The notes under the pieces were generated by a model. The model was not told the DNA's origin. It saw only the letters and a program-made list of their open reading frames with translations, and made no database searches. From contig NZ_VBSP01000002.1 of NCBI RefSeq assembly GCF_005864045.1, positions 1 through 64,000 of the forward strand: a DNA stretch of 64,000 nucleotides, given 5' to 3'. Numbering within the stretch: the first letter of the stretch is position 1; each line of letters starts with the position of its first letter. This document shows positions 1 to 64,000 of this stretch, piece after piece. Both the position numbers and the translations under genes were made by a program. The DNA comes from Ruoffia tabacinasalis. Its GTDB lineage: Bacteria; Bacillota; Bacilli; Lactobacillales; Aerococcaceae.

Positions 1-166
1 GTTGTGAATTAACCATATCAGAAAGGGGTTCTTTTTGCATCACCTAACGGGTGATGAAGCAATTTACTACAAGTACTATAATCACAACATTAATTGACAT
101 TTTTAGAAAAACTATGAATTATTCAGGACATATTATATTTTTTACAGATTTTATTACTATTTATCC

Positions 167-201
167 AAAAAAAGTATCAGCAAGAATAATCTCGCTGATA
201 C
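167..201 (-). terminator. Rho-independent terminator of the M20/YfcC operon
   Basis: On the minus strand an 8-bp perfect stem (GTATCAGC / GCTGATAC, positions 194-201 and 174-181) is followed by seven T. It lies just past the stop codon of the M20 gene at 222. The remaining bases 1-166 show only a small hairpin (38-56) and no convincing gene. Confidence 0.85.
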
Positions 202-221
202 CAAAACTCAAAAATATTAAA

Positions 222-1397
222 TTAGTTTACTTTTTCAATCTTGTTAAACTCTTCAGTAATCTCTGCCAGTAGTTCTGGTTTTGTAATCACATCAAAACCT
301 GTTCTAGCTAGAATCTCAACCGTGCGCATCATCGCTTTGTAACCAAACTCAGTACGAGTTGCTTCACGGAATTCAACGGTATGACCCGCAGTTGGTACAC
401 CATCTGTAATTTCGTAGTACGAATGGATAGATGGGACAACTTGGCTGACATTCCCCATATCGATGGAACCTGATAAGTCTTCACCCGCATCGATCATTTC
501 GATTCCTAAATCTGCTGCGTTAGCGTTATATGTATCACTTAATTTTTGGTTCGTGATCATATTATAGTATGACTTTTCAAAATAGTTATATTTCATTGTC
601 GTACCTGCTGCACTTGATGCTGCTTCAGCGCTTCGGATAACCATATCTTTCACTTCTTGTAAGTAATTAATATCTAGAGAACGAACATAGAATTGAACAC
701 GAGTGTATTCCGGAATAATATTGGCTGCGACACCGCCTTCAGCGATAATTCCATGAACACGTGCATCTGGACGTAATTGTTGACGACCCGCGTTCACCAT
801 ATTGAACATATTAATGGCAGCATCTAAAGCGTTAATTCCTTCCCAAGGAGCACCAGCCGCGTGAGCTGTTTTTCCAAAGAATTCAAATTCTAAAGCTTCC
901 ATCGCAAGCGATACATTACTCATTAAGTTTTGATCAGAGGGATGTGTACATAAAGCGACATCCACATCGTCAAACGTATCAGCATTAGCCATATCAACTT
1001 TAACACCATCAGTTTCTTCAGCCGGCGTTCCTAGAACTACGACGCGCCCACCTGTTTCACCAACGACTTTAGATAAGGCAATTCCTGCACCCGTATCTAC
1101 AGTCCCAAGCATGTTGTGACCACAGCCGTGACCAATGCCTGGAAGTGCATCATATTCTGATAAGTAGGCAACTGTTGGCCCTTCTTTACCTGAATCAAAG
1201 GTTGCTTTAAACGCCGTATCGAATCCTAAGTATGGATACTCAACGTCAAAGCCATGTTTTCTTAATAAATCAACATGGGCTTGTGATGATTTATATTCGT
1301 TTAATCCTAGTTCAGGATTTTCATAAATATAATCACTTAAACCTTGTAATTCCTCGCGCATTTCTGAAACGATTTCGTGTAATTGTTCTTTTGACAT
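222..1397 (-). CDS. M20 family metallo-amidohydrolase (AbgB/aminoacylase-like)
   Basis: A 391-residue cytoplasmic zinc hydrolase of the M20D type, which cleaves the amide bond of N-acyl amino acids or p-aminobenzoyl-glutamate-like substrates. Seen: metal-site motifs EYDALP (81-86) and GHGCGHN (89-95), the catalytic/metal pair AEE (126-128), and the usual inserted dimerisation domain in the middle. The start ATG has an AAAGGGGA ribosome site upstream. It is the second gene of an operon with a YfcC transporter, 24 bases downstream of it, and the operon is preceded by a lysine riboswitch. By inference the pair imports and hydrolyses a lysine-containing or N-acyl-lysine/diaminopimelate compound. 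The substrate cannot be read from sequence. Confidence 0.85.
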   Translation of the reverse strand: MSKEQLHEIVSEMREELQGLSDYIYENPELGLNEYKSSQAHVDLLRKHGFDVEYPYLGFDTAFKATFDSGKEGPTVAYLSEYDALPGIGHGCGHNMLGTVDTGAGIALSKVVGETGGRVVVLGTPAEETDGVKVDMANADTFDDVDVALCTHPSDQNLMSNVSLAMEALEFEFFGKTAHAAGAPWEGINALDAAINMFNMVNAGRQQLRPDARVHGIIAEGGVAANIIPEYTRVQFYVRSLDINYLQEVKDMVIRSAEAASSAAGTTMKYNYFEKSYYNMITNQKLSDTYNANAADLGIEMIDAGEDLSGSIDMGNVSQVVPSIHSYYEITDGVPTAGHTVEFREATRTEFGYKAMMRTVEILARTGFDVITKPELLAEITEEFNKIEKVN

Positions 1398-1421
1398 ATA
1401 ATATTTCCCCTTTCGAAATTT

Positions 1422-2840
1422 CTAAAATGGTCCATAGCCGACTAATTGTGCAAAGATAATAAAGACTAGACCAATCGCTAACCAAATACCCATTAAAGGC
1501 ATGGCGAATTTAACCCATTTTTTGTAAGGAATATCTGCAATTGCTAATTGAGCCATTAAGATTCCTGACATCGGCATAATTGAATCTAGGAAGCCGTTCC
1601 CTAATTGGTAACTTAATACTGCAGTTTGGCGTGTGACATCTAAAGCATCTGCTAAAGGTACCATGATTGGCATTGTAACAGCCGCTTGTCCACTACCTGA
1701 ACTAATAAAGAAGTTAATAATAATTTGAACGACGTACATACCAGCCGCTGATAAGACAGACGGTAAGTTTGAAATTGCACCCGTTAAACCATTAATCAAT
1801 GTATCTAGGATCATCGCGTCTTCCATAATAATCACTAAACTTTGTGCCAGTCCAACAATCAATGCTGCATACATCATGTCTTTAGCACCTTCAATGAAGT
1901 TATCTGCTAAATCTTCTGGTCTCATTCCATAGATTAGACCACTAATTAAGCCCATTCCTAAGAATACAGCACCTATCTCAGTTATAAACCAGTCTAAGCT
2001 CATAACACCGTATGCTATAACAACAAAGCCACCAACAAAAACAGCTGCAATAATCTTCTGTTTAGTTGTGAATTCGATGTTTTCAGTTGTGTTTAAATCT
2101 TGAAAGTCCGCATGATTTCTGGCTTTCATTTCCTCATCATAAACAATACTATTTGTTAAATCAGCTTTGACACGTTTACCATAAATAATTAAATATAAAG
2201 ACGTTACAATCCATAATACGGTAAACAGGACTAATCTCAATTCAATACCTGAGTATAAGGGTAATTCCGCGATCGATTGTGCTACCCCAACTGAGAATGG
2301 ATTCATGAAGCCAGATGTAAACCCAACTCCTGCTCCAAGCCCAATCATTCCGACTCCGATAAGTGAGTCATAACCAATCGCTCGCGCTAATGACACACCT
2401 AAAGCAATAAAGACAATTGTTTCTTCACTCAAGCCAATCGTTGAACCTGCTAATCCCATAATTAGAACCACAACTGGAATGACTAAAGCTTCTTTATCTT
2501 TTAATGAACTAACAATTCGACTTAAAGCCGATTCGATCATTCCGGTTTTATTAATAATTAAAAATGACCCACCTGTGACAAATAAGAAGTAAGAGATACC
2601 TTGTGTTCGAGCGAAACCTCTTGGAATACTCTTCAACACTTCAAAGATACCTTGAGGATTACTTGCAACATGTGCGAATGAATCTGGATTAATAATTTCA
2701 CGTTCTCCAACCATTACTCGCTCAAATTCCCCTGCTGGGACAATCCAAGAAAGGATGGCAGCAATAATAATAAAACTAAACAATAATACATAGGTATGTG
2801 GCATCCGGACTCTTCCTAATGCCTTGAATATATTTTTCAC
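1422..2840 (-). CDS. YfcC family (DcuC-like) transporter
   Basis: A 472-residue integral membrane protein with about 12 hydrophobic segments and the YfcC/AbgT-like look of the DcuC superfamily: an N-terminal helix ending in IVPAGEFE, and a glycine-rich GMIGLGAGVGFTSGFMNPFS stretch near residue 170. The start is GTG, eight bases after TGGAGG. Family members are usually labelled basic amino acid or C4-dicarboxylate carriers, with few tested. The upstream lysine riboswitch argues for import of lysine, a lysine peptide or an N-acyl derivative. It is first in a two-gene operon with an M20 amidohydrolase. Confidence 0.85.
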   Translation of the reverse strand: MKNIFKALGRVRMPHTYVLLFSFIIIAAILSWIVPAGEFERVMVGEREIINPDSFAHVASNPQGIFEVLKSIPRGFARTQGISYFLFVTGGSFLIINKTGMIESALSRIVSSLKDKEALVIPVVVLIMGLAGSTIGLSEETIVFIALGVSLARAIGYDSLIGVGMIGLGAGVGFTSGFMNPFSVGVAQSIAELPLYSGIELRLVLFTVLWIVTSLYLIIYGKRVKADLTNSIVYDEEMKARNHADFQDLNTTENIEFTTKQKIIAAVFVGGFVVIAYGVMSLDWFITEIGAVFLGMGLISGLIYGMRPEDLADNFIEGAKDMMYAALIVGLAQSLVIIMEDAMILDTLINGLTGAISNLPSVLSAAGMYVVQIIINFFISSGSGQAAVTMPIMVPLADALDVTRQTAVLSYQLGNGFLDSIMPMSGILMAQLAIADIPYKKWVKFAMPLMGIWLAIGLVFIIFAQLVGYGPF

Positions 2841-2915
2841 TTTGTTCCTCCATTTATTTTGAACACTTTACAGCATGGTGAGCGAATTACTACATTGCAC
2901 TTTTAAAAAATGTAT

Positions 2916-2946
2916 ATAAAAAGGCTGCGAGCAAAAGCTCACAGCC
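2916..2946 (-). terminator. Riboswitch expression-platform terminator
   Basis: A strong minus-strand hairpin (GGCTGTGAGC / GCTCGCAGCC with a TTTT loop) is followed by a T run. It lies between the lysine aptamer and the GTG start at 2840, as expected for transcription attenuation when lysine is bound. Confidence 0.9.
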
Positions 2947-2971
2947 AGAATTTGACAGGTTCTTTTGCCCA

Positions 2972-3165
2972 CAACACAGCACGCTCACCTACGTAGAGTT
3001 TGGGCAACCCTACAAGACAGTGATAGACTTATTCAATCTATCCCCAACATCAATTTGACATTTCGGCTAGCAATCCTTTCATCATTTCTGATTACTGATA
3101 TTACAAGCGGCCTCAATACTGTATTGTTCTCTTATTTAATTTACTTGAGATAGAGTAACGCAAAT
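2972..3165 (-). ncRNA. Lysine riboswitch (L-box) controlling yfcC-M20
   Basis: Read on the minus strand, this leader carries the conserved L-box blocks in the right order: CAAGTA near the 5' end, GATGAAAGG, GCCGAA (about 3062-3067), TTGGGG, a UAGAnTTGAATAAGTCTA hairpin, and ACTGTC (about 3016-3021). A P5-like hairpin (TTGTAGGG / CTCTACG) follows. A short P3 (ATGTC / GATGT) joins the GCCGAA and TTGGGG blocks. A rho-independent terminator then precedes yfcC. The blocks align by eye with the B. subtilis lysC and Thermotoga aptamers as I remember them. P1 pairing is imperfect by eye, so the outer ends are approximate. A TTGACA box at 3174-3179 may be the -35 of the promoter. Confidence 0.87.
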
Positions 3166-3310
3166 CTCTGCCTTTGTCAAATTAATATTTCAAAGATTAA
3201 GAATTAGAATCAATTACTTTGATACCTGAATTTTATTTCATAAAATAGACTTATAGAGTCATGAGCATCGCTTGCTTCTTTCATTTTAAAATTATTTAAG
3301 GAGGAATAAT

Positions 3311-4030
3311 ATGATAAATCAACCCTTTTTTACAATTTTTTAAAAAGGAAGTCATCGGTTCACGATCGGCGTGATCATTTTACTACTAGTCATTATTGGT
3401 ATTATACGCAATATGTCAAAACGAAAAACTTCCTTTTCAATGCGGATGATGGTTGCTTTATTTTTAGGACTAGCCTATGGAAGGTATTGCTGCTGAGAGT
3501 TTTCCACTATTCTTCTTAGAGTTATTTCCTAATAATCTGTTCTCAGTGATGACAGCAAATAGTAGTATCGTATCTGTAGTAATTATAGGAGCATTCTTTG
3601 CGACTTCTATTCGCTTCATGAGAAATAAAAAACCTGATGCGATTAAAGCCTTCAATGAATTTCGGCAAACTGCGCAAGTTGTCGTGAATAGTGTGTTAAC
3701 GAACGAGAATAAATTAATGCCTTACGGGTTTCAGCGCTTGTAGCAAATACGATTTTATCTCACGAGATGGAGGTTATTAGTATATGATTAACTTTATCTC
3801 AGCACTCTACTCTGCTGTCGTAATTATGTTACTCGTCTACGTTGTTATTCTCTTATTGGTTGGAGTGAATCCAATTAAATTCTATCGAAAAGCATTTCCT
3901 ACAATGGTCCTAGGTTTCTCGAATCGTTCAAGTGTTGCTACATTACATATACAATTACGAATTTAGATGAAAACATCGGTGGGTGTCGATTGATGGGAAG
4001 GTAACTTCGATATGTAACCATTCAACATAC
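3311..4030 (+). pseudogene. Decayed DAACS symporter (TcyP/SdcS-like)
   Basis: No intact reading frame exists, but pieces in different frames form one family. An N-terminal start follows AAGGAGG at 3299-3305. Then come a hydrophobic segment with SKRKTSFSMRMM, a piece at 3477-3740 with FFLELFPNNLFSVMTANSSI, and a piece at 3784-3966 with VGVNPIKFYRKAFPTMVLGF followed by SNRSSVATL. The last is the serine-rich signature of sodium:dicarboxylate or L-cystine symporters such as TcyP. At least three frameshifts or stops and large internal deletions are needed to join them. The gene is dead. Nothing else is visible between 3181 and 3300. Confidence 0.8.
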
Positions 4031-4106
4031 CTACAAAATCCGATTTCGAAGATATTGATTAATGATGATTTAACATACCGAGCAGTTACTTGGTAAGTTT
4101 TTTTAA

Positions 4107-4136
4107 TTGCTAATTGAAAGCGATGTCTTGTACAAT
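4107..4136 (+). promoter_or_regulatory. Promoter of the alcohol dehydrogenase gene with a possible cre site
   Basis: A -35 TTGCTA and a -10 TACAAT are 18 bases apart, about 35 bases before the gene start. The spacer contains TGAAAGCGATGTCT (4115-4128), a partial match to the CcpA catabolite-response consensus. The cre call is weaker than the promoter call. Confidence 0.5.
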
Positions 4137-4171
4137 AAAAATAACACAACATACAAATGGAGGTTTGTTAT

Positions 4172-5344
4172 ATGCGAGCATTTAATTACGATATTCCAAC
4201 TAAAGTTTACTTTGGTGAAGGTAAAATTAAACACTTACCTGATTTAATTAAACAATTCGGAAACAAAGTTTTACTCACTTATGGTGGCGGGAGTATTAAA
4301 CGAAATGGTATCTATGACGAGGTACAAGATTTACTTAAAGGTTGTGAGATTTTTGAACTCAGTGGCATTGATCCTAATCCTCGGATTGAAACGGTTCGTG
4401 AAGGTGCAAAAATATGTAAAGAGAATGATATCGATGTCATCTTAGCCGTAGGTGGTGGTTCAACCATCGATTGTTCTAAAGTTATTGCCGCAGCTGCAAA
4501 ATACGATGGCGATGCCTGGGACTTAGTTATGGATGGCAGTTTAATTACAGCTGCGCTCCCTTTAGTAGATATTTTGACACTTTCAGCAACAGGGACTGAG
4601 ATGAATTTTAACGCTGTTATTACAAACTTCGATGTAAAGATGAAGCAAGGAACAGCAAGCAAACATCTATATCCCTATGCTTCTATCCTGGATCCAACTT
4701 ATACATATACTGTGCCTGCGAATCAAACAGCTGCTGGTACGGCAGATATTATGTCTCATACAATTGAGAACTACTTTCAAGCAGAAGACAATGCCTTTAT
4801 TACAGATGGCTTAAGTGAGTCCATATTACGAGCAACTATTAAATACTTACCAATAGCGTTAGAAGATCCTGAGAACTATGAAGCGCGTTCGAATTTAATG
4901 TGGGCGTCAACCGTAGCATTAAACGGCTTAACCTCGATGGGTAAAGGTGGCGGTTGGACAACTCACCCGATTGAACATTACTTATCTGCTTACTACGATA
5001 TTACCCATGCAGTCGGATTAGCCATTCTAACACCGCGCTGGATGCAATATATCTTAAGTGACAAAACCGTGGATCGTTTTGCGAGATATGCAAACAAAGT
5101 ATGGGATATTGAAGAAACCGATGATAAGTTTGCAATGGCTGAAGAAGCGATTGAAAAGACTTATCAATTCTTCGTCGATAATGGTTTACCTATGACTCTT
5201 CCGGAAGTAGGTATTGAAACGGATGAACATTTCGAAGAAATGGCCAAAGGACCTGCCGAACGCTTGTCACGAGCTTACGTTCCTTTAAATCCAGAAGATG
5301 TTGTTGAAATTTTAAATCGTTGTATGACTGAAGGTTCCGAATAA
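4172..5344 (+). CDS. Iron-containing (type III) alcohol dehydrogenase
   Basis: A 390-residue NAD(P)H-dependent alcohol/aldehyde reductase of the YugJ/BdhA butanol dehydrogenase group. Seen: the nucleotide-binding GGGS motifs (38-41 and AVGGGST at 92-98) and four metal ligands in the expected spacing, D192, H196, H265 and H279. The start is the ATG at 4172: the GGAGG ribosome site overlaps a more upstream in-frame ATG at 4157, so that one is unlikely. It is a single-gene unit, with its own promoter and a terminator at 5352. It probably regenerates NAD(P)+ in fermentation. The exact substrate is not visible. Confidence 0.92.
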   Translation: MRAFNYDIPTKVYFGEGKIKHLPDLIKQFGNKVLLTYGGGSIKRNGIYDEVQDLLKGCEIFELSGIDPNPRIETVREGAKICKENDIDVILAVGGGSTIDCSKVIAAAAKYDGDAWDLVMDGSLITAALPLVDILTLSATGTEMNFNAVITNFDVKMKQGTASKHLYPYASILDPTYTYTVPANQTAAGTADIMSHTIENYFQAEDNAFITDGLSESILRATIKYLPIALEDPENYEARSNLMWASTVALNGLTSMGKGGGWTTHPIEHYLSAYYDITHAVGLAILTPRWMQYILSDKTVDRFARYANKVWDIEETDDKFAMAEEAIEKTYQFFVDNGLPMTLPEVGIETDEHFEEMAKGPAERLSRAYVPLNPEDVVEILNRCMTEGSE

Positions 5345-5351
5345 TAACTTA

Positions 5352-5399
5352 AAAGACACTCTTTCGTTTACTAAAAGTATCCGAAGGAGTGTCTTCATA
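5352..5399. terminator. Bidirectional terminator
   Basis: A hairpin with AAGACACTC / GAGTGTCTT arms separates the convergent alcohol dehydrogenase and CDF genes, with A/T tracts on both sides. Confidence 0.75.
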
Positions 5400-5400
5400 T

Positions 5401-6570
5401 TTAAACTTCTTTTAACAAATCAAGTCGATCAAATTCTATGACTAATTCATAAGCACCGATGTGTGAATGAATCTTCTCTTTGATCATTGAGAATAATTCC
5501 TCATTTGTTTCCTCCACGCCATCAGGAATAACAACATCAAAAGTGATATGACTTCGATGATTTTTACTATCTACTTTAAAATCATGAAACTTTAAATCTA
5601 ATTGAAATGATTTAAGAATATCTTTAACTTGACGGTAAATAGCTGTATGTTCTTCATTATGTATCGCAATTGGGTCAACGTGACACACTAATTCTACCCC
5701 TAACTTCTCTTCAAAGTCTGCTTCAATTTGATCAATTACTTGATGTGAGTAAGTTAAATCCCAACTATCGTCGATTTCTATATGAATCGTCGCAAAGGTT
5801 TTGTTTGGTCCATAATTATGCACAAGTAAATCATGGTAGCCTACGATTGAATCATACTTATCCAATAAAGTTTTCATTGCTTGGATTTCATCTTTAGAGG
5901 GACTGGTCCCTAATAAATCACTAATCGAGTCATTAATCTCCTGAATACCACTATAAACAATGATCACAGACAACAAGGCACCTGCATAACCATCGATTTT
6001 CCAACCCATCACCGTCTCAACGGTCGCGGACACGAGTACGATCAGAGTTACAAAGACATCATTCATACTATCTTGTGCCGCACTATGTAATGTATTTGAA
6101 TGAATAGCCTTAGCTGCTGTCTTGTAAAAATTCCCTTGTATAATCTTAACTATAATTGACACAACTAATAAAATAAAGACTAGTGGTGAGGCATTTAGAT
6201 GCGTTGGATTCATGATTTGTTTAATTGAAGACGTGAAAAATTGAAAACCAACATAAATGATAACAACAGAAATTAATAAGCCCGTAATATATTCTGATCG
6301 TTCATGTCCGTAAGGATGTTCTTTATCAGCTGGTTTAGAAGCTGCTCTAAAACCGAATAATGTTAATAAAGAAGACGCAGAATCGCCTAAATTATTCATC
6401 CCATCTGTAATAATCGAAATACTGCCTGACATTGTCCCCGCCAGCAATTTAATTCCAAATAATACAAAGTTAGAGATTAAGCCCACTCGTCCAGCTAAGA
6501 TTCCTGCTTTCGTTCGAGCTTCCCCATTGGTTTGCTTACTTAAAAAACGATCAATTAATCCTTTAAACAT
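5401..6570 (-). CDS. Cation diffusion facilitator (CDF) metal transporter
   Basis: A 389-residue membrane antiporter that exports divalent metals (Zn, Mn or Fe) in exchange for protons. Seen: about six transmembrane helices, DGMNNLGDSAS in TM2 and HPYGHERSEY before TM3, then a cytoplasmic ferredoxin-like domain after about residue 210, and a further C-terminal extension of about 90 residues, which makes it longer than the ~300-residue FieF type. I place the start at the ATG at 6570. The in-frame GTG 12 bases upstream lies inside the likely ribosome site (GTGAGG). It stands alone. Metal specificity cannot be assigned. Confidence 0.88.
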   Translation of the reverse strand: MFKGLIDRFLSKQTNGEARTKAGILAGRVGLISNFVLFGIKLLAGTMSGSISIITDGMNNLGDSASSLLTLFGFRAASKPADKEHPYGHERSEYITGLLISVVIIYVGFQFFTSSIKQIMNPTHLNASPLVFILLVVSIIVKIIQGNFYKTAAKAIHSNTLHSAAQDSMNDVFVTLIVLVSATVETVMGWKIDGYAGALLSVIIVYSGIQEINDSISDLLGTSPSKDEIQAMKTLLDKYDSIVGYHDLLVHNYGPNKTFATIHIEIDDSWDLTYSHQVIDQIEADFEEKLGVELVCHVDPIAIHNEEHTAIYRQVKDILKSFQLDLKFHDFKVDSKNHRSHITFDVVIPDGVEETNEELFSMIKEKIHSHIGAYELVIEFDRLDLLKEV

Positions 6571-6713
6571 AATGCGCCTCACTTTTCATAACGTTAGTAT
6601 CCATTATATCAAATCTCGATATCCTTTTAAAAGAATTATAAAATTCCAACCAAAATAAAAAGCATTCATAAAACGAATTCGTTCTACAAATGCCGTAAGA
6701 TTCAGTAATGACA

Positions 6714-7225
6714 TTATTCTACTAATTCAAAATGAACATCTTGATTATCCATTGAAATTTGACCCTCTTCAATATTGAAATCCCAGAAGCGATCGCCACG
6801 ATATTTAACAATTAGTTGATTATCAATAACTAAATATTCAGGATTAACAATATCTAAACTAAAACTAGGGAATGATTGGCCATCGAAAAAATTTATCTCT
6901 AGATATTGTTGATTTTGTGAATTATCTTCATCTGACTGAGCCTCCAAATCAACAATACCGTATAAAGCATCTTCATTCACCATAAGATTCTTATAATCCA
7001 TGACTTTTTTTCTGTTTTATCTTCTGTTTCACTCTCAATTAAATATTCATTATCAATTACAATTTGAAGCCGGTTTTCGAGGATGTGAATTTCTTTAATC
7101 AATGAATTCTCATTTGTCACTTCGTATCTACCAAATAAATTTTCCTGGGCACTAACATCTGCTAGAATAACTACAAAAGCGAATAATACAGAAATGAATA
7201 CAATTTTTTCATCTTTATCCCTCAT
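6714..7225 (-). pseudogene. Small secreted protein split by a frameshift at an A7 run
   Basis: Two overlapping frames belong to one protein. The first (7225-6977) starts with a signal-like hydrophobic segment ending VSAQE and continues with a charged beta-rich stretch (FGRYEV, EIHILENRLQIVID). The second (7001-6714) continues with ALYGIVDLE, YLEINFF and YLVIDNQLIVKYRGD. They meet at a run of seven A on the minus strand (7005-7011). Adding one A there gives a single protein of about 170 residues. It may be a pseudogene, phase variation at the homopolymer, or an assembly error. I do not recognise the family. Confidence 0.6.
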
Positions 7226-7322
7226 AACTTGAAAATTTTATCAAAAGTCAATTGAATTTTCCTGATTCTAATCTAATATTACCACATAAATAATCGGTTG
7301 TTATAGTGATTATCACTCGGTT

Positions 7323-7336
7323 GGAAAGCGCTTATA
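7323..7336 (+). promoter_or_regulatory. Possible CcpA cre site upstream of nagZ
   Basis: The palindromic core GGAAAGCGCTTATA lies about 90 bases before nagZ and matches most of the TGAAAGCGCTTTCA-type consensus. It would make this cell-wall sugar gene catabolite repressed. Confidence 0.5.
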
Positions 7337-7413
7337 TGTTATCATTTAATATATACAATATAGCGGAGGTGAAAGTTACAGAAAGACTTTTAAATTAACT
7401 TATAAAGGAGAAT

Positions 7414-9354
7414 ATGATGAAAAAACTCACGAGATTATTTCTAGCAGGAATGCTATTGTTAAACATCACAACGCCCTACTATTCTGCACAAGCAGAATCT
7501 GAAGATATTAATAATGGCGTCGACGAGATCATCGCAAATATGACTCTCGAAGAGAAAGTCGTTCAAACGCTCATGCCAGACTTTAGAAATTGGGAAGTCG
7601 ATGGTGAAGAAGTAGGCGTGACTGAATTAAACGATGATATTCGTCAAATCTTTGCCGACTATCAATTTGGTGGTGTCATTTTATTTGCTGAAAATGTGGT
7701 TGAAACAGAACAAACAGCCCGACTCGTCTATCAAATGCAAGCCTCTCAAGTTGAAAGTGATCACTTACCTCTTCTCATTGGAATTGACCAAGAAGGTGGA
7801 ATCGTGAACCGTTTGGGTTCGGGAACTCAATTACCGGGTAATATGGCGCTAGGAGCAACAAATGACCCAGAATACTCGAAACTAGCTGGTGACATTATTG
7901 GAAGTGAGCTTGAAGCCTTAGGCATCAATGTAAACTTTGCTCCATCGGTTGATATAAATAACAACCCCAAAAACCCAGTCATCGGTTTACGTTCATTCTC
8001 CTCTGATCCTGAGATCGTTTCTGAACATGGCTTGAGTTATATCGAAGGGATTAAAGAACATAACGTCGCTGTTGCCGCGAAACATTTCCCAGGACATGGA
8101 GATACCGATGTCGATTCTCACTTCGGCTTACCTGTCGTTGATAAAAGTTTCGATGAATTTATGAATAATGAATTACTTCCTTTCAGAGCTGTGATGGATG
8201 CAGACACTGATATGATTATGACAGCACATATCCAGTTCCCACAACTAGAATCAGAGATGAAAGTATCGGAAGAGGATGGTTCTGATATCTTATTACCTGC
8301 TACACTCTCTCCATCAATCTTAACAGATCTAGTTCGTGATGAGATGGCTTATGAAGGCATTGTTATCACAGATGCTTTAAACATGGAAGCTATAGCAAAT
8401 AACTTTGGTGAGGTTGAAACTTCGATCTTATCTAAAAAAGCTGGCGCAGATATATTATTGATGCCTGTCATTATTAGATCCAATGACGATCTTACTTTGC
8501 TAGATAAGGTGATTCAAGGTCTTGTTGACGCAGTTGAAAGTGAAGACATCCCCATGGATAATATCGACAATTCAGTCCGTCGCATTTTAACGCTTAAGGA
8601 AGAATTAGGTTTACTTGAGGATGAATTCTTAAGTCAATCTGAAGATGATGTCGTTGCGAATGCAACAGAGATAGTTGGCTCTGACATGAATCGTGCCAAT
8701 GAACGTGAAATCTCCAATCATGCTGTCACTTTAATTGAAAATAAACAAGCCGCTTTACCCATTCAACCGGAAGCAGATGATCATGTATTATTTATTACAG
8801 CGGATACAAATCAAGTTCCTGGAACTGAGTTCAGTATAGAGCGGATGCGATTAGAAGAATCACTCTCGTCTGACTTTACGTATGAAATATTGACTTATAA
8901 TGAAGAAAGTCAATTCACTGACTTTGCAGAGGCAATCTCACAAGCCAGTCATGTCGTAGTATACACGAGTATGGTAGATGAATCCTCTCTTGCTGCTGAT
9001 AACTTTAGAACAGCGATTCCGCAAGAAATATTCACTTACGCAAAAGAGCAAGGTATTCCAACGGTGCAAGTAAGTATTAATAAACCGTATGATGCCGTAA
9101 ACTTCACTGATAATGATGCGATATTAATTTCTTACGGATATAACGGTATGGACCCAACGGAAGGCGGACAAGAGCCCGTCGCATCATTCGGTCCGAACAT
9201 TCCTGCTGTGGTTGAAGTCATCTTTGGTGTCACTTCTTCTGAAGAAGGACCTACAGGTCAATTACCTGTTGATTTACCAGTCATCAAGGACGGCGTGTTG
9301 TCGCCTAATGAAGTGGCATACCCCGTGGGTTATCAATCTGAGAATTGGAATTAA
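7414..9354 (+). CDS. nagZ: Secreted GH3 beta-N-acetylglucosaminidase NagZ
   Basis: A 646-residue exported glycosidase that removes non-reducing GlcNAc from peptidoglycan fragments outside the cell. Seen: a signal peptide (about 1-27, cleavage after AQA), the GH3 barrel with KHFPGHGDT (223-231) and the catalytic DSH dyad (D234/H236), the nucleophile Asp in ITDALNME (about D320), and a C-terminal alpha/beta sandwich from about 430. Length and layout match the two-domain NagZ (YbbD) of Bacillus rather than the short Gram-negative form. The ribosome site is AAAGGAG. It has its own promoter region with a possible cre site and a terminator after it. It feeds the MurP/MurQ/MupG route encoded at 13-16.5 kb. 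Confidence 0.93.
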   Translation: MMKKLTRLFLAGMLLLNITTPYYSAQAESEDINNGVDEIIANMTLEEKVVQTLMPDFRNWEVDGEEVGVTELNDDIRQIFADYQFGGVILFAENVVETEQTARLVYQMQASQVESDHLPLLIGIDQEGGIVNRLGSGTQLPGNMALGATNDPEYSKLAGDIIGSELEALGINVNFAPSVDINNNPKNPVIGLRSFSSDPEIVSEHGLSYIEGIKEHNVAVAAKHFPGHGDTDVDSHFGLPVVDKSFDEFMNNELLPFRAVMDADTDMIMTAHIQFPQLESEMKVSEEDGSDILLPATLSPSILTDLVRDEMAYEGIVITDALNMEAIANNFGEVETSILSKKAGADILLMPVIIRSNDDLTLLDKVIQGLVDAVESEDIPMDNIDNSVRRILTLKEELGLLEDEFLSQSEDDVVANATEIVGSDMNRANEREISNHAVTLIENKQAALPIQPEADDHVLFITADTNQVPGTEFSIERMRLEESLSSDFTYEILTYNEESQFTDFAEAISQASHVVVYTSMVDESSLAADNFRTAIPQEIFTYAKEQGIPTVQVSINKPYDAVNFTDNDAILISYGYNGMDPTEGGQEPVASFGPNIPAVVEVIFGVTSSEEGPTGQLPVDLPVIKDGVLSPNEVAYPVGYQSENWN

Positions 9355-9370
9355 TCAAAAGAAACTATAC

Positions 9371-9406
9371 AAAAAATCTCCTACCCACAGTGGTTAGGAG
9401 ATTTTT
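9371..9406 (+). terminator. Terminator of nagZ
   Basis: A stem AATCTCCTA / TAGGAGATT is followed by T5 after the nagZ stop. The A run on the other side lets it serve the convergent gene as well. Confidence 0.85.
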
Positions 9407-9444
9407 CTATTCATATTTACAGGCAATCCAGAGAATGATTTTCT

Positions 9445-10572
9445 TTATCTCGCTTGAAACGCTGTTTCCCATAAATTAAGTTTTGTTCCGATATCTTTTT
9501 CTAAGGCATTTTGATAAACTTGGTAACCCCAAGCAATATCATACAAAGGTTGGCCACCTAAAGCAAAGATGATAATATCATCGTCGTTCTCACGAGCTTG
9601 AACGTTACCTTTAATAATATCACCTACGTTCATAATAATGTCACTCGTCATGCGATCCTCATGAATCCAGTCTAGGAATAATCGTCCTAAAACGCCCATC
9701 TCAAGGGTGTTATATGGATAGACATCTTCGTACTTCACTTCTTCATACATCTTCCAATTATCGACAACTAAGCGAACATTATTAATGACAAAGTCTGGAT
9801 CAAAGTTCCCTGAAGAAGACCCGATAATTAAAGCACCTGGTTTAATCCATTCACTCTCAATCTTAGGATTCGCTTCTCCAGAAGTTGCTAAGTTTAAGAT
9901 ATCCGTCTCTCTCACAGCATCTTCAATTGAATGTACAATTTGTATCGATACATTTGGAAATTTTTCTTCTAAATCTTCCTTCAGAATTTGCGATTGAGAT
10001 TCATCCACATCATAGATTTTAAACACTTCCGCGTTTTTCGCCTCTAAAAGCAATGCGATAGCAGTTGAACTCCCAATCGCACCCGCACCTAAGACTGCAA
10101 CCACTTTTGAATCTGGCTTAGCAAGGTAGCGCACACCTACGCCCGGAATTGCCCCAGTTCGCCAAGCACTCAGTAAATTAGCTGACATAAAGGCTAATGG
10201 TGCCCCTGTATCGGCATCATTCAGATTCATTGTGAGAATCGAACGCGGTAGGTTTTTATCTTTATTATCAAGGTTTGAACCATACCACTTACATCCAGCG
10301 ATACGATATTCACCACCTAGATAGGCTGGCATCGCACAAAATCGACGGTCTGGACCATTGGCCGGCATACTTTTATGCTCAGGTTCATCTGGGAATGAGA
10401 CAACCATTCCGTGAGAATTATTCTCTCTACCACCCATCCGGTAATCTTCTGTACTTAAGATTCCAAAAACATCTTCCATGACGTTAATACATTCTTGCAT
10501 ATTTAAAACGCCCGCATCAATCATATCTTGTTCATTTAAATATAAAAAATCAATTCGCCCATCTTGAGTCAT
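9445..10572 (-). CDS. Ornithine cyclodeaminase/mu-crystallin family protein
   Basis: A 375-residue NAD(P)-binding enzyme of the OCD/mu-crystallin fold. Seen: the family substrate-site block with CKWYGSN (about 95-101), SAWRTGAIPGVG (135-146), and the Rossmann motif AVLGAGAIGSS (158-168). It is longer than typical ornithine cyclodeaminases (about 330), with N-terminal FLYLNEQDMIDAGVLNM and a C-terminal GGQPLYDIAWGYQVYQNA segment like the group labelled tyramine oxidase subunit B. Members act as cyclodeaminases, imine reductases or alanine dehydrogenases, so the reaction is uncertain. It appears to be a single-gene unit. Confidence 0.8.
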   Translation of the reverse strand: MTQDGRIDFLYLNEQDMIDAGVLNMQECINVMEDVFGILSTEDYRMGGRENNSHGMVVSFPDEPEHKSMPANGPDRRFCAMPAYLGGEYRIAGCKWYGSNLDNKDKNLPRSILTMNLNDADTGAPLAFMSANLLSAWRTGAIPGVGVRYLAKPDSKVVAVLGAGAIGSSTAIALLLEAKNAEVFKIYDVDESQSQILKEDLEEKFPNVSIQIVHSIEDAVRETDILNLATSGEANPKIESEWIKPGALIIGSSSGNFDPDFVINNVRLVVDNWKMYEEVKYEDVYPYNTLEMGVLGRLFLDWIHEDRMTSDIIMNVGDIIKGNVQARENDDDIIIFALGGQPLYDIAWGYQVYQNALEKDIGTKLNLWETAFQAR

Positions 10573-10666
10573 TATTAAAATCCCCTTATAAATTTAGTTT
10601 AAATATTAGAATTATATTATAACAACTCAAAGGAAATGTAAAATAATAGCTAATACAGCATTCCGT

Positions 10667-12037
10667 CTATCTGAAAGTATCTATTGTTTCCTCAGTCGCT
10701 TCCGTTTCTAAATGAGTTACAAACTCAAAATCATCCACGTAAATATGCATACGTTCATCAATCGTATTCCACCATAGTTGGCCATCGGGAATTTGATGTA
10801 AGTCGATATCAGCAAATGGAACAACTTGATACATCTTCTCTGCTTCCACCCCCAAATTAAATATAGGCATGAACTTAGGATTCACAATATTCACTTCACC
10901 GGACTCATCGCGCTGAAACGTTACTTCAGTAATCCCGCCTTGCTTATTATCTAAATCTCTTTGTCCAGTTAGAAAACTTGCTTGAGAATAAATTGCAAAG
11001 GTCTCCCCATTGTTATACCAATCAACTGGCTGTAGGACATGTGGATGCCCACCTAAGATTAGCTTAGCCCCTGCATCACTTAATGCTTGAAATATGTAAA
11101 ACTGATCTTCATTCGGCAAAGTATCATATTCATTCCCAAGTTGTAAACTTACGACAACCGCATCCACTTGCTGGGACAATGCTTCTACTTCAGCTACCAT
11201 TAAGGGAACGTCAATCAGACTAATTAAATACTCTTCTCCAGCAGGTACGGGAATACCATTGGTTCCATAAGAATAATTTAAGAATCCGATACTGATGCCA
11301 TTTGCTTCTATTATTCGGTTTGTATTATAATCTTCCCAAGATTCATAACTACCTACATACATCATATCCTCTTCTTGCAAGTTCTGAAGTGAATAGTGCG
11401 CGCCTTCACTGAACCAGTCTAGGGTATGATTTGTAGCATTACTTACAATATCAATACCGATTCGCTTCAGTGCAGCAATAATCTCACTCGGTGCATTAAA
11501 CTGCGGATACCCTGACATTGGTAACTGCGGTGAAGCAGCGATCACTTCTAAATTAGCCATCGAAATATCAGCATATTCCAAATAAGGTTGAATATGAGCT
11601 AACATCGGCATAAAGTCATAGGCTGCATCTCCCTCAAAGAGGTCAGGTTCAAAACCTTCTTCAAGCATATTCGCCACAGTATCTTGATAGATCGGTGAGT
11701 AAGTGTCAGCTAAATAACTGACCCTGTCATGAATTAACACATCCCCGACTGATCTAAAGGTTAACTCCCCTTCTTGTGATGGAAGTGTTTCTTTACCTTC
11801 TTTCATTGGTAAATCCTCAAATAAAAACTCCTGTTCAATCGGTTCAACCGGCTCTTCCATCATCTCTTCTTGAGTACTATCATTTACAACAGAAGATTGA
11901 CTAGCTATTTGAGAGGATTCATTAGAAGTAGAGTCTGCTTGTGATGTATTTGAAAAAGTATATATATATAAGCCAACGATTGTCAGAATAAATAAGCTTC
12001 CAATGATCACTAACCAAGTTTTTGTTTTTTTTGACAT
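10667..12037 (-). CDS. CapA/PgsA-like metallophosphatase-fold protein, membrane anchored
   Basis: 456 residues: one N-terminal membrane anchor (about 8-28), a Ser/Gln/Glu-rich linker to about 85, then a CapA domain. Seen: FRSVGDVLIHDR at its start, ANLEV, NATNHTLDWFSEG and LGGHPHVLQPVDWYNNG, the usual metal-site blocks of the family. The block that normally reads VHWGxEY is SLQLGNEY here, so the His and Trp are lost while the Glu is kept. CapA proteins act in poly-gamma-glutamate production, but no capB or capC is nearby, so a role in cell-surface chemistry is all I infer. It starts 24 bases after a secreted protein gene, probably in the same operon. The ribosome site is AAGGAGAA. Confidence 0.82.
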   Translation of the reverse strand: MSKKTKTWLVIIGSLFILTIVGLYIYTFSNTSQADSTSNESSQIASQSSVVNDSTQEEMMEEPVEPIEQEFLFEDLPMKEGKETLPSQEGELTFRSVGDVLIHDRVSYLADTYSPIYQDTVANMLEEGFEPDLFEGDAAYDFMPMLAHIQPYLEYADISMANLEVIAASPQLPMSGYPQFNAPSEIIAALKRIGIDIVSNATNHTLDWFSEGAHYSLQNLQEEDMMYVGSYESWEDYNTNRIIEANGISIGFLNYSYGTNGIPVPAGEEYLISLIDVPLMVAEVEALSQQVDAVVVSLQLGNEYDTLPNEDQFYIFQALSDAGAKLILGGHPHVLQPVDWYNNGETFAIYSQASFLTGQRDLDNKQGGITEVTFQRDESGEVNIVNPKFMPIFNLGVEAEKMYQVVPFADIDLHQIPDGQLWWNTIDERMHIYVDDFEFVTHLETEATEETIDTFR

Positions 12038-12061
12038 TCATTTTCTCCTTGCTCTACATTT

Positions 12062-12907
12062 TTATTCTAAGTTGCCTGTTGAGATTTCTTCAACGCTTAA
12101 ATCCTCCGCCACTATGACTGTGATATCTTTACCCAACGGATCTTGCCAGATGAATGAGTGGCTATTCTCTTGAAGTTTCTGAACATACGTCCAGTTATTA
12201 CCAACCACATCGATAACATCTTGAATAATTAAATTATCCCTTTGCTTTAATTCATCAATCTCAGCTTGTGTCACTGTTAAGTTGGCACGACCATAATTAG
12301 CTTGCCCAACTTCTAATTGAATTAAATCTTTAGAAGCCCAGTCGTAGGTCATACTATACGTCCCAGTAATATAAGACATTTCATCTTGAATAAATTCAAA
12401 GTAATAATCCTTATAATTTTCATCCACTTCAGAAAAACTTGGTAAAGCATCAGGATGATTGATTACTTTTTGAACTTTTTCTAAATCAGATTCTGAATCT
12501 GTTGTTTGTAATCTTTCAAACGTCGGATACAAATTTCCATATAAATAGTCCACTTGATTGTTTTCATTCATTGAAACCGTCAGTTTAAAGGTATCTACGG
12601 CTACCCACATATCATATTTGAGTGAATCTTCTTCATAGGTATACTCATCCCCAAATAACTCTATGATGTCAGCCATACCGATAATTCCATTCATATTATT
12701 ACCTGATTCGATCACTTCAGTCACTTTGTCCAAGACATCTTTTATTTTGTTATAGATAGTTTCTTTTGTTTCATCACTGAATTCGCCTTCGAGTATTTGT
12801 GTCGCCAAATCAGGGGAAACAGATGGACTTTCGCTTTTTTCTTCTGCATGAACCGTTTGGACAACAAGTAAATTTAATAATCCAAGTACTAATAAACGCT
12901 TCTTCAT
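12062..12907 (-). CDS. Secreted protein of unknown function
   Basis: A 281-residue protein with a signal peptide (about 1-21, cleavage after VHA) and no lipobox cysteine. The mature part is acidic and has two related segments, each a helical stretch followed by a strand-rich part: MADIIELFGDEYTYEEDSL near 77-95 and VIDVVGNNWTYVQKL near 232-246. This recalls SmpA/OmlA-like or PepSY-like folds, but I do not recognise the family. It precedes the CapA-like gene by 24 bases, so the two probably act together at the cell surface. Confidence 0.7.
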   Translation of the reverse strand: MKKRLLVLGLLNLLVVQTVHAEEKSESPSVSPDLATQILEGEFSDETKETIYNKIKDVLDKVTEVIESGNNMNGIIGMADIIELFGDEYTYEEDSLKYDMWVAVDTFKLTVSMNENNQVDYLYGNLYPTFERLQTTDSESDLEKVQKVINHPDALPSFSEVDENYKDYYFEFIQDEMSYITGTYSMTYDWASKDLIQLEVGQANYGRANLTVTQAEIDELKQRDNLIIQDVIDVVGNNWTYVQKLQENSHSFIWQDPLGKDITVIVAEDLSVEEISTGNLE

Positions 12908-13017
12908 GACGTATTCTCCTTATCTTTTTGCTTTTCTTGTTGTATTTTATAACTATTAGTTTACACTAACTAACAATACAATACGAATTTAATCCGGTGA
13001 AATCATATGAAATAAAA

Positions 13018-13055
13018 AAAGACCTTAATGAGAATTAAATCTCATCAAGGTCAAT
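13018..13055 (-). terminator. Terminator of the mupG-murQ-murP operon
   Basis: On the minus strand a stem GACCTTGATGAG / CTCATTAAGGTC is followed by T7, right after the murP stop. Confidence 0.92.
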
Positions 13056-13069
13056 GACTCGCTATCTGA

Positions 13070-14569
13070 TTAGTTAAAGTCAGCTAACGGATCTTGTGCT
13101 TGTGAACCTGATCCTTGTAATTCAGTAGGTTCCATGGCTGATTTTGGTACTCCGAAGAAGTATGTAACGACAAAGCCACCAATATAAGCTGCAATTAAAC
13201 CAATGACATATTGTAACCTCATGTTATTAGCAATTAGTGGAATCAAAGCAACTCCACTTGGTCCAATGGCTGTTGCTCCAACACTTCCAAAGAAACCAAT
13301 CACGGCACCACCGATCCCTCCACCAATACACGCTGTAATAAATGTTTTACCTAAAGGTAATGTTACAGCATAAATTAATGGTTCACCGATTCCTAAAATA
13401 CCTACAGGTAACGCACCTTTAATCATGTTTGTTAATTGTTTGTTCTCACGAGCGCGAACCATTACAGCGATTGCTGCACCAACTTGTCCAGCACCTGCCA
13501 TAGCTAGTATTGGTAAGAGATTCGTTTGACCTGTTGTGTTAATCATTTCAATATGGATAGGTGTTAACACTTGATGTAAACCAAACATAACGAGTGGTAA
13601 GAAGAATGCGCCTAACATAAATCCTGAGAAGGCTCCACCAATATCTAGAACCCAATTTATTGAACCAACTAATGAGGATGAAATGACCCCGGCAACTGGC
13701 ATAATAACGAAAATCGTAAGTAATCCTACTACTAGCAACGAGATTGTTGGGGTAAAAATAATATCTAAAGCGTCTGGAATAACTTTTCTCACCGATTTCT
13801 CAACATATGATAAGATAAATACTGCTAAGATGACACCAATGATCCCACCTTGTCCCGCTAATAGGGGTTCTCCTGTAAAGATATTAATGAGTGGATTCTC
13901 AGGGTTCATACCTGTAAGGTAAATAATCCCAGCGATAACTCCACCCATACCTTGAGTTGCGCCAAATACTTTAGCAGCATTAATACCTACATAAATATTT
14001 AAGTAGCCGAATAAACCATTTTTAATAATATTTAGTATATCAACGGCATGTCCCCAAGTGGCTGCATCGAGTTGACCAGCGGTAATCATGTTCTGGAAGA
14101 TGGATGCAATCCCCCCAATAATACCGGCACCAACGAAAGCTGGAATTAATGGAACAAAGATACTAGCTATTGAGCGAGTAATACGTTTAAAGGCATTATC
14201 ATTTCCTTTTTTATATTTTTCTTTGTTCTCTTTTGTAATTTGTTCTGTACTTGCTCGTCCAGATGTTAATTCTGGGTCAAGGTTTTCATCGACAGCCGCA
14301 CCTTTAACACTGCCTGACATACTTGCTAATTCAGTTGCTACTTTACTAGCTGTACCAGGACCGACAACTACTTGTAAGTTATTCCCGTCTTGAACAACAC
14401 CCATGACACCGTCAACTTTTTTCAATTCAACTTCATCGACGACACTTGGATCAACTAAATCAATCCGGACACGTGTCATACAATTATAGATGTCTGTAGT
14501 GTTGTCTTTACCACCCATATGTTTGTATACTTCTTTAGCAATTAATTGTTCTTTTGTTGTATTCATCAT
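13070..14569 (-). CDS. murP: PTS EIIBC for N-acetylmuramic acid (MurP-like)
   Basis: A 499-residue membrane permease that imports and phosphorylates its sugar. Seen: an N-terminal IIB domain with the phosphocysteine in [10 protein letters not shown] (about residue 30), a linker to about 120, then a IIC domain of the glucose/sucrose superfamily with LFGLHQVL-type and [10 protein letters not shown] motifs. There is no IIA domain, as in MurP, which borrows the glucose IIA. The start overlaps the murQ stop by four bases (ATGA), and murQ and mupG share the operon, so the substrate is MurNAc or MurNAc-GlcNAc by context. Confidence 0.88.
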
Positions 14570-15471
14570 TGCTCCTCCTCTTCTTTTATAGCTTCTCGGA
14601 TAAACCCGTTGTTATGACTTAATATGTCTTTTGCACTATTTGGATCATTATTTGTTAATACCATAACAATGGCCACTTTAACGTTGTTATCTGCTTCTTG
14701 AAAAGCTTTTTCTGCTACTTCATAATCACATTCTGTCGCTTGCATTATAATTCGTTTGGAACGTTCTTCTAACTTTTCATTGGTTGGTTGTACGTCTACC
14801 ATTAAATTTTTATACACTTTTCCAATTTGTACCATCGATACTGTTGATAACATATTTAAGATTAACTTTTGAGCTGTTCCTGCTTTTAACCGAGTTGACC
14901 CGGTTAATACTTCTGCGCCTGCATCCACTTCAATGGCAACTTGGCTGTATTCACTAATTTCAGCGCCTTTGTTACAAGCAATTGATACCGTAGATGCGCC
15001 AACTTCTTGAGCATAGGCCAAACCACCTTTAACATAAGGCGTTCGACCACTTGCCGCAATTCCCACAACTGTATCTTTATTAGTTAATTTCAATTCTTTT
15101 AAGTCATCTCGCCCAAACTCTGCAGAATCTTCCGCCCCTTCGACTGCTGATAACATGGCTTTTTCTCCACCAGCAATTAAACCAACGACCATCTCAGGCG
15201 GTGTACTAAAGGTTGGTACACATTCCGCTGCATCTAAGACCCCTAAGCGTCCGCTCGTTCCTGCTCCCATGTATATTAAGCGACCGTCTTGTTTAAAAGA
15301 TTTCACGATTAATTTAATCGCTGCTTCTATTTGTGGTAAAACTTGTTCAATCGCTTCGGGTACACGGCGATCTTCCTGATTCATCAGTGCAATAGCTTCT
15401 TGAACGCTCATTTGGTCTAATGCCATCGAAGCTTCATTTCTCGTCTCAGTTGTTAGCTTGCCTAATTTCAT
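14566..15471 (-). CDS. murQ: N-acetylmuramic acid 6-phosphate etherase
   Basis: A 301-residue cytoplasmic SIS-domain enzyme that cleaves the D-lactyl ether of MurNAc-6P to give GlcNAc-6P and lactate. Seen: [10 protein letters not shown] at the N-terminus, [20 protein letters not shown] (about 67-86), [18 protein letters not shown] and [20 protein letters not shown], all signature MurQ blocks, and a C-terminal helical UBA-like part. Length is typical. It lies four bases after mupG and overlaps murP, so the three genes are co-translated. Confidence 0.96.
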
Positions 15472-15475
15472 CTAT

Positions 15476-16543
15476 CTATCCTCTCTTCCATTGAATTTCA
15501 AACGGTTGTCCAGGTCTCATTGCCTCAAGTAAAAGATAATCACCCGATTGTATATAACCAATCACATTAACCTTTTCATCCGCTGGTAGATTCGTTTTTG
15601 TTATTTGAACTTCTCCTTCGTATCGAAGATAATCAGAGTTATCAATCGTAATTGAACCTACCGTTCGTTCACTCATTTGTTCCGGTTTAACTACGAAATC
15701 TTGTCTCATCCTTGCTTCCTGACTACGAATGACATCGCGAGCCGCGTCCATTCTTTGAGTGTGTCGCCCTTCGATATGTTTCAGTTGTTCGATAGTGTTG
15801 GAAGTCGCGACTGCTTCGAAAAATAAGACTGTTTCATTTAAATATTTTTCCCACTGAATTTGACTATAAGTACTCAAACCTGGGTCGCCAATATACACTT
15901 TATCAACAAAGGTTGTTTGCCTTAATTCAAGCGCGCTCCCTAAAGAATGTTTGTAACGGTGGTCTTCTAAAGTTGGTAATCCTTCATATAAAGGTCCTCT
16001 CAAATCACCCTCTCCTGGTACAAAAGCCATGACCGTAATCCCTTGCTCTTTCAGCCATTTGTTCATATTAATAAACTCTAATTTATCTAAGCCCGTTTCA
16101 GGACGCGGATAATAATTATGCCAAGCCTCAATCGACGTGAAATCCACTTCTAACTCTTTTAAAATATTCAAATCTTCTACGCTAATTGTACTCGCATTTA
16201 AAACAACATCTACTTGCTCACTAATGAGTTTAATCTCTTCGTGACTGACTCCATAGTCGACTCGAATTCCAGTCACACCTAGTTCAATCAATGGAGTTAA
16301 ATCTTTATAATAAATACCTAAGTTCTTTAAGGCGTCTCCAGAAACATCAACGACTAATTCCATTTCATAATCTTTTGCTACCGAACCTAATTGCCCTAAT
16401 CGATCTAAATACAATTCAGAATCATCTTCAGGGATATGAATTGACGAGAAAATACCTTTAAAACCAATCTCATGCATGCGTCTTATGTACTGTTTAACTT
16501 CTTCTGTCACATCTTCATTTAAATATATTGAAATACCATACAT
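15476..16543 (-). CDS. mupG: 6-phospho-N-acetylmuramidase (MupG, DUF871)
   Basis: A 355-residue TIM-barrel plus cyclophilin-like protein. In Staphylococcus MupG splits MurNAc-6P-GlcNAc into MurNAc-6P and GlcNAc. Seen: MYGISIYLNEDVTEE at the start, GFKGIFSSIHIPEDD, GVTGIRVDYG, EAWHNYYPRPETGL and the C-terminal beta domain GSITIDNSDYLRYEGEVQI. The start is the ATG at 16543 behind GGAGTGAGG. An in-frame codon at 16585 lies upstream of the expected transcript start and is rejected. It is first in the mupG-murQ-murP operon. A paralogue is at 32.3-33.4 kb. Confidence 0.92.
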   Translation of the reverse strand: MYGISIYLNEDVTEEVKQYIRRMHEIGFKGIFSSIHIPEDDSELYLDRLGQLGSVAKDYEMELVVDVSGDALKNLGIYYKDLTPLIELGVTGIRVDYGVSHEEIKLISEQVDVVLNASTISVEDLNILKELEVDFTSIEAWHNYYPRPETGLDKLEFINMNKWLKEQGITVMAFVPGEGDLRGPLYEGLPTLEDHRYKHSLGSALELRQTTFVDKVYIGDPGLSTYSQIQWEKYLNETVLFFEAVATSNTIEQLKHIEGRHTQRMDAARDVIRSQEARMRQDFVVKPEQMSERTVGSITIDNSDYLRYEGEVQITKTNLPADEKVNVIGYIQSGDYLLLEAMRPGQPFEIQWKRG

Positions 16544-16576
16544 ATCCTCACTCCATTGTAATCGTTTTCTAAACAA

Positions 16577-16605
16577 ATTATACAACTTATGAAATGAAAT
16601 TTCAA
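16577..16605 (-). promoter_or_regulatory. Sigma-A promoter of mupG-murQ-murP
   Basis: On the minus strand -35 TTGAAA and -10 TATAAT are exactly 17 bases apart. A GAAAT-n3-ATTTC palindrome overlaps the -35 and spacer, the right place for a repressor. Confidence 0.85.
16591..16603. promoter_or_regulatory. Candidate RpiR/MurR operator 1 (in the promoter)
   Basis: A perfect inverted repeat GAAAT-GAA-ATTTC that covers the -35/spacer boundary of the mupG promoter. The same 5-3-5 pattern occurs at 35936-35948 before the Lac-type PTS operon. Confidence 0.65.
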
Positions 16606-16631
16606 TACAAAAATTTTATTTTTATCAAGAA

Positions 16632-16651
16632 TGAAATGAAATTACATTTCA
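16632..16651. promoter_or_regulatory. Candidate RpiR/MurR operator 2 (upstream)
   Basis: An inverted repeat with 7-bp arms, TGAAATG-n6-CATTTCA, about 40 bases upstream of operator 1. The half-site matches the other TGAAAT sites in the window. Confidence 0.55.
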
Positions 16652-16745
16652 ATGGTATTAAGTTACTTTAGATAATTATTAACACGGACTTGAATATGAT
16701 TTTATTAACATTAGAATCAAAGTTTAAAACTTTTTTATAAGAAGG

Positions 16746-18023
16746 ATATCACAATTAGTGGGATGGGAATTAACGGATCGGCTGTTCTCACTTCTTATGC
16801 AAAAAAATTAAAAGATAAAAATCATGATGTTACTATTGTTTGCTAAGATACCTCGCATAGTTTTGGGCGAGGGGTACCTTTTAGAGAGAATCAGATTTAG
16901 CACTTGTAAATACCAGAACAACTGATATTACTTATGATTACGAACAATCAGGCGAGTATGAAGTTAGGCTAAAAGAAGAAGCAAAAATTGAAGGTGATAT
17001 TCCTGAATTTATGATGCGTGCCTTGTTTGGTGAGTATTTAAATGATCGAACAATGAAGCAAATTGAATTATTGAATGCAACTGTACACTATGAAACCGTC
17101 GAAGATATGCGATAGTTAAGTGAAACAAAACAGTTGGAATTAGTCACTGTTTCAAATGAGGTTCGTCAATATGTTCGTGACCATCTGTGTTCTGGTTCTC
17201 TACCAGTATTAGACCCTTACCATTTGAACGGAAAACCAAATTACATTAGTAACTCTTCCCCACTAAATGAACTCACGCATGACTATTCTAAAGATGATCG
17301 TATCGTTGCCATTCGAACAAGTCTAACTGCGATCGACGTTCTCAAATATCTATTACAAGAACGTGAAAATGAATCCGTGTATACTTTCTCACGTCATAAC
17401 TTTTTCAAGACAGTGGGAACAGCAGGGCTAAGAGAGTCTTAAAATCATTCAAATTTAATGACGAAGACAGAACGTATTGGTGTTTCCACAACTCGAATAT
17501 TGACTTTCTTATGGCAATATATGCCTAAATCAGAAAGAAAAGCATACTTAGATAAATATCAAGAACCCTTTAACTTAGCTAAAGGAAAACTTCCGATGAA
17601 GTCGGCTGAAGCTATTATTGAAGGTGAGGACCGTGGCCAATTAACCATTCTCAAAGATGATGAAACTGTTGATTATGATGACAACTCACGAAAATACATT
17701 ATGGAGAATGAGAATAATGAAGAGATTTTACGTGCGGAATAGGTTATTAACGTAATGGGTGTAAACCTTCATTTAGAAGGCGATTTAAATAGTCATCCAT
17801 TAATTCATTCACTATTAAATAAACGCTACATTATGCCTGATACTTCAGGTGGATTATGTTTCAATGCCTCAACACAATTGTGATTTCACCTAGTTGGTGC
17901 GAAATTCCTACATTTCATGCCCATGGAATGTTAGTGAGTGCAGCTGTTTTTTAAAAAAATTCAACTTATAAAATCCAATCCGTTAACTATCAACTCGTCA
18001 AAGATATCATTGCTAACTATTAA
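16746..18023 (+). pseudogene. Decayed FAD/NAD(P)-binding protein (NAD_binding_9 type)
   Basis: Fragments with one common origin are broken by in-frame stops and small shifts. They begin ITISGMGINGSAVLTSYAKK (a Rossmann-like start), then RGVPF, TRTTDITYDY, a piece at 17134-17440 with DDRIVAIRTSLTAIDVLKYL, a piece at 17458-17740, and an end at 18023 with YQLVKDIIANY. At least five stops must be read through. The family is the FAD-NAD(P)-binding group with a GxGxxG N-terminus. No functional product is expected. There is no other gene in this stretch. Confidence 0.8.
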
Positions 18024-18030
18024 ACAAATA

Positions 18031-18075
18031 AATACGGCTTGAAATTCATTGAGAACTTCAAACCGTATTTTTTAT
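18031..18075. terminator. Terminator between the pseudogene and dapL
   Basis: A long hairpin with AATACGG-TTGAA / TTCAA-CCGTATT arms. The plus strand has a T6 tract after it, the minus strand only TTTATTT, so it works best for the plus strand. Confidence 0.7.
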
Positions 18076-19301
18076 TTATAATAAGTTTCGACGATTCTTT
18101 GAGTCGCTTCAACTGTATCTTCATATGTTCCAAAGGCAGTCAGGCGCATAAATCCTTCACCATTAGCCCCATAGCCAGAACCTGGTGTGATGACAACTTG
18201 ACTTTCCTGTAGTAATTCATCGAAATATTCCCAAGAAGATAAGTCTCTTGGTGTTTTCAACCAAATATATGGTGCATTTACCCCACCGTAGTGTTCAATC
18301 CTCGCATCATTGAAAGCATCAACCATATGCTGAGCATTACGTTGATAATATACAATATTATCCTTCAACTCTTTTTTAACTTCCGGTTCGAAAGTCGCTA
18401 ATGCCGCGCGTTGAATGATATATGAGGTACCGTTAAATTTCGTTGGTTGGCGACGCGTCCACATGGCATTCAATGATTGACCTTCAATCACAAGTTCTTT
18501 AGGTATGACAGTATAACCTATACGCATACCCGTGAAGCCCGCTGTCTTAGAAAAGCTACGCATTTCAATCACACATTGCTTAGCCCCCTCACATTCATAG
18601 ATGGAATGCGGGATATGATCATCTTGTATAAAGGCTTCATAAGCCCCATCAAAAATTATGACACTTTCATGCTCAATTGCATAGTCAACCCATTCTTGCA
18701 GTTGATCCTTCGTCATAGCGACACCCGTGGGATTATTCGGTGAACAAATATATATCACATCTGGCTGCTGTTCTTGGTCAAAATCTGGCACCGCTTGATA
18801 GTGATTATCGACCGTCATCGGAATCGTTATTAATTCAGACCAACTTTGACTCATATCATCATAATGTCCTAAGCGTCCCGCCATAACATTACTATCAATA
18901 TAAGTTGGATACGCCGGATCACCAATCGCAATCTTAGCTTCCAGACTAAATAACTCTTGAATGGCTCCTGCATCTGTCTTTGAACCATCTGATATAAATA
19001 ATTCATCTTCTGATAAATCAATATTCAATGTTTGATAACTATGCTCTATAATCGCTTGCTTAAGAAATGGATAGCCAGTACTTGGCCCATAGCCTTTGAA
19101 AGTTTTAGATTTCAATTGTTCTTGACCTGCTTGAGTCATTGCTTCAACCACTCCCCTTGGTAAAGGTTGAGTGACATCACCAATAGACAATTTGATAACT
19201 TCTGAGTCAGGATTGCCTTCTTTGAATGCTGAAACTTTCTCAGCAATATGATTAAATAAGTAATTCCCAGGTAAGCGATTAAAATTCGGATTTATTTTCA
19301 T
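18072..19301 (-). CDS. dapL: LL-diaminopimelate aminotransferase
   Basis: A 409-residue PLP enzyme that converts tetrahydrodipicolinate to LL-diaminopimelate in one step, using glutamate, for lysine and wall precursors. Seen: KLSIGDVTQPLP (37-48), FKGYGPSTGYPFL, ISDGSKTDAGAIQ, CSPNNPTGVAMT and the PLP lysine K252 in SFSKTAGFTGMRIGYT. These blocks are typical of DapL rather than general class I aminotransferases. The ribosome site is AAAGGAG. It is last in an operon after an SLC13 permease and chorismate mutase. DapL is uncommon in Lactobacillales, where the acetylated route is more usual. Confidence 0.9.
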   Translation of the reverse strand: MKINPNFNRLPGNYLFNHIAEKVSAFKEGNPDSEVIKLSIGDVTQPLPRGVVEAMTQAGQEQLKSKTFKGYGPSTGYPFLKQAIIEHSYQTLNIDLSEDELFISDGSKTDAGAIQELFSLEAKIAIGDPAYPTYIDSNVMAGRLGHYDDMSQSWSELITIPMTVDNHYQAVPDFDQEQQPDVIYICSPNNPTGVAMTKDQLQEWVDYAIEHESVIIFDGAYEAFIQDDHIPHSIYECEGAKQCVIEMRSFSKTAGFTGMRIGYTVIPKELVIEGQSLNAMWTRRQPTKFNGTSYIIQRAALATFEPEVKKELKDNIVYYQRNAQHMVDAFNDARIEHYGGVNAPYIWLKTPRDLSSWEYFDELLQESQVVITPGSGYGANGEGFMRLTAFGTYEDTVEATQRIVETYYK

Positions 19302-19325
19302 AAAACTGCTCCTTTATCCTATCTC

Positions 19326-19601
19326 TTACGACTTTCTTTTACTCATCCATTCTTGTTGATGACCTCTGGAAATGCGCATAATGTTCTCATATAAATCGGC
19401 TAATTCACCTTTTAAAGAATCATCTTCTAAGTAACTTTGTACTTTCTCGATAACGACCGCTTCACGGCCACTATCTAAGATTTCCATATTGTTCTCTAAT
19501 TTAATTTCAGCTACTTCCTCAACCGTTTTCGTTCGTTCTTCAAATAACTTTACCAATTCGCGATCAATTCGGTCGATGGTTGCTCTTTGTTTTTCTAACA
19601 T
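19326..19601 (-). CDS. aroQ: Chorismate mutase, AroQ class
   Basis: A 91-residue all-helical protein that turns chorismate into prephenate for Phe/Tyr synthesis. Seen: an N-terminal helix IDRIDRELVKLFEERTKTVEEVAEIK with the usual Arg, Asp and Lys positions, then AREAVVIEKV-like GREAVVIEKVQSYL and a third helix LYENIMRISRGHQQEW. Length is typical of a free-standing mutase. It lies between the SLC13 gene (10 bases) and dapL (24 bases), with a GGAGG ribosome site, so it is co-transcribed. The link between aromatic and lysine genes in one unit is unusual. Confidence 0.88.
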   Translation of the reverse strand: MLEKQRATIDRIDRELVKLFEERTKTVEEVAEIKLENNMEILDSGREAVVIEKVQSYLEDDSLKGELADLYENIMRISRGHQQEWMSKRKS

Positions 19602-19611
19602 ATTATTCCTC

Positions 19612-21099
19612 CTATGATAATTGACTTAAAAATACGCTTCCTAATGTATATCCTACCAATACTGCACTTGCGGCACTCCATAATAATAAGTAAAAACCAT
19701 ATAATAAAGCATCTTTAGCTGTGGTCCAACCAGATCCAATTGAGATAGCAATATAAGGCATTGCCGGTGGTGTCATGTATGCGAGTGACGCCATGAATCC
19801 AATTAAACTCGCAACGACTGCCACGTTTATTGGTAAATCCACCTGTGAACCCGCAATTGTAATAACTATGGTTGTAACAACTGACACAGTTACTAAGTTT
19901 GATGAGAAATTTGTTTGCAAGGCTGCCCAAATGATGAAGACTAATACCATTAATAATGGTGATAAGCCAACTAACAGTGGTGTTAAGAATGATTCGATTA
20001 AAGTAATTACACCCATATCAGGATTCGATAAGAAGCTACCCAAAGTGAGTGTCACCGCTACGATCAGTAAGCTCGGCCAGAACACACCTTTAGAAATTCC
20101 CTCTTGTAACTTTACTAACGGCTTCCCATCAACATGAACCACTGCTAATGCTAAAGCACCAATCATAGGTGGAAAGGCAATTCCTGCTGATTTTAGAAAT
20201 GCTGCCACTCCAGGTAAGATAAAGCCTAATACTTCTGGTAATAACCATAAAGCAACAACCCCACCAAAGATCAGAACGACTGCTTTTTCCTTTTTATCCG
20301 CTTTTGGTAAATCTGATAATGAAGCAATCTCACCCAGTTTTACGTTAGATAAATCCATTCGCCAAATCCACTTTAGAGAGACTAAAAGAATTAAGAAAAT
20401 TGTTAAGCCTGCTGGCACTGCGAAACTCATATATTGACCATTCGTAATCGCCGTTCCGTAGGCCGTTTCATATAGCCCCATCGCAGTAATTGCGAACACG
20501 TGGTTAATAGGCGTCATCGCTGTTCCAATAGCTATTGAAGCATATAAGGCGACTAATAATTTCGAAGCTTGTTTATCCCCTTTTTCTAATCCGAATTGGG
20601 TCATAACCTCTTCATAGATTGGAAAGGCAATCATAAATAAGATCGTTGGTGAAACGAAAGTACTGATTAATAACATCACCGATAGAAAAGCAAAAACAAA
20701 TCTCCAAGGACTTACTTGAGCCCAAGCACTATTAATTGCCCATGCCGAAACACGCTTTAAAAATGATGTTTGTTCTAAGGCATGTGTCACTAAGAATGTA
20801 AAGAATAAAAAGACAAACGTTGTATTACCAAATGACTGCTGGAAAATTTGTCCATAAGTGACTTCAGGTAGAAAACCTAAACAAATTAAACATAAAATAC
20901 TTGGCCAATCAATGGCAACAAACAGCCACAATACCAAGCTACTAGCAAAAATAGCTAGAACTGAAAAAGTAACGGTTGGAATATTGAATAAACCAATTTG
21001 CATCGTTGAATTCAAAACAGCTAGAGCTAATATAAGTAAACTAATGACGATTGAGATAATCTCACTAGTTTTAAATCCTTTTGATATAGAATTTGACAT
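19612..21099 (-). CDS. SLC13/DASS family permease
   Basis: A 495-residue membrane protein with about 12-13 helices. It fits the divalent anion:sodium symporter (CitT/SdcS) and ArsB-like ion transporter fold: paired re-entrant regions with SPTILFMIAFPIYEEV and MTPPAMPYIAISIGSG, the latter like the second SNT-type hairpin. Substrates in the family are dicarboxylates, citrate or sulfate. Here the neighbours are chorismate mutase and dapL, so an aromatic-pathway acid or another amino-acid precursor is possible but unproven. It is first in the operon, behind an attenuator leader. The ribosome site is GGGGAG. Confidence 0.82.
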   Translation of the reverse strand: MSNSISKGFKTSEIISIVISLLILALAVLNSTMQIGLFNIPTVTFSVLAIFASSLVLWLFVAIDWPSILCLICLGFLPEVTYGQIFQQSFGNTTFVFLFFTFLVTHALEQTSFLKRVSAWAINSAWAQVSPWRFVFAFLSVMLLISTFVSPTILFMIAFPIYEEVMTQFGLEKGDKQASKLLVALYASIAIGTAMTPINHVFAITAMGLYETAYGTAITNGQYMSFAVPAGLTIFLILLVSLKWIWRMDLSNVKLGEIASLSDLPKADKKEKAVVLIFGGVVALWLLPEVLGFILPGVAAFLKSAGIAFPPMIGALALAVVHVDGKPLVKLQEGISKGVFWPSLLIVAVTLTLGSFLSNPDMGVITLIESFLTPLLVGLSPLLMVLVFIIWAALQTNFSSNLVTVSVVTTIVITIAGSQVDLPINVAVVASLIGFMASLAYMTPPAMPYIAISIGSGWTTAKDALLYGFYLLLWSAASAVLVGYTLGSVFLSQLS

Positions 21100-21131
21100 T
21101 GTTTACACTCCCCTTTTTTATAACTTTTCAA

Positions 21132-21165
21132 CAAAAAAACTGCTTAGCATAAACTAAGCAGTTCT
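21132..21165 (-). terminator. Attenuator terminator before the SLC13 operon
   Basis: On the minus strand a perfect 10-bp stem AACTGCTTAG / CTAAGCAGTT is followed by seven T, only about 30 bases before the SLC13 start codon. Its 5' strand can instead pair with 21191-21203. Confidence 0.93.
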
Positions 21166-21360
21166 CGAAACTGGCCATTTTAGGAGGTCCGCTTAATTTA
21201 TACTCTAAGCGGCCAAGACACAACAATATCAAGCCACCATAGATATGAACTTTCGTTATACGTTCATACTAGGTGGTATGAACGCTATCTAAAGTAGCTA
21301 AAATACATTGATTTTAATGTATGGGATAATTGTTGCATGTTCCTAACCTCATTTCTCTGT
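21166..21360 (-). ncRNA. Structured leader (candidate riboswitch) of the SLC13-aroQ-dapL operon
   Basis: The transcript starting near 21360 can fold into P1 (GCAACAAU, 21329-21336, with AUUGUUGU, 21220-21227). P1 encloses P2 (AUACAUU / AAUGUAU, 21303-21322) and P3 (9-bp stem 21261-21284 with loop CACCUA). The P3 loop can pair with GGUG(G) at 21234-21238, a pseudoknot. An anti-antiterminator hairpin (21189-21212) follows. Its segment 21191-21203 can form 13 pairs with the 5' arm of the terminator, so the two states exclude each other. I found none of the T-box, L-box, SAM, TPP, glycine, purine or cobalamin signature blocks. Confidence 0.7.
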
Positions 21361-21367
21361 TTCAAAC

Positions 21368-21396
21368 AGTATACCTGACTACTCACACGAAATCAA
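21368..21396 (-). promoter_or_regulatory. Sigma-A promoter of the SLC13 leader
   Basis: -35 TTGATT and -10 TATACT are exactly 17 bases apart on the minus strand, placing the transcript start near 21360, just before the structured leader. Confidence 0.8.
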
Positions 21397-21444
21397 CATC
21401 AAATTCTAATAATATTTTAATTTATATTATTTTCATTATTTATT

Positions 21445-22395
21445 CTATGAAGCTACTCCCACTGGAACTTCATCAGGCACTTCAATACTTTCATTAAAGA
21501 TTTTGTCAGTGACATTATAATTAAATTCTACTTGCAATGACTCTGGCATGTCCGGATCAGGTTCAGATGCTGAAGCTTCTTCGAGTGTTTGAACATCTGA
21601 ATCAACTATCACTTGAATCGCTGTAATAAAATAATCTTCATCCATTTCGACGGTAATTGTATAATTTAATCCATCAGCCAAAGCAATAGCTTGACCTTCA
21701 TAATTTTCAATTTGGTTACTAATCTCAACACCCGAATCCACTGTTTCTTGAGTCACAGTCATTCCTAACTCTTCTAAGGCTTCAAAGAATTCAATCCATT
21801 CTTCCTCTGTTTCGAAAGAGTTAATTGTGACAGTGTAGCCATTATCATGCTCTTCTACCGTCGTTTTCTCACTTAATAACTGATGCACCCTAGACGGAAT
21901 ATAATAACTACGAATTGATCCTTCGATGACTGATACAAGCATTTGATATTGAGTAGTAATTTGTTCCGCTGGCATACCGAGTACCGTAGTAAGGTCAGCA
22001 GTGACCCATTCACTTTCACCTTCTTTAGTAGAATCTTCTTCAAATGTGTACATTGTTTCATCGATGATATAATTTAGTAAGTGATATGTTTCATCCATTG
22101 TCGACCCATCGTTATGTTCAGCGTTCATCGTTGCGTCTAAATCAAAACCTACTTCAAGTTCGGGCGCTATCTTGACTTGAAGTCTTCCATCAACAGTGTA
22201 GTCCATCGTTCCTTCAGGATAAATTAAATCCATATTACCTTCAAAGTCACCTTTAAAAGATTCAATTTCTTTCAATCCATTAATCACATTTAACAAGACA
22301 TCATCTGGAGCAAGTTCTTGTGCTTTTGCCGGTAAGGGCCCCATAGTTAAGACAACTAATAAAGTAACAAGTATGACGTTTATTATTTTCTTCAT
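21445..22395 (-). CDS. Secreted DUF6612-like protein
   Basis: A 316-residue exported protein with a signal peptide (about 1-25, cleavage after AKA) and no lipobox cysteine. The mature part alternates beta strands and acidic helices: GLKEIESFKGDFEGNMDLIY, GRLQVKIAPELEVGFDLDAT, DETMYTFEEDS and NYTITVEMDEDYFITAIQV. This is the LolA/LppX-like half-barrel layout of DUF6612 proteins, which may bind a lipid or other hydrophobic ligand outside the membrane. Function is unknown. It stands alone between the SLC13 promoter and the ABC exporter terminator. Confidence 0.65.
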   Translation of the reverse strand: MKKIINVILVTLLVVLTMGPLPAKAQELAPDDVLLNVINGLKEIESFKGDFEGNMDLIYPEGTMDYTVDGRLQVKIAPELEVGFDLDATMNAEHNDGSTMDETYHLLNYIIDETMYTFEEDSTKEGESEWVTADLTTVLGMPAEQITTQYQMLVSVIEGSIRSYYIPSRVHQLLSEKTTVEEHDNGYTVTINSFETEEEWIEFFEALEELGMTVTQETVDSGVEISNQIENYEGQAIALADGLNYTITVEMDEDYFITAIQVIVDSDVQTLEEASASEPDPDMPESLQVEFNYNVTDKIFNESIEVPDEVPVGVAS

Positions 22396-22481
22396 TTGTA
22401 AACGCTCCTATCTTCTTTGATACTTATATTATAAGCTTTATATAAACTAAAGTTCAAATATATCGAAGTTTTTGCATATAA

Positions 22482-22518
22482 AAAAAGACATGAACAACGA
22501 TTTGTTCATGTCTTTTGC
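22482..22518 (-). terminator. Terminator of the MarR-ABC exporter operon
   Basis: A 15-bp stem (AAAAGACATGAACAA and its complement) is followed by a T run on the minus strand, just past the stop of the second ABC gene at 22535. Confidence 0.92.
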
Positions 22519-22534
22519 TTATTCAATATTGACT

Positions 22535-24415
22535 TTAATCATCAAATTCCTCAAACGGTGAACCACCTGAAGCGAATTGACTATTGTAAAGATTTGCATA
22601 TTTGTCACCTCTAGCAATTAATTCGTCATGGTTCCCTTGTTCAACAATGTCTCCGTTTTCCATGTATAGAATTAAATCAGAGTTTTTAATTGTTGAAAGA
22701 CGGTGAGCAATAACGAAACTTGTACGACCTTCTACAATACGGTCCATCGCTTGTTGGATGAGAATTTCAGTACGAGTATCGACTGAACTTGTCGCCTCAT
22801 CAAGAATAAGAACTGGACGGTCTGATAACAAGGCTCTCGCAATCGTCACAAGTTGTTTTTGACCTTGTGAGATGTTTGAAGCTTCTTCGTTAATTTCAAA
22901 GTTATAGCCACCAGGTAAGTTCTTAACGAAATTATCTACATGAACAGCTTTGGCTGCTTCAATCACTTCTTCATCCGTTGCGTCTAAACGTCCGTAACGA
23001 ATGTTTTCCATAATTGTTCCGTTAAATAACCAAGTATCTTGCAATACCATCGAAATTGAACGTTGGTAATTAGCACGACTATACGTTTTAACGTCCACAC
23101 CATCTAAGTTAATCGAACCTTTATCAACATCATAGAAACGCATTAACAGCTTAACCATAGTCGATTTACCTGCACCTGTTGGTCCAACCAAGGCGACTTT
23201 TTGTCCCGCTTTTATATCGGCATTAAAGTCTGTAATGATGACTTGATCAGGATTATATCCAAATTGAACATGGTTAAATGATACATCACCGTGTACATTT
23301 TCAATATCTAAAGCATTACCTGTTGTTTGATCTTGTTCTTCTTCATCTAAGAATTCAAACACACGCTCAGCCGCTGCAACCATTGTTTGTAATAAAGTTA
23401 CAATTTGAGCTAACTGAGTGATAGGTTGTGTAAATCGGTTAACGTATTGAGTAAAGGCTTGAATATCCCCAACACGAATCATACCAATAATTACAAGGTA
23501 TGCCCCAACCATTACAACAGCAGCATAGCCAAAGTTTTGTAAGAAACGCATGAATGGGAACATAACACCTGAGTAGAACTGTGATTTCCACGCAGATTCT
23601 TCTAGTTTAGCATTATCTTTATAAAAGACATCAATAGCATTATCTTCTTGGTTAAATGCTCTAACTATATTTTGTCCTGAGAAGTTCTCTTCAATTTGTC
23701 CGTTAATTACACCAAGGGATACTTGTTGTTGACGGAAGTATTTTTGAGATACATTAATTAGTATACGAATTGTAATTAAACTAATTGGTACGACAATTAA
23801 TACAACTAAAGCGAGTATCCAATTAATTGTAAACATAATAATCGCAATACCAAGCATTGTCATGATAGAGTTTAATAATTGAGCAAAACTCTGCGATAAT
23901 GAAGCTCCAAGTGTATCGATATCGTTACTAATTCTTGATAAGACCTCACCATGTGAGTGAGATTCAAAGTATTTCATTGGCATATTATCAATCTTATCTA
24001 ACATCTTTTTACGTAAACCGTAAGTGACATTCTCCGTAACACCTGTCATTACAAAACCTTGAACCCAGTTGAAAATTGAACTCACTACGTATAAGGCTAA
24101 TACTGTTAATAAGATTCTACCAATTACATTAAATTCAATCGAACCTGTTCCTTGAACTTCAGCTAATACACCTTCAAATAATGTTGAAGTGGCTTTACCT
24201 AATTCACGAGGACCAATAATATTAAATAATACAGAGAGAATAGTCGTAAAAAAGACAAGTAACATTGCCCATTTAAAATTCAATACTTCTTTAAAGATTC
24301 GAAGTAAGCTATCTTTAAAGTTTTTTGGTTTTTCTGCGGCGCCTTGACCACGAGGTCCAGGAACTTTTGGTTGATTTTGTACTTTTTCTTCTTGTTGAGT
24401 ATCTTTATCTGCCAT
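22535..24415 (-). CDS. ABC exporter subunit B (membrane plus ATPase)
   Basis: A 626-residue half transporter: a charged cytoplasmic N-terminus (to about 45), six membrane helices (about 50-340), then an ATPase domain with Walker A GPTGAGKST, Q-loop SMVLQDTWLF, signature ISQGQ and Walker B VLILDEATSSVD with the catalytic Glu. The signature has Gln in place of the second residue's usual Gly, as often in one half of heterodimeric exporters. Start and stop overlap the partner gene (TAATG). Together with the partner and the MarR regulator it looks like a drug or lipid exporter of the LmrCD/YheHI type. Confidence 0.93.
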   Translation of the reverse strand: MADKDTQQEEKVQNQPKVPGPRGQGAAEKPKNFKDSLLRIFKEVLNFKWAMLLVFFTTILSVLFNIIGPRELGKATSTLFEGVLAEVQGTGSIEFNVIGRILLTVLALYVVSSIFNWVQGFVMTGVTENVTYGLRKKMLDKIDNMPMKYFESHSHGEVLSRISNDIDTLGASLSQSFAQLLNSIMTMLGIAIIMFTINWILALVVLIVVPISLITIRILINVSQKYFRQQQVSLGVINGQIEENFSGQNIVRAFNQEDNAIDVFYKDNAKLEESAWKSQFYSGVMFPFMRFLQNFGYAAVVMVGAYLVIIGMIRVGDIQAFTQYVNRFTQPITQLAQIVTLLQTMVAAAERVFEFLDEEEQDQTTGNALDIENVHGDVSFNHVQFGYNPDQVIITDFNADIKAGQKVALVGPTGAGKSTMVKLLMRFYDVDKGSINLDGVDVKTYSRANYQRSISMVLQDTWLFNGTIMENIRYGRLDATDEEVIEAAKAVHVDNFVKNLPGGYNFEINEEASNISQGQKQLVTIARALLSDRPVLILDEATSSVDTRTEILIQQAMDRIVEGRTSFVIAHRLSTIKNSDLILYMENGDIVEQGNHDELIARGDKYANLYNSQFASGGSPFEEFDD

Positions 24416-26589
24416 TATTCTCCCTCCCTCTCTTGTTTAAATTGTTCTTCATAATTATCTAATTCGACTTGAGATAATTGAGATGTTGCGATTTCGCGGT
24501 AAACTTCACTTGTTTCCATTAATTCTAAGTGATTACCTAATCCAGCAACTTTACCTTCATCTAGAACAAGAATTTGCTCAGCATCAAGGATCGTACTAAT
24601 ACGTTGAGCAACGATTATCATTGAAGCATCTGAAACTTTTTCACTTAAAGCTTGACGTAATGATGCATCGGTCTTGTAGTCTAAAGCAGAGAAACTGTCA
24701 TCAAAGATGAACACTTTAGGTTGTTTTGCAATGGCACGAGCAATTGATAAACGTTGTTTTTGCCCACCAGACACATTACCTCCACCTTGTGAGATACGTT
24801 CTTTAAAGCCACGTTTTTTTTCTTCGATAAATTCAGTTGCATGAGCAATATCAGCCGATTCATGCATTACTTCATCAGAAAGTGAATCAACACCGTATCC
24901 AATATTACTTTCAATTGTACCTGAGAATAGTACCGCTTTTTGTGGTACATATCCGATAATATCACGGAGTTGTTCTTGACTAATATCTCTGATATCAACG
25001 CCATCAATCTTAATTGATCCTTCTGATACATCATAGAATCTCATTAATAAATTTAAGATCGTTGATTTACCACTACCGGTACCTCCAATAATTGCTGTTG
25101 TCTTACCTGGTTCTGCAGTAAAGCTGATGTTATTAATTACATTATTATCTGCACCAGTAAATTTGTAACTGACGTTATCAAATTCTACGACACCTTTTGG
25201 TGATTCAATTACTTTTACGTCTTCTTTATCATTGATAGATAACGGTGTATCAAGTATTTCTTGGATACGTTCCCCAGAAACGATCGCACGAGGAATCATA
25301 ATTGACATCATCGTTAACATAAAGAATGAGAAGATGACTTGCATTGTATAAGTGATAAATGCCATCATCTCACCTACTTGCATTAAGCCGTCACCAATAC
25401 GGTGGCTACCTACCCAAATAATTAAGACTGAAATACCATTGGCAATCAGTAATAAAATTGGATTCATTAATGCCATTGTACGACCAACAAAGATATAACT
25501 ATTACGTAAATCTTGGTTCGCGCCATCAAAACGTTCAGATTCTAAATCTTGTCGACCAAATGCACGAATAACTTGTAGCCCAGTTAAGATCTCTCTGGCG
25601 AATAAGTTCACTTTATCAATTTGTTTTTGTAACACTTTGAATCTAGGTATTACAACACTCATAAGAATTCCCATAAGAACTCCGACAAGTGATAGAGCTA
25701 AAATCGTAATCCAAGACATTGAAATTTGTGATTGGAATACATAAAATAATGCCCCAATCGCTAACATTGGTGAGAATAACACAATTCTAAAGAATACTGT
25801 TACCACCATTTGTACTTGTTGCACGTCGTTTGTCCCACGTGTAATCAGTGAAGCCGTTGAGAATTTCTCCATCTCTTCATTAGAGAACTGAAGAACTTTT
25901 TCGTAAGATTTTGTTCTTAAAGTACTTCCGACTTTCGCACCAACGACTGCTGCTACATAAGCTGCAAGTGCTCCGCCACCGAATGCAACTAAGGCAATCA
26001 GTAACATTTGTCCACCTTGCGTTAAGACGTAGTTAATTTGAGTACTACTTAAGTCTCCTCCAGCTTCTTCAGTTGTTTCTAAAACTGATTGAATCGCTGT
26101 TGAATGCACCATCGCAGGTCCGAGTGTATTCATTTTTTCAACGTACTCATCACGCATACCAGATAAGTCCATCACTTCTGAACTATCACTTTCTTGAGCT
26201 GTCGCTGCTAATTCTTCTTCAGACATCCCTGAGATTGTCTGATACATAGCTAAAGGAACTTCAAAAGATTCACTTAAAGCTGTCATCAATTCTTCATTTT
26301 CTTCAACGGAACTTTTAATTGTATAATTGCCGTTTCCATCTTGTGTATAATGCTCTTCAATTAATTCCTGTTCTTCAGGTAATAATAACATCTCGAATTC
26401 CGACATTGAATTGGCGGTCATTTTTAATGGTACTGCTAATTCCACACCTCTGTTTTGAATCCCAACGTCAACTAAGTTAGACGTATAAGTTGGTAACAAA
26501 AGCGTTGTGAATGCTTGTATAAAATGCGCAACAAGGGCAATAATAACCCATTTCCAATGAGGTTTTAAATGATTAATTAAATTTTTCAT
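24415..26589 (-). CDS. ABC exporter subunit A with an extracytoplasmic insertion and degenerate ATP site
   Basis: 724 residues, longer than the usual 580. About 140 extra residues (roughly 45-185) lie between the first two membrane helices, on the outer face, rich in Glu and Ser. The ATPase domain has Walker A GGTGSGKST and signature VSGGQ, but Walker B reads VFIFDDSFSALD, with Asp instead of the catalytic Glu. This marks the non-hydrolysing site of a heterodimeric exporter, complemented by subunit B. It starts nine bases after the MarR gene, so all three are co-transcribed. The role of the insertion is unknown. Confidence 0.92.
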   Translation of the reverse strand: MKNLINHLKPHWKWVIIALVAHFIQAFTTLLLPTYTSNLVDVGIQNRGVELAVPLKMTANSMSEFEMLLLPEEQELIEEHYTQDGNGNYTIKSSVEENEELMTALSESFEVPLAMYQTISGMSEEELAATAQESDSSEVMDLSGMRDEYVEKMNTLGPAMVHSTAIQSVLETTEEAGGDLSSTQINYVLTQGGQMLLIALVAFGGGALAAYVAAVVGAKVGSTLRTKSYEKVLQFSNEEMEKFSTASLITRGTNDVQQVQMVVTVFFRIVLFSPMLAIGALFYVFQSQISMSWITILALSLVGVLMGILMSVVIPRFKVLQKQIDKVNLFAREILTGLQVIRAFGRQDLESERFDGANQDLRNSYIFVGRTMALMNPILLLIANGISVLIIWVGSHRIGDGLMQVGEMMAFITYTMQVIFSFFMLTMMSIMIPRAIVSGERIQEILDTPLSINDKEDVKVIESPKGVVEFDNVSYKFTGADNNVINNISFTAEPGKTTAIIGGTGSGKSTILNLLMRFYDVSEGSIKIDGVDIRDISQEQLRDIIGYVPQKAVLFSGTIESNIGYGVDSLSDEVMHESADIAHATEFIEEKKRGFKERISQGGGNVSGGQKQRLSIARAIAKQPKVFIFDDSFSALDYKTDASLRQALSEKVSDASMIIVAQRISTILDAEQILVLDEGKVAGLGNHLELMETSEVYREIATSQLSQVELDNYEEQFKQEREGE

Positions 26590-26598
26590 ATAATATTA

Positions 26599-27051
26599 CT
26601 ATTCCTCACTTTCCTCTTTTATTTTATTTAAGACTTTTGTCAGTCGAGCTCCTGTATCGAGAAAGACACGGATCTCTTCTTCAGTAAACTCATCAAAAAT
26701 AATTTTCATTGAGTTTTCCATATGTTGAATGGCTCGCTCATAATTTTCTTTTCCCTCATCTGATAATTTAAGAAAGATATTACGGCGATCATCTGGGTCA
26801 TCTTCTTGAATCAGCCATTCTTTTTGAACCAAGCCTTTGACCGTTCTAGATATTGCTGGTGAAGATACGTTCATTAAAGTAGCTAATTCACGAGAGGTCA
26901 ACATTTTATCTTCTTCTCGATGAGTTTTCCATACATGAAACAGTATCTTGAACTCGCTTTTTGACATCACTGACCGACCTTGAACTTCTGCAGCTCTAGA
27001 AAACATTTGCGACATGTTGTACATCTGATGCACTAAATGACGCTTTTTCAC
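26599..27051 (-). CDS. MarR family regulator of the ABC exporter
   Basis: A 150-residue winged-helix repressor: helix-turn-helix LTSRELATLMNVSSPAISRTVKGLVQKEWL (about 52-81) and wing QEDDPDDRRNIFLKLSDEG with the conserved D-R. It starts with GTG behind AAGGAGGTG. It is first in the operon with two ABC exporter halves. Two identical-pattern palindromes overlap and follow the -10 box of its own promoter, so it very likely represses this operon and is released by a compound the exporter removes. Confidence 0.93.
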   Translation of the reverse strand: MKKRHLVHQMYNMSQMFSRAAEVQGRSVMSKSEFKILFHVWKTHREEDKMLTSRELATLMNVSSPAISRTVKGLVQKEWLIQEDDPDDRRNIFLKLSDEGKENYERAIQHMENSMKIIFDEFTEEEIRVFLDTGARLTKVLNKIKEESEE

Positions 27052-27072
27052 TATAACACCTCCTTAAATAAC

Positions 27073-27101
27073 TTAACTTCGTTAATAGTTAACCTTGTTA
27101 A
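27073..27101. promoter_or_regulatory. Twin MarR operators
   Basis: Two palindromes of the form TTAAC-n3-GTTAA (27073-27085 and 27089-27101) are spaced 16 bases, centre to centre, between the -10 box and the start of the MarR gene. Confidence 0.8.
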
Positions 27102-27129
27102 TTATAAGCGAGTTATTATATAAATTCAA
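27101..27129 (-). promoter_or_regulatory. Promoter of the MarR-ABC exporter operon
   Basis: -35 TTGAAT and -10 TATAAT with a 17-base spacer on the minus strand. The -10 abuts the second MarR palindrome. Confidence 0.85.
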
Positions 27130-27178
27130 GTAAATCATTCAAATAAATCTATGAGTACGATTTATTATCTAAAAATAA

Positions 27179-27206
27179 AAGAACCAGCTATAAATCGCTG
27201 GTTCTC
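27179..27206 (-). terminator. Terminator of the ppdK operon
   Basis: A stem AGAACCAGC / GCTGGTTCT is followed by TTTTATTTTT on the minus strand, after the dikinase regulator gene. Confidence 0.88.
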
Positions 27207-27210
27207 GTGT

Positions 27211-28047
27211 TTATTTCTCAGTTTCATACAATTGATATTTCTTATATTCTTGTATAATATGTTCGGCCATTTCTTCGATAGATTGATTTTCTACACTGAC
27301 GATATGTGCGTCAACTTTATCGAATAAATCGTTCGCAAACATTAATTCAGTTTTCACACGATCAAGACTTGAATAGGTCGCATTCTCATCTAGACCTAGA
27401 AACTTCACTCTTTCTTTACGAATGTCACTAATGTATTTAGGCGACGCTGATAAGCCAAATATCTTTTCTTTTGGAATTTCAAAAATTTCTTGTGGTATGT
27501 TGGCCTCAGGAAAGATGGGTAGATTCGCAACTTTGTAGCCTTTATTAGCTAAATACATACTTAAAGGCGTCTTAGATGAACGAGAAACGCCTAAGATAAC
27601 GATATCAGCTAATTTAAAGCCGCGTCGGTTTTGACCGTCATCATATTTGACCGCAAATTCAATGGCTTGAATTCGTTTGAAGTATTGATCATCCAAATTA
27701 TGTAAACTTCCACTCTGTTCACTCGGTTCTTTGTGAGTGATCGTTGAAATATGCTGTATCAAACCATGAATCGGATTAAAGTAAAACAAGTCATTCTTTT
27801 GGGTAAATTCTTTTGTAAAATAATGTAAGTCTTCATTAACTAAGGTTGCAACGACTGTGGCATGATGCTTTAGTGCATCTTCTAAAATCTCAGTTAATTC
27901 TTCTAACGTATTAATAAATGGAAATCGCTTAACACTTGAATCAGTGAAAGTCGGAAACTGTGCAAGTGCGGCATTTGTTACCCTAATCGCTGTTTCTCCA
28001 ACTGAATCTGATATAACATAAAATGTTTGGTGATTTTTTTCTTGCAT
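27211..28047 (-). CDS. Pyruvate, phosphate dikinase regulatory protein (PPSR/DUF299)
   Basis: A 278-residue bifunctional kinase/phosphorylase that switches PpdK off with ADP and on with phosphate. Seen: FYVISDSVGETA at the N-terminus, the P-loop-like GVSRSSKT (153-160), and the family blocks GLIQHISTITHKEPS and PKYISDIRKERV. Its start overlaps the ccpN stop by one base, and ppdK lies upstream of ccpN, so all three form one operon. Context confirms PpdK rather than PEP synthase as the target. Confidence 0.95.
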   Translation of the reverse strand: MQEKNHQTFYVISDSVGETAIRVTNAALAQFPTFTDSSVKRFPFINTLEELTEILEDALKHHATVVATLVNEDLHYFTKEFTQKNDLFYFNPIHGLIQHISTITHKEPSEQSGSLHNLDDQYFKRIQAIEFAVKYDDGQNRRGFKLADIVILGVSRSSKTPLSMYLANKGYKVANLPIFPEANIPQEIFEIPKEKIFGLSASPKYISDIRKERVKFLGLDENATYSSLDRVKTELMFANDLFDKVDAHIVSVENQSIEEMAEHIIQEYKKYQLYETEK

Positions 28048-28667
28048 TAAGCATCCTCCTCTGAACTTAACTCAACTAGTAAATCAATTATATTCGTCTT
28101 AGACATCTTGCCAATAACTTGATCGTCTGAACTAATTACAGGTAAAGAATCAATCTGATGATTGGATATTAATTCCGCTGCTTTCAGCACCGTCATTTCT
28201 GGTGTAACCGCAATGATGTTAGGCATACGGGTCATGACAATTGCGACGGCGGTCTTCTCTGCTTGACCTGCAATCAAACTTCTTAGTAAGTCTTTTCTTG
28301 ATACAACTCCGATGAGACTTTTAGACGTTGAATCCGCTACATAAAGTGAACCAACATCGTACATGAATAATGAAGTAATCGCATCATTTACCATTGTATC
28401 CGGGTAAACAATGACGGGTTGAATCATCACGTCCGCCACTTTATACTGATTAAATTGCTCAAACAAAAGTGACTGAGGTTCCAGTCCTGAATAGATATAA
28501 CCGACTTTCGGTCTAGCATCCAGAACCCCGGTCATTGTTAAGACAGCCAAGTCACTTCTCAACGTCGACTTTGCTAAACCAAGCTCTTCAGCAATAACAT
28601 CACCACTTACCGGTTCTTTACTTTTAACAATTTCAACAATTTGTTTCTGCCGTTGTGTGAAATTCAT
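28047..28667 (-). CDS. ccpN: CcpN-type repressor (HTH plus two CBS domains)
   Basis: 206 residues: an N-terminal winged helix (about 1-60, RQKQIVEIVKSKEPVSGDVI then LGLAKSTLRSDLAVLTMTG) and two CBS domains (about 78-130 and 142-200) that bind adenine nucleotides. CcpN represses gluconeogenic genes in Bacillus. Here it sits between ppdK and the dikinase regulator. A 20-bp palindrome upstream of ppdK is a likely autoregulatory target. Confidence 0.9.
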   Translation of the reverse strand: MNFTQRQKQIVEIVKSKEPVSGDVIAEELGLAKSTLRSDLAVLTMTGVLDARPKVGYIYSGLEPQSLLFEQFNQYKVADVMIQPVIVYPDTMVNDAITSLFMYDVGSLYVADSTSKSLIGVVSRKDLLRSLIAGQAEKTAVAIVMTRMPNIIAVTPEMTVLKAAELISNHQIDSLPVISSDDQVIGKMSKTNIIDLLVELSSEEDA

Positions 28668-28701
28668 ATTAGTCCCTCACTTTATCATCTTACTAACGTG
28701 C

Positions 28702-31323
28702 TTATTGTTTTAATTTGATTGCGCTTTGAGCTACTGACATTTGAGCGATTGGAATTCGGTAAGGTGAACATGACACGTAAGAAAAGCCTAATGAAGCAAA
28801 TAATTCTACTGATTTCGGGTTTCCACCATGCTCACCACAAATACCTAATTTTATTGTTGAGTTTACCTTCTTAATATTTTCAATCGCTATCTGGAGTAAT
28901 GCACCTACACCTTCTTCATCCACGCGTTGAAATGGATCATAGGCGAGTACACCTTCATTCACATACTGGTTTAAGAATTTTCCTGCATCGTCACGAGAAT
29001 AACCAAAGGCCATTTGTGTTAAATCATTTGTACCAAAACTACAGAAGTCACTGTGTTGCGCAATTTTATCCGCAATTAAACTTGCTCTAGGTGTTTCAAT
29101 CATCGCTCCAATTGTATACGCTAATTGAACTTGATGTTCTTCTAATAGAGCTTCAATGCGCTCTTGGATAATTTCTCTTAAGTAAGCCGTTTCACGCTCT
29201 GTACTTACTAATGGTATCATAATTTCAGGCTTAACGGCTATATCTTTATTATTTAATTCAATGGCAGCTAACATTATAGCTTCTGCCTGCATCAAATATA
29301 ATCCTGGGTAAGTCATAGCTAAGCGGCAACCACGGTGTCCGAGCATTGGATTTAATTCTTTCAAACCTGTCAGCCTTTGCGAAATATCTTCAACTGAAAC
29401 GTTTTGTTGGCTCGCAACGATTTCAATGTCTTGCTTTGAATTAGGTAGAAATTCATGTAATGGCATATCAAGTAGACGTATGACTGTTGGTTTATCTTGA
29501 ATCAATTCAAAAATCTCTCTAAAGTCATTTTGTTGATGGATTAAAATCGATTCTAATGCATCTTTTCTTTCGTTATCACTGTTAGAAAGGATAAAGCGAC
29601 GTAATTCACTCAAAGGTTCTGGTCGAAAGAACATGTGCTCAGTTCTAACGAGTCCAATTCCTGTCGCACCAAAATCTAAACCAGCTTGAATATCTAAAGG
29701 AGTCTCTGCATTCATCCGAACTTTTACTGTCGCAATGTCATTTGCCCAAGACATCACAGTATGGTAATTCTCATCTAAATCTGAATTTCGCGTTTGAATC
29801 GCTCCGACATATAGTGAACCTGTGTCCCCATCGACTGAGATGATATCCCCTTCAATTAAACTACCACCAGGATAACGTAGAGATTTCTGCTCCTCATTAA
29901 TCTCAAGTACATCACAACCTGCTACGCAACATTTCCCCATACCTCGGGCAACGACAGCTGCATGAGAAGTCATCCCACCATGATTTGTAACGATTGCTTC
30001 ACTGACACTCATCCCTTCAATATCTTCGGGTGAAGTTTCATGACGCACTAAGATGACAGGTTTACCTAGTTCCGACCATTCTTTCGCTGTTTCAGCGTCA
30101 AATACTATGTGCCCCGTCGCTGCTCCTGGACTCGCTGGCAGACCATTGTCTGTCACTAATTCAGCTTGAGCTAAGTCTTTCTCATCAAAAGTTGGATGTA
30201 ATAGTTGATTAATCGATTCAGGATCAATCGTTAACAAGGCTTCTTCTTTAGTTAAGATGCCTTCATTAACAAAATCGGCGGCGATTTTGAACGCTGATTT
30301 AGCCCCTCTCTTTCCATTACGAGTTTGCAGTAGATGTAACTTTCGGTCTTCGATTGTAAACTCCACATCTTGCATGTCTTTGTAATGTTGTTCTAATTTA
30401 TTAGTCATGTCTAGTAATTCAGTATAGATTTCTGGCATACTTTCATTTAAACGATTAATAGAGATGGGTGTGCGAATTCCAGCCACTACATCTTCACCTT
30501 GAGCATTCAATAGGAATTCGCCATATAATTGGTCTTCTCCTGTTGATGGGTTTCTTGTGAAAAGAACACCCGTACCACTTTCTTCGTTCTTGTTACCGAA
30601 GACCATCTCTTGAATTGTTACTGCCGTTCCTATTGAATCTGGAATATTATTTAATTTTCGGTAAATTTTGGCTCGATCATTGTTCCATGACTTAAACACC
30701 GCTTCAACCGCACCCATAATTTGTGCTTTGACATCTTGGGGGAATGCTTTACCCGCAAGATTTATATAGATTTCTTTATACTGCGTAATCATATCTTTTA
30801 AATCATCAGCTGTTAATTCGAAATCTTGGCTATAACGTTTATTTCTTTTAACTTGATTTAAAATATTATCAAAGTGTTTCATATCAATACCATAAACAAC
30901 ATTCCCATACATTTGCAGAAGTCGACGATAACAATCATAAGCAAAGCGTTCATCTTGTGTGATTTGTGCAAAGCAAGCAACATTTGCATCATTCAAGCCT
31001 ACATTCAATATTGTATCCATCATTCCTGGCATTGAAATCGTCGCACCACTTCTAACTGAAACTAAGAGTATATTTTCTGTGTCAGAAAATCCTTTCTTTG
31101 AACTTTCCTCCAAGCGAATTAATGCAGCATTTATCTCTGATTGTGTCATTGAATCCAATTCCTCATCATGTTCCAAATAATCGATACATGTTGCTGTCGT
31201 TATGACAAAGCCTTTAGGTACTGGTAAACCTAAGCGCGTCATCTCAGCTAAGTTACTCCCTTTACCACCTAATAACTCTTTCATCTCTAGGCTTCCTTCA
31301 TTAAAATCGTATACATGTTGCAT
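28702..31323 (-). CDS. ppdK: Pyruvate, phosphate dikinase
   Basis: An 873-residue cytoplasmic enzyme that interconverts pyruvate + ATP + phosphate and PEP + AMP + pyrophosphate. Domains in order: ATP-grasp (about 1-340, LLGGKGSNLAEMTRLGLPVP at the start), swivelling phosphohistidine domain with GGMTSHAAVVARGMGKCCV (His at about 455), and a C-terminal PEP/pyruvate TIM barrel with GTNDLTQMAFGYSRDD. Full length. Ribosome site AGGAGG. Operon: ppdK-ccpN-PPSR, so activity and expression are controlled by two co-transcribed regulators. Confidence 0.97.
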   Translation of the reverse strand: MQHVYDFNEGSLEMKELLGGKGSNLAEMTRLGLPVPKGFVITTATCIDYLEHDEELDSMTQSEINAALIRLEESSKKGFSDTENILLVSVRSGATISMPGMMDTILNVGLNDANVACFAQITQDERFAYDCYRRLLQMYGNVVYGIDMKHFDNILNQVKRNKRYSQDFELTADDLKDMITQYKEIYINLAGKAFPQDVKAQIMGAVEAVFKSWNNDRAKIYRKLNNIPDSIGTAVTIQEMVFGNKNEESGTGVLFTRNPSTGEDQLYGEFLLNAQGEDVVAGIRTPISINRLNESMPEIYTELLDMTNKLEQHYKDMQDVEFTIEDRKLHLLQTRNGKRGAKSAFKIAADFVNEGILTKEEALLTIDPESINQLLHPTFDEKDLAQAELVTDNGLPASPGAATGHIVFDAETAKEWSELGKPVILVRHETSPEDIEGMSVSEAIVTNHGGMTSHAAVVARGMGKCCVAGCDVLEINEEQKSLRYPGGSLIEGDIISVDGDTGSLYVGAIQTRNSDLDENYHTVMSWANDIATVKVRMNAETPLDIQAGLDFGATGIGLVRTEHMFFRPEPLSELRRFILSNSDNERKDALESILIHQQNDFREIFELIQDKPTVIRLLDMPLHEFLPNSKQDIEIVASQQNVSVEDISQRLTGLKELNPMLGHRGCRLAMTYPGLYLMQAEAIMLAAIELNNKDIAVKPEIMIPLVSTERETAYLREIIQERIEALLEEHQVQLAYTIGAMIETPRASLIADKIAQHSDFCSFGTNDLTQMAFGYSRDDAGKFLNQYVNEGVLAYDPFQRVDEEGVGALLQIAIENIKKVNSTIKLGICGEHGGNPKSVELFASLGFSYVSCSPYRIPIAQMSVAQSAIKLKQ

Positions 31324-31365
31324 AATATATGCCTCCTAAATTATTTAATGCGTCATAAATACAAT

Positions 31366-31385
31366 TATATAATACGCATTATATA
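31366..31385. promoter_or_regulatory. Candidate CcpN operator upstream of ppdK
   Basis: A perfect palindrome TATATAAT-ACGC-ATTATATA lies about 43 bases before the ppdK start, in the promoter region. A related ATGCG motif recurs at 31348-31352. The target regulator is inferred from ccpN being in the operon. Confidence 0.5.
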
Positions 31386-31436
31386 AAAGACATATGATGA
31401 TTGATTGCAATATATATATTGTTTCGCATAAAGAAA

Positions 31437-31464
31437 CAGCCTATGCTTAAAGCATAGGCTGTTA
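31437..31464 (-). terminator. Terminator of the Lac-type PTS operon
   Basis: A 12-bp stem AACAGCCTATGC / GCATAGGCTGTT with a TTTA loop directly follows the RpiR gene. T-rich sequence follows on the minus strand. Confidence 0.85.
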
Positions 31465-31469
31465 AACAA

Positions 31470-32321
31470 TTAGTCATTGTAATCTTTAATCGCTTTACGT
31501 GAAAGCAGAATTCGTTCGATCGCATCTTCATAATGTTTTGATGCATAAGTGTGAAATAAAATATCCACGACATAAAACTGTACATGCAGAGAAGCAGTCG
31601 CCGCGCTACGATATAATTGTTCATTCGCTCTAACATGGCGTATCGTTACGTCGGCTTCTTCAGATAAACTATTCTTTCCAAACTGTGTAATCGCCATCGT
31701 CTGACAACCTGCTTTATTTGCAAGTTGCAATAACTTTATCACTTCTTTTGTTTCACCCGAGTTAGATATACCCACGAACAGAGCCTTTTGTTGGTTCCCT
31801 GTTATGAGAGTAATCATCACATGTGCATCTTTTTCAACAATCGCTATCTTGCCAATACGGCGCCACTTTTGGGCAAAGTTTTCTGCCACGAGGTGAGAGG
31901 ATCCCACTCCATATACATAAATAACATCTGCCTCTTCAATTTGCTGAATGGAAGCATTGACTTCTTCTTCTTTAATTAATGATGTTGTATCAACTAAAGA
32001 TTGATGCGCATTCCCCAATAATTTTTCTTTAATTTCATAAAAATTCTCATCCTCACTTATATCAGAGTAACCTGAATCGGTTAATTTTGATAATTCGCTG
32101 GAAATCATGAGTTTCAACTGGGTAAATCCATCAATATCTAAGCGTCTACAAAAACGAACCACAGTTGGAGCACTGGCACCCGCTTTTTCTCCCAACTGCT
32201 TAGCTGAAAGATAGATTGTGTCTTCTGGTGCATCTATAATTGCTTGAGCAATCTTCTTTTCCGCCTTAGGTAAACTCTCTTTGATTGATTTTATCAAGCC
32301 AATAATATTTGTCTCAGCCAA
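31470..32321 (-). CDS. RpiR/MurR family transcriptional regulator
   Basis: A 283-residue regulator: an N-terminal helix-turn-helix (about 1-75, LGEKAGASAPTVVRFCRRLDIDGF) and a C-terminal SIS sugar-phosphate domain (about 120-250, IYVYGVGSSHLVAENFAQK, VGISNSGETKEVIKLL). In this family the ligand is often MurNAc-6P or GlcNAc-6P. The start is TTG behind GTGAGGA. It is the last of six genes (PTS IIA, a small membrane protein, IIB, IIC, MupG2, RpiR). Similar inverted repeats occur before this operon and mupG-murQ-murP, so it may control both. Confidence 0.92.
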   Translation of the reverse strand: MAETNIIGLIKSIKESLPKAEKKIAQAIIDAPEDTIYLSAKQLGEKAGASAPTVVRFCRRLDIDGFTQLKLMISSELSKLTDSGYSDISEDENFYEIKEKLLGNAHQSLVDTTSLIKEEEVNASIQQIEEADVIYVYGVGSSHLVAENFAQKWRRIGKIAIVEKDAHVMITLITGNQQKALFVGISNSGETKEVIKLLQLANKAGCQTMAITQFGKNSLSEEADVTIRHVRANEQLYRSAATASLHVQFYVVDILFHTYASKHYEDAIERILLSRKAIKDYND

Positions 32322-32347
32322 ACAATCCTCACCACTTTTCTATAATA

Positions 32348-33442
32348 TTAACGATTTACTTGAAGTTTAAATTTTTGCCAAGGTTTTATATCATCTAAGA
32401 TAAATATTTCCTCTTCTCTTACTCTTCCTACAACATTACTCTTACCGCTGTTTTTCATATCTTTGAGGGCAATTTGTAATTCTCCAGCATAATGTCCGTA
32501 TTCACTACTTTCAATAATGACATCACCTCGTCGGATGACTTCTACTGGATTTATGACATCAAACTGGTGTCCTTTGTATTTTACTCGGCTTTGGGTAGAG
32601 CGAATCATATTTTCACTGATATCGCCTCGGTTAAAGTGCAATGTATCGAATAAAATAGCTGTCTCAGTTTCAGGTAAATTCTCAATTGGATCAACGTTAA
32701 ATACCGGCATTGTTAGATCTAATTCTTTTACTTTTTGTAATTCGTCCTCTGTTGGGAAGCAGTTAGATATAATTATATCATCGATTAGGTTTAATGTAAT
32801 ATAATGTTTTAATTGAACATCTAAAGGTAATTCCCGATGAATCTCTAATGTTGGCAGACCATCCGTGACTGGCCAAGGTCCATATGTATCTTTATTCTGA
32901 CTTGTAATAAAGGCTGCCGTTCTTAACCCATATTGGCTAAATCGCTTTGTACATGCTTTGAAAAAATCGATTCCTAAACCACTATAACGGTGTGGATAAA
33001 AGTTATGACAAGCGATTAAATTATATTGGTTAGGTTGATAGTCCATGATGGTATCAATCGTATGTACATTATTACTCATATTAATCTCAATCAGCAAATC
33101 TTGCTCATTAAAAGTCATTAAAGCCTCTTCACTTCCGGTGAAGCCCATGTCTAAACGCAAGCCATCTGCCCCAATCTCTTTAAAGAATGATAAATCATCA
33201 TAACTTATGTTTAACTTCTCAAAGATACGAGGGGCCACATCAACAATAATTTCAAAGCCAAGGTCTTTAGCATACTGATTCACTTCTATAAATTCAGATA
33301 TGATTTGATCTTTGTCACCATCAGCTGATAGAAGACATGAAAAGATTCGACTGAAGCCACTTTCTGAAGCGGCTTTAATATATTCTTTGATACGTTGACT
33401 GTCATCTTTTTCTGGATAAATTGATATTCCTAGTTTTCTCAT
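32348..33442 (-). CDS. Second MupG-like 6-phospho-N-acetylmuramidase (DUF871)
   Basis: A 364-residue paralogue of the mupG product at 15.5-16.5 kb. Shared blocks: MRKLGISIYPEKDD, GFSRIFSCLLSADGD, IGADGLRLDMGFTG, IACHNFYPHRYSGLG and the C-terminal beta domain (VIRRGDVIIESSEYGHYAGE). The two are clearly diverged, so they probably act on different phospho-disaccharides. By context this one hydrolyses the product of the Lac-type PTS. Such pairing of DUF871 with a Lac-family PTS and RpiR is known in Firmicutes, but the substrate is inferred. Confidence 0.88.
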   Translation of the reverse strand: MRKLGISIYPEKDDSQRIKEYIKAASESGFSRIFSCLLSADGDKDQIISEFIEVNQYAKDLGFEIIVDVAPRIFEKLNISYDDLSFFKEIGADGLRLDMGFTGSEEALMTFNEQDLLIEINMSNNVHTIDTIMDYQPNQYNLIACHNFYPHRYSGLGIDFFKACTKRFSQYGLRTAAFITSQNKDTYGPWPVTDGLPTLEIHRELPLDVQLKHYITLNLIDDIIISNCFPTEDELQKVKELDLTMPVFNVDPIENLPETETAILFDTLHFNRGDISENMIRSTQSRVKYKGHQFDVINPVEVIRRGDVIIESSEYGHYAGELQIALKDMKNSGKSNVVGRVREEEIFILDDIKPWQKFKLQVNR

Positions 33443-33508
33443 AATTACCTACCTTTTTACTTAATAAACGCCCTAGATTAGTAGGACGTTTGAATGTGTG
33501 ATGATATT

Positions 33509-34858
33509 TTATTCTGCGCTTGTATCTTGTTGTTCTTCGGCTAATAATTGGTTGTCATAAGTACGAACAAATGGATAATAAATTAAGACAGCGATGAGTG
33601 TTAAGACAATATTTAGTACTGCTGCTCTCCAGTCATTCCCCATAGAAAGAAAGGCTCCTATTGGGCCAGGTAACGTCCACGGTGCACTTGCGACTGTTCG
33701 ACTGACAAATCCCCATTCTGTTGCGTACCAGGCAATTACAGCATTCACCATTGGAGCAACCGTGAATGGAATCATTAATGTTGGGTTCAAGACAACTGGT
33801 GCCCCGAAGATTAATGGCTCGTTAATATTAAAGATTGCTGGAACTAACGCTGTTTTACCTAAGGTTTTCCCATAAGTAGATTTAGTTGCGACCGCAAGTA
33901 ATAATGCAAGACCAATCGTTGCTCCTGCACCACCGATATAGATAAACCATTGATAAAATGGCTCTGGAGCTGTATTCTGAATGGCTTCACCCGCAGCTAA
34001 TGCGGTTGTATTTTGCTCTAAAAGGACTAACCATAAAGGTCGAGCTAAAGATCCAACAATGGATGCACCGTGAATACCAAAGATCCAGAAGAAATTCGTT
34101 AAGAACGTTAATAGTAATACCGAACCTAATGAGTCAGAAGCTGAAATAAGTGGTTCCATAAATGTTGCAATAATTCCGTGAACATCTATTTCCATCCACA
34201 TTGTAATCGCTGATACGACAATTAGAATAATAGCGGTTGGCGTTAGGGCTTCAAATGAACGTGCCACTGAAGCAGGAACTTGTTCTGGCATAGAAATCTT
34301 GAAACCACTACGTTGAGTAAATCGATACACTTCAACGGCGAAGAAGGCACTCAGTATCCCGATAAACATCCCACCGGATCCAAGATTTGCCATTGGAATA
34401 TTAAAGCCAGCTGGAATTTGTTCTAAATAAGTTGCCAATTCAGGATTCTGTGTAGCTAATTCAGTCACGCCATCAGTGACTGCAGGAATCATCACCGGGA
34501 TAACAGTTAATAGATAAGCTAATTCTGCTAAAATCCCGCCTGATAAAGCATCTAAATCGTAAGATTTTGCTAAAGAATACCCAATTCCAAAGACAGCATA
34601 TAAGGTCATAATGTACATTGACATTCTATAAGGTAATAGAATCTTGAATTGATTCTCCATAATCCAATTTGAAATACCCCATGATTCAGGTAATGAGTTT
34701 GGTAAAAAGGCAATAACCATAAACATAGAAGCAACAATAATGATCGGTAATGTCGCAACTATACCATCACGAATGGCTCTTAAGTGACGTTGCTCACCTA
34801 ATTTTGCCATCGGTGTCGAAAGATGTGAATCAATCCAATTCGCTATGTTTTCAAACAT
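33509..34858 (-). CDS. PTS EIIC, lactose/cellobiose (chitobiose) family
   Basis: A 449-residue sugar channel with about 10 membrane helices. Seen: LGEQRHLRAIRDGIVATLPI at the N-terminus, IHGASIVG (the catalytic HGA region) and FNINEPLIFGAPVVLNP, the family signature with the conserved NEP. It works with the IIB and IIA encoded upstream in the same operon. Located with MupG2, RpiR and near anmK, so a GlcNAc/MurNAc-containing disaccharide is the likely cargo. Confidence 0.93.
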   Translation of the reverse strand: MFENIANWIDSHLSTPMAKLGEQRHLRAIRDGIVATLPIIIVASMFMVIAFLPNSLPESWGISNWIMENQFKILLPYRMSMYIMTLYAVFGIGYSLAKSYDLDALSGGILAELAYLLTVIPVMIPAVTDGVTELATQNPELATYLEQIPAGFNIPMANLGSGGMFIGILSAFFAVEVYRFTQRSGFKISMPEQVPASVARSFEALTPTAIILIVVSAITMWMEIDVHGIIATFMEPLISASDSLGSVLLLTFLTNFFWIFGIHGASIVGSLARPLWLVLLEQNTTALAAGEAIQNTAPEPFYQWFIYIGGAGATIGLALLLAVATKSTYGKTLGKTALVPAIFNINEPLIFGAPVVLNPTLMIPFTVAPMVNAVIAWYATEWGFVSRTVASAPWTLPGPIGAFLSMGNDWRAAVLNIVLTLIAVLIYYPFVRTYDNQLLAEEQQDTSAE

Positions 34859-34870
34859 TTTTTATCCTCC

Positions 34871-35188
34871 TTAGTTGAATAAATCACTGGCTTCTTTTTT
34901 AATTTGCTCTAATAAAAATTTCCCACCGATGGGTGAATAACCTTTAGGTGCAATTAATAAGATTGGCACATTGGCTTTGTCAGCATCTGCTTTAAACGTA
35001 TCAAATCTGTGACGCACTTGCGGTGCTACTAATGCTAAATCATACTCTCTTCCTACTTCATCAGAAAAGGCAGAAGTACTTATTTCATTAACTTCAAAAT
35101 CCAAACCATCTTTTTGAGCTGCTTCTTTCAACGACTTCGCAGCAATGGCACTCGACATTCCACCGGCACAAACTAATAATATTTTCAT
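34871..35188 (-). CDS. PTS EIIB, lactose/cellobiose family
   Basis: A 105-residue cytoplasmic phosphocarrier. Seen: phosphocysteine C7 in LLVCAGGMSS followed by the P-loop-like turn, and LALVAPQVRHRF. Length is typical. It takes phosphate from IIA and gives it to the sugar bound by IIC. 12 bases separate it from both neighbours. Confidence 0.94.
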   Translation of the reverse strand: MKILLVCAGGMSSAIAAKSLKEAAQKDGLDFEVNEISTSAFSDEVGREYDLALVAPQVRHRFDTFKADADKANVPILLIAPKGYSPIGGKFLLEQIKKEASDLFN

Positions 35189-35200
35189 TCTAATTCCTCC

Positions 35201-35518
35201 TTAAAATAAGACAGCAGCATAATAAATTCCAAATAACATGACAAAAGCTAAGACTGAAAACACGCCCCCTAACCAAAGAAAAGCTTTACCTAGTTTCTTT
35301 TTGTTTTGAATTTTTTCTTGGATAAAACCTATACCATAACCAATGACTAGACTTAATAGTGTAATTACTACTAAAAGCATATTTCTTGGAATGTATTCAA
35401 TAATAGTCATTCCAATGGTAAATGTTATAAATATATACAACATCAGTAAAAAGGCATTTTTGAAACTGAGTGTTGGAACTTGCGTTCTTGCTTTTGTTTC
35501 TGCTTTGTTTTTAGCCAT
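35201..35518 (-). CDS. Small three-helix membrane protein in the PTS operon
   Basis: About 105 residues, not recognised. A basic, polar N-terminus (AKNKAETKARTQVP) is followed by three hydrophobic segments (about residues 20-42, 46-66 and 78-105) with a Lys-rich loop between the second and third. Four start codons in a row (GTG ATG ATG ATG, 35527-35516) follow an AAAGGTGAAAGG ribosome site. I prefer the last ATG at 35518. It lies between IIA and IIB genes, so it is co-expressed and may assist the permease or carry out a linked membrane step. Confidence 0.75.
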   Translation of the reverse strand: MAKNKAETKARTQVPTLSFKNAFLLMLYIFITFTIGMTIIEYIPRNMLLVVITLLSLVIGYGIGFIQEKIQNKKKLGKAFLWLGGVFSVLAFVMLFGIYYAAVLF

Positions 35519-35543
35519 CATCATCACCTTTCACCTTTTATGC

Positions 35544-35864
35544 TTAACTTAATTTCTTCTCCAACTCATTCAATCGTTTATTCTGTCTAATGAGTATATT
35601 CGCTAAATCCCTTACTTCCATCGCAGTCATCAAGTGATCTTGGGCATGGACGAATAAAACTGAAACCGTAATATGGTTTCCATTCACTTCATCCGTAATA
35701 ATGCTTGTTTGTACTTTATGTGCTTCTTTCAAAAACTCATTCGCCTCAACAAGTAATTCCTCGGCTTTCTCGTACTCCCCTTTTTCTGACGCTTCGATTG
35801 CTTCATAGGCTAATGACTTCGCATTGCCTCCATTAGAAATAATCTCGAAAATAATTTCTTCCAT
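35544..35864 (-). CDS. PTS EIIA, lactose/cellobiose family
   Basis: A 106-residue all-helical phosphocarrier of the LacF/ChbA type that forms a trimer. Seen: ISNGGNAKSLAYEAIEASE at the N-terminus and the active-site VHAQDHLMT with phosphohistidine H73 and the metal-binding Asp D76. First gene of the six-gene PTS-MupG2-RpiR operon. Confidence 0.94.
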   Translation of the reverse strand: MEEIIFEIISNGGNAKSLAYEAIEASEKGEYEKAEELLVEANEFLKEAHKVQTSIITDEVNGNHITVSVLFVHAQDHLMTAMEVRDLANILIRQNKRLNELEKKLS

Positions 35865-35935
35865 TTCATCGCTCCTGTCTCATTTTAAATGAATGCGTTT
35901 TCACACATTGATAATAACATACATTTACTTAAATT

Positions 35936-35948
35936 GAAATATCATTTC
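35936..35948. promoter_or_regulatory. Candidate RpiR/MurR operator before the PTS IIA gene
   Basis: A perfect inverted repeat GAAAT-ATC-ATTTC, the same 5-3-5 pattern as at 16591-16603. A degenerate second copy follows at about 35967-35979. Confidence 0.62.
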
Positions 35949-35988
35949 GTGTATTTTAAAGATAAATGAAATTTTCTTCAATAATCAG

Positions 35989-36022
35989 CAAAAAACTCAA
36001 CAAGGTTTTGAGCTTGTTGAGC
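35989..36022 (-). terminator. Terminator of the anmK operon
   Basis: A stem CTCAACAAG / CTTGTTGAG is followed by T6 on the minus strand. It ends the anmK unit just before the PTS operon promoter, so the two are separate units. Confidence 0.9.
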
Positions 36023-36033
36023 TATTATAATAT

Positions 36034-37173
36034 TTAAGGTGCGTATTGAATTTTACCTAGGATGGCTGGTTTTGAAGCGCCAGTGGCACTTGGGACATTT
36101 GACGGTTGTTTATGAAGAGTTTCGTTGGCTAATATAACAAACGCAATCGCTTCTTTCGCATCTGAATTGTACCCAATATCCTCCTGAACTAAAATAGACA
36201 CTTCTGGCATTAATTCTGACAAATACTTTCTTATGGCTTTATTATGACTTCCCCCACCAGAAATGATTAATTCATCGAGAGTATGTATTTTCTCTACGTA
36301 TTCGTAGTAGTGATAACTGATGCAATACGCTGTGAACCAAGTTAGTGTCGCCACGACATCTTCTGCTTTACTTGATTTATATCTTTCTAATATAGACGCC
36401 ACATAATCATCGCCAAACATTTCTCGACCTGTTGATTTTGGAATGGGTAACTTTAAATATGGATGACCTTTCAATTCAGCTTGGAGTTGAGGAATGAATT
36501 CACCATTCAAGGCTGATTCTCCCCCATTATCATAGTTTTTCTGAAAATAATGTTTCATTGCCGAGTCAATCATCATATTTGCTGGTCCTGTATCAAATGC
36601 TACAATATCGTTGGAATCCATTGTATTTGGAACGATTGTAATATTTCCTATGCCACCAAGATTTTGTAAACCTCTGGATTTATTCTTATCTGCGTACACT
36701 ACGTACTCAGAATATGGAACTAAAGGGGCTCCTTGCCCACCTAATGCAACATCGATCACGCGAAAATCACTAATCACTGTACAGCCACAACGTGCTGCGA
36801 TGACGCCACTTTCACCCAATTGCATTGTATTTGCAACGTATTCATTATTAGGAAAAGGATGGTGGTAAATTGTTTGACCGTGACTGGCAACAAAGTCCAA
36901 CTCAGTTGTTTCGATCCCAGCTTTTTGACAAATTTGTTTAACTCCATCAGCAAACAATTCACCTAATTCAAAGTTTAGCGATGACAAATCGGCTGGTCGA
37001 ATGAACTCATTTGCAGCACATTGACGAACTTTTTCTTGAATTGCTTGAGGTAAATCATACGTATCAAATTCAATAAAACGCACACTCGTATCCGTTCCGG
37101 AGCCTAATATTTCACATAAGGCGACATCGACTCCGTCTAAAGATGTCCCCGACATAATTCCAACTGAAAGCAT
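36034..37173 (-). CDS. anmK: Anhydro-N-acetylmuramic acid kinase
   Basis: A 379-residue cytoplasmic ASKHA-fold kinase that hydrolyses and phosphorylates 1,6-anhydroMurNAc to MurNAc-6P. Seen: the P-loop GIMSGTSLDGVD (5-16), ASHGQTIYHHP, NLGGIGNIT, VAFDTGPANMMID and LIISGGGSHNKAI. Length typical. It gives MurNAc-6P for MurQ (14.6-15.5 kb). A secreted protein gene lies upstream in the same unit. Anhydro sugars come from lytic transglycosylases, so the cell probably salvages its own or other bacteria's wall turnover products. Confidence 0.95.
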   Translation of the reverse strand: MLSVGIMSGTSLDGVDVALCEILGSGTDTSVRFIEFDTYDLPQAIQEKVRQCAANEFIRPADLSSLNFELGELFADGVKQICQKAGIETTELDFVASHGQTIYHHPFPNNEYVANTMQLGESGVIAARCGCTVISDFRVIDVALGGQGAPLVPYSEYVVYADKNKSRGLQNLGGIGNITIVPNTMDSNDIVAFDTGPANMMIDSAMKHYFQKNYDNGGESALNGEFIPQLQAELKGHPYLKLPIPKSTGREMFGDDYVASILERYKSSKAEDVVATLTWFTAYCISYHYYEYVEKIHTLDELIISGGGSHNKAIRKYLSELMPEVSILVQEDIGYNSDAKEAIAFVILANETLHKQPSNVPSATGASKPAILGKIQYAP

Positions 37174-37191
37174 AAACGACCTCCTCTTTAT

Positions 37192-37980
37192 TTATTGCGC
37201 AGGTTCAAAGACTTGATTATCCACTTGCGAAACAAGCATTAAATATATGAATCCTGAAAAACTATAGGCCATTAAATCTTCAAAAGTAGCTGTTGAGTCA
37301 CCCACAACTTGTCCATCTTGAATAATTAATAAACCTCCTTCACCAATATTGTCTGACTCTTTTGGATAGCCTACTCCATACGCATACTCACCGTCTACTT
37401 TGATTTGTCCAAAGCCATTTAATTCAAAATTTTCAACCTCAGCCAGTTCTTCTACACTGGCATTGTCAGATACTAAAGCTGAATGGTCAGTAGTTGAGAC
37501 TAATCCTTCTGCCATGAAGGCAAGTGATAAAGTAGTAATCCCAGTATAGATTAAATTCTCATTCACAAAATAAAAATCAACTTGAGCCCAGTCTTCAATA
37601 CCGGTGTTTGGATTTAAATCCCCTTCTTCCGCTCGATAAATATAACTAATTGTTGCTGTTCCGTCTTCAGCCGATTCTTCTTTAACTTCAATATCTTCAT
37701 CTGGATTATACGTACCAATTACTTGAGCATATGACGTTCCTGGATCCATCGTTTCTAAGTCTGCTAATTGATAGTATTCGATAGCGGTTTGATAATCTTC
37801 CCAAGCACGATCTAACATCTTATTCTCTTGAGCTTTGTCTTCAAACAGTGTAATTCCCCACTCTGGTACCATCTCTGCATCTGTACTGCTTGTTTCTGAT
37901 GTTGCATGAACATGATTCATTAAGGGAACGAACATTGTGAATAGGAGTAACATGACTAAACCTTTTATCATATTTTTCAT
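37192..37980 (-). CDS. Secreted protein of unknown function upstream of anmK
   Basis: About 262 residues with a signal peptide (about 1-26, cleavage after VHA) and an acidic mature part. A repeated-helix start (AWEDYQTAIEYYQLADLETM) precedes two beta-rich parts, of which the second carries GYPKESDNIGEGGLLIIQDG. I do not recognise the family. The ATG at 37980 fits the AAAGGGTGG ribosome site better than the GTG at 37992, which lies inside it. It is 18 bases before anmK, so a role in wall-fragment handling outside the cell is possible. Confidence 0.7.
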   Translation of the reverse strand: MKNMIKGLVMLLLFTMFVPLMNHVHATSETSSTDAEMVPEWGITLFEDKAQENKMLDRAWEDYQTAIEYYQLADLETMDPGTSYAQVIGTYNPDEDIEVKEESAEDGTATISYIYRAEEGDLNPNTGIEDWAQVDFYFVNENLIYTGITTLSLAFMAEGLVSTTDHSALVSDNASVEELAEVENFELNGFGQIKVDGEYAYGVGYPKESDNIGEGGLLIIQDGQVVGDSTATFEDLMAYSFSGFIYLMLVSQVDNQVFEPAQ

Positions 37981-38025
37981 TTTTATTTCCACCCTTTCAT
38001 ATAAAACAGCAACCTATCTTGTTTT

Positions 38026-38055
38026 ATTATACTGAAATCCCTTTCAGTGTGGTAA
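38026..38055 (-). promoter_or_regulatory. Promoter of the anmK operon with an operator-like dyad
   Basis: -35 TTACCA and -10 TATAAT are 18 bases apart on the minus strand. Most of the spacer is the perfect dyad CTGAAA-TCCC-TTTCAG (38032-38047), whose TGAAA half-site resembles the TGAAAT repeats before the two PTS operons. Confidence 0.68.
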
Positions 38056-38143
38056 TAATATGAGTTATTTTGTAAGCGTGTGAGTGGTCGCTTTGTTAGC
38101 TCTATGATACAATTGATAAAATATAAATTAATAGGAGGATCCA

Positions 38144-39367
38144 ATGTCTAACCAAATTAACAAAAAATACGCCCCACTTTTCGATCCCCTTCGTTTACCT
38201 AATGGAATCGAGATTGCAAACCGTTTCTCATTAAACCCATTAACAACGAACGCATCTTCTCGAGAAGGTTATGTCACTGAGGAAGAAACTCTTTATGCCG
38301 AAAGACGAAGTAAATCTGCGCCCCTACAAATAACTACTGCTGCATATATCGAAGATTATGCGCAATTGTTCGAGTTTGGACCGAGTGTTCGTGATGATAG
38401 TTATATCTATGGATTATCTAAATGGGCCGAAGCTATGAAAAAAGATGGTGCGAAAGCCATACTACAATTAACTCATGCCGGTCGTTTTGCGAAAGTGACA
38501 TTGCGTGATTACGGTGTAGTATACGGACCAAGTCATATGAGTTTAAAAACTCCTGTCGAGCATGAAGTCTTACCTATGTCTAAAAGAAAAATTAACCACG
38601 TGATTCAACAATATGCTGATGCGACACGCCGTGCCATTGAAGCTGGATTTGACGGAGTTGAAATTTCGAATGCTCAGCGTCTTTTACCACAACAGTTCTT
38701 CTCACCTTTCTCAAATGAACGTGATGACGAATACGGTTCTCAAACTTTGGAAAATCGTGCCCGTTTCGGTGTTGAAGTGATGAAAGCTGTTCAAGGTGCT
38801 ATTGATGAGTCTGGTGTTGAAAACTTTATTCTTGGCTTTAGAGGAACTCCTGAGGAAACACGTGGATCTGAAGTTGGTTATACTGTAGATGAGTTTAATC
38901 AATATTTTGACTGGTTATTAGAGGTGTCGGATATTCAATACTATGCGATTGCTAGCTGGGGGCGCGATATTTATAAAGCAACTGCCCGCGCTGGAAAACA
39001 CGAAGGCGAATTAGTTAACAAAGCAGTTTATGATCATATTAATGGACGTGTTCCAGTCATCGCAACAGGTGGGATTAATGATCCCGATAAAGCGTTAGAA
39101 GCTTTAGAAAATGCTGACATGATCGGAATGTCATCCGTGTTTGTTACTGAACCAGATTTTGTTCAAAAGCTAGAAAATGGTAAGGAAGATGATATTGGAC
39201 TTGGCTTTGAATTAGATGAGCTGTCTGACTTGGCAATTCCAAGACGCGCTTTCAAAGATTTAATCGAATTTATGGACTTCGGTGGATCGTTACCTCAAGA
39301 AACGCGCGATGAATTGCGTAAACTGACTGAACAAGACGAAACGAGTTACTTTAAAGAATTCAAATAA
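38144..39367 (+). CDS. NADH-dependent flavin oxidoreductase (Old Yellow Enzyme family)
   Basis: A 407-residue FMN TIM-barrel enzyme that reduces activated double bonds or nitro groups. Seen: PLRLPNGIEIANRFSLNPLT at the N-terminus, ILQLTHAGR, FDGVEISNAQRLLPQQFFSP followed by NERDDEYGS, and phosphate-site VPVIATGGI. The His/Asn pair that usually reads HGAHGYL is replaced by SNAQRLL, as in the YqiG-like subgroup, so substrate use may differ. Ribosome site AGGAGG. It has a single-gene layout with a terminator following. Confidence 0.92.
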   Translation: MSNQINKKYAPLFDPLRLPNGIEIANRFSLNPLTTNASSREGYVTEEETLYAERRSKSAPLQITTAAYIEDYAQLFEFGPSVRDDSYIYGLSKWAEAMKKDGAKAILQLTHAGRFAKVTLRDYGVVYGPSHMSLKTPVEHEVLPMSKRKINHVIQQYADATRRAIEAGFDGVEISNAQRLLPQQFFSPFSNERDDEYGSQTLENRARFGVEVMKAVQGAIDESGVENFILGFRGTPEETRGSEVGYTVDEFNQYFDWLLEVSDIQYYAIASWGRDIYKATARAGKHEGELVNKAVYDHINGRVPVIATGGINDPDKALEALENADMIGMSSVFVTEPDFVQKLENGKEDDIGLGFELDELSDLAIPRRAFKDLIEFMDFGGSLPQETRDELRKLTEQDETSYFKEFK

Positions 39368-39368
39368 A

Positions 39369-39402
39369 AAAACGACTCAATCCGATGCGATTGAGTCGTT
39401 TT
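39369..39402 (+). terminator. Terminator of the flavin oxidoreductase gene
   Basis: An 11-bp stem ACGACTCAATC / GATTGAGTCGT with T5 after it, directly past the stop codon. Confidence 0.92.
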
Positions 39403-39466
39403 TGTGTTTAGGCAGGAAATTTAATGTGATTCCTACTTAATTTGTTGATTTTTTGGGTGGAAGTGA

Positions 39467-39639
39467 CACTTTGAGTTTTCATAGTATCGCTTTTGAGCGG
39501 AAAGCATCACTTTGAGTTTTCATAGTATCGCTTTTGAACGAAAAGCGTCACTTTGAGTTTTCATAGTATCGCTTTTGGGCGAAAAGCGCCACTTTGAGTT
39601 TCCATAGTATCGCTTTTGAGCGAAAAGCATCACTTTGAG
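39467..39639. repeat. 41-bp tandem repeat array A (4 units plus a partial)
   Basis: Four units of exactly 41 bases begin at 39467, 39508, 39549 and 39590, and a 9-base partial unit begins at 39631. Each unit starts CACTTTGAGTTT, has CATAGTAT, then the imperfect palindrome CGCTTTT-n5-AAAAGCG. Units differ at only a few positions, mostly in and after the palindrome loop. The array fills most of the gap between the flavin enzyme terminator and the MacB-like ABC gene. Nothing codes here. Confidence 0.95.
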
Positions 39640-39661
39640 TCGATAAATCCCCATAAACCGA

Positions 39662-42007
39662 TTAATCTGCTCGTAAAGCAATCGCCGCGTCTTTATTGGC
39701 TGCCATTTTAGCAGGAATGTGTCCACCTAGTACAGTTAGGATCGTGCTGATGATTACCAATACGAGTGCGTGTACTGGATCTAGTTGGGCAACATTAGGT
39801 AATTCCGTCAACGATTCGATCACTGAGTTTATTGGGAACGTCAGTAAGTAAGCGACGACGATTCCTATAACATCTGAGAAGACTCCAAGAATTAATGTTT
39901 CAGCATCAAATACGCGTGTGATATCTTTCTTACGAGCACCTAAGGCTTTCAGTACACCAATCTCCTTCGTTCTTTCAAGTACAGACGTGTAAGTAATTAT
40001 ACTAATCATAATCATACTTGTAATTAATGAAATAGCAGCAAAGGCGATTAACACATACGTGATCGCATCCATTAAGCCACCCGTTAATTCTGTCATCGTA
40101 CCAGCTAAGTCAGAGTAAATGATTTTATCTTCATTATCTTTACCTTCATTAAATTCATCAAGATAAGCTAGGACTTCATCTTTAGCTTCGAAGTTGTTTG
40201 GATAAATCATAATTGTATTTGGTATTTCATTGGCACCTAAGAAAGTCATTAATTGATCTTTTGATTCACCTTCTAGAGGTTCGTTCGTCATCACATTAAC
40301 ATCGGAATCTTCCTGTGCTTGAACAACATCAGATTCTTGATTTTCATTCACAACTTTTTGAGCGAGTAAATCACTATATGCAATACCTGGAGCTAATAAG
40401 TCCATTGGTGAGTCTTCTTTAATTCGAAGAACTCCTGACACTGTGATTATTTCATTTAAATCATTATTGTAAACTTCTTCTAAATCTTGGTTTGGTACAT
40501 AATTACCTGTAGGTAACTCTTCATAGTAAGCATTATTATAAACTAAGGCAATTTCAGTTCCGACAATATCTTCAAATGGAATCGCGTCACTTTCCTCTAC
40601 TTCAAATCCTAAATTATTCAAGCCATGTAAGTTCGCTTCGTTATTCTCATCGACAATTAGGACGACTTCATTTTCATTGGTTGGATAATTTCCAGAAAGG
40701 ACATCATAGTTATCTTGTAAAAATGTATTGTTGCCGGAATCTAAGTTATGCGGGAATGTTGAAACTCCAACACCGGTCATACTTGAGACCATATTCATCA
40801 TATCACCGGTGGTTTGATTTTCACTATCAACATTTGAAAATTGAACCACTTGTGGCTCGCCATCAATCTCGCGCATTAAATTCAACTGCGTGCTACGCGC
40901 ATAGTTAATATGTTGACTCAAATCCGGATCAATATTTTCCACGTAATCAATAAATTTTTCATCAATTGGATTAATATGTTGTAAATTCTCTCTCGGATCC
41001 ACATCTGCGACTACTTCTGATGTCTCAGGAAAAGGTTTGCCGCTATCTTGAATATTCGTCAGATTCTCTGCGGATGTATCTTGAGCAATTTGAGAAATCG
41101 TAATCGGAAACTGCGCTAATGTTTCTGCTTGTGTTTGGTCAATTTGCTTTTGGAAACCATTTGATAAAGATAGGACGACTGCTATTCCGATGATTCCGAT
41201 ACTGGATGCAAATGCAGTTAGGAACGTCCGTCCTTTTTTAGTCCAAATATTTTTAAATGATAAGCTTAATGCTGTAAAATAGCTCATCATAGTACGTTTT
41301 AAATTTAATTTATCTGCTTCAACCGTATTGTCATATGGATTTGAGTCCCCCACCATTTGCCCATCGCTAAACTCAATGATTCGGCTAGCATAATTTTCTG
41401 CTAATTCAGGGTTATGTGTGACCATAATCACTAATTTCTCAAGTGATAGTTCTTGAATTAACTCCATAATTTGAATACCAGTATCTGAATCTAATGCCCC
41501 TGTGGGTTCATCACATAGTAAAATATCTGGATCATTTGCTAACGCACGAGCAATGGCTACACGTTGCATTTGTCCTCCGGATAATTGATTTGGTTTTTTA
41601 TTTAAGTGGTCTCCCAAACCTACTCGTCTTAAGGCATCTTCCGCTTTTTGACGTTTTTCCTCTTTCGAAACACCACTCAAAGTCATACCTAATTCCACAT
41701 TATCAGTGATGCCTAGGTGACTAATTAAATTATAACTCTGGAAAACAAAACCAATAGAGTTATTTCGATAAGCGTCCCAATCTGTATCTTTAAAAGATTT
41801 TGTTGATTGTCCATTAATAATCATATCTCCACTATCGTAGCGGTCAAGTCCACCGACCACGTTTAGAAACGTTGTCTTCCCTGAACCACTTGGCCCAAGA
41901 ATTGCTACGAATTCTTTTTGACGAAACGCAACAGATACATCATCTAATGCTTTCGTAACTGTATTTCCTACTTTGTATACTTTTTTGAGATTTTTTAACT
42001 CTAGCAT
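39662..42007 (-). CDS. MacB-like ABC protein (ATPase fused to FtsX-type permease)
   Basis: 781 residues: an ATPase domain (about 1-220) with Walker [10 protein letters not shown], signature LSGGQMQRV and Walker [13 protein letters not shown], then a permease half (about 245-781) with one membrane helix at 265-285, a large outer domain of about 330 residues, and three more helices, with the FtsX block [19 protein letters not shown]. These proteins act as mechanotransmission complexes for peptide or drug export or signal sensing rather than as ordinary pumps. The gene ends beside repeat array A and is divergent from the ABC-F gene. Confidence 0.92.
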
Positions 42008-42171
42008 ACTTCACTTCCTTTATATATATTTTAAGATTGAATTTATGTCCACCTTTTACTTTACCACTGATTTATTGACTCTACATTAATTAATCCCTTT
42101 TTAAGAAAATATTTGTAAAAAATCTGACTTTGTGGTACATTTTGAATAATAAAAAGATAGGTGGTGTACAA

Positions 42172-42186
42172 ATGATTATTATCTAA
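42172..42186 (+). CDS. Four-codon leader peptide MIII before the ABC-F gene
   Basis: ATG ATT ATT ATC TAA, preceded by AGGTGG ten bases upstream. It lies about 185 bases ahead of an ABC-F gene, with an antiterminator-like pairing and a terminator in between. Short leader peptides of this type drive ribosome-stalling attenuation of antibiotic-resistance ABC-F genes such as vmlR and msrD. That it is translated is inferred from position and ribosome site. Confidence 0.6.
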   Translation: MIII

Positions 42187-42194
42187 AAAAGCAG

Positions 42195-42351
42195 CTTTAG
42201 GAAAATAGACACACAAGGTTTATTTTTTGCGGTCTTTTTTAGATGATAATTGTGCATCCTACAGGCTTTTTTGGTATACCAAACTGCCTACTAATATGCC
42301 CTTTCCTAAAAACGGCCGTGCTGCAATCTCATTGTAGTCGGCCGTTTTTTT
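42195..42351 (+). promoter_or_regulatory. Attenuator region of the ABC-F gene
   Basis: A terminator (AAACGGCCG / CGGCCGTTT, 42309-42350, followed by T) lies 20 bases before the start codon. Its 5' flank TTTCCTAAA (42302-42310) can pair with TTTAGGAAA (42196-42204) just after the leader peptide, and AAAAAAGC (42185-42192) can pair with GCTTTTTT (42265-42272). A perfect palindrome TTGGTATACCAA lies at 42271-42282. Alternative pairings next to a leader peptide fit ribosome-mediated attenuation. Confidence 0.7.
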
Positions 42352-42370
42352 GAATATGAGGTGAATATTT

Positions 42371-43912
42371 ATGTTACAAATTAAAAATTTAACTATACGA
42401 CATCGATATGATTTATCGATTTTAATGGAAAATGTCAACTTCGTGGTGAATTCGGGTGATAAACTCGCGATTATTGGACAAGAAGGTAATGGTAAATCAA
42501 CATTGCTGCACTATATCTTACAACAAAATCACATCCACAGTTACTTAGATATTTCTGGTGAGCTGGTCAATGAGTTTAGTAAAGTAGGCTATCTACCACA
42601 AGCTCTACCGGAAGAATTATTACAAGAAGAGATCGAATCATTTTTCTTTGCGGATATAGACGTCGCAACACTTGATTACACTGAATTATATAAATACGGG
42701 AGTCAACTTGCCTTTGATATTGACAGACTATACTCCCAGCAAACACTGAAATCACTTTCTGGTGGCGAACGCATTAAAGTTCAACTTCTTAAATTGCTCA
42801 TGATCGGCTGTGATTTATTACTATTAGATGAACCATCCAATGATTTAGATATCGAAACTTTGAATTGGTTGACGAATTTTATAAAAAATACAACACAAAC
42901 GGTCATCTTTATCTCCCATGATGAAGCCCTGTTGGAAGAAACTGCTACAAGTGTCTTGCATCTTGAAAGATTGCAACACAAAGAACGCCCTGTAGCAACC
43001 TTTGCTAACCTACCTTATAGTGAATACATTGGCCAAAAAGAATCTAAGTTTAATCAACAAATGAAAATTTCTTTGAAGCAGCGCGAAGAACACGACAAAA
43101 AGATGGCGCGACACCATCGCATCGAACAAAGCGTGACTCAACAGTTAAGAGCTGCGCATGATGCAACCGCTGGTAGATTACTTGCTAAGAAAATGAAAGC
43201 AGTCAAATCTACGGGGAATCGATATGACCGGGAAACTGAAAATTTTGACGAAGTCCCAATAAAAGAAGATCCCATTGATATTCGCTTTTCGAATACCCAG
43301 CCTGTTCCACATGGTAAACAAATTCTTCATCTATATAATGAAACGATTGATATTGATGGCGATGTTTTAACCAAAAATCTGGAACTGACTGTAAATGGTT
43401 CTGACAAGATCGGAATTATCGGGCAAAATGGTATCGGAAAAAGTACATTCTTAAAGAAAATCGAGCAAAAATTAGCGAATACTGAAGCAGTAAAAGTTGG
43501 CTATATGCCACAAAATTATGATGACATCCTTTCACCCGAAGATACCCCAATTAGTTTCTTAAGTGAAACTGGATCGGCTGAAGAAAGAACACAAATTATG
43601 ACTTACTTAGGCAGCATGAAGTTTCTGCCTGATGAAATGTCGCATTCTATCAACGCCCTTTCTGGTGGCCAAAGAGCAAAACTTTTCTTACTAAAATTTG
43701 ATCTACAGAGACAAAATGTTTTGTTATTAGATGAGCCGTCAAGAAACTTTTCACCCACATCGCAGGGTGAATTAAGACAGGTCTTTAAGGACTTTCCTGG
43801 CGTAATCATCACAGTGTCGCATGACCGGCGCTTTTTACAAGCTGTATGTAATCGAATTGTTGAATTAACATCAGATGGTTTTGTTGATCGAAGTGATATG
43901 TTTGAGGAGTAG
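42371..43912 (+). CDS. ABC-F family ribosome-associated ATPase (possible antibiotic resistance)
   Basis: A 513-residue protein with two ATPase domains and no membrane part. Walker A sites GQEGNGKST (36-44) and GQNGIGKST (351-359), signatures LSGGE (129-133) and LSGGQ (430-434), Walker B LLLLDEP (149-155) and LLLDEPS, joined by a charged linker (about 190-300) that would reach the ribosomal tRNA site. The last motif reads DEPSRNFSPTSQ, seen in the Lsa/VmlR-like resistance groups. ABC-F proteins displace macrolides, lincosamides, streptogramins or pleuromutilins from the ribosome. A leader peptide and attenuator upstream support a resistance role over a housekeeping one. Not tested. Confidence 0.88.
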   Translation: MLQIKNLTIRHRYDLSILMENVNFVVNSGDKLAIIGQEGNGKSTLLHYILQQNHIHSYLDISGELVNEFSKVGYLPQALPEELLQEEIESFFFADIDVATLDYTELYKYGSQLAFDIDRLYSQQTLKSLSGGERIKVQLLKLLMIGCDLLLLDEPSNDLDIETLNWLTNFIKNTTQTVIFISHDEALLEETATSVLHLERLQHKERPVATFANLPYSEYIGQKESKFNQQMKISLKQREEHDKKMARHHRIEQSVTQQLRAAHDATAGRLLAKKMKAVKSTGNRYDRETENFDEVPIKEDPIDIRFSNTQPVPHGKQILHLYNETIDIDGDVLTKNLELTVNGSDKIGIIGQNGIGKSTFLKKIEQKLANTEAVKVGYMPQNYDDILSPEDTPISFLSETGSAEERTQIMTYLGSMKFLPDEMSHSINALSGGQRAKLFLLKFDLQRQNVLLLDEPSRNFSPTSQGELRQVFKDFPGVIITVSHDRRFLQAVCNRIVELTSDGFVDRSDMFEE

Positions 43913-44054
43913 ACAACTTTGATTAGTCTTCATAAGCTTTTGGGTTCTATATATGAGTCTGCTTAAATTTTTTCAGAATGAAATGAGCCCACGAATGAAA
44001 TGGACATGTCTCTGGTTGTCCACGTTCATAGGACCAGTATATTATGTTAATCAA

Positions 44055-44257
44055 GTATTCGAATTTTTTTCGAGTACTTGATTACGGCTAATCGTGCACT
44101 CGAATTCTTTTCGAATGCTTGATTACGACTAAACATGCACTCGAATTCTTTTTGAGTGCTTGATTACGACTAATCGTGCACTCGAATTCTTTTCGAATGC
44201 TTGATTACGACTAAACATGCACTCGAATTCTTTTTCGAATGCTTGATTACGGCATTT
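44055..44257. repeat. 41-bp tandem repeat array B (five units)
   Basis: Units begin at 44055, 44096, 44137, 44178 and 44219, each exactly 41 bases until the last, which has an extra T and ends early. A unit is a hairpin (GCACTCGAA-n5-TTCGAATGC type) plus CTTGATTACGACTAA. Unit 1 has GTA...TAC where the others have GCA...TGC, a compensatory change that keeps the stem. The sequence is unrelated to array A but the period is the same. The rest of 43913-44295 holds only an imperfect dyad near 44000-44035 and no gene. Confidence 0.93.
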
Positions 44258-44298
44258 ATATTTGATTTAATCAGCAAACCTACTCCTCAAAACAAAGC

Positions 44299-44349
44299 AA
44301 AAAAAATAAGCCAGTTTAGACTTTTAATTCGTCTAAACTGGCTTATTTC
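44299..44349 (-). terminator. Terminator of the truncated host gene
   Basis: A perfect 18-bp stem (44304-44321 with 44331-44348) is followed by an A/T tract that gives T6 or more on the minus strand. It follows the stop codon at 44373. Confidence 0.9.
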
Positions 44350-44372
44350 AATTGATCCTTAATTAATGATAA

Positions 44373-44486
44373 TTAAGCTTCTTGAACTGCAGGGTATACA
44401 GAAACCAAACGATAAATTTTCTCAAGTATTCCAACCTCGGATAACCGCATCAGTTCAATGTTCTGAAATTTACTAACTAGTACTAG
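44373..44486 (-). pseudogene. 3' remnant of a host gene at the prophage junction (possibly STAS domain)
   Basis: A minus-strand frame open from 44486 to a stop at 44373 gives 37 residues including LSEVGILEKIYRLVSVYPAV. Its pattern resembles the last helix and strand of STAS/anti-sigma antagonist domains (LLExTGLDRLFxVYPTLEEA). It is followed by a strong terminator in the same direction, as a real gene end would be. No start or upstream part is present, since phage genes begin just beyond. I read it as the host gene interrupted by prophage integration. The STAS call is tentative. Confidence 0.45.
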
Positions 44487-44510
44487 CTAAGATAAAACTA
44501 AGTGAAATTT

Positions 44511-44547
44511 GCCCCTTAATCGCCCCATTTATCAAGGGGCATTTTTT
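44511..44547 (+). terminator. Terminator-like hairpin at the prophage edge
   Basis: GCCCCTT (44511-44517) pairs with AAGGGGC (44534-44540) and is followed by T6 on the plus strand. It would stop transcription entering the prophage from the left. Confidence 0.55.
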
Positions 44548-44548
44548 G

Positions 44549-44779
44549 TTACTTAAGATACGAGAAAACATACCTGTCGTCCACAACTTTAAAGATAAAA
44601 TAGTGATTACGAGAATCTTTTGATTTGAATGCTGGTAGCTTGAAAAAATTTATTTTATTTGCTGTCATCATATTTTCCAAATTTGTTATGATTGCATATA
44701 ATGGTTCGCGACCTACGTACAACTTATCAAATATTTCACTGAATTTATTAAACTCTGGACCTAACATATCTATTTTCAT
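44549..44779 (-). CDS. Small prophage-edge protein with its own promoter (moron-like)
   Basis: A 76-residue cytoplasmic protein, not recognised. The start is the ATG at 44779 behind GTGAGGTG. More upstream in-frame codons lie before the promoter. It is mixed helix/strand, with FNKFSEIFDKLY, MMTANKINFFKL and a C-terminal HYFIFKVVDDRYVFSYL. It lies past the lysis genes and past the late terminator, with a near-consensus sigma-A promoter of its own. That is the layout of lysogenic-conversion (moron) genes expressed by the resident prophage. Confidence 0.7.
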   Translation of the reverse strand: MKIDMLGPEFNKFSEIFDKLYVGREPLYAIITNLENMMTANKINFFKLPAFKSKDSRNHYFIFKVVDDRYVFSYLK

Positions 44780-44798
44780 AATTATACACCTCACTGTC

Positions 44799-44827
44799 AT
44801 TATACGAACAAGTGTTTGGTTTGTAAA
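44799..44827 (-). promoter_or_regulatory. Promoter of the moron-like gene
   Basis: -35 TTTACA and -10 TATAAT with a 17-base spacer on the minus strand. Confidence 0.85.
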
Positions 44828-44840
44828 TGAATGATTGCAT

Positions 44841-44880
44841 AAAAAAAGCCCCACCTCGCAATGAAGTGGGGTTATTTTTT
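44841..44880 (-). terminator. Late-operon terminator of the prophage
   Basis: CCCCAC / GTGGGG stem with T7 on the minus strand, downstream of the endolysin. It also has T6 on the plus strand. Confidence 0.85.
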
Positions 44881-44960
44881 CAGAGGACTATAATTAGCAC
44901 TCCTATTGATCATATACATATATTGTATAATAAATACACAACCATCTCAAGCTATGTATT

Positions 44961-46426
44961 TTACTTCTTGCCCCACACCCATACAACACCGTCATTATCA
45001 ATATACTCACCTTCTTGAAGTTCTTCGTATTTCTGTTTAACTTCTTCGGGTGTTTCAACTTCGACTGGTTTCAGTTCCCAGCTTCGTTTAGATTCTTCTA
45101 AGTATTCTTCTAATATAATCGAATTGTATTTCTCTAATCTGTACGCCACCTTAGAGTGGTTGCCAGGTTTATCTAACTTGATAACTTCGGAAATTTTATC
45201 CTTAGTACCTAGTAATTCTTTATATTTTGGCGAAGCCAATAGCTGACGTTTAGTCAAATCGGCCCATTGCCAATTAGTATCTAAGGTCACTGTATCGCCC
45301 TTTTTAAGTTCATCAAACGGTAAGCGTGGTTCTTTGTAGTCCTTGAATGGTGTCGTTGCCATACCTTGAGGATTATTCGGATCAACAGGTTTACTTCCAG
45401 CTTTTAACTTAGCCGATAAATCTTTACGATATTGATTTAATTCGGCTACCGAATATCCCGGGCATGACGTTGAGTTATAAGGAATTTCCTTGTGTCCTCG
45501 CATGTCTTGACCGCCTAGGTGTTTCAGCGGTTCACTCATTAGCCATAACGTTAACGCTTCACGTGCTTTAACTTGCGCTGATGTGTAATTGCTCGCCGAA
45601 CTTGCCTCACACGAGATGTGCATAAGTTGCGGGTTTAATCTTCCTGCGCCGTATGTCACAATCTCCAAATCATAGTTCCAATAGATGTTACCTTGTCGGT
45701 CAATGTAATAATGGTAGCCACCAATATCCCAACCATACGTATTTCGCCAATAGCGTTCGTGATTCTTGATGATCGTTGCACCATTGCCTTCGTGTTTAGT
45801 TGCAGTGTAGTGCCATACGATGTTCTTAATTGCACTCACCGAACGTTTAGCATAAGCTCCACTACCCGGATAACCTAAGGCTTGTTTGCGTCTGTCTGTC
45901 ATTTTTGGTCTTGGAAAACTCATTGTATCATTTCCTTTCTTTGTGTCGTACTGCGTTAAGTTATATCTCTCCACTTTATCTATAAGTTTCGTTGCATAAT
46001 TAGGATCACCTGCGTAAGAATACATATCCCCTTTAAATTTCGGCGCCAGATATTTTGCTTCGTCTTTATAATTGGTCGCTTTAATAGCTAGTCCATAAAC
46101 CTTATCCGTCTGTCTAAAAGGTGTTGACGTAAAGAACTCCGCATGATCTTTTATTGAAGCTTCATGCGATGGATATTTTCTAAACTCCGATTCTCTCGCT
46201 CCGCCTACTTCACCCGATACATGTGGTACGCTATCACCTGTCCATGGTGCAGATGCCTTTATCCCAAATCCGTTATTTGATTTAAGTGCAAGTTCCGATG
46301 TAAACATTTGCGATTCCACGATAAGTTGCGCTAAGCGTGTAGCTACTGAAATAGGCGAATCGTATTTTGCACGAGTGGTGCGTATGTTTTTAACTTTTCT
46401 CGTACTTGTTGTTCCGTTAGTACCAT
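44961..46426 (-). pseudogene. Phage endolysin (glucosaminidase plus amidase) broken by one frameshift
   Basis: The start ATG at 46426 with GGAGG upstream gives MVLTEQQVREKLKTYAPLVQ and then a stop 28 codons in. From an A4 run on the minus strand (46365-46368) a shift of one base joins it to the long frame KYDSPISVATRLAQLIVESQMF that ends at 44961. The restored protein has about 488 residues: a GH73 glucosaminidase (E in LIVESQ), an amidase_2/PGRP domain (HYTATKHEGNG, GYHYYIDRQGNIYWNYD, GHKEIPYNSTSCPG) and a C-terminal part with wall-binding look. As it stands the long frame could start only at GTG 46319, losing the first glucosaminidase helix. The shift may be real decay or a base-call error. 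Confidence 0.85.
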
Positions 46427-46456
46427 TTAATTACCTCCATATAAAAAAGAGTGCCA

Positions 46457-46720
46457 TTAGACACTCTTAAAATTATCGTATAACCCACTTGCTCCTAATC
46501 CGCCAATACCGCCCGCTAGAATAGTTTCTGCGAGTGGTAAGTTAAACCCTAAGGCAATCGCTACGCCTATCCCAAAACCAATTACAAGCGATAATAAGGG
46601 GATGTATTTGTTATCTAAGTCTGTAGCTTGTTTAATGACTTCCACGATACCGTTGATGATGAACACTAGCGCTCCAGCAACAATAACGGCATTATCTAAT
46701 ATTTCTATCAATATATTCAC
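46457..46720 (-). CDS. Phage holin
   Basis: An 87-residue membrane protein with two or three hydrophobic segments (about 8-27, 38-58, 64-78) and a short polar tail. It makes pores that release the endolysin. It lies between a coiled-coil membrane protein and the endolysin, the usual lysis cassette order. Confidence 0.85.
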   Translation of the reverse strand: MNILIEILDNAVIVAGALVFIINGIVEVIKQATDLDNKYIPLLSLVIGFGIGVAIALGFNLPLAETILAGGIGGLGASGLYDNFKSV

Positions 46721-46723
46721 TCC

Positions 46724-47014
46724 TTATCTCTGTTTAAACAACGTATTAATACGCTCGGTATTACGAATGGCATCATCTTCCAAATCACCAATTTTTCTTG
46801 TATGTACGTCCAATATTTTGTGAATTTTCTCTCTATCTTTTTGTGAATCTTTCAAATCGTATGTGAGTGCATCAATCGCCTTTTCCAGTGACTTCATCGT
46901 CTGGTCATTTTTGGTGATGGCATTTTTAAAAGGTGTTACGACCAATCTAATCATGCTCCAGATTGTTGCGATAGCACCTGCCCACATAGCAATAAGATTT
47001 AAATCAATTTGCAT
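46724..47014 (-). CDS. XhlA-like coiled-coil membrane protein
   Basis: A 96-residue protein: one N-terminal hydrophobic helix (about 6-27) and a long charged coiled coil (about 38-96). The order holin/XhlA-like/endolysin suggests it helps lysis, as XhlA does in phage-like elements. The family is assigned by layout rather than by strong motifs. Confidence 0.65.
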   Translation of the reverse strand: MQIDLNLIAMWAGAIATIWSMIRLVVTPFKNAITKNDQTMKSLEKAIDALTYDLKDSQKDREKIHKILDVHTRKIGDLEDDAIRNTERINTLFKQR

Positions 47015-47027
47015 TTTTCACGCTCCT

Positions 47028-49217
47028 TTAAACGTTGTTCATCGGATAACCAAAACCAATTTGTTTTTCAAATGACCATTTAATTGCACTTTCTAACGGT
47101 TGGTGGTCAATAGAGTGGGAGAATAGTATGTAGTTTTTACGGTTATTTTGATCCAAACTAATTGAATTGAGTAAGTTGACCACATCCGTGCCAGACATTC
47201 CATCCAATCTGGTTTCAGTTCGGAAATAATGCAATTCTTCAAGCATATCCACGAATCTGTCCGCACTTCTGGCGACATCCAGTCCTACACCTGACAATCC
47301 GCTATTTTCTGTCCGCGCATCATCTGCTGTCAAAGCGCCCATAATTAATCCTTGAGCTTTTAGTGCCGCCAGCCCGCTTTTATTGACGCTAAAAAAGCCA
47401 AATCGAGGTATTAAATCAATGTTATCTTTAGATGCAAACCGCTGAATTTGAGCGTACACACTTTTAACGTTCGCCACAAGCGCACTATCAGTCAGCGTAT
47501 TTGCATAAGTGTCTTCAGCGTCTGAGTGATATCCTAATTTTAACCAGTGTGAATTTTCGGAAAATTCTTGCTTAAATTTATTCGTCATGGCTTCCAAGTT
47601 AAAAGAGTCACCATTTACTTGATTGAAAAGATACAAACTAAAAACCGCTCCATATTGTTCGTGCATGGATTTCATAAAAGCGAAGTCCGCATGATCAAAG
47701 AGAGTTGCGTAGGAACTCGCATTAATAGTCAAATCTTTAAGGACGCTAAAAGTGTCGTCTATACTTATGTGCATGAAATTGTCATTTTGATAACTTATTT
47801 CGAAATTTTTGACAGTGTTAGGCGTCGATTTATTCCCTCGATATGCAAGACCGCACTTTGTGATTTTATCACCTATATACCCGCTTAGGTCATAAGCGCA
47901 TTGAGCTAAGTCGTCAATATAAACAACTACCAGCTTACCCACAATTTTCGCAGTCATCGAAAAAGTTTCATTTTCGCTCGGATAGCTGAATAAGTCGATG
48001 CGTCCATATTTATGTATAATTGGTGCAAAAGTGCCATCGAATTTGTTTAAAGTATAGGCTTCGATGATATTACTTGAGCCGAGCGATAGCCACACAACTC
48101 TGCCGTCGGTACTCTCTATAAAGATTCTATTGGACGAATTTGTTTTTGCTATAAAATTAGCCTTGATATGCGATATTTCCCTTGAGGTGTCAGTGTCTGC
48201 GTAAGCTAACCACTTGTGGTAGCTTGTTGCAATATTCTGACCCAATGCTAAACTATTGTTATCCACAGTCAAATAACCCCTATCGAAGTTCGCACTCGGG
48301 AATCTTTTTAGCCACTCGTTCAATTCCACTTTTGATAAATCTGAAGTACGTGCTGGATGTCGGTTAGTTTTGACATAAATCGTAGAAGATAAGTAATCTC
48401 CTAGATCGTCTTGCATAGTTGACCCAGTTAAATTACTCACACGCACGACGAATTTAGTAGCATCGGGTTTTGATTCGATGATTGACTTGATGTCCATGTC
48501 ATCTGTTTGCCACGACATGTCATGCACAGCTTCGTTATCATCGTTAAAAAATACTACTGTAATTCTATATTTCTTGTCATTGTTTACAAGTGTTTCGTAA
48601 CTGTCGTATATAGGTATAAAGTCCGACGCATAGTTTACAGTAGAGCTTGTATATTCGCCTGCTGAATTTACACTTCGCTTTTTAAATTTTGTAGTTCTAG
48701 GCCAAAAGTCGAAAGTGGATTTTATTTTCGACATCGTGGCGCTATCATCTTGCGGGATTGTTAGCAGGTTAAATTCGGTTTCCTCGCCTCCCTCAATAGC
48801 CGCAAGAACTTCTGAATCTAAATCCTCTAACCTTCTTTTCCGTTCGGCTTCGCTCTTAGTTTGTGCCAACTGCGCGGTAGTTTCATTCAACCTTTCCCCC
48901 AGCGTGTCAAAACCACCTCTCGCCCCCGCAATTTCAGGTAGCGAGTAGTAGTCTTGGTCTTTGCTTAGTTCTGTGATGACGTCTGAATATTGTCGGTAGT
49001 ACTCGTTATATAATATTCGAGCCGTTTCACTCACTTCAGACGCATAACTATTTAAAATATCAGCCCATTCTACAATGCGAGCCATGGCTTCTTTTGTATC
49101 TTCTCCGTAGCCTTTCAGCCTTACGTCCCTTGCTATTTGTTGACCTATTGGGCTTATCTTCCCTACTTGTAATGGCAGTGGTTTAGGCCCAATTGGTGTG
49201 TAATCCCATACTGTCAT
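47028..49217 (-). CDS. Phage tail/receptor-binding protein with a polysaccharide-deacetylase-like C-terminal domain
   Basis: 729 residues. The N-terminal 150 are helical and coiled coil (baseplate attachment), the middle (about 170-490) is beta-rich with concanavalin-like strands, and the C-terminal part (about 490-729) has MHISIDDTFSVLKDLT, FSLYLFNQ, WLKLGYHSDAEDT and ILFSHSIDHQPL. This is the layout of a NodB-like deacetylase domain in Lactobacillales surface proteins. The ATGA overlap with the preceding gene shows co-translation. Likely the tip fibre that binds and trims the cell-surface polysaccharide. Confidence 0.78.
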   Translation of the reverse strand: MTVWDYTPIGPKPLPLQVGKISPIGQQIARDVRLKGYGEDTKEAMARIVEWADILNSYASEVSETARILYNEYYRQYSDVITELSKDQDYYSLPEIAGARGGFDTLGERLNETTAQLAQTKSEAERKRRLEDLDSEVLAAIEGGEETEFNLLTIPQDDSATMSKIKSTFDFWPRTTKFKKRSVNSAGEYTSSTVNYASDFIPIYDSYETLVNNDKKYRITVVFFNDDNEAVHDMSWQTDDMDIKSIIESKPDATKFVVRVSNLTGSTMQDDLGDYLSSTIYVKTNRHPARTSDLSKVELNEWLKRFPSANFDRGYLTVDNNSLALGQNIATSYHKWLAYADTDTSREISHIKANFIAKTNSSNRIFIESTDGRVVWLSLGSSNIIEAYTLNKFDGTFAPIIHKYGRIDLFSYPSENETFSMTAKIVGKLVVVYIDDLAQCAYDLSGYIGDKITKCGLAYRGNKSTPNTVKNFEISYQNDNFMHISIDDTFSVLKDLTINASSYATLFDHADFAFMKSMHEQYGAVFSLYLFNQVNGDSFNLEAMTNKFKQEFSENSHWLKLGYHSDAEDTYANTLTDSALVANVKSVYAQIQRFASKDNIDLIPRFGFFSVNKSGLAALKAQGLIMGALTADDARTENSGLSGVGLDVARSADRFVDMLEELHYFRTETRLDGMSGTDVVNLLNSISLDQNNRKNYILFSHSIDHQPLESAIKWSFEKQIGFGYPMNNV

Positions 49218-50617
49218 CTTATCCCTCCTATAGTGTTAAATGTCGTAAGTAATTCTGGTTGTGCTAGCCAATCACTAATTCTGATTGGTTGTTTACCTAA
49301 TGTTATTTCTTGGATACTCATATCAGCAAGGTTTATTTTCATACTCTCAACTCTCATTCGTGTGTTTATATTCAATTCTTCATTTACCACTGTAATCACA
49401 TCACCTATTTTTAGCGATTTGTAGCGACTGTCCATTAAACTTAAATCTGCATATGTGAGTGATAGTGAAGTTATATTTAGAGGTTGGCTATCTAGCCAGT
49501 CTAAACCTCTTTGCATTAGATCATTCGGACTTTCAACGTCATCAAAAGTTTGTTCGCCAACATTTACTCCAAACAACGATATAAGTTGTTCATGTCTTAA
49601 GTATTCTTTGCCATTGTTCACAGAGTTGATGTAAATACTTTTATCTTCTTCATCGATGTCTGCAGTCGGTCCAGCAATATTACTACCTGCCACGCGGTAC
49701 CAATAAACAGGTGCACCGCTGTAGGCCCATACTGTACTGTTCGCATTACTTGATACACCAATTCCGTTAAAACGGCTTGAACAGTGGATGGCTTGCGTTT
49801 CATTTAGCGCAAAACCAGTGTGTCCATAAGCGTTATTTGAACCACCTTTATTTCCCGATACAAAAATATCTCCCATGCGAACATCGTTTCTGTTAATGGG
49901 AATTAATAGGTCGCCTTCCATGCTGTATAAAGTTTCTGTATTACCGACAAAGGGGATTGGGAAACCTGCATGTTGTAAGGCGTAAAAAACGGCACTTGAA
50001 CAGTCATAACTGTTAGGTCCATTCCTGAACTTCATGGAATAAGTAACCTTACCTTGTCGTGCTTGCATCCATTCAATAGCCTTTGATATCTGGCCACCAT
50101 TCTCAACAATGACTGGGCCACTACTTCCATCAGACGACCCTGTAAATTCTTTAAGCCATCTGGTTGCGTGTGTTCCTCTATCTGGTTGATACTGGTTTGC
50201 TGGCCGTTCAAAGTTTTTCAGAAATGCATCAGCTAAAGTTACTTCGGATTGCGTACTTGTTTTAAAAGTTGCAAAACTAAAATCATACGATTCAGTCGGT
50301 ATCCAGTGTCCAAAATGGTCGCTGTCAATGAGTTCTAATTGCAAGTCCATGTTGCCTGGCGACTTACCAATACTTCTTGCGTAATCGATTATCATGCTAC
50401 CTGGTGTGTATTGCACTAGTCCAAAACCTCTGTTTGCATCGTTGGGGTTTGTTCCCTCCCAAATGCCTGGGTTATGTCCACTCTCTACTTGCGTGTTTCC
50501 AAGTAATGCAGCGACTGCTTGTTCCGACCAACCAAACGCACGGAGTCTATCCCAAATATATTTAGCATTTTCTTTTTGTTCGGCTTCATTCAGCCATCTG
50601 TTTGCACTTACTACCAT
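49214..50617 (-). CDS. Tail tip hydrolase: phage lysozyme plus cysteine amidase plus Tal C-terminal domain
   Basis: 467 residues in three parts. About 10-155: phage tail lysozyme (WSEQAVAALLGNTQVESGHNPG, RGFGLVQYTPG). About 180-310: a cysteine amidase/NlpC-type domain (NSYDCSSAVFYALQHAGF with the catalytic Cys, YGHTGFAL with the His). About 330-467: the C-terminal part of a Tal/gp18-like baseplate hub (INSVNNGKEYLRHEQLISLFG, IGDVITVVNEELN). The preceding gene ends exactly where this hub domain should begin, so Tal is split in two, overlapping by one base (TAATG). Confidence 0.86.
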   Translation of the reverse strand: MVVSANRWLNEAEQKENAKYIWDRLRAFGWSEQAVAALLGNTQVESGHNPGIWEGTNPNDANRGFGLVQYTPGSMIIDYARSIGKSPGNMDLQLELIDSDHFGHWIPTESYDFSFATFKTSTQSEVTLADAFLKNFERPANQYQPDRGTHATRWLKEFTGSSDGSSGPVIVENGGQISKAIEWMQARQGKVTYSMKFRNGPNSYDCSSAVFYALQHAGFPIPFVGNTETLYSMEGDLLIPINRNDVRMGDIFVSGNKGGSNNAYGHTGFALNETQAIHCSSRFNGIGVSSNANSTVWAYSGAPVYWYRVAGSNIAGPTADIDEEDKSIYINSVNNGKEYLRHEQLISLFGVNVGEQTFDDVESPNDLMQRGLDWLDSQPLNITSLSLTYADLSLMDSRYKSLKIGDVITVVNEELNINTRMRVESMKINLADMSIQEITLGKQPIRISDWLAQPELLTTFNTIGGIR

Positions 50618-52185
50618 TATTCTTCACCTTCTTCGTCGCTAGGTGGATTACCAATCGGTATTAAAACAGTTGTGACATTCTCTGGATTAACTTCTAAATT
50701 CGACTGAATTAGGTTTAGTCCAGGCATAATCTTTTCATCTGTTTCATTTTGTATTCTTCGTCTTACATGTAATGTTCGAACTTCTTCAACCTTTGTCCAT
50801 TCTAATTCTGCACCAAACGGATCGAGTAGATACTTTTTAATCGCATCATAAGTGCTGTCTGAATAACTTAGCTCTACATCAATGTATCTAATCTTCTCTG
50901 TATACACCGGTCTGTCACGACCAATAGGTTGAGTTGGTTTAGGTGTTGCACCAAAATCTAAAGCAGACTCATCTATCCATGCGATGTGCGTGCCATTCCA
51001 ATAGATTGCATATCGCTTGTACAATGATGACCACTCACGTGTGGTGTAAGTTTTAGTTTTATAATCAGATGGTATTGTGGTTGGTCTAGTTCCATCAGCT
51101 GACCAATAATAAGTTGTGATACCACTTTTAATTTTTGCTTTTGTCCCAGGCGGATAACTATCCCCAACTTTTACTGGAGCCGTTGATTCTGGCGGTGTTA
51201 CTACTTCAAAATCACGTCCATCAATCTGGACAACATCACTTGATGGGATCCACGCAATAACCGTGCCGTTGTACAGCATTCCGTACATTCCATTAATTAA
51301 ACCATGCGAACTAACTGTGTACGTATATCCGCGATACTCGGATGGGATTGTTTTAGCTCCACCGCCGTCTGAAGCGCCATAATAAGTTGTGACACCCTCT
51401 CGTATCTTAAACTTCGTTCTTGGCGATAACTCCCCGCCTGGTTCAGTTATCTGACCTGGAGACACTGTCGCTTGTGCTTCAACAATATCGTTCTCATTTA
51501 TAAAGCCCTCCTGAGTAGTTACACCACTTGGCCAAGTTCGACTTAACAGATACTGTTTTACGCCGTTCAACATACGTGTGTCTGTTATCGTATGAGCAAC
51601 CCCTTTAGCATAGTTTGCTATATTCAGTGCGTTGCCGTTCCAATCATATATTTTCGTTGTGCTTGGTTTGATAGTCGCGGTGTCACCACTTTGTAGCTCC
51701 ACTTTCACTAATTCAGCTTCTGGACTATCTCCGTAAGCAATATACGTATCAATCTCAACTGTTCCTACAGCGAACTGTTTTTCTGGCTCTACAAGTGAGT
51801 TATGTCTATTTAATAAAAACCTTACCAACTCACTCGGTTTAACCGTCATTTTCTTAGGCATTTGTCTTGAGTCATGCAAAAAAGCGGTACAATCTTCAGC
51901 GATGTACCGTCTTTCGGTTTGATTATCATCAGTAGTTCCTGTTTGAGATAAGATACGTCCTTCAAACATCGTCTCTTTCGTGTCCAAGTTGATAACTTCT
52001 ATCATCGTTTTCATTTCATTTATAAAATCAATGGCTGGATGGTTCCATTCAACCGAAAAATCAAACGAATCAATATCTACAGCAGAAAGAGATAGTTCAA
52101 TATCTTTCAGTCGAGTTACCTCATCGATAGGTGAGTGCGCTCTGACTTTCTCACTACCATTTATAAAATCAGCTTGAAAAGCCAT
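50617..52185 (-). CDS. Tail-associated (Tal-like) protein, N-terminal half, with two SH3-like inserts
   Basis: 522 residues. The N-terminal part (about 1-160) and C-terminal part (about 425-510, ending NVTTVLIPIGNPPSDEEGEE) belong to the gp18/Tal baseplate hub. Between them lie two related SH3-like repeats (about 255-315 and 350-410), each with KFKIREGVTTYYGASD- or KAKIKSGITTYYWSAD-type starts and WIP/WID ends. SH3-like modules usually bind peptidoglycan. The protein lacks its own hydrolase, which the next gene supplies. Confidence 0.85.
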   Translation of the reverse strand: MAFQADFINGSEKVRAHSPIDEVTRLKDIELSLSAVDIDSFDFSVEWNHPAIDFINEMKTMIEVINLDTKETMFEGRILSQTGTTDDNQTERRYIAEDCTAFLHDSRQMPKKMTVKPSELVRFLLNRHNSLVEPEKQFAVGTVEIDTYIAYGDSPEAELVKVELQSGDTATIKPSTTKIYDWNGNALNIANYAKGVAHTITDTRMLNGVKQYLLSRTWPSGVTTQEGFINENDIVEAQATVSPGQITEPGGELSPRTKFKIREGVTTYYGASDGGGAKTIPSEYRGYTYTVSSHGLINGMYGMLYNGTVIAWIPSSDVVQIDGRDFEVVTPPESTAPVKVGDSYPPGTKAKIKSGITTYYWSADGTRPTTIPSDYKTKTYTTREWSSLYKRYAIYWNGTHIAWIDESALDFGATPKPTQPIGRDRPVYTEKIRYIDVELSYSDSTYDAIKKYLLDPFGAELEWTKVEEVRTLHVRRRIQNETDEKIMPGLNLIQSNLEVNPENVTTVLIPIGNPPSDEEGEE

Positions 52186-53198
52186 TACAACACCTCCTTA
52201 CTCCAAACAAATTCAACAACATTATTCTGCCCATAAATTCGGATATCATTCTCGCCAGGTAATAACTGGAATGAGTCATTATGATATTCCGCTTGCCCTG
52301 GAACATCCCCACGCAAGTTATAAAAGTTATTATCACGCTGAATAGTAATTCCTCTCCACGCCGTACCGCTATCAGACGGCACATGTAAAATCTTAGGCGT
52401 TATCGGATGATCACTCACATTAATCAATTTAACATCTAGCCAACGAGTACGTGCTTGAATAATATTCTGGTCTCGCACCCAATAACCATTGCTGAGTTGA
52501 TATTCAGTATTGCCGAACCAGCCATTTGAATGGTTCGTTTCAACTGTTCGTTTCGCGACAATTTCATAAAATGGTTCAGTTTCATAGTGTCGGATGACAT
52601 TATTCACTCCGACAGATTGAATACTTGTCCACGACCCTAATATGACCATCTCACCAATTGGTAACTGTCTAAATGGTAATTGCTGTGTCACTAAATCCGG
52701 TAAAGTAAATTGGACGTCTTGCCAGACATCCCGACTTAAATCAAATGGATTCCACAAGTTATGACCTTCTCTAAACTTAGAAATTTTAAACGGATAAGCA
52801 ATAAACTTAATTTCTGCTTCGCCTGTTTTTAACATATCAGTTTCAAAATTCTCAACACCTTCAACTTCAGCTTCAAAATAATAATACGGAATATTATCTA
52901 TCTCTAGCCTGTTTTTACCGACTGGACTTATAAGCCAGTTAGCTGCTCTTTCAATAATTTGGAGTGTGTTTTTTATGTGTATATTTGAAAAATCAATAAT
53001 GTTAAACCAAACAGTGATTTCACGTTCAGTATATTCTTGAGTGTTTCTACCTTCGTCACTATCAATAATAATATTCGTACCCGGTATCCGAGTTTTCTTT
53101 TTAATTTTCTGCGGAAAACCTATCTGGGGGTCTCGTGGCATAGTCAGTCCTAAGTCTTCATAACTATGTTTCCCATTAAACCAAATTCCATCACTCAT
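52185..53198 (-). CDS. Distal tail protein (Dit)
   Basis: 337 residues, the ring at the tail end that links tube and Tal. Seen: GIWFNGKHSYEDLGLTMPRD at the N-terminus, the RITVWF-type EREITVWFNIID strand and a FKISKFREG hinge, with about 80 residues more than a minimal Dit in the C-terminal half. It lies between the tape measure and Tal and overlaps the Tal gene by one base. Confidence 0.88.
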   Translation of the reverse strand: MSDGIWFNGKHSYEDLGLTMPRDPQIGFPQKIKKKTRIPGTNIIIDSDEGRNTQEYTEREITVWFNIIDFSNIHIKNTLQIIERAANWLISPVGKNRLEIDNIPYYYFEAEVEGVENFETDMLKTGEAEIKFIAYPFKISKFREGHNLWNPFDLSRDVWQDVQFTLPDLVTQQLPFRQLPIGEMVILGSWTSIQSVGVNNVIRHYETEPFYEIVAKRTVETNHSNGWFGNTEYQLSNGYWVRDQNIIQARTRWLDVKLINVSDHPITPKILHVPSDSGTAWRGITIQRDNNFYNLRGDVPGQAEYHNDSFQLLPGENDIRIYGQNNVVEFVWSKEVL

Positions 53199-56100
53199 CG
53201 AGATAGCCCCCTTCGTTTATAAATTCCTAATTGACCCAGTGATTTATCAATCACTTTTACAAAACGTTGTTCTAATTCTTTTAAATCATTATCTTCACGG
53301 ATGACTGGCTGGTCGATATTCACACTTAAATTGATTGTGTCACCGCCACCGCCTTTGCCTTTCATATAATCTTCAATCGCACCCGTCACGCCACGCATTT
53401 TCTCGCGTGAGTTTAAAGGTGTGATACTTACACCACGATCAGTTACGTGGAATAATTCTGGTCCTGCTTCACCAACAATCCCCACATAATCACGTGGTAC
53501 ATTAGATGCACCATTTGCAAACATTCCACCCCATGCAATATTTCCGCCTTCAGCATACGCATCGATGTGGCCACCTGTTGCAAACCCTGCATTTTCACGC
53601 ACTGTTCGGTGTACGGTGGTCAATGTAGATGTCTTGCTGTAAGAATTTGCCATTGCATTATTCCAACCATGCACTAATAATGTGTTCGTGACTATGCCAG
53701 GCACGGCAGTTGTAAGAGTAGATGTTTTGTCTGTCATCGCACCTACTGCTACGTTGTATCCAAGTACTGCTATAGTGTTTAAAGCCATTGAGAATATATT
53801 CGTTTGAATACCAGATGATTTTGACTCTGGTGTCTCGCCTAACGTCGTATTCCATTCATCAGCTTTACCTGCTTCAACATCCGCCTCACCTGCACTAGCA
53901 TGGAACGTCGATGTGACTTCTGGTGATGAGCCCGCAACTGCTTCATTAAATTCCTCTATTTCATCAGCGGTTTCAGGTGCATTGGTTTCTGTCAGAAATT
54001 CTAAAACTTCCCCAACGTCTGCACCTGTATAAGTAGCGATTAAATCTGCTAATTTCTGTTGTGATTCTTCAGTCAGTGCCTCAGTTTCCATTTGCAACGG
54101 ATGTAAACCAAGTTGTGCACTAAAGTAATTAACTAAATTAACGAGTTGCGCTTCAGCATCTGGTGCGTTCGTATCTACTTCCATTGCTAATGACATAAAG
54201 TCAGCGTTGTTCCATAAATCACGCGCTTCAATCGCACCAAGTAATGCTTCGTTGTCTATCTGAGTTTCCAGTACTGCATATTTAACTTCAGGGTCTGTTT
54301 GACGATTCCATTCGCCTGTTAGATATAAAATATTCTCTAACGCTTCGCCACCCTCAGCTTCAGCATAGTAGCGCTTTTGACTAGGTGTCAGTGACTCCCA
54401 ATCAACACCAAGTAACTCAAGTAGCTCATCAATTTCTTCTTTACCGCGCGACTCAACTTGTGCACGTTTCTCTTCTAAGGTGAGATTGTTCCACTCGTTA
54501 GCTAAGTCGGTGAGGTCCATTAGTTCTACTTCGGCCTGACTACCATCTACATAGGCATTCTTAGGCTCTAGTTCTTTAGCACCGTAAGCATCTAGTGCAT
54601 TAATCATGATTTGTAAAGCTTCTTCAGTGGTTTTAGCATTTTTTAAAGCACTTATGGCTTCATCGTCTAAGATCCCCATACGCTTCATGGCTTCGACAGA
54701 AGTGTGTTGAGTTAGGAAGCTCATATTATCCGCCAATAAATTCATAACTTCTTGGTTTTCAGATAACGATTCACCGGTTACTTTAGAGATATTCATCATG
54801 CTCGCCACGAATGAAGCGACATCTTCTTCTTGCAAGACTCGGTTGTTTCTTGACGCTTCCGCAAATATCTCACTAATACTTTGTGTTGATTTTTGAATAC
54901 TTGCTATAGCCTGATCAGTGTAAGAGTTCAATGCTTGTATTTCTTGGTCATACACTTGTTGAGTAATATATTGACCTTCCAATTGTGCATCGAGTTCAGC
55001 TTGACGTACCGTGCGTCGCTCTTCTAAGCCTTCAACAACCGCTTTAGTTACCCCGTCAATGGCTTGTGTTTGAGCAATCGCCCAATCAGCCGTTACGACT
55101 TGTTCTGCTTCGAATAATCTAAATACTTCAGATTGAGTATTTGTTAACATCGTTCCGTAGTTATTAAAAGCAGTTTGGACACGATTTATTTCTTCTTCAC
55201 TCGCTCCAAAATCTTTCATAGAGCGCGTAACGTTATCTAGTCTTAATCTAAATTGATTTAGCCATTCACCTTCAAAGAAGCGATACTCATTCCCACCAAA
55301 TACATTCTCACCGAACATCGCACTGAGTGCATTTTGGGTTTCCGCATTTGCATTTTGAATTTCATCTAATGCATCTTTATAAGCTTGTGTCGTATCTTGG
55401 GCAGAAGCAATAGCTGTTTCACCTAACTCTGAAATTATTCCAATTCCAGCAGTCACACCGTCGAACCAGTCTTGATAAGCTCCTTCGGTTTCTTTCACTG
55501 ATTCAGCATGAGCTCTTACAGGTTCATTAGCTTCATATAATAAGTAAGCACCTACCGCAGCAATAGCCGCTATGGCCACTCCGCTCGCAACCACATATGG
55601 ATTACTGAATAGTGATGCAGCACCTCCAGCCGTTGTTGCACTACCCGGTACTTTGTTTAATTCAGTTGTGACTTTTCCTATGTTGCCTGGCATATCTAGT
55701 ATCGATTTAGGGGTAGTTAATTTACCAATAGTCTTTATTACCTTACCGACACCTGTAATAACTTTTCCTGATACTGATGTTAACCGACCAAATATACTTA
55801 ATACTGGTCCAGCAGCTGCTGCAATTCCAATCCACATTAATATGTTTCTTTGACCAGCTTCGTCCATGTTAGAAAACTCTTCCGCTATATCCGCTAAAGT
55901 TTCAATCCATGGTTCTGCTGCATCTAAGGCAGATGTTAAAGCGTCAGCAATTGGTCCACCAAATTCAATCGCAATATCCGTTAATCTATTCTTTAATACT
56001 TGAACTTTTGCAGCAGTCGTCTCAGCGAACACTGCGAATTCGTCATTTAAAGCCGTGTTTTCAGCGTATGCATCTGAAGATAGACCAATCGCTGTTGCGA

Positions 56101-57604
56101 GTTGTTCGTGCCCTCCGGCTAAGGCTAGAAGCGCATTTAGTTCGTTAACAGATGTAATGCCTAACTCTTTTAATAATTGGTTAGCATTCCCACCTTCTTT
56201 TACTACGCCGTCCAATCCTAGTAAAAATGCTTGAATTGCTTCAACTGGTTCATTTTCCCAAGCAGTCGCAAATTCACTTGCTGTCATTCCGGATGTTTCA
56301 GCTAATAAGTCTAAACTCTCACCCGCATCTAAAACATGTGAATTTACTTTTTGCCCAAATCGTTGTAAAGCTGACCCACCTGCTTCAACATTCACACCCA
56401 TTGAAATAAGACTTGCAGAGATAGCCGTGATTTGATCATCAGTCAAACCAATCATCGCACCTGTAGTTGCCCACCGCTGAGACATCATTAAGATATCTTT
56501 TTCAGTTGCTGCAGTATTATTTCCTAGGGCAACAATACTTGAAGCTAAATTACTTACTGTGTCAGTACCTGAACCAGTGACGTTTAAGAATTGTGCTAAG
56601 GCTGTTGAAGCTTCATCATATGTAAGGTTAGTTGTATGGCCTAACTTACCAATAACTTCTGTAAACTCCGTCACATCTTGTGCCGCAATACCTAGCTGAC
56701 CGGCATTTTCAGCAATCCCAGCAATCTCCGTATGTGTTAAAGGAAGTGTTGTTGTTGCTAAACCTCTTAATTCAGATTCCAGTTGTTCATATCCGTAAAT
56801 AACATTACCTGTCGAATCAACAACTTCATCATTCGTTTTCATTACGCCTGCCCAAGCAGACTCCCAATCCATTGACGCTTTAACCATCAATCCACCAGTA
56901 GCTAATATTGGCAACGTGACTCTGGTGGTTAGATAGTCCCCAGTGCGAGTCATCGTATATCCAACATTTTGTACCCTGTCACCAAAGTCTTGCCAACCTT
57001 TAGCAACGTCCGCTAAAACTCCTCCTTGATTACGATATTCTTCGTGCAATCGTTGAGTTGAATTAGTTAATCGCTGTTGAGCTAGTTCAGCCTTTGCGAT
57101 GTTGTTAGGTAATTTCTCTAACTCTTTAGAGTTTTGGTTATAAACAACTTCAAGTTCTTTCAACTCTTTTTTGAGTGCATTAGTTTCTCGATTAGATGCT
57201 TTATATGCTTTCTCAGCTTCAATTGTTTCCTGAGCATCTTCGCCTTTTGCTTTAGCCAAATCTTGATATGACTTTCTCAATTCTTTTGTCGTGGCATTTG
57301 ACTGGTTATAACTCTTAGTTGCGTTATCAATCATTGATGGCAGACGTTTTTGTTCATCGCCCAGAATTTTCTGTTGGTCTACTAACATCGTAGTTCGACT
57401 TCTAGCGACGTCTAATTGAGCGGTCATAGATTTCATGCGTGCACCATACGTGTCCGTAATTGACGCGTTATTACCCAATTGAGCCACTGCTAATTTAGAC
57501 TGAGTTGATAGTGTACGCATCTCTTGATTGACTTGTTTAAGCTGTCCTAAATACTGCGCATGACCTTCTGCGGAGAAGATAACACCTATTTTTCTTAATG
57601 CCAT
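53195..57604 (-). CDS. Tail tape measure protein
   Basis: 1469 residues. Coiled-coil N-terminus (about 1-190), TP901-type core (about 250-650; MSQRWATTGAMIGLTDDQIT, ISMGVNVEAGGSALQRFGQK), two or three hydrophobic helices (about 590-720, with YVVASGVAIAAIAAVGAYLL) that may enter the membrane during DNA delivery, and a C-terminal conserved part with DYVGIVGEAGPELFHVTDRG. Length suggests a tail of about 200 nm by the usual 1.5 angstrom per residue rule. Its start is 44 bases after the gpGT frame. Confidence 0.95.
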   Translation of the reverse strand: MALRKIGVIFSAEGHAQYLGQLKQVNQEMRTLSTQSKLAVAQLGNNASITDTYGARMKSMTAQLDVARSRTTMLVDQQKILGDEQKRLPSMIDNATKSYNQSNATTKELRKSYQDLAKAKGEDAQETIEAEKAYKASNRETNALKKELKELEVVYNQNSKELEKLPNNIAKAELAQQRLTNSTQRLHEEYRNQGGVLADVAKGWQDFGDRVQNVGYTMTRTGDYLTTRVTLPILATGGLMVKASMDWESAWAGVMKTNDEVVDSTGNVIYGYEQLESELRGLATTTLPLTHTEIAGIAENAGQLGIAAQDVTEFTEVIGKLGHTTNLTYDEASTALAQFLNVTGSGTDTVSNLASSIVALGNNTAATEKDILMMSQRWATTGAMIGLTDDQITAISASLISMGVNVEAGGSALQRFGQKVNSHVLDAGESLDLLAETSGMTASEFATAWENEPVEAIQAFLLGLDGVVKEGGNANQLLKELGITSVNELNALLALAGGHEQLATAIGLSSDAYAENTALNDEFAVFAETTAAKVQVLKNRLTDIAIEFGGPIADALTSALDAAEPWIETLADIAEEFSNMDEAGQRNILMWIGIAAAAGPVLSIFGRLTSVSGKVITGVGKVIKTIGKLTTPKSILDMPGNIGKVTTELNKVPGSATTAGGAASLFSNPYVVASGVAIAAIAAVGAYLLYEANEPVRAHAESVKETEGAYQDWFDGVTAGIGIISELGETAIASAQDTTQAYKDALDEIQNANAETQNALSAMFGENVFGGNEYRFFEGEWLNQFRLRLDNVTRSMKDFGASEEEINRVQTAFNNYGTMLTNTQSEVFRLFEAEQVVTADWAIAQTQAIDGVTKAVVEGLEERRTVRQAELDAQLEGQYITQQVYDQEIQALNSYTDQAIASIQKSTQSISEIFAEASRNNRVLQEEDVASFVASMMNISKVTGESLSENQEVMNLLADNMSFLTQHTSVEAMKRMGILDDEAISALKNAKTTEEALQIMINALDAYGAKELEPKNAYVDGSQAEVELMDLTDLANEWNNLTLEEKRAQVESRGKEEIDELLELLGVDWESLTPSQKRYYAEAEGGEALENILYLTGEWNRQTDPEVKYAVLETQIDNEALLGAIEARDLWNNADFMSLAMEVDTNAPDAEAQLVNLVNYFSAQLGLHPLQMETEALTEESQQKLADLIATYTGADVGEVLEFLTETNAPETADEIEEFNEAVAGSSPEVTSTFHASAGEADVEAGKADEWNTTLGETPESKSSGIQTNIFSMALNTIAVLGYNVAVGAMTDKTSTLTTAVPGIVTNTLLVHGWNNAMANSYSKTSTLTTVHRTVRENAGFATGGHIDAYAEGGNIAWGGMFANGASNVPRDYVGIVGEAGPELFHVTDRGVSITPLNSREKMRGVTGAIEDYMKGKGGGGDTINLSVNIDQPVIREDNDLKELEQRFVKVIDKSLGQLGIYKRRGLSR

Positions 57605-57647
57605 TCTTTTCCTCCTTCCCTAAAAAATATCAAAAAAATGAGAGCAA

Positions 57648-57851
57648 TTACAGAAAATCTGTTGCTCTCATCACTTCGTTATTATTATCATTTGCCGGTT
57701 CGTCACTGTTTCTAAGTTCAATCTCTCGGTTTATTAAATCGATGATTAAATCCAGATCGTGGTCGAACATGAACTCGTCTTTTGTCATATGAAAGAATTT
57801 TTTGCATAAGAAGTAGAGGTTATCCCAGTCTACTTCTTCTGAGTCTTACCC
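57648..57851 (-). CDS. gpT extension of the tail assembly chaperone (-1 frame)
   Basis: An open frame in -1 register to gpG, starting within its last codons and ending at 57648. It has no start codon of its own near its 5' end. The product part has VDWDNLYFLCKKFFHMTKDE and INREIELRNSDEPAND. This is the usual position and size of the gpGT fusion in siphophages, made by ribosome slippage. A textbook X-XXY-YYZ heptamer is not present near CAG-AAG-AAG-TAG, so the exact site is uncertain. Confidence 0.65.
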
Positions 57852-58174
57852 TCAGTACCCGTACCTACGATGTCAGCATATTTTTCACTCATGACTTCGT
57901 TATACGCCATTGCGAATGCTGTAATATCAGCAGGGTCAGTATTGTCTAATACTTCCTGTTCAGTAACTTTATGACCATTAGCCATTAAAGTAGCTGTAAC
58001 AAATTTAGCGCCATATATATTCTCGTTATCTTGTACGCCTTCTACATATTCTTTTTGGGTTAAACCAAACTTAGTTTCCATCAATAACCAAATAGCGTTA
58101 TTAATTTTAAACTCTGCTGGTTCTCCTAAGATATTAGACGTAAATGTTTTAAGTGACTTTTTAAAAATTGACAA
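57830..58174 (-). CDS. Tail assembly chaperone gpG
   Basis: A 114-residue chaperone that coats the tape measure during tail assembly. Seen: NAIWLLMETKFGLTQKEYVEG and an acidic, helical body, and a Lys-rich end (GKTQKK). Position between tail tube and tape measure fits. A -1 frame follows its stop. Confidence 0.8.
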   Translation of the reverse strand: MSIFKKSLKTFTSNILGEPAEFKINNAIWLLMETKFGLTQKEYVEGVQDNENIYGAKFVTATLMANGHKVTEQEVLDNTDPADITAFAMAYNEVMSEKYADIVGTGTEGKTQKK

Positions 58175-58825
58175 TTATACTCCCTCCTCCACTTTGCATA
58201 ATTCTTTTGTTGCTGCGTTATACCAACCTTGTGTCAATAACTTGTTACGGTCCCAAACTGATTGCTCCTCTGGCGTAACTAATGATTGTTTATTGTAAAC
58301 ACGACGCGCTTCACCAGTTGTTTTGTATAACAACGGAACTGATCGTACGTTAAATGTTGGAATTTGCTCAGTAGTATCTGTGTTACGTGTTTGGAAATTT
58401 CCTTCAACTGGCGATAATGTACATTTAGGGAATGAATAGATAATCTCATCATCGTTCTCCGTTTTAGCTGGGAATGACATTCTGAAAGGTTTTTTCTTTG
58501 GTGTGTCTGGCATAAACCATCCGCCAACACCGTCTTCTAACATTCCTTGTGCTTCTTCAGCAAATCCAGCCGGGAAATAACCCGCATTGATTGGTACATT
58601 AACCGCTGTAACTTTAGTTAAATCTGAGTGTTCTAAATCTGATAAGAATACTTGTTTCTCGTTAATTTCGAATGTAATTTGAGCTGTATCGATTGAAACT
58701 GTTTCATAAACTTTTCCACTATACGATGGTTCGTTTACGCTTGAATCCTCAGTTTCCATCATTTCTAAGAATAAGTTTCCAATACCGTTAACCAATCCTT
58801 GTTTTTCAAATGTTGTTGTTGCCAT
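58175..58825 (-). CDS. Major tail (tube) protein
   Basis: A 216-residue beta-rich protein that stacks into the tail tube. Seen: YETVSIDTAQITFEINEKQV and the phi13-type MSFPAKTENDDEIIYSFPKC block. It directly abuts the gpG start and lies seven bases after the gp10-like gene. Confidence 0.88.
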   Translation of the reverse strand: MATTTFEKQGLVNGIGNLFLEMMETEDSSVNEPSYSGKVYETVSIDTAQITFEINEKQVFLSDLEHSDLTKVTAVNVPINAGYFPAGFAEEAQGMLEDGVGGWFMPDTPKKKPFRMSFPAKTENDDEIIYSFPKCTLSPVEGNFQTRNTDTTEQIPTFNVRSVPLLYKTTGEARRVYNKQSLVTPEEQSVWDRNKLLTQGWYNAATKELCKVEEGV

Positions 58826-58831
58826 ATTTTA

Positions 58832-59188
58832 TTAAACTCCTTCTGTTAATTTATTTTGAATATCATCTTGTATTTCAGTTTCTAATTCATCGACAGCCGG
58901 ACGAACGTGCGTTCTCGGTGGGTCTTTATACGTTCCAATTTCATGGAAATATAAATGTAAATTAGGTCGTGGACCCCAACCCAGCTTAAATCCGTTTGAG
59001 TCAACGATTGTTTCTATACCTGCCACACCTTTACCGGTTACTTCCAATCCTTTGGATGATGCAATCTCAACTGTTCTAGCTTGCAACTTATCCGCTGAAT
59101 CTTCATAAACCAAATGAACGGTCTCTGCACCATATAATAACTTCTCAGTATCTTGGATGGCTTCTTCAAATCCGAATGTGCTACTCAT
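58832..59188 (-). CDS. HK97 gp10-like tail completion/neck protein
   Basis: 118 residues. The C-terminal block HLYFHEIGTYKDPPRTHVRPA is the signature of the HK97-gp10 family (FFEFGTSKMPARPFLRPA). It joins head and tail. Overlaps the upstream gene by four bases. Confidence 0.82.
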   Translation of the reverse strand: MSSTFGFEEAIQDTEKLLYGAETVHLVYEDSADKLQARTVEIASSKGLEVTGKGVAGIETIVDSNGFKLGWGPRPNLHLYFHEIGTYKDPPRTHVRPAVDELETEIQDDIQNKLTEGV

Positions 59189-59523
59189 CCACTCACCTCT
59201 AGCATGTAATGATACGTAGATGAATTTTCTTTTTCATCTATAGAAACAACTTCCAACCAATTGGTTGTTAGCAGGCCTTTATCTTCCAAAGCATCGATAA
59301 TACCCATCAAGCTCTCATCTGTTTCAACATCTAACGAATGATCACTGTAATAACTCACTTGATATTTAATTCGGTTTGAGTGTCTTTTGTTTGAGTATCT
59401 AACAGGTACGTTACTAATTAAGTAAAACAAAACTCGTGGAAATCCAGTGTAGTCAGTGTCAGCATAAAAACTCTTATCTTCAACTGATTTCAGCGCTTCG
59501 TAAATTCGATCTTTAATTGTCAT
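59185..59523 (-). CDS. Phage head-tail joining protein, unrecognised family
   Basis: 112 residues, mixed alpha/beta, with RIYEALKSVEDKSFYAD, YQVSYYSDHSL and a DALEDKGLLTTNW turn. Size and place between the head closure and gp10-like genes fit the DUF3168/Gp17-type tail terminator, but motif support is weak. Confidence 0.65.
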   Translation of the reverse strand: MTIKDRIYEALKSVEDKSFYADTDYTGFPRVLFYLISNVPVRYSNKRHSNRIKYQVSYYSDHSLDVETDESLMGIIDALEDKGLLTTNWLEVVSIDEKENSSTYHYMLEVSG

Positions 59524-59866
59524 TCTTCACACCAACCAAACTTAACTCAGTTTCATTATTTTTAGAATTGTAATAGGAACGATAGACCTCATAGGTGTTG
59601 CTGTTAATTTGAAGTGTCCATTTGACATCAATAACCGTTTTACCCTTAATTGCTATCTTCTCAGTCAATTCTTTCCCATCAGCGTGAGCATGATAGGTAT
59701 CTTGAGATGTTATACCTAGATACCTAAACCATGCACGACTGACTTCTTCCAAACTATATTTGTTTCTAATGGGTGTGCCGTATTTGTCATACGCTTGTTT
59801 TCGTTCGTTGAATACGACCGTGCCATCGTTGTAAACTTGCTGGATAACCTCAGGTTTCTTCAACAT
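59513..59866 (-). CDS. Phage head closure protein (head-tail adaptor)
   Basis: About 117 residues of beta-rich sequence (WFRYLGITSQDTYHAHADGK, VIDVKWTLQINSNTYEVYRS) in the position of the SPP1 gp16/HK97 adaptor. I prefer the ATG at 59866 (start MLKKPEVIQQ) over earlier in-frame codons since an AGGTG ribosome site lies before it. It overlaps the connector gene by 17 bases. Confidence 0.7.
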   Translation of the reverse strand: MLKKPEVIQQVYNDGTVVFNERKQAYDKYGTPIRNKYSLEEVSRAWFRYLGITSQDTYHAHADGKELTEKIAIKGKTVIDVKWTLQINSNTYEVYRSYYNSKNNETELSLVGVKNDN

Positions 59867-60155
59867 CAGCATCACCTGCATCCGTGTAAATCTGCCACCT
59901 AAAACCATTCAACTCATACTCAAAACTTGAGAAAAAATGTTCTCGATATCCGTTATAAGCAAACCGAACGTAATCAAACACCAAATCACGACCAACTTCA
60001 TTCTCTAAATCAAAGACACCACAATGACTCATTATCACGTGGTGTCCTCGTTTTAGTAAATTTAAGATATTGTCTTTATCATCATCAGTTGATTTTAGAT
60101 AATTTTTCAGTGCATCATAATGTTTGTCGTACTCAATATCGATAATCTCAACCAT
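59850..60155 (-). CDS. gp6-like head-tail connector
   Basis: A 101-residue helical protein (HYDALKNYLKSTDDDKDNIL, GRDLVFDYVRFAYNG) like HK97 gp6, which sits under the portal. Its start ATG overlaps the stop of the capsid -1 extension. Ribosome site GGTGAG. Confidence 0.78.
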   Translation of the reverse strand: MVEIIDIEYDKHYDALKNYLKSTDDDKDNILNLLKRGHHVIMSHCGVFDLENEVGRDLVFDYVRFAYNGYREHFFSSFEYELNGFRWQIYTDAGDADVEET

Positions 60156-60309
60156 TTAACTCACCTACCAACAGATCGTAGTAGTATTGTTTCACTTGAC
60201 CTGATTCATAATCGACATTCAATTCGTCTAATTGTTCTTTAATTTCCGCAATAGTAATGCTGTTATATTCTGGTATTTCTGGCGCTATTGCTCGCCCTGT
60301 TATTCCCCC
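60148..60309 (-). CDS. C-terminal extension of the capsid in the -1 frame (HeH/LEM-like)
   Basis: A frame in -1 register to the capsid gene, open from a G5 run (60305-60309) across the capsid stop to 60148, giving 53 residues. It has no usable start codon before residue 30. Its end, YNSITIAEIKEQLDELNVDY, resembles HeH/LEM or Rho-N-type helices often found at the ends of phage capsids. The junction reads ACG-GGG-GAA-TAA, where a -1 slip gives GGG-GGA. Expression would be by programmed slippage, or the run may have lost or gained a base. Confidence 0.6.
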   Translation of the reverse strand, partial: GGITGRAIAPEIPEYNSITIAEIKEQLDELNVDYESGQVKQYYYDLLVGELNG

Positions 60310-61478
60310 GTTGCACCTTCAACTGGGATTGCAATGTCATAAACTTGTGCTGCATAGTTATCGCGTGGTTGTCCGTTACCTAACATATCCACTGCATATA
60401 ACGTTGCGCGTTGCATTGCAAATGTTTCTTTGTACTCATATGTTTTCTCTGGACGTGATTGAGTCGCATCATATTGACCTTCAACAAATATGATTAATTT
60501 ATCAGCAGGTACATGTACAGATTCGATAATATTTTCCGCACCAACAAATGGAATTTTAGTTACATAATCTCCAGATGCATTGATTGATGTTGTGCGTGCT
60601 ACTACTTCGTAGTAATTTACTGGGTTAATAATCATGCGTAATTTACCGCCGACTTTACGGAATTTATCTACACCTTCATCTCCGTCGCCAATCTTATGTT
60701 TGTATTTAGACATTGTGCTTAATACGCCTGCAAATTCTGTAACCATCGTTGCAGGGTCTTTAAATGTTAGTGTTCCTGCAGATGCTTTATCAGGATATGC
60801 ACCTTTTGTTACAGAGCCGTCTAAGTCTTTAAGTAACCCAATTGGTTGGTTGTTACCTGTACCGCTAACGATCACTTCTTCCCATGAGTCTGAGATAGCT
60901 TCTTTTAATGATAATTGGATATAACGATTAATCCAACGTGGTCCTAAGTCAAGCGTATCATTAGAAATTAAGAAGAATGCAGTTAACGCTAATTGCGTGT
61001 ATTCTGTTTGTCCGAATTCTGCATCTAATTGACCTTCTAAATCTTTGTGTAATGGTCCCCATACCGCTTTACCTTTACGGCGAGAACGAATAACCTTAAC
61101 ACGTCCAACTGTTGGTGTGAAGTTTACCAATTGTAAGATTGGGTGTTCTTCTTGTAAATCTTCAAACACACGTTCGAAAATGGTTTCTGGCCATACTTGC
61201 GTGTCATCAAACCCACCCGTTTTAGCCACTTCATTATAGAATTTAGTTTCTTGTGCTGTTAAAACATGGATACCACGTGCTTGTAAGATAGAGTCATCTT
61301 TAACATTTGATAATTCTTCGTATTCGGCTTTTACTTGTTTAGCTGCATCTTCTGCAATTGCCATAAAGTACGCTTCTTGCGCTGAAATAACATCCTCTTG
61401 AGTTGCTGTCTCACTATTCATTACTGTGTCTAATTTATTTTTTAATTCCTCTTTTGATGCTTTTAATTTAACTGTCAT
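60300..61478 (-). CDS. Major capsid protein (HK97 fold)
   Basis: 392 residues. An N-terminal helical scaffolding part (about 1-100) is followed by the HK97 core with FTPTVGRVKVIRSRRKGKAV, SDSWEEVIVSGTGNNQPIGL and a P-loop/A-domain ending in YDIAIPVEGATGE. The ClpP-like protease encoded upstream should remove the N-terminal part. Overlaps that gene by one base. A -1 frame extension follows a G5 run at its stop. Confidence 0.93.
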   Translation of the reverse strand: MTVKLKASKEELKNKLDTVMNSETATQEDVISAQEAYFMAIAEDAAKQVKAEYEELSNVKDDSILQARGIHVLTAQETKFYNEVAKTGGFDDTQVWPETIFERVFEDLQEEHPILQLVNFTPTVGRVKVIRSRRKGKAVWGPLHKDLEGQLDAEFGQTEYTQLALTAFFLISNDTLDLGPRWINRYIQLSLKEAISDSWEEVIVSGTGNNQPIGLLKDLDGSVTKGAYPDKASAGTLTFKDPATMVTEFAGVLSTMSKYKHKIGDGDEGVDKFRKVGGKLRMIINPVNYYEVVARTTSINASGDYVTKIPFVGAENIIESVHVPADKLIIFVEGQYDATQSRPEKTYEYKETFAMQRATLYAVDMLGNGQPRDNYAAQVYDIAIPVEGATGE

Positions 61479-62239
61479 TATTTATTAACTCCCTTTTTTA
61501 TGTATTTTTCAAATGCTGTTTTGTTCGTTGCTATTACTTTGTTGTTTTCTATTTTCTCAAGAACTTTAGCGACTATTGCATCTGCTTCAAGGTCTATTAC
61601 ATTAATTTCTCTTGCTACTAATTCATTATTTACATAAAATTCTTTAGTAGTTGTTTCAGTTTTTTCTTTAACACTATCAGCCAATCCATTTTCTACCGCT
61701 TCATCAGCTTTAAACCACTTCTCACCAGCTAACCAGTCATTGATAACATCTGCAGATTGACCAGTACGGTCTGCATAAATATCAACTAACGATCCATCCA
61801 CTGCTTCTAAGGCATTGAGTGTTTTTTTAATATCTGATTTATTACCAAAAGTAAATGTACTAGCTTCATGAATCATCATTTGACTACCAGTGCACATTAC
61901 AACTTCATCGCCAGCCATTGCAATAATCGATGCAGCACTTGCTGCTAAAGATGTAACTTCAATGGTGATATGGTTGCTTAGACTCTTAATGTAGTTATAC
62001 AGAGCAATCCCCTCGAACACATCACCGCCTGGTGAATTTAGTTTGATAATAATATCTTGTTCGCTATCACCGATTAGACTTTTAAATTGCTTTTCATTAA
62101 TAAAATCATTTGGATCATCGTCATACCAATAAGGCTCACCAACAGTCCCTGACAACGTGATGATTAATTTGTCGCCTACGACTTCGTTCGTGATGTTTGG
62201 TTTGATGACCTTTGCCAATGTTTTTAATTTGTCATTCAC
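61478..62239 (-). CDS. ClpP-like head maturation protease
   Basis: A 253-residue serine protease. Seen: IIIKLNSPGGDVFEGIALYN, catalytic Ser in SLAASAAS (about S101) and His in MMIHEAS (about H124). A longer, variable C-terminal tail follows. It cuts the scaffold part of the capsid during head expansion. Confidence 0.93.
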   Translation of the reverse strand: MNDKLKTLAKVIKPNITNEVVGDKLIITLSGTVGEPYWYDDDPNDFINEKQFKSLIGDSEQDIIIKLNSPGGDVFEGIALYNYIKSLSNHITIEVTSLAASAASIIAMAGDEVVMCTGSQMMIHEASTFTFGNKSDIKKTLNALEAVDGSLVDIYADRTGQSADVINDWLAGEKWFKADEAVENGLADSVKEKTETTTKEFYVNNELVAREINVIDLEADAIVAKVLEKIENNKVIATNKTAFEKYIKKGVNK

Positions 62240-62278
62240 ATATTCAGCCTCCTTTTTTCAATAAAAATAGCCGTATCG

Positions 62279-62551
62279 CTACGACTTTACAACTTCTAAA
62301 TTCTCAACATCATTGTGTTTTAGATACTCTTCTAATTCTCCGATTGACACAAATATATCATCAGCCATGTATCCAATAACATCTCGATTATTAACTTTAA
62401 TTATTTTCGGTTCAATAATGCACCGAAAATAGTGTGATCTATTTTCTTTAACAACCTCTATAGCAGACTGGAAGTCACCAGTCACTTCTAAAACCTCTCG
62501 TGTATAAGTATCACGAATTAGATAAACAGTTGTTTTATTTTTTGCCATCAT
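62279..62551 (-). CDS. Small phage protein of unknown function
   Basis: 90 residues, not recognised. It has an N-terminal KTTVYLIRDTYTREVLEVTG strand pair, the basic CIIEPKIIKV strand and an acidic C-terminal helix. It lies between portal and protease and overlaps the portal gene by 17 bases, so it is translated with the head genes. Confidence 0.68.
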   Translation of the reverse strand: MMAKNKTTVYLIRDTYTREVLEVTGDFQSAIEVVKENRSHYFRCIIEPKIIKVNNRDVIGYMADDIFVSIGELEEYLKHNDVENLEVVKS

Positions 62552-63680
62552 TCACACTCCCATCTTCATTTAAGGGTGCCATGTTTTTAGTCAGATATCT
62601 TTGAGTGGATATCTTAGTATTCAGTTTTGGTTTACCTTGTAGCTCATAAATATCATCATTCGACCAATGACTACTTTCAATCATTGTTCTCACGTCTTTA
62701 GCCATTTCAAACTCACTATTATAAATTACCCAAATAGTGTTTACTGTAACTTTCTTACCTTGGTAATAATCAACGTCCGTGAAATATTTAGCATTAAACT
62801 CATCTGCGATAAGTTTCATCAACGGTCTAATACACCAACGCACAAAGTTGTTATTATGCTCACTCACATCAGCTAATTCCCCACTAAAAATAAGCGGTGG
62901 CACTTGTAATATATCTGCGACTTGTTTCACGTACAAGTTTTCAATTTTACCTAACTCGTCCACTGACCGACCAACATGGTTACTTGACCGCTCTTCAGGC
63001 GTGTAATCATTTTGGTAAGGCAGTACAGGCACCGACTCATTTTCTATCTGGTCTTTGATGTCAAACAGATAATCTTTCAGAGTCTTCCGACTTCGTTCAG
63101 CAGTATCTGCATGTTCTTCTCCTTTAATAGGAGTTAACATTTTAAATTTTGCCCACACACGTATTTGACCTTCGCGCATTTGTACTTGTAGTAACCGTTC
63201 GAATAATTTTCCGTACGATTTATCCAAGTCGTCTAGGTATCGTTTCAATTTATTGTTGTGATATTTAATGTGATACACTTCGTGAGCCGAATATGTTTTA
63301 TGCCAAACTAAATCATCAATGACAATATTTTCGTACAGATTCTCACGTGTGACTTTTTTATCAACAGTCCAGCTATCAGCGACAATGAACATCTCATCAT
63401 GTTTGATAATTAAGACTTCGCCTTCTAGTAATAATCGTTTTACAATTTTTGTTCGGAACTCATTCGCATTCTCGTTTTGGTTCGGTTGCACATTTAACTT
63501 TCGGTTTAATCTTTCGTCCGACGTGTTAAATTCTACCAACGACGATGCGTTAATGATTTTCCCCATAACTGTATCCAAAGCGGTTTGCTTTAAGTGAGTC
63601 GTGTTATAATCATCCACCAGCTCGCTCCAGTCAGAAATGTAAGTGTCACGAGTAAAAATATTTTTTATATAATTTAGCAA
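62535..63680 (-). CDS. Portal protein (HK97 type)
   Basis: About 381 residues. It forms the 12-mer ring through which DNA enters the head. Seen: TALDTVMGKIINASSLVEFN at the start, KRLLLEGEVLII, SVDELGKIENLYVKQVADIL then QVPPLIFSGELADVSEHNNN. I place the start at TTG 63680, with GGAGGTG 12 bases before. The GTG at 63695 lies inside that ribosome site. Confidence 0.88.
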   Translation of the reverse strand: MLNYIKNIFTRDTYISDWSELVDDYNTTHLKQTALDTVMGKIINASSLVEFNTSDERLNRKLNVQPNQNENANEFRTKIVKRLLLEGEVLIIKHDEMFIVADSWTVDKKVTRENLYENIVIDDLVWHKTYSAHEVYHIKYHNNKLKRYLDDLDKSYGKLFERLLQVQMREGQIRVWAKFKMLTPIKGEEHADTAERSRKTLKDYLFDIKDQIENESVPVLPYQNDYTPEERSSNHVGRSVDELGKIENLYVKQVADILQVPPLIFSGELADVSEHNNNFVRWCIRPLMKLIADEFNAKYFTDVDYYQGKKVTVNTIWVIYNSEFEMAKDVRTMIESSHWSNDDIYELQGKPKLNTKISTQRYLTKNMAPLNEDGSVNDGKK

Positions 63681-63844
63681 TCCAATATTGCTCACCTCCT
63701 ATTGTATTTTTGCTTAACCCTGCATGGGAGATGTTGGATCACTGCTCCTTTCTTCTTTTTAGGCCGAAAATAAATAGCAACTCACCACACCTCCTCGTTC
63801 GGGTTATACAGTCAGTTTTATGACTTGCACTAGGTCAATTTAAC

Positions 63845-64000
63845 TTAATCAAAAAATCCATTCAGCATAAAGTCACTTGGTCCTTCGTCAAAATCTTCAA
63901 AACTTACGTACAGTGCATGGATAAAAGCCATGAACCCATCCGTCTTACGTTTGATATCTTCCCATTTATTGAATAAGAAGTTACCGTCTTTATCACGTTC
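63845..64000 (-). CDS. Terminase large subunit, C-terminal end (partial)
   Basis: A minus-strand frame enters at the window edge and stops at 63845, giving 51 residues including NFLFNKWEDIKRKTDGFMAF and an acidic end. The KxDGFMAFIHALY pattern is like the tail of TerL nuclease domains, and the place just before the portal gene fits. The rest lies beyond 64000. The 164 bases from here to the portal hold an AGGAGGTG site and a possible 14-codon frame but no firm gene. Confidence 0.7.
   Translation of the reverse strand, partial: ERDKDGNFLFNKWEDIKRKTDGFMAFIHALYVSFEDFDEGPSDFMLNGFFD

Follow-up and report, generated by a model that had tools for sequence, protein, structure and literature searches.

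Classical leader-peptide attenuators, such as those of the E. coli trp, his and pheA operons, possess a short ORF in which codons for the regulated amino acid abound, and the position of the ribosome on this ORF sets the choice between terminator and antiterminator. Aromatic regulation in low-GC Gram-positives is reportedly treated in Panina 2003 (FEMS Microbiol Lett). Leader-peptide attenuation is also known in Firmicutes, with examples in the ilv leader Rli60 of Listeria (PMC5864092) and in the ilv attenuator of S. aureus (PMC5794164), and His leader-peptide attenuation has been proposed in bacilli and other bacteria (PMC2965389, PMC9413887). The Leu/phe leader (RF01743) is listed as a cis-regulatory leader RNA of Lactococcus (PMC2864571). 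Two further Rfam entries bear directly on the locus described here. The trpB motif (RF04312), with >900 representatives, was put forward by Narunsky et al. (2024) as a strong riboswitch candidate for which classic attenuation was not ruled out (PMC11109978). RF02863 is filed by Rfam as a free Enterococcus sRNA and derives from sRNA_2410 of E. faecium, which was described as a putative sRNA of 195 nt having two transcripts; the accessible part of the source paper mentions no leader ORF (PMC5593968). A literature search conducted largely without subscription papers found no prior account of the leader peptides described below.

The leader RNA studied here lies on the minus strand of the window (the whole 64,000-nt stretch of Ruoffia tabacinasalis DNA analysed), with its terminator just 5' of an SLC13 gene. 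In order of transcription, its features are:

21368..21396, minus: putative sigma-70 promoter TTGATT-17-TATACT (consensus scan, by itself not above chance)
21347..21350, minus: Shine-Dalgarno GAGG of the leader ORF (from sequence; Shine-Dalgarno and ATG in nearly all relatives)
21285..21338, minus: leader ORF MQQLSHTLKSMYFSYFR-stop, with Tyr-Phe-Ser-Tyr-Phe codons directly before Arg-stop (ORF conserved in >200 relatives)
21285..21302, minus: segment A, the regulatory codons and stop, forming the P1 5' strand and pairing with B (A:B -15.7 kcal/mol; covariation)
21261..21284, minus: segments 2 and 3, the hairpin right after the stop codon (covarying helix)
21230..21247, minus: segment B, the P1 3' strand, alternatively pairing with C (B:C -13.6 kcal/mol)
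21205..21214, minus: segment C, 5' arm of the anti-antiterminator hairpin (sequence and folding)
21186..21203, minus: segment D, 3' arm of the C:D hairpin, alternatively pairing with the terminator 5' arm (antiterminator)
21130..21166, minus: segments E and F, the intrinsic terminator (folding; perfect terminator at about 21166-21135, followed by a T run)
19612..21099, minus: gene 1, SLC13/DASS-like sodium-coupled anion transporter (Pfam PF03600, PF00939)
19326..19601, minus: gene 2, chorismate mutase, aroQ (PF01817; TIGR01805 over cut-off)
18072..19301, minus: gene 3, LL-diaminopimelate aminotransferase family, dapL (TIGR03542, 543.7 bits; cut-off 364.7)

The predicted minimum free energy of the leader is -62.5 kcal/mol, compared with -39.3 +/- 4.0 for shuffled sequences (z -5.9). 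P1 pairs 21302-21290 with 21245-21233; within it lie one strong hairpin (21284-21261) and a second, small one. The C:D hairpin spans about 21215-21186, separate from the P1 domain. An earlier note on this DNA had described P1, two enclosed hairpins, a further hairpin and a perfect terminator, and all were recovered in place on the minus strand. The explicit expression platform that it proposed is likewise present, comprising both the terminator and an alternative pairing; the 13 continuous pairs which it counted between 21203-21191 and the terminator 5' arm were computed as 12 consecutive pairs and three more (D:E -16.1 kcal/mol). Its promoter exists as a sequence, but the match is no better than chance, the consensus scan having found four promoter-like sites against 3.1 expected in this AT-rich stretch. 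Pairing of the loop CACCUA with GGUGG before the P1 3' strand is possible, although the suggested pseudoknot more plausibly belongs to an alternative helix in which the 3' arm and loop of the 21261..21284 hairpin pair with B (3:B -19.4 kcal/mol). The leader ORF, whose end is the P1 5' strand, had been overlooked.

Nothing in the leader reaches any Rfam gathering cut-off, which agrees with the earlier description of an attenuator outside the common classes and bearing no signature of common riboswitches or the T-box. The T-box (RF00230) was absent from the window at its gathering cut-off and from 20900-21600 at E up to 10, and the Leu/phe leader gave no match in 15 loci at E up to 0.5. Elsewhere in the window, a lysine riboswitch lies at 2972-3126 on the minus strand (60.5 bits; Rfam cut-off 30). 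Below the cut-offs, a full-length collinear match to RF02863 at 21301-21123 (43.9 bits, E 7.6e-6; gathering cut-off 61) had escaped the earlier note, and the scores of relatives grade continuously across this cut-off. In other Lactobacillales, RF02863 matches of up to 212 bits stand before TrpX-like transporters and share the FSYFR-stop ORF. The trpB motif scores 19.3 bits at the window and 43.0 bits for one relative (L043), both short of its gathering cut-off of 59. Upstream of TrpX transporters and of trpB, its loci display the same scaffold, with Trp-coded ORFs ending ...TWQNWRR-stop or WQSWHR-stop; the RF04312 model begins after the stop codon, leaving the ORF outside, and its loci often have one hairpin fewer.

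The window ORF comprises 17 codons with a ribosome site and ends ...TAT TTT AGC TAC TTT AGA TAG. In relatives, the conserved 5' block ...TAC TTT AGC TAY TTT AGA TAG is the end of an ORF (...QLNNYYFSYFR-stop) with a good ribosome site. The start codon is ATG in 209 of 211 detected leaders, the peptides are mostly 15-26 residues long, and the stop codon is conserved yet varied (TAG 168, TAA 30, TGA 13). Across 93 diverged leaders of the Tyr/Phe type, substitutions at codons -8, -7, -6, -4 and -3 are almost entirely confined to TAT, TAC, TTT and TTC; codons upstream of the regulatory run carried no third-position coding signal in this set. A translatable leader ORF with a ribosome binding site, as expected of a ribosome-mediated attenuator, is thus present. 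In five leaders (L110, L112, L083, L143 and L147) no stop directly follows Arg any longer, and a new one occurs a few codons on (e.g. ...FRSCL-stop, ...FRCCL-stop).

The regulatory codons were compared with the downstream genes, checked by Pfam/NCBIfam, at 213 non-redundant leader loci. Aromatic operons (aro, pheA, chorismate mutase) were preceded by Tyr/Phe codons in 48/48 leaders and branched-chain genes (ilvA, ilvB, ilvE, livJ) by Ile/Leu/Val codons in 18/18, counts in which related loci are not independent. Leaders of trpB carry Trp codons and the hisZG leader His codons, one relative reading HHHHR before hisZ-hisG. Transporter leaders were assigned to Tyr/Phe in 105 cases and Trp in 20, and six could not be called automatically. 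When 83 transporter proteins were placed in a tree, those behind Trp-coded leaders grouped in a single clade of 19 rows (100/99) and Tyr/Phe-coded leaders were found elsewhere; here L171 counts as Tyr/Phe (peptide end FYSFSYFRVCL) and L219 is a mis-assigned protein. Tyr/Phe, Ile and Trp versions coexist within the R. tabacinasalis genome. Its ilvE copy encodes a peptide ending IISIIR-stop (isoleucine codons), a second Ile version (IISIIIR-stop; G000:C14:16901-16983, L137) precedes a livJ-like branched-chain amino acid binding protein, and a Trp version (IWQSWRR-stop; G000:C1:146759-146850, L132/L138) precedes a TrpX transporter. Thus, the codons match the amino acid of the controlled genes, as in ribosome-mediated attenuators. 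The same genome contains a weak RF04312 match (L127, G000:C19:27520) with an ORF ...SFWWSTTPSV-stop before an oligopeptide-binding protein, either a diverged variant or chance.

The A:B helix and the first hairpin covary, with double changes in 16 of 24 pairs and observed scores reached by 0/500 shuffles; in slid registers the covariation collapses. The earlier note had named a P1 whose position varies without compensation as evidence against its structure; this was not seen in relatives, where P1 covaries. The energy of each segment with its own partner was then set against that with swapped and shuffled partners in non-redundant leader sets. At the level of sequence, where the terminator is also evident, A:B, B:C and D:E stand above control, with own/swapped/shuffled values of -14.7/-10.8/-5.0 for A:B, -13.6/-11.2/-8.9 for B:C and -11.3/-7.9/-7.2 for D:E. 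Pairing of B with the terminator was at chance in two-hairpin leaders (-7.0/-7.3/-7.2) and strong in those with one hairpin, in which an arm of the terminator serves as C. These pairings give a chain of mutually exclusive helices, namely A:B, B:C, C:D, D:E and E:F in the long form and A:B, B:C and C:F in the short form.

We conclude that the window leader very probably acts as a leader-peptide attenuator, through which the translating ribosome would govern transcription in response to charged tRNA-Tyr and tRNA-Phe. In the proposed mechanism, the leader would be transcribed and its short ORF translated. When Tyr and Phe are plentiful, the ribosome would clear the ORF, allowing A:B (P1), C:D and the E:F terminator to form, and transcription would stop before the SLC13-chorismate mutase-dapL operon. 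Conversely, when Tyr- or Phe-tRNA is scarce, the ribosome would stall on the YFSYF codons and cover A; B:C would then form, D would be freed to pair as D:E, no terminator would arise and the operon would be read. In both the long and the short form, covering A would switch the operon on. Actual translation, stalling and read-through are what we infer from the leader.

The dependence of folding on the state of the ribosome was computed, with ribosome edges set by footprint and expected pairs averaged over 141 leaders. Predicted B:C and D:E amounted to 2.3 and 1.8 pairs with no ribosome, rose to 7.3 and 4.4-4.7 with a ribosome stalled on the Tyr/Phe codons, and returned to 2.6 and 2.0 with a ribosome at the stop codon, where B pairs instead with the first hairpin's 3' arm. 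This second sequestration of B explains the repeated GUUUGUAU block. Over the 141 leaders, exclusive terminator and antiterminator states are thus predicted to follow ribosome position. In the window leader, the stalled state yielded the antiterminator (D:E 8.9 pairs versus 2.5 without ribosome), whereas the off state with a ribosome at the stop codon was not reproduced, the leader folding as in the stalled state. Without a ribosome, a transcript truncated where C ends prefers B:C to A:B, in the window leader as well, so that the off state of the window leader depends on C:D winning later. A cruder block covering A and 6 nt produced no clean switch (6 up versus 7 down in the non-redundant set); the folding result therefore depends on the choice of footprint.

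A conserved, covarying structure before a terminator would also be expected of a metabolite riboswitch. In such a reading the P1-enclosed domain, in which the earlier note saw a pseudoknot-like aptamer layout, would bind an aromatic compound; the related trpB motif has likewise been proposed as a strong candidate riboswitch, its authors leaving attenuation open (PMC11109978). However, the conserved 5' strand of P1 is coding, and its codons vary between paralogues and follow the regulated pathway on one and the same scaffold. Moreover, the loop sequences vary, and no invariant core outside the helices was seen. Given the ORF and the codon-gene match, the riboswitch reading was dropped as very improbable.

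Matches to RF02863 were found in 215/395 sampled Lactobacillales genomes and 0/14 control genomes, with four copies in the R. tabacinasalis genome. A second covariance model (R1), built from 42 leaders, mostly Tyr/Phe, detected six copies in this genome, and matches in 54/76 genomes of the family and in 4/398 genomes phylum-wide, the R. tabacinasalis genome being counted among the four. Carriers include Streptococcus pneumoniae, S. mitis, Enterococcus alishanensis, Vagococcus, Granulicatella and Aliicoccus. The genes 3' of RF02863 relatives belong mostly to an ABC_sub_bind/TrpX-like transporter operon or to an aroE-aroF-aroB shikimate operon; others are pheA, aroC-tyrA and, in the R. tabacinasalis genome, ilvE. 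In Clostridium moniliforme, C. frigidicarnis and Eubacterium multiforme, the leader precedes a sodium-dependent SNF-type transporter. Three Tyr/Phe leaders (L084, L186, L231) are followed by very long proteins; a domain scan of that behind L084 showed several SBP_bac_3 domains. A Phe-coded leader (L196, ...VFFNSNFR-stop) is followed by a D-2-hydroxyacid dehydrogenase whose substrates may be aromatic 2-oxo acids.

This gene context bears on the filing of RF02863 as a trans-acting small RNA. In favour of that filing, a 195-nt RNA was detected by RNA-seq and Northern as two transcripts (PMC5593968). Yet the best RF02863 matches directly precede transporter genes and end in a terminator, so that the short RNA is most simply a terminated leader, and its conservation is explained without any conserved unpaired seed. 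A trans-acting sRNA in place of a leader is thus highly unlikely, although the RNA may have a side role in trans besides acting as a cis leader. Also very unlikely is a TnaC-like nascent-peptide sensor, in which the FSYFR peptide would arrest the ribosome in response to free Tyr/Phe and not to hungry codons: Arg is indeed kept before the stop in 184/211 leaders, but the conserved Arg-stop letters AGATA belong to the A:B helix, the Ile, Trp and His versions are quite different peptides, and 14 leaders read beyond Arg to a later stop with a C-terminal Leu.

The attenuator of the window is probably one member of a larger group. One ancestral scaffold is likely to have spread by duplication in Lactobacillales, with scattered occurrences in other Bacilli and Clostridium-like species, its codons being replaced to yield Tyr/Phe, Ile/Leu/Val, Trp and His versions; RF04312 and RF02863 would both be parts of it, and its short form (in which B pairs with the terminator itself) and long form (with the extra C:D hairpin) would both be starvation-on. 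Unlike classical attenuators, this leader forms a chain of six segments that includes an additional anti-antiterminator hairpin, and a single conserved scaffold serves four amino acid specificities. It resembles the T-box in that specificity is set by a codon and is modular across pathways in Firmicutes, and differs in relying on a translated ORF, not on tRNA binding, making it probably a translated counterpart of the T-box. The data are best explained by a new, re-programmable attenuator superfamily joining two Rfam entries previously read otherwise.

For R. tabacinasalis, this reading ties an orphan SLC13-chorismate mutase-dapL operon to Tyr/Phe supply. The genome contains adjacent prephenate dehydratase and dehydrogenase genes together with chorismate synthase. 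No DapD_Ac was detected over cut-off in this genome; DapL may therefore be the DAP aminotransferase route, perhaps the only one, and could possibly double as a putative aromatic aminotransferase. For the family, re-reading the trpB motif and the Enterococcus 'sRNA' as one group of translated attenuators means that searches for a ligand would probably be misdirected. The re-programmed attenuators form a natural series for studying how ribosome position is read out. Furthermore, the substrates of the transporters can be predicted from the codons: for the large TrpX-like clade found behind Tyr/Phe leaders, tyrosine/phenylalanine would be expected as the cargo rather than tryptophan.
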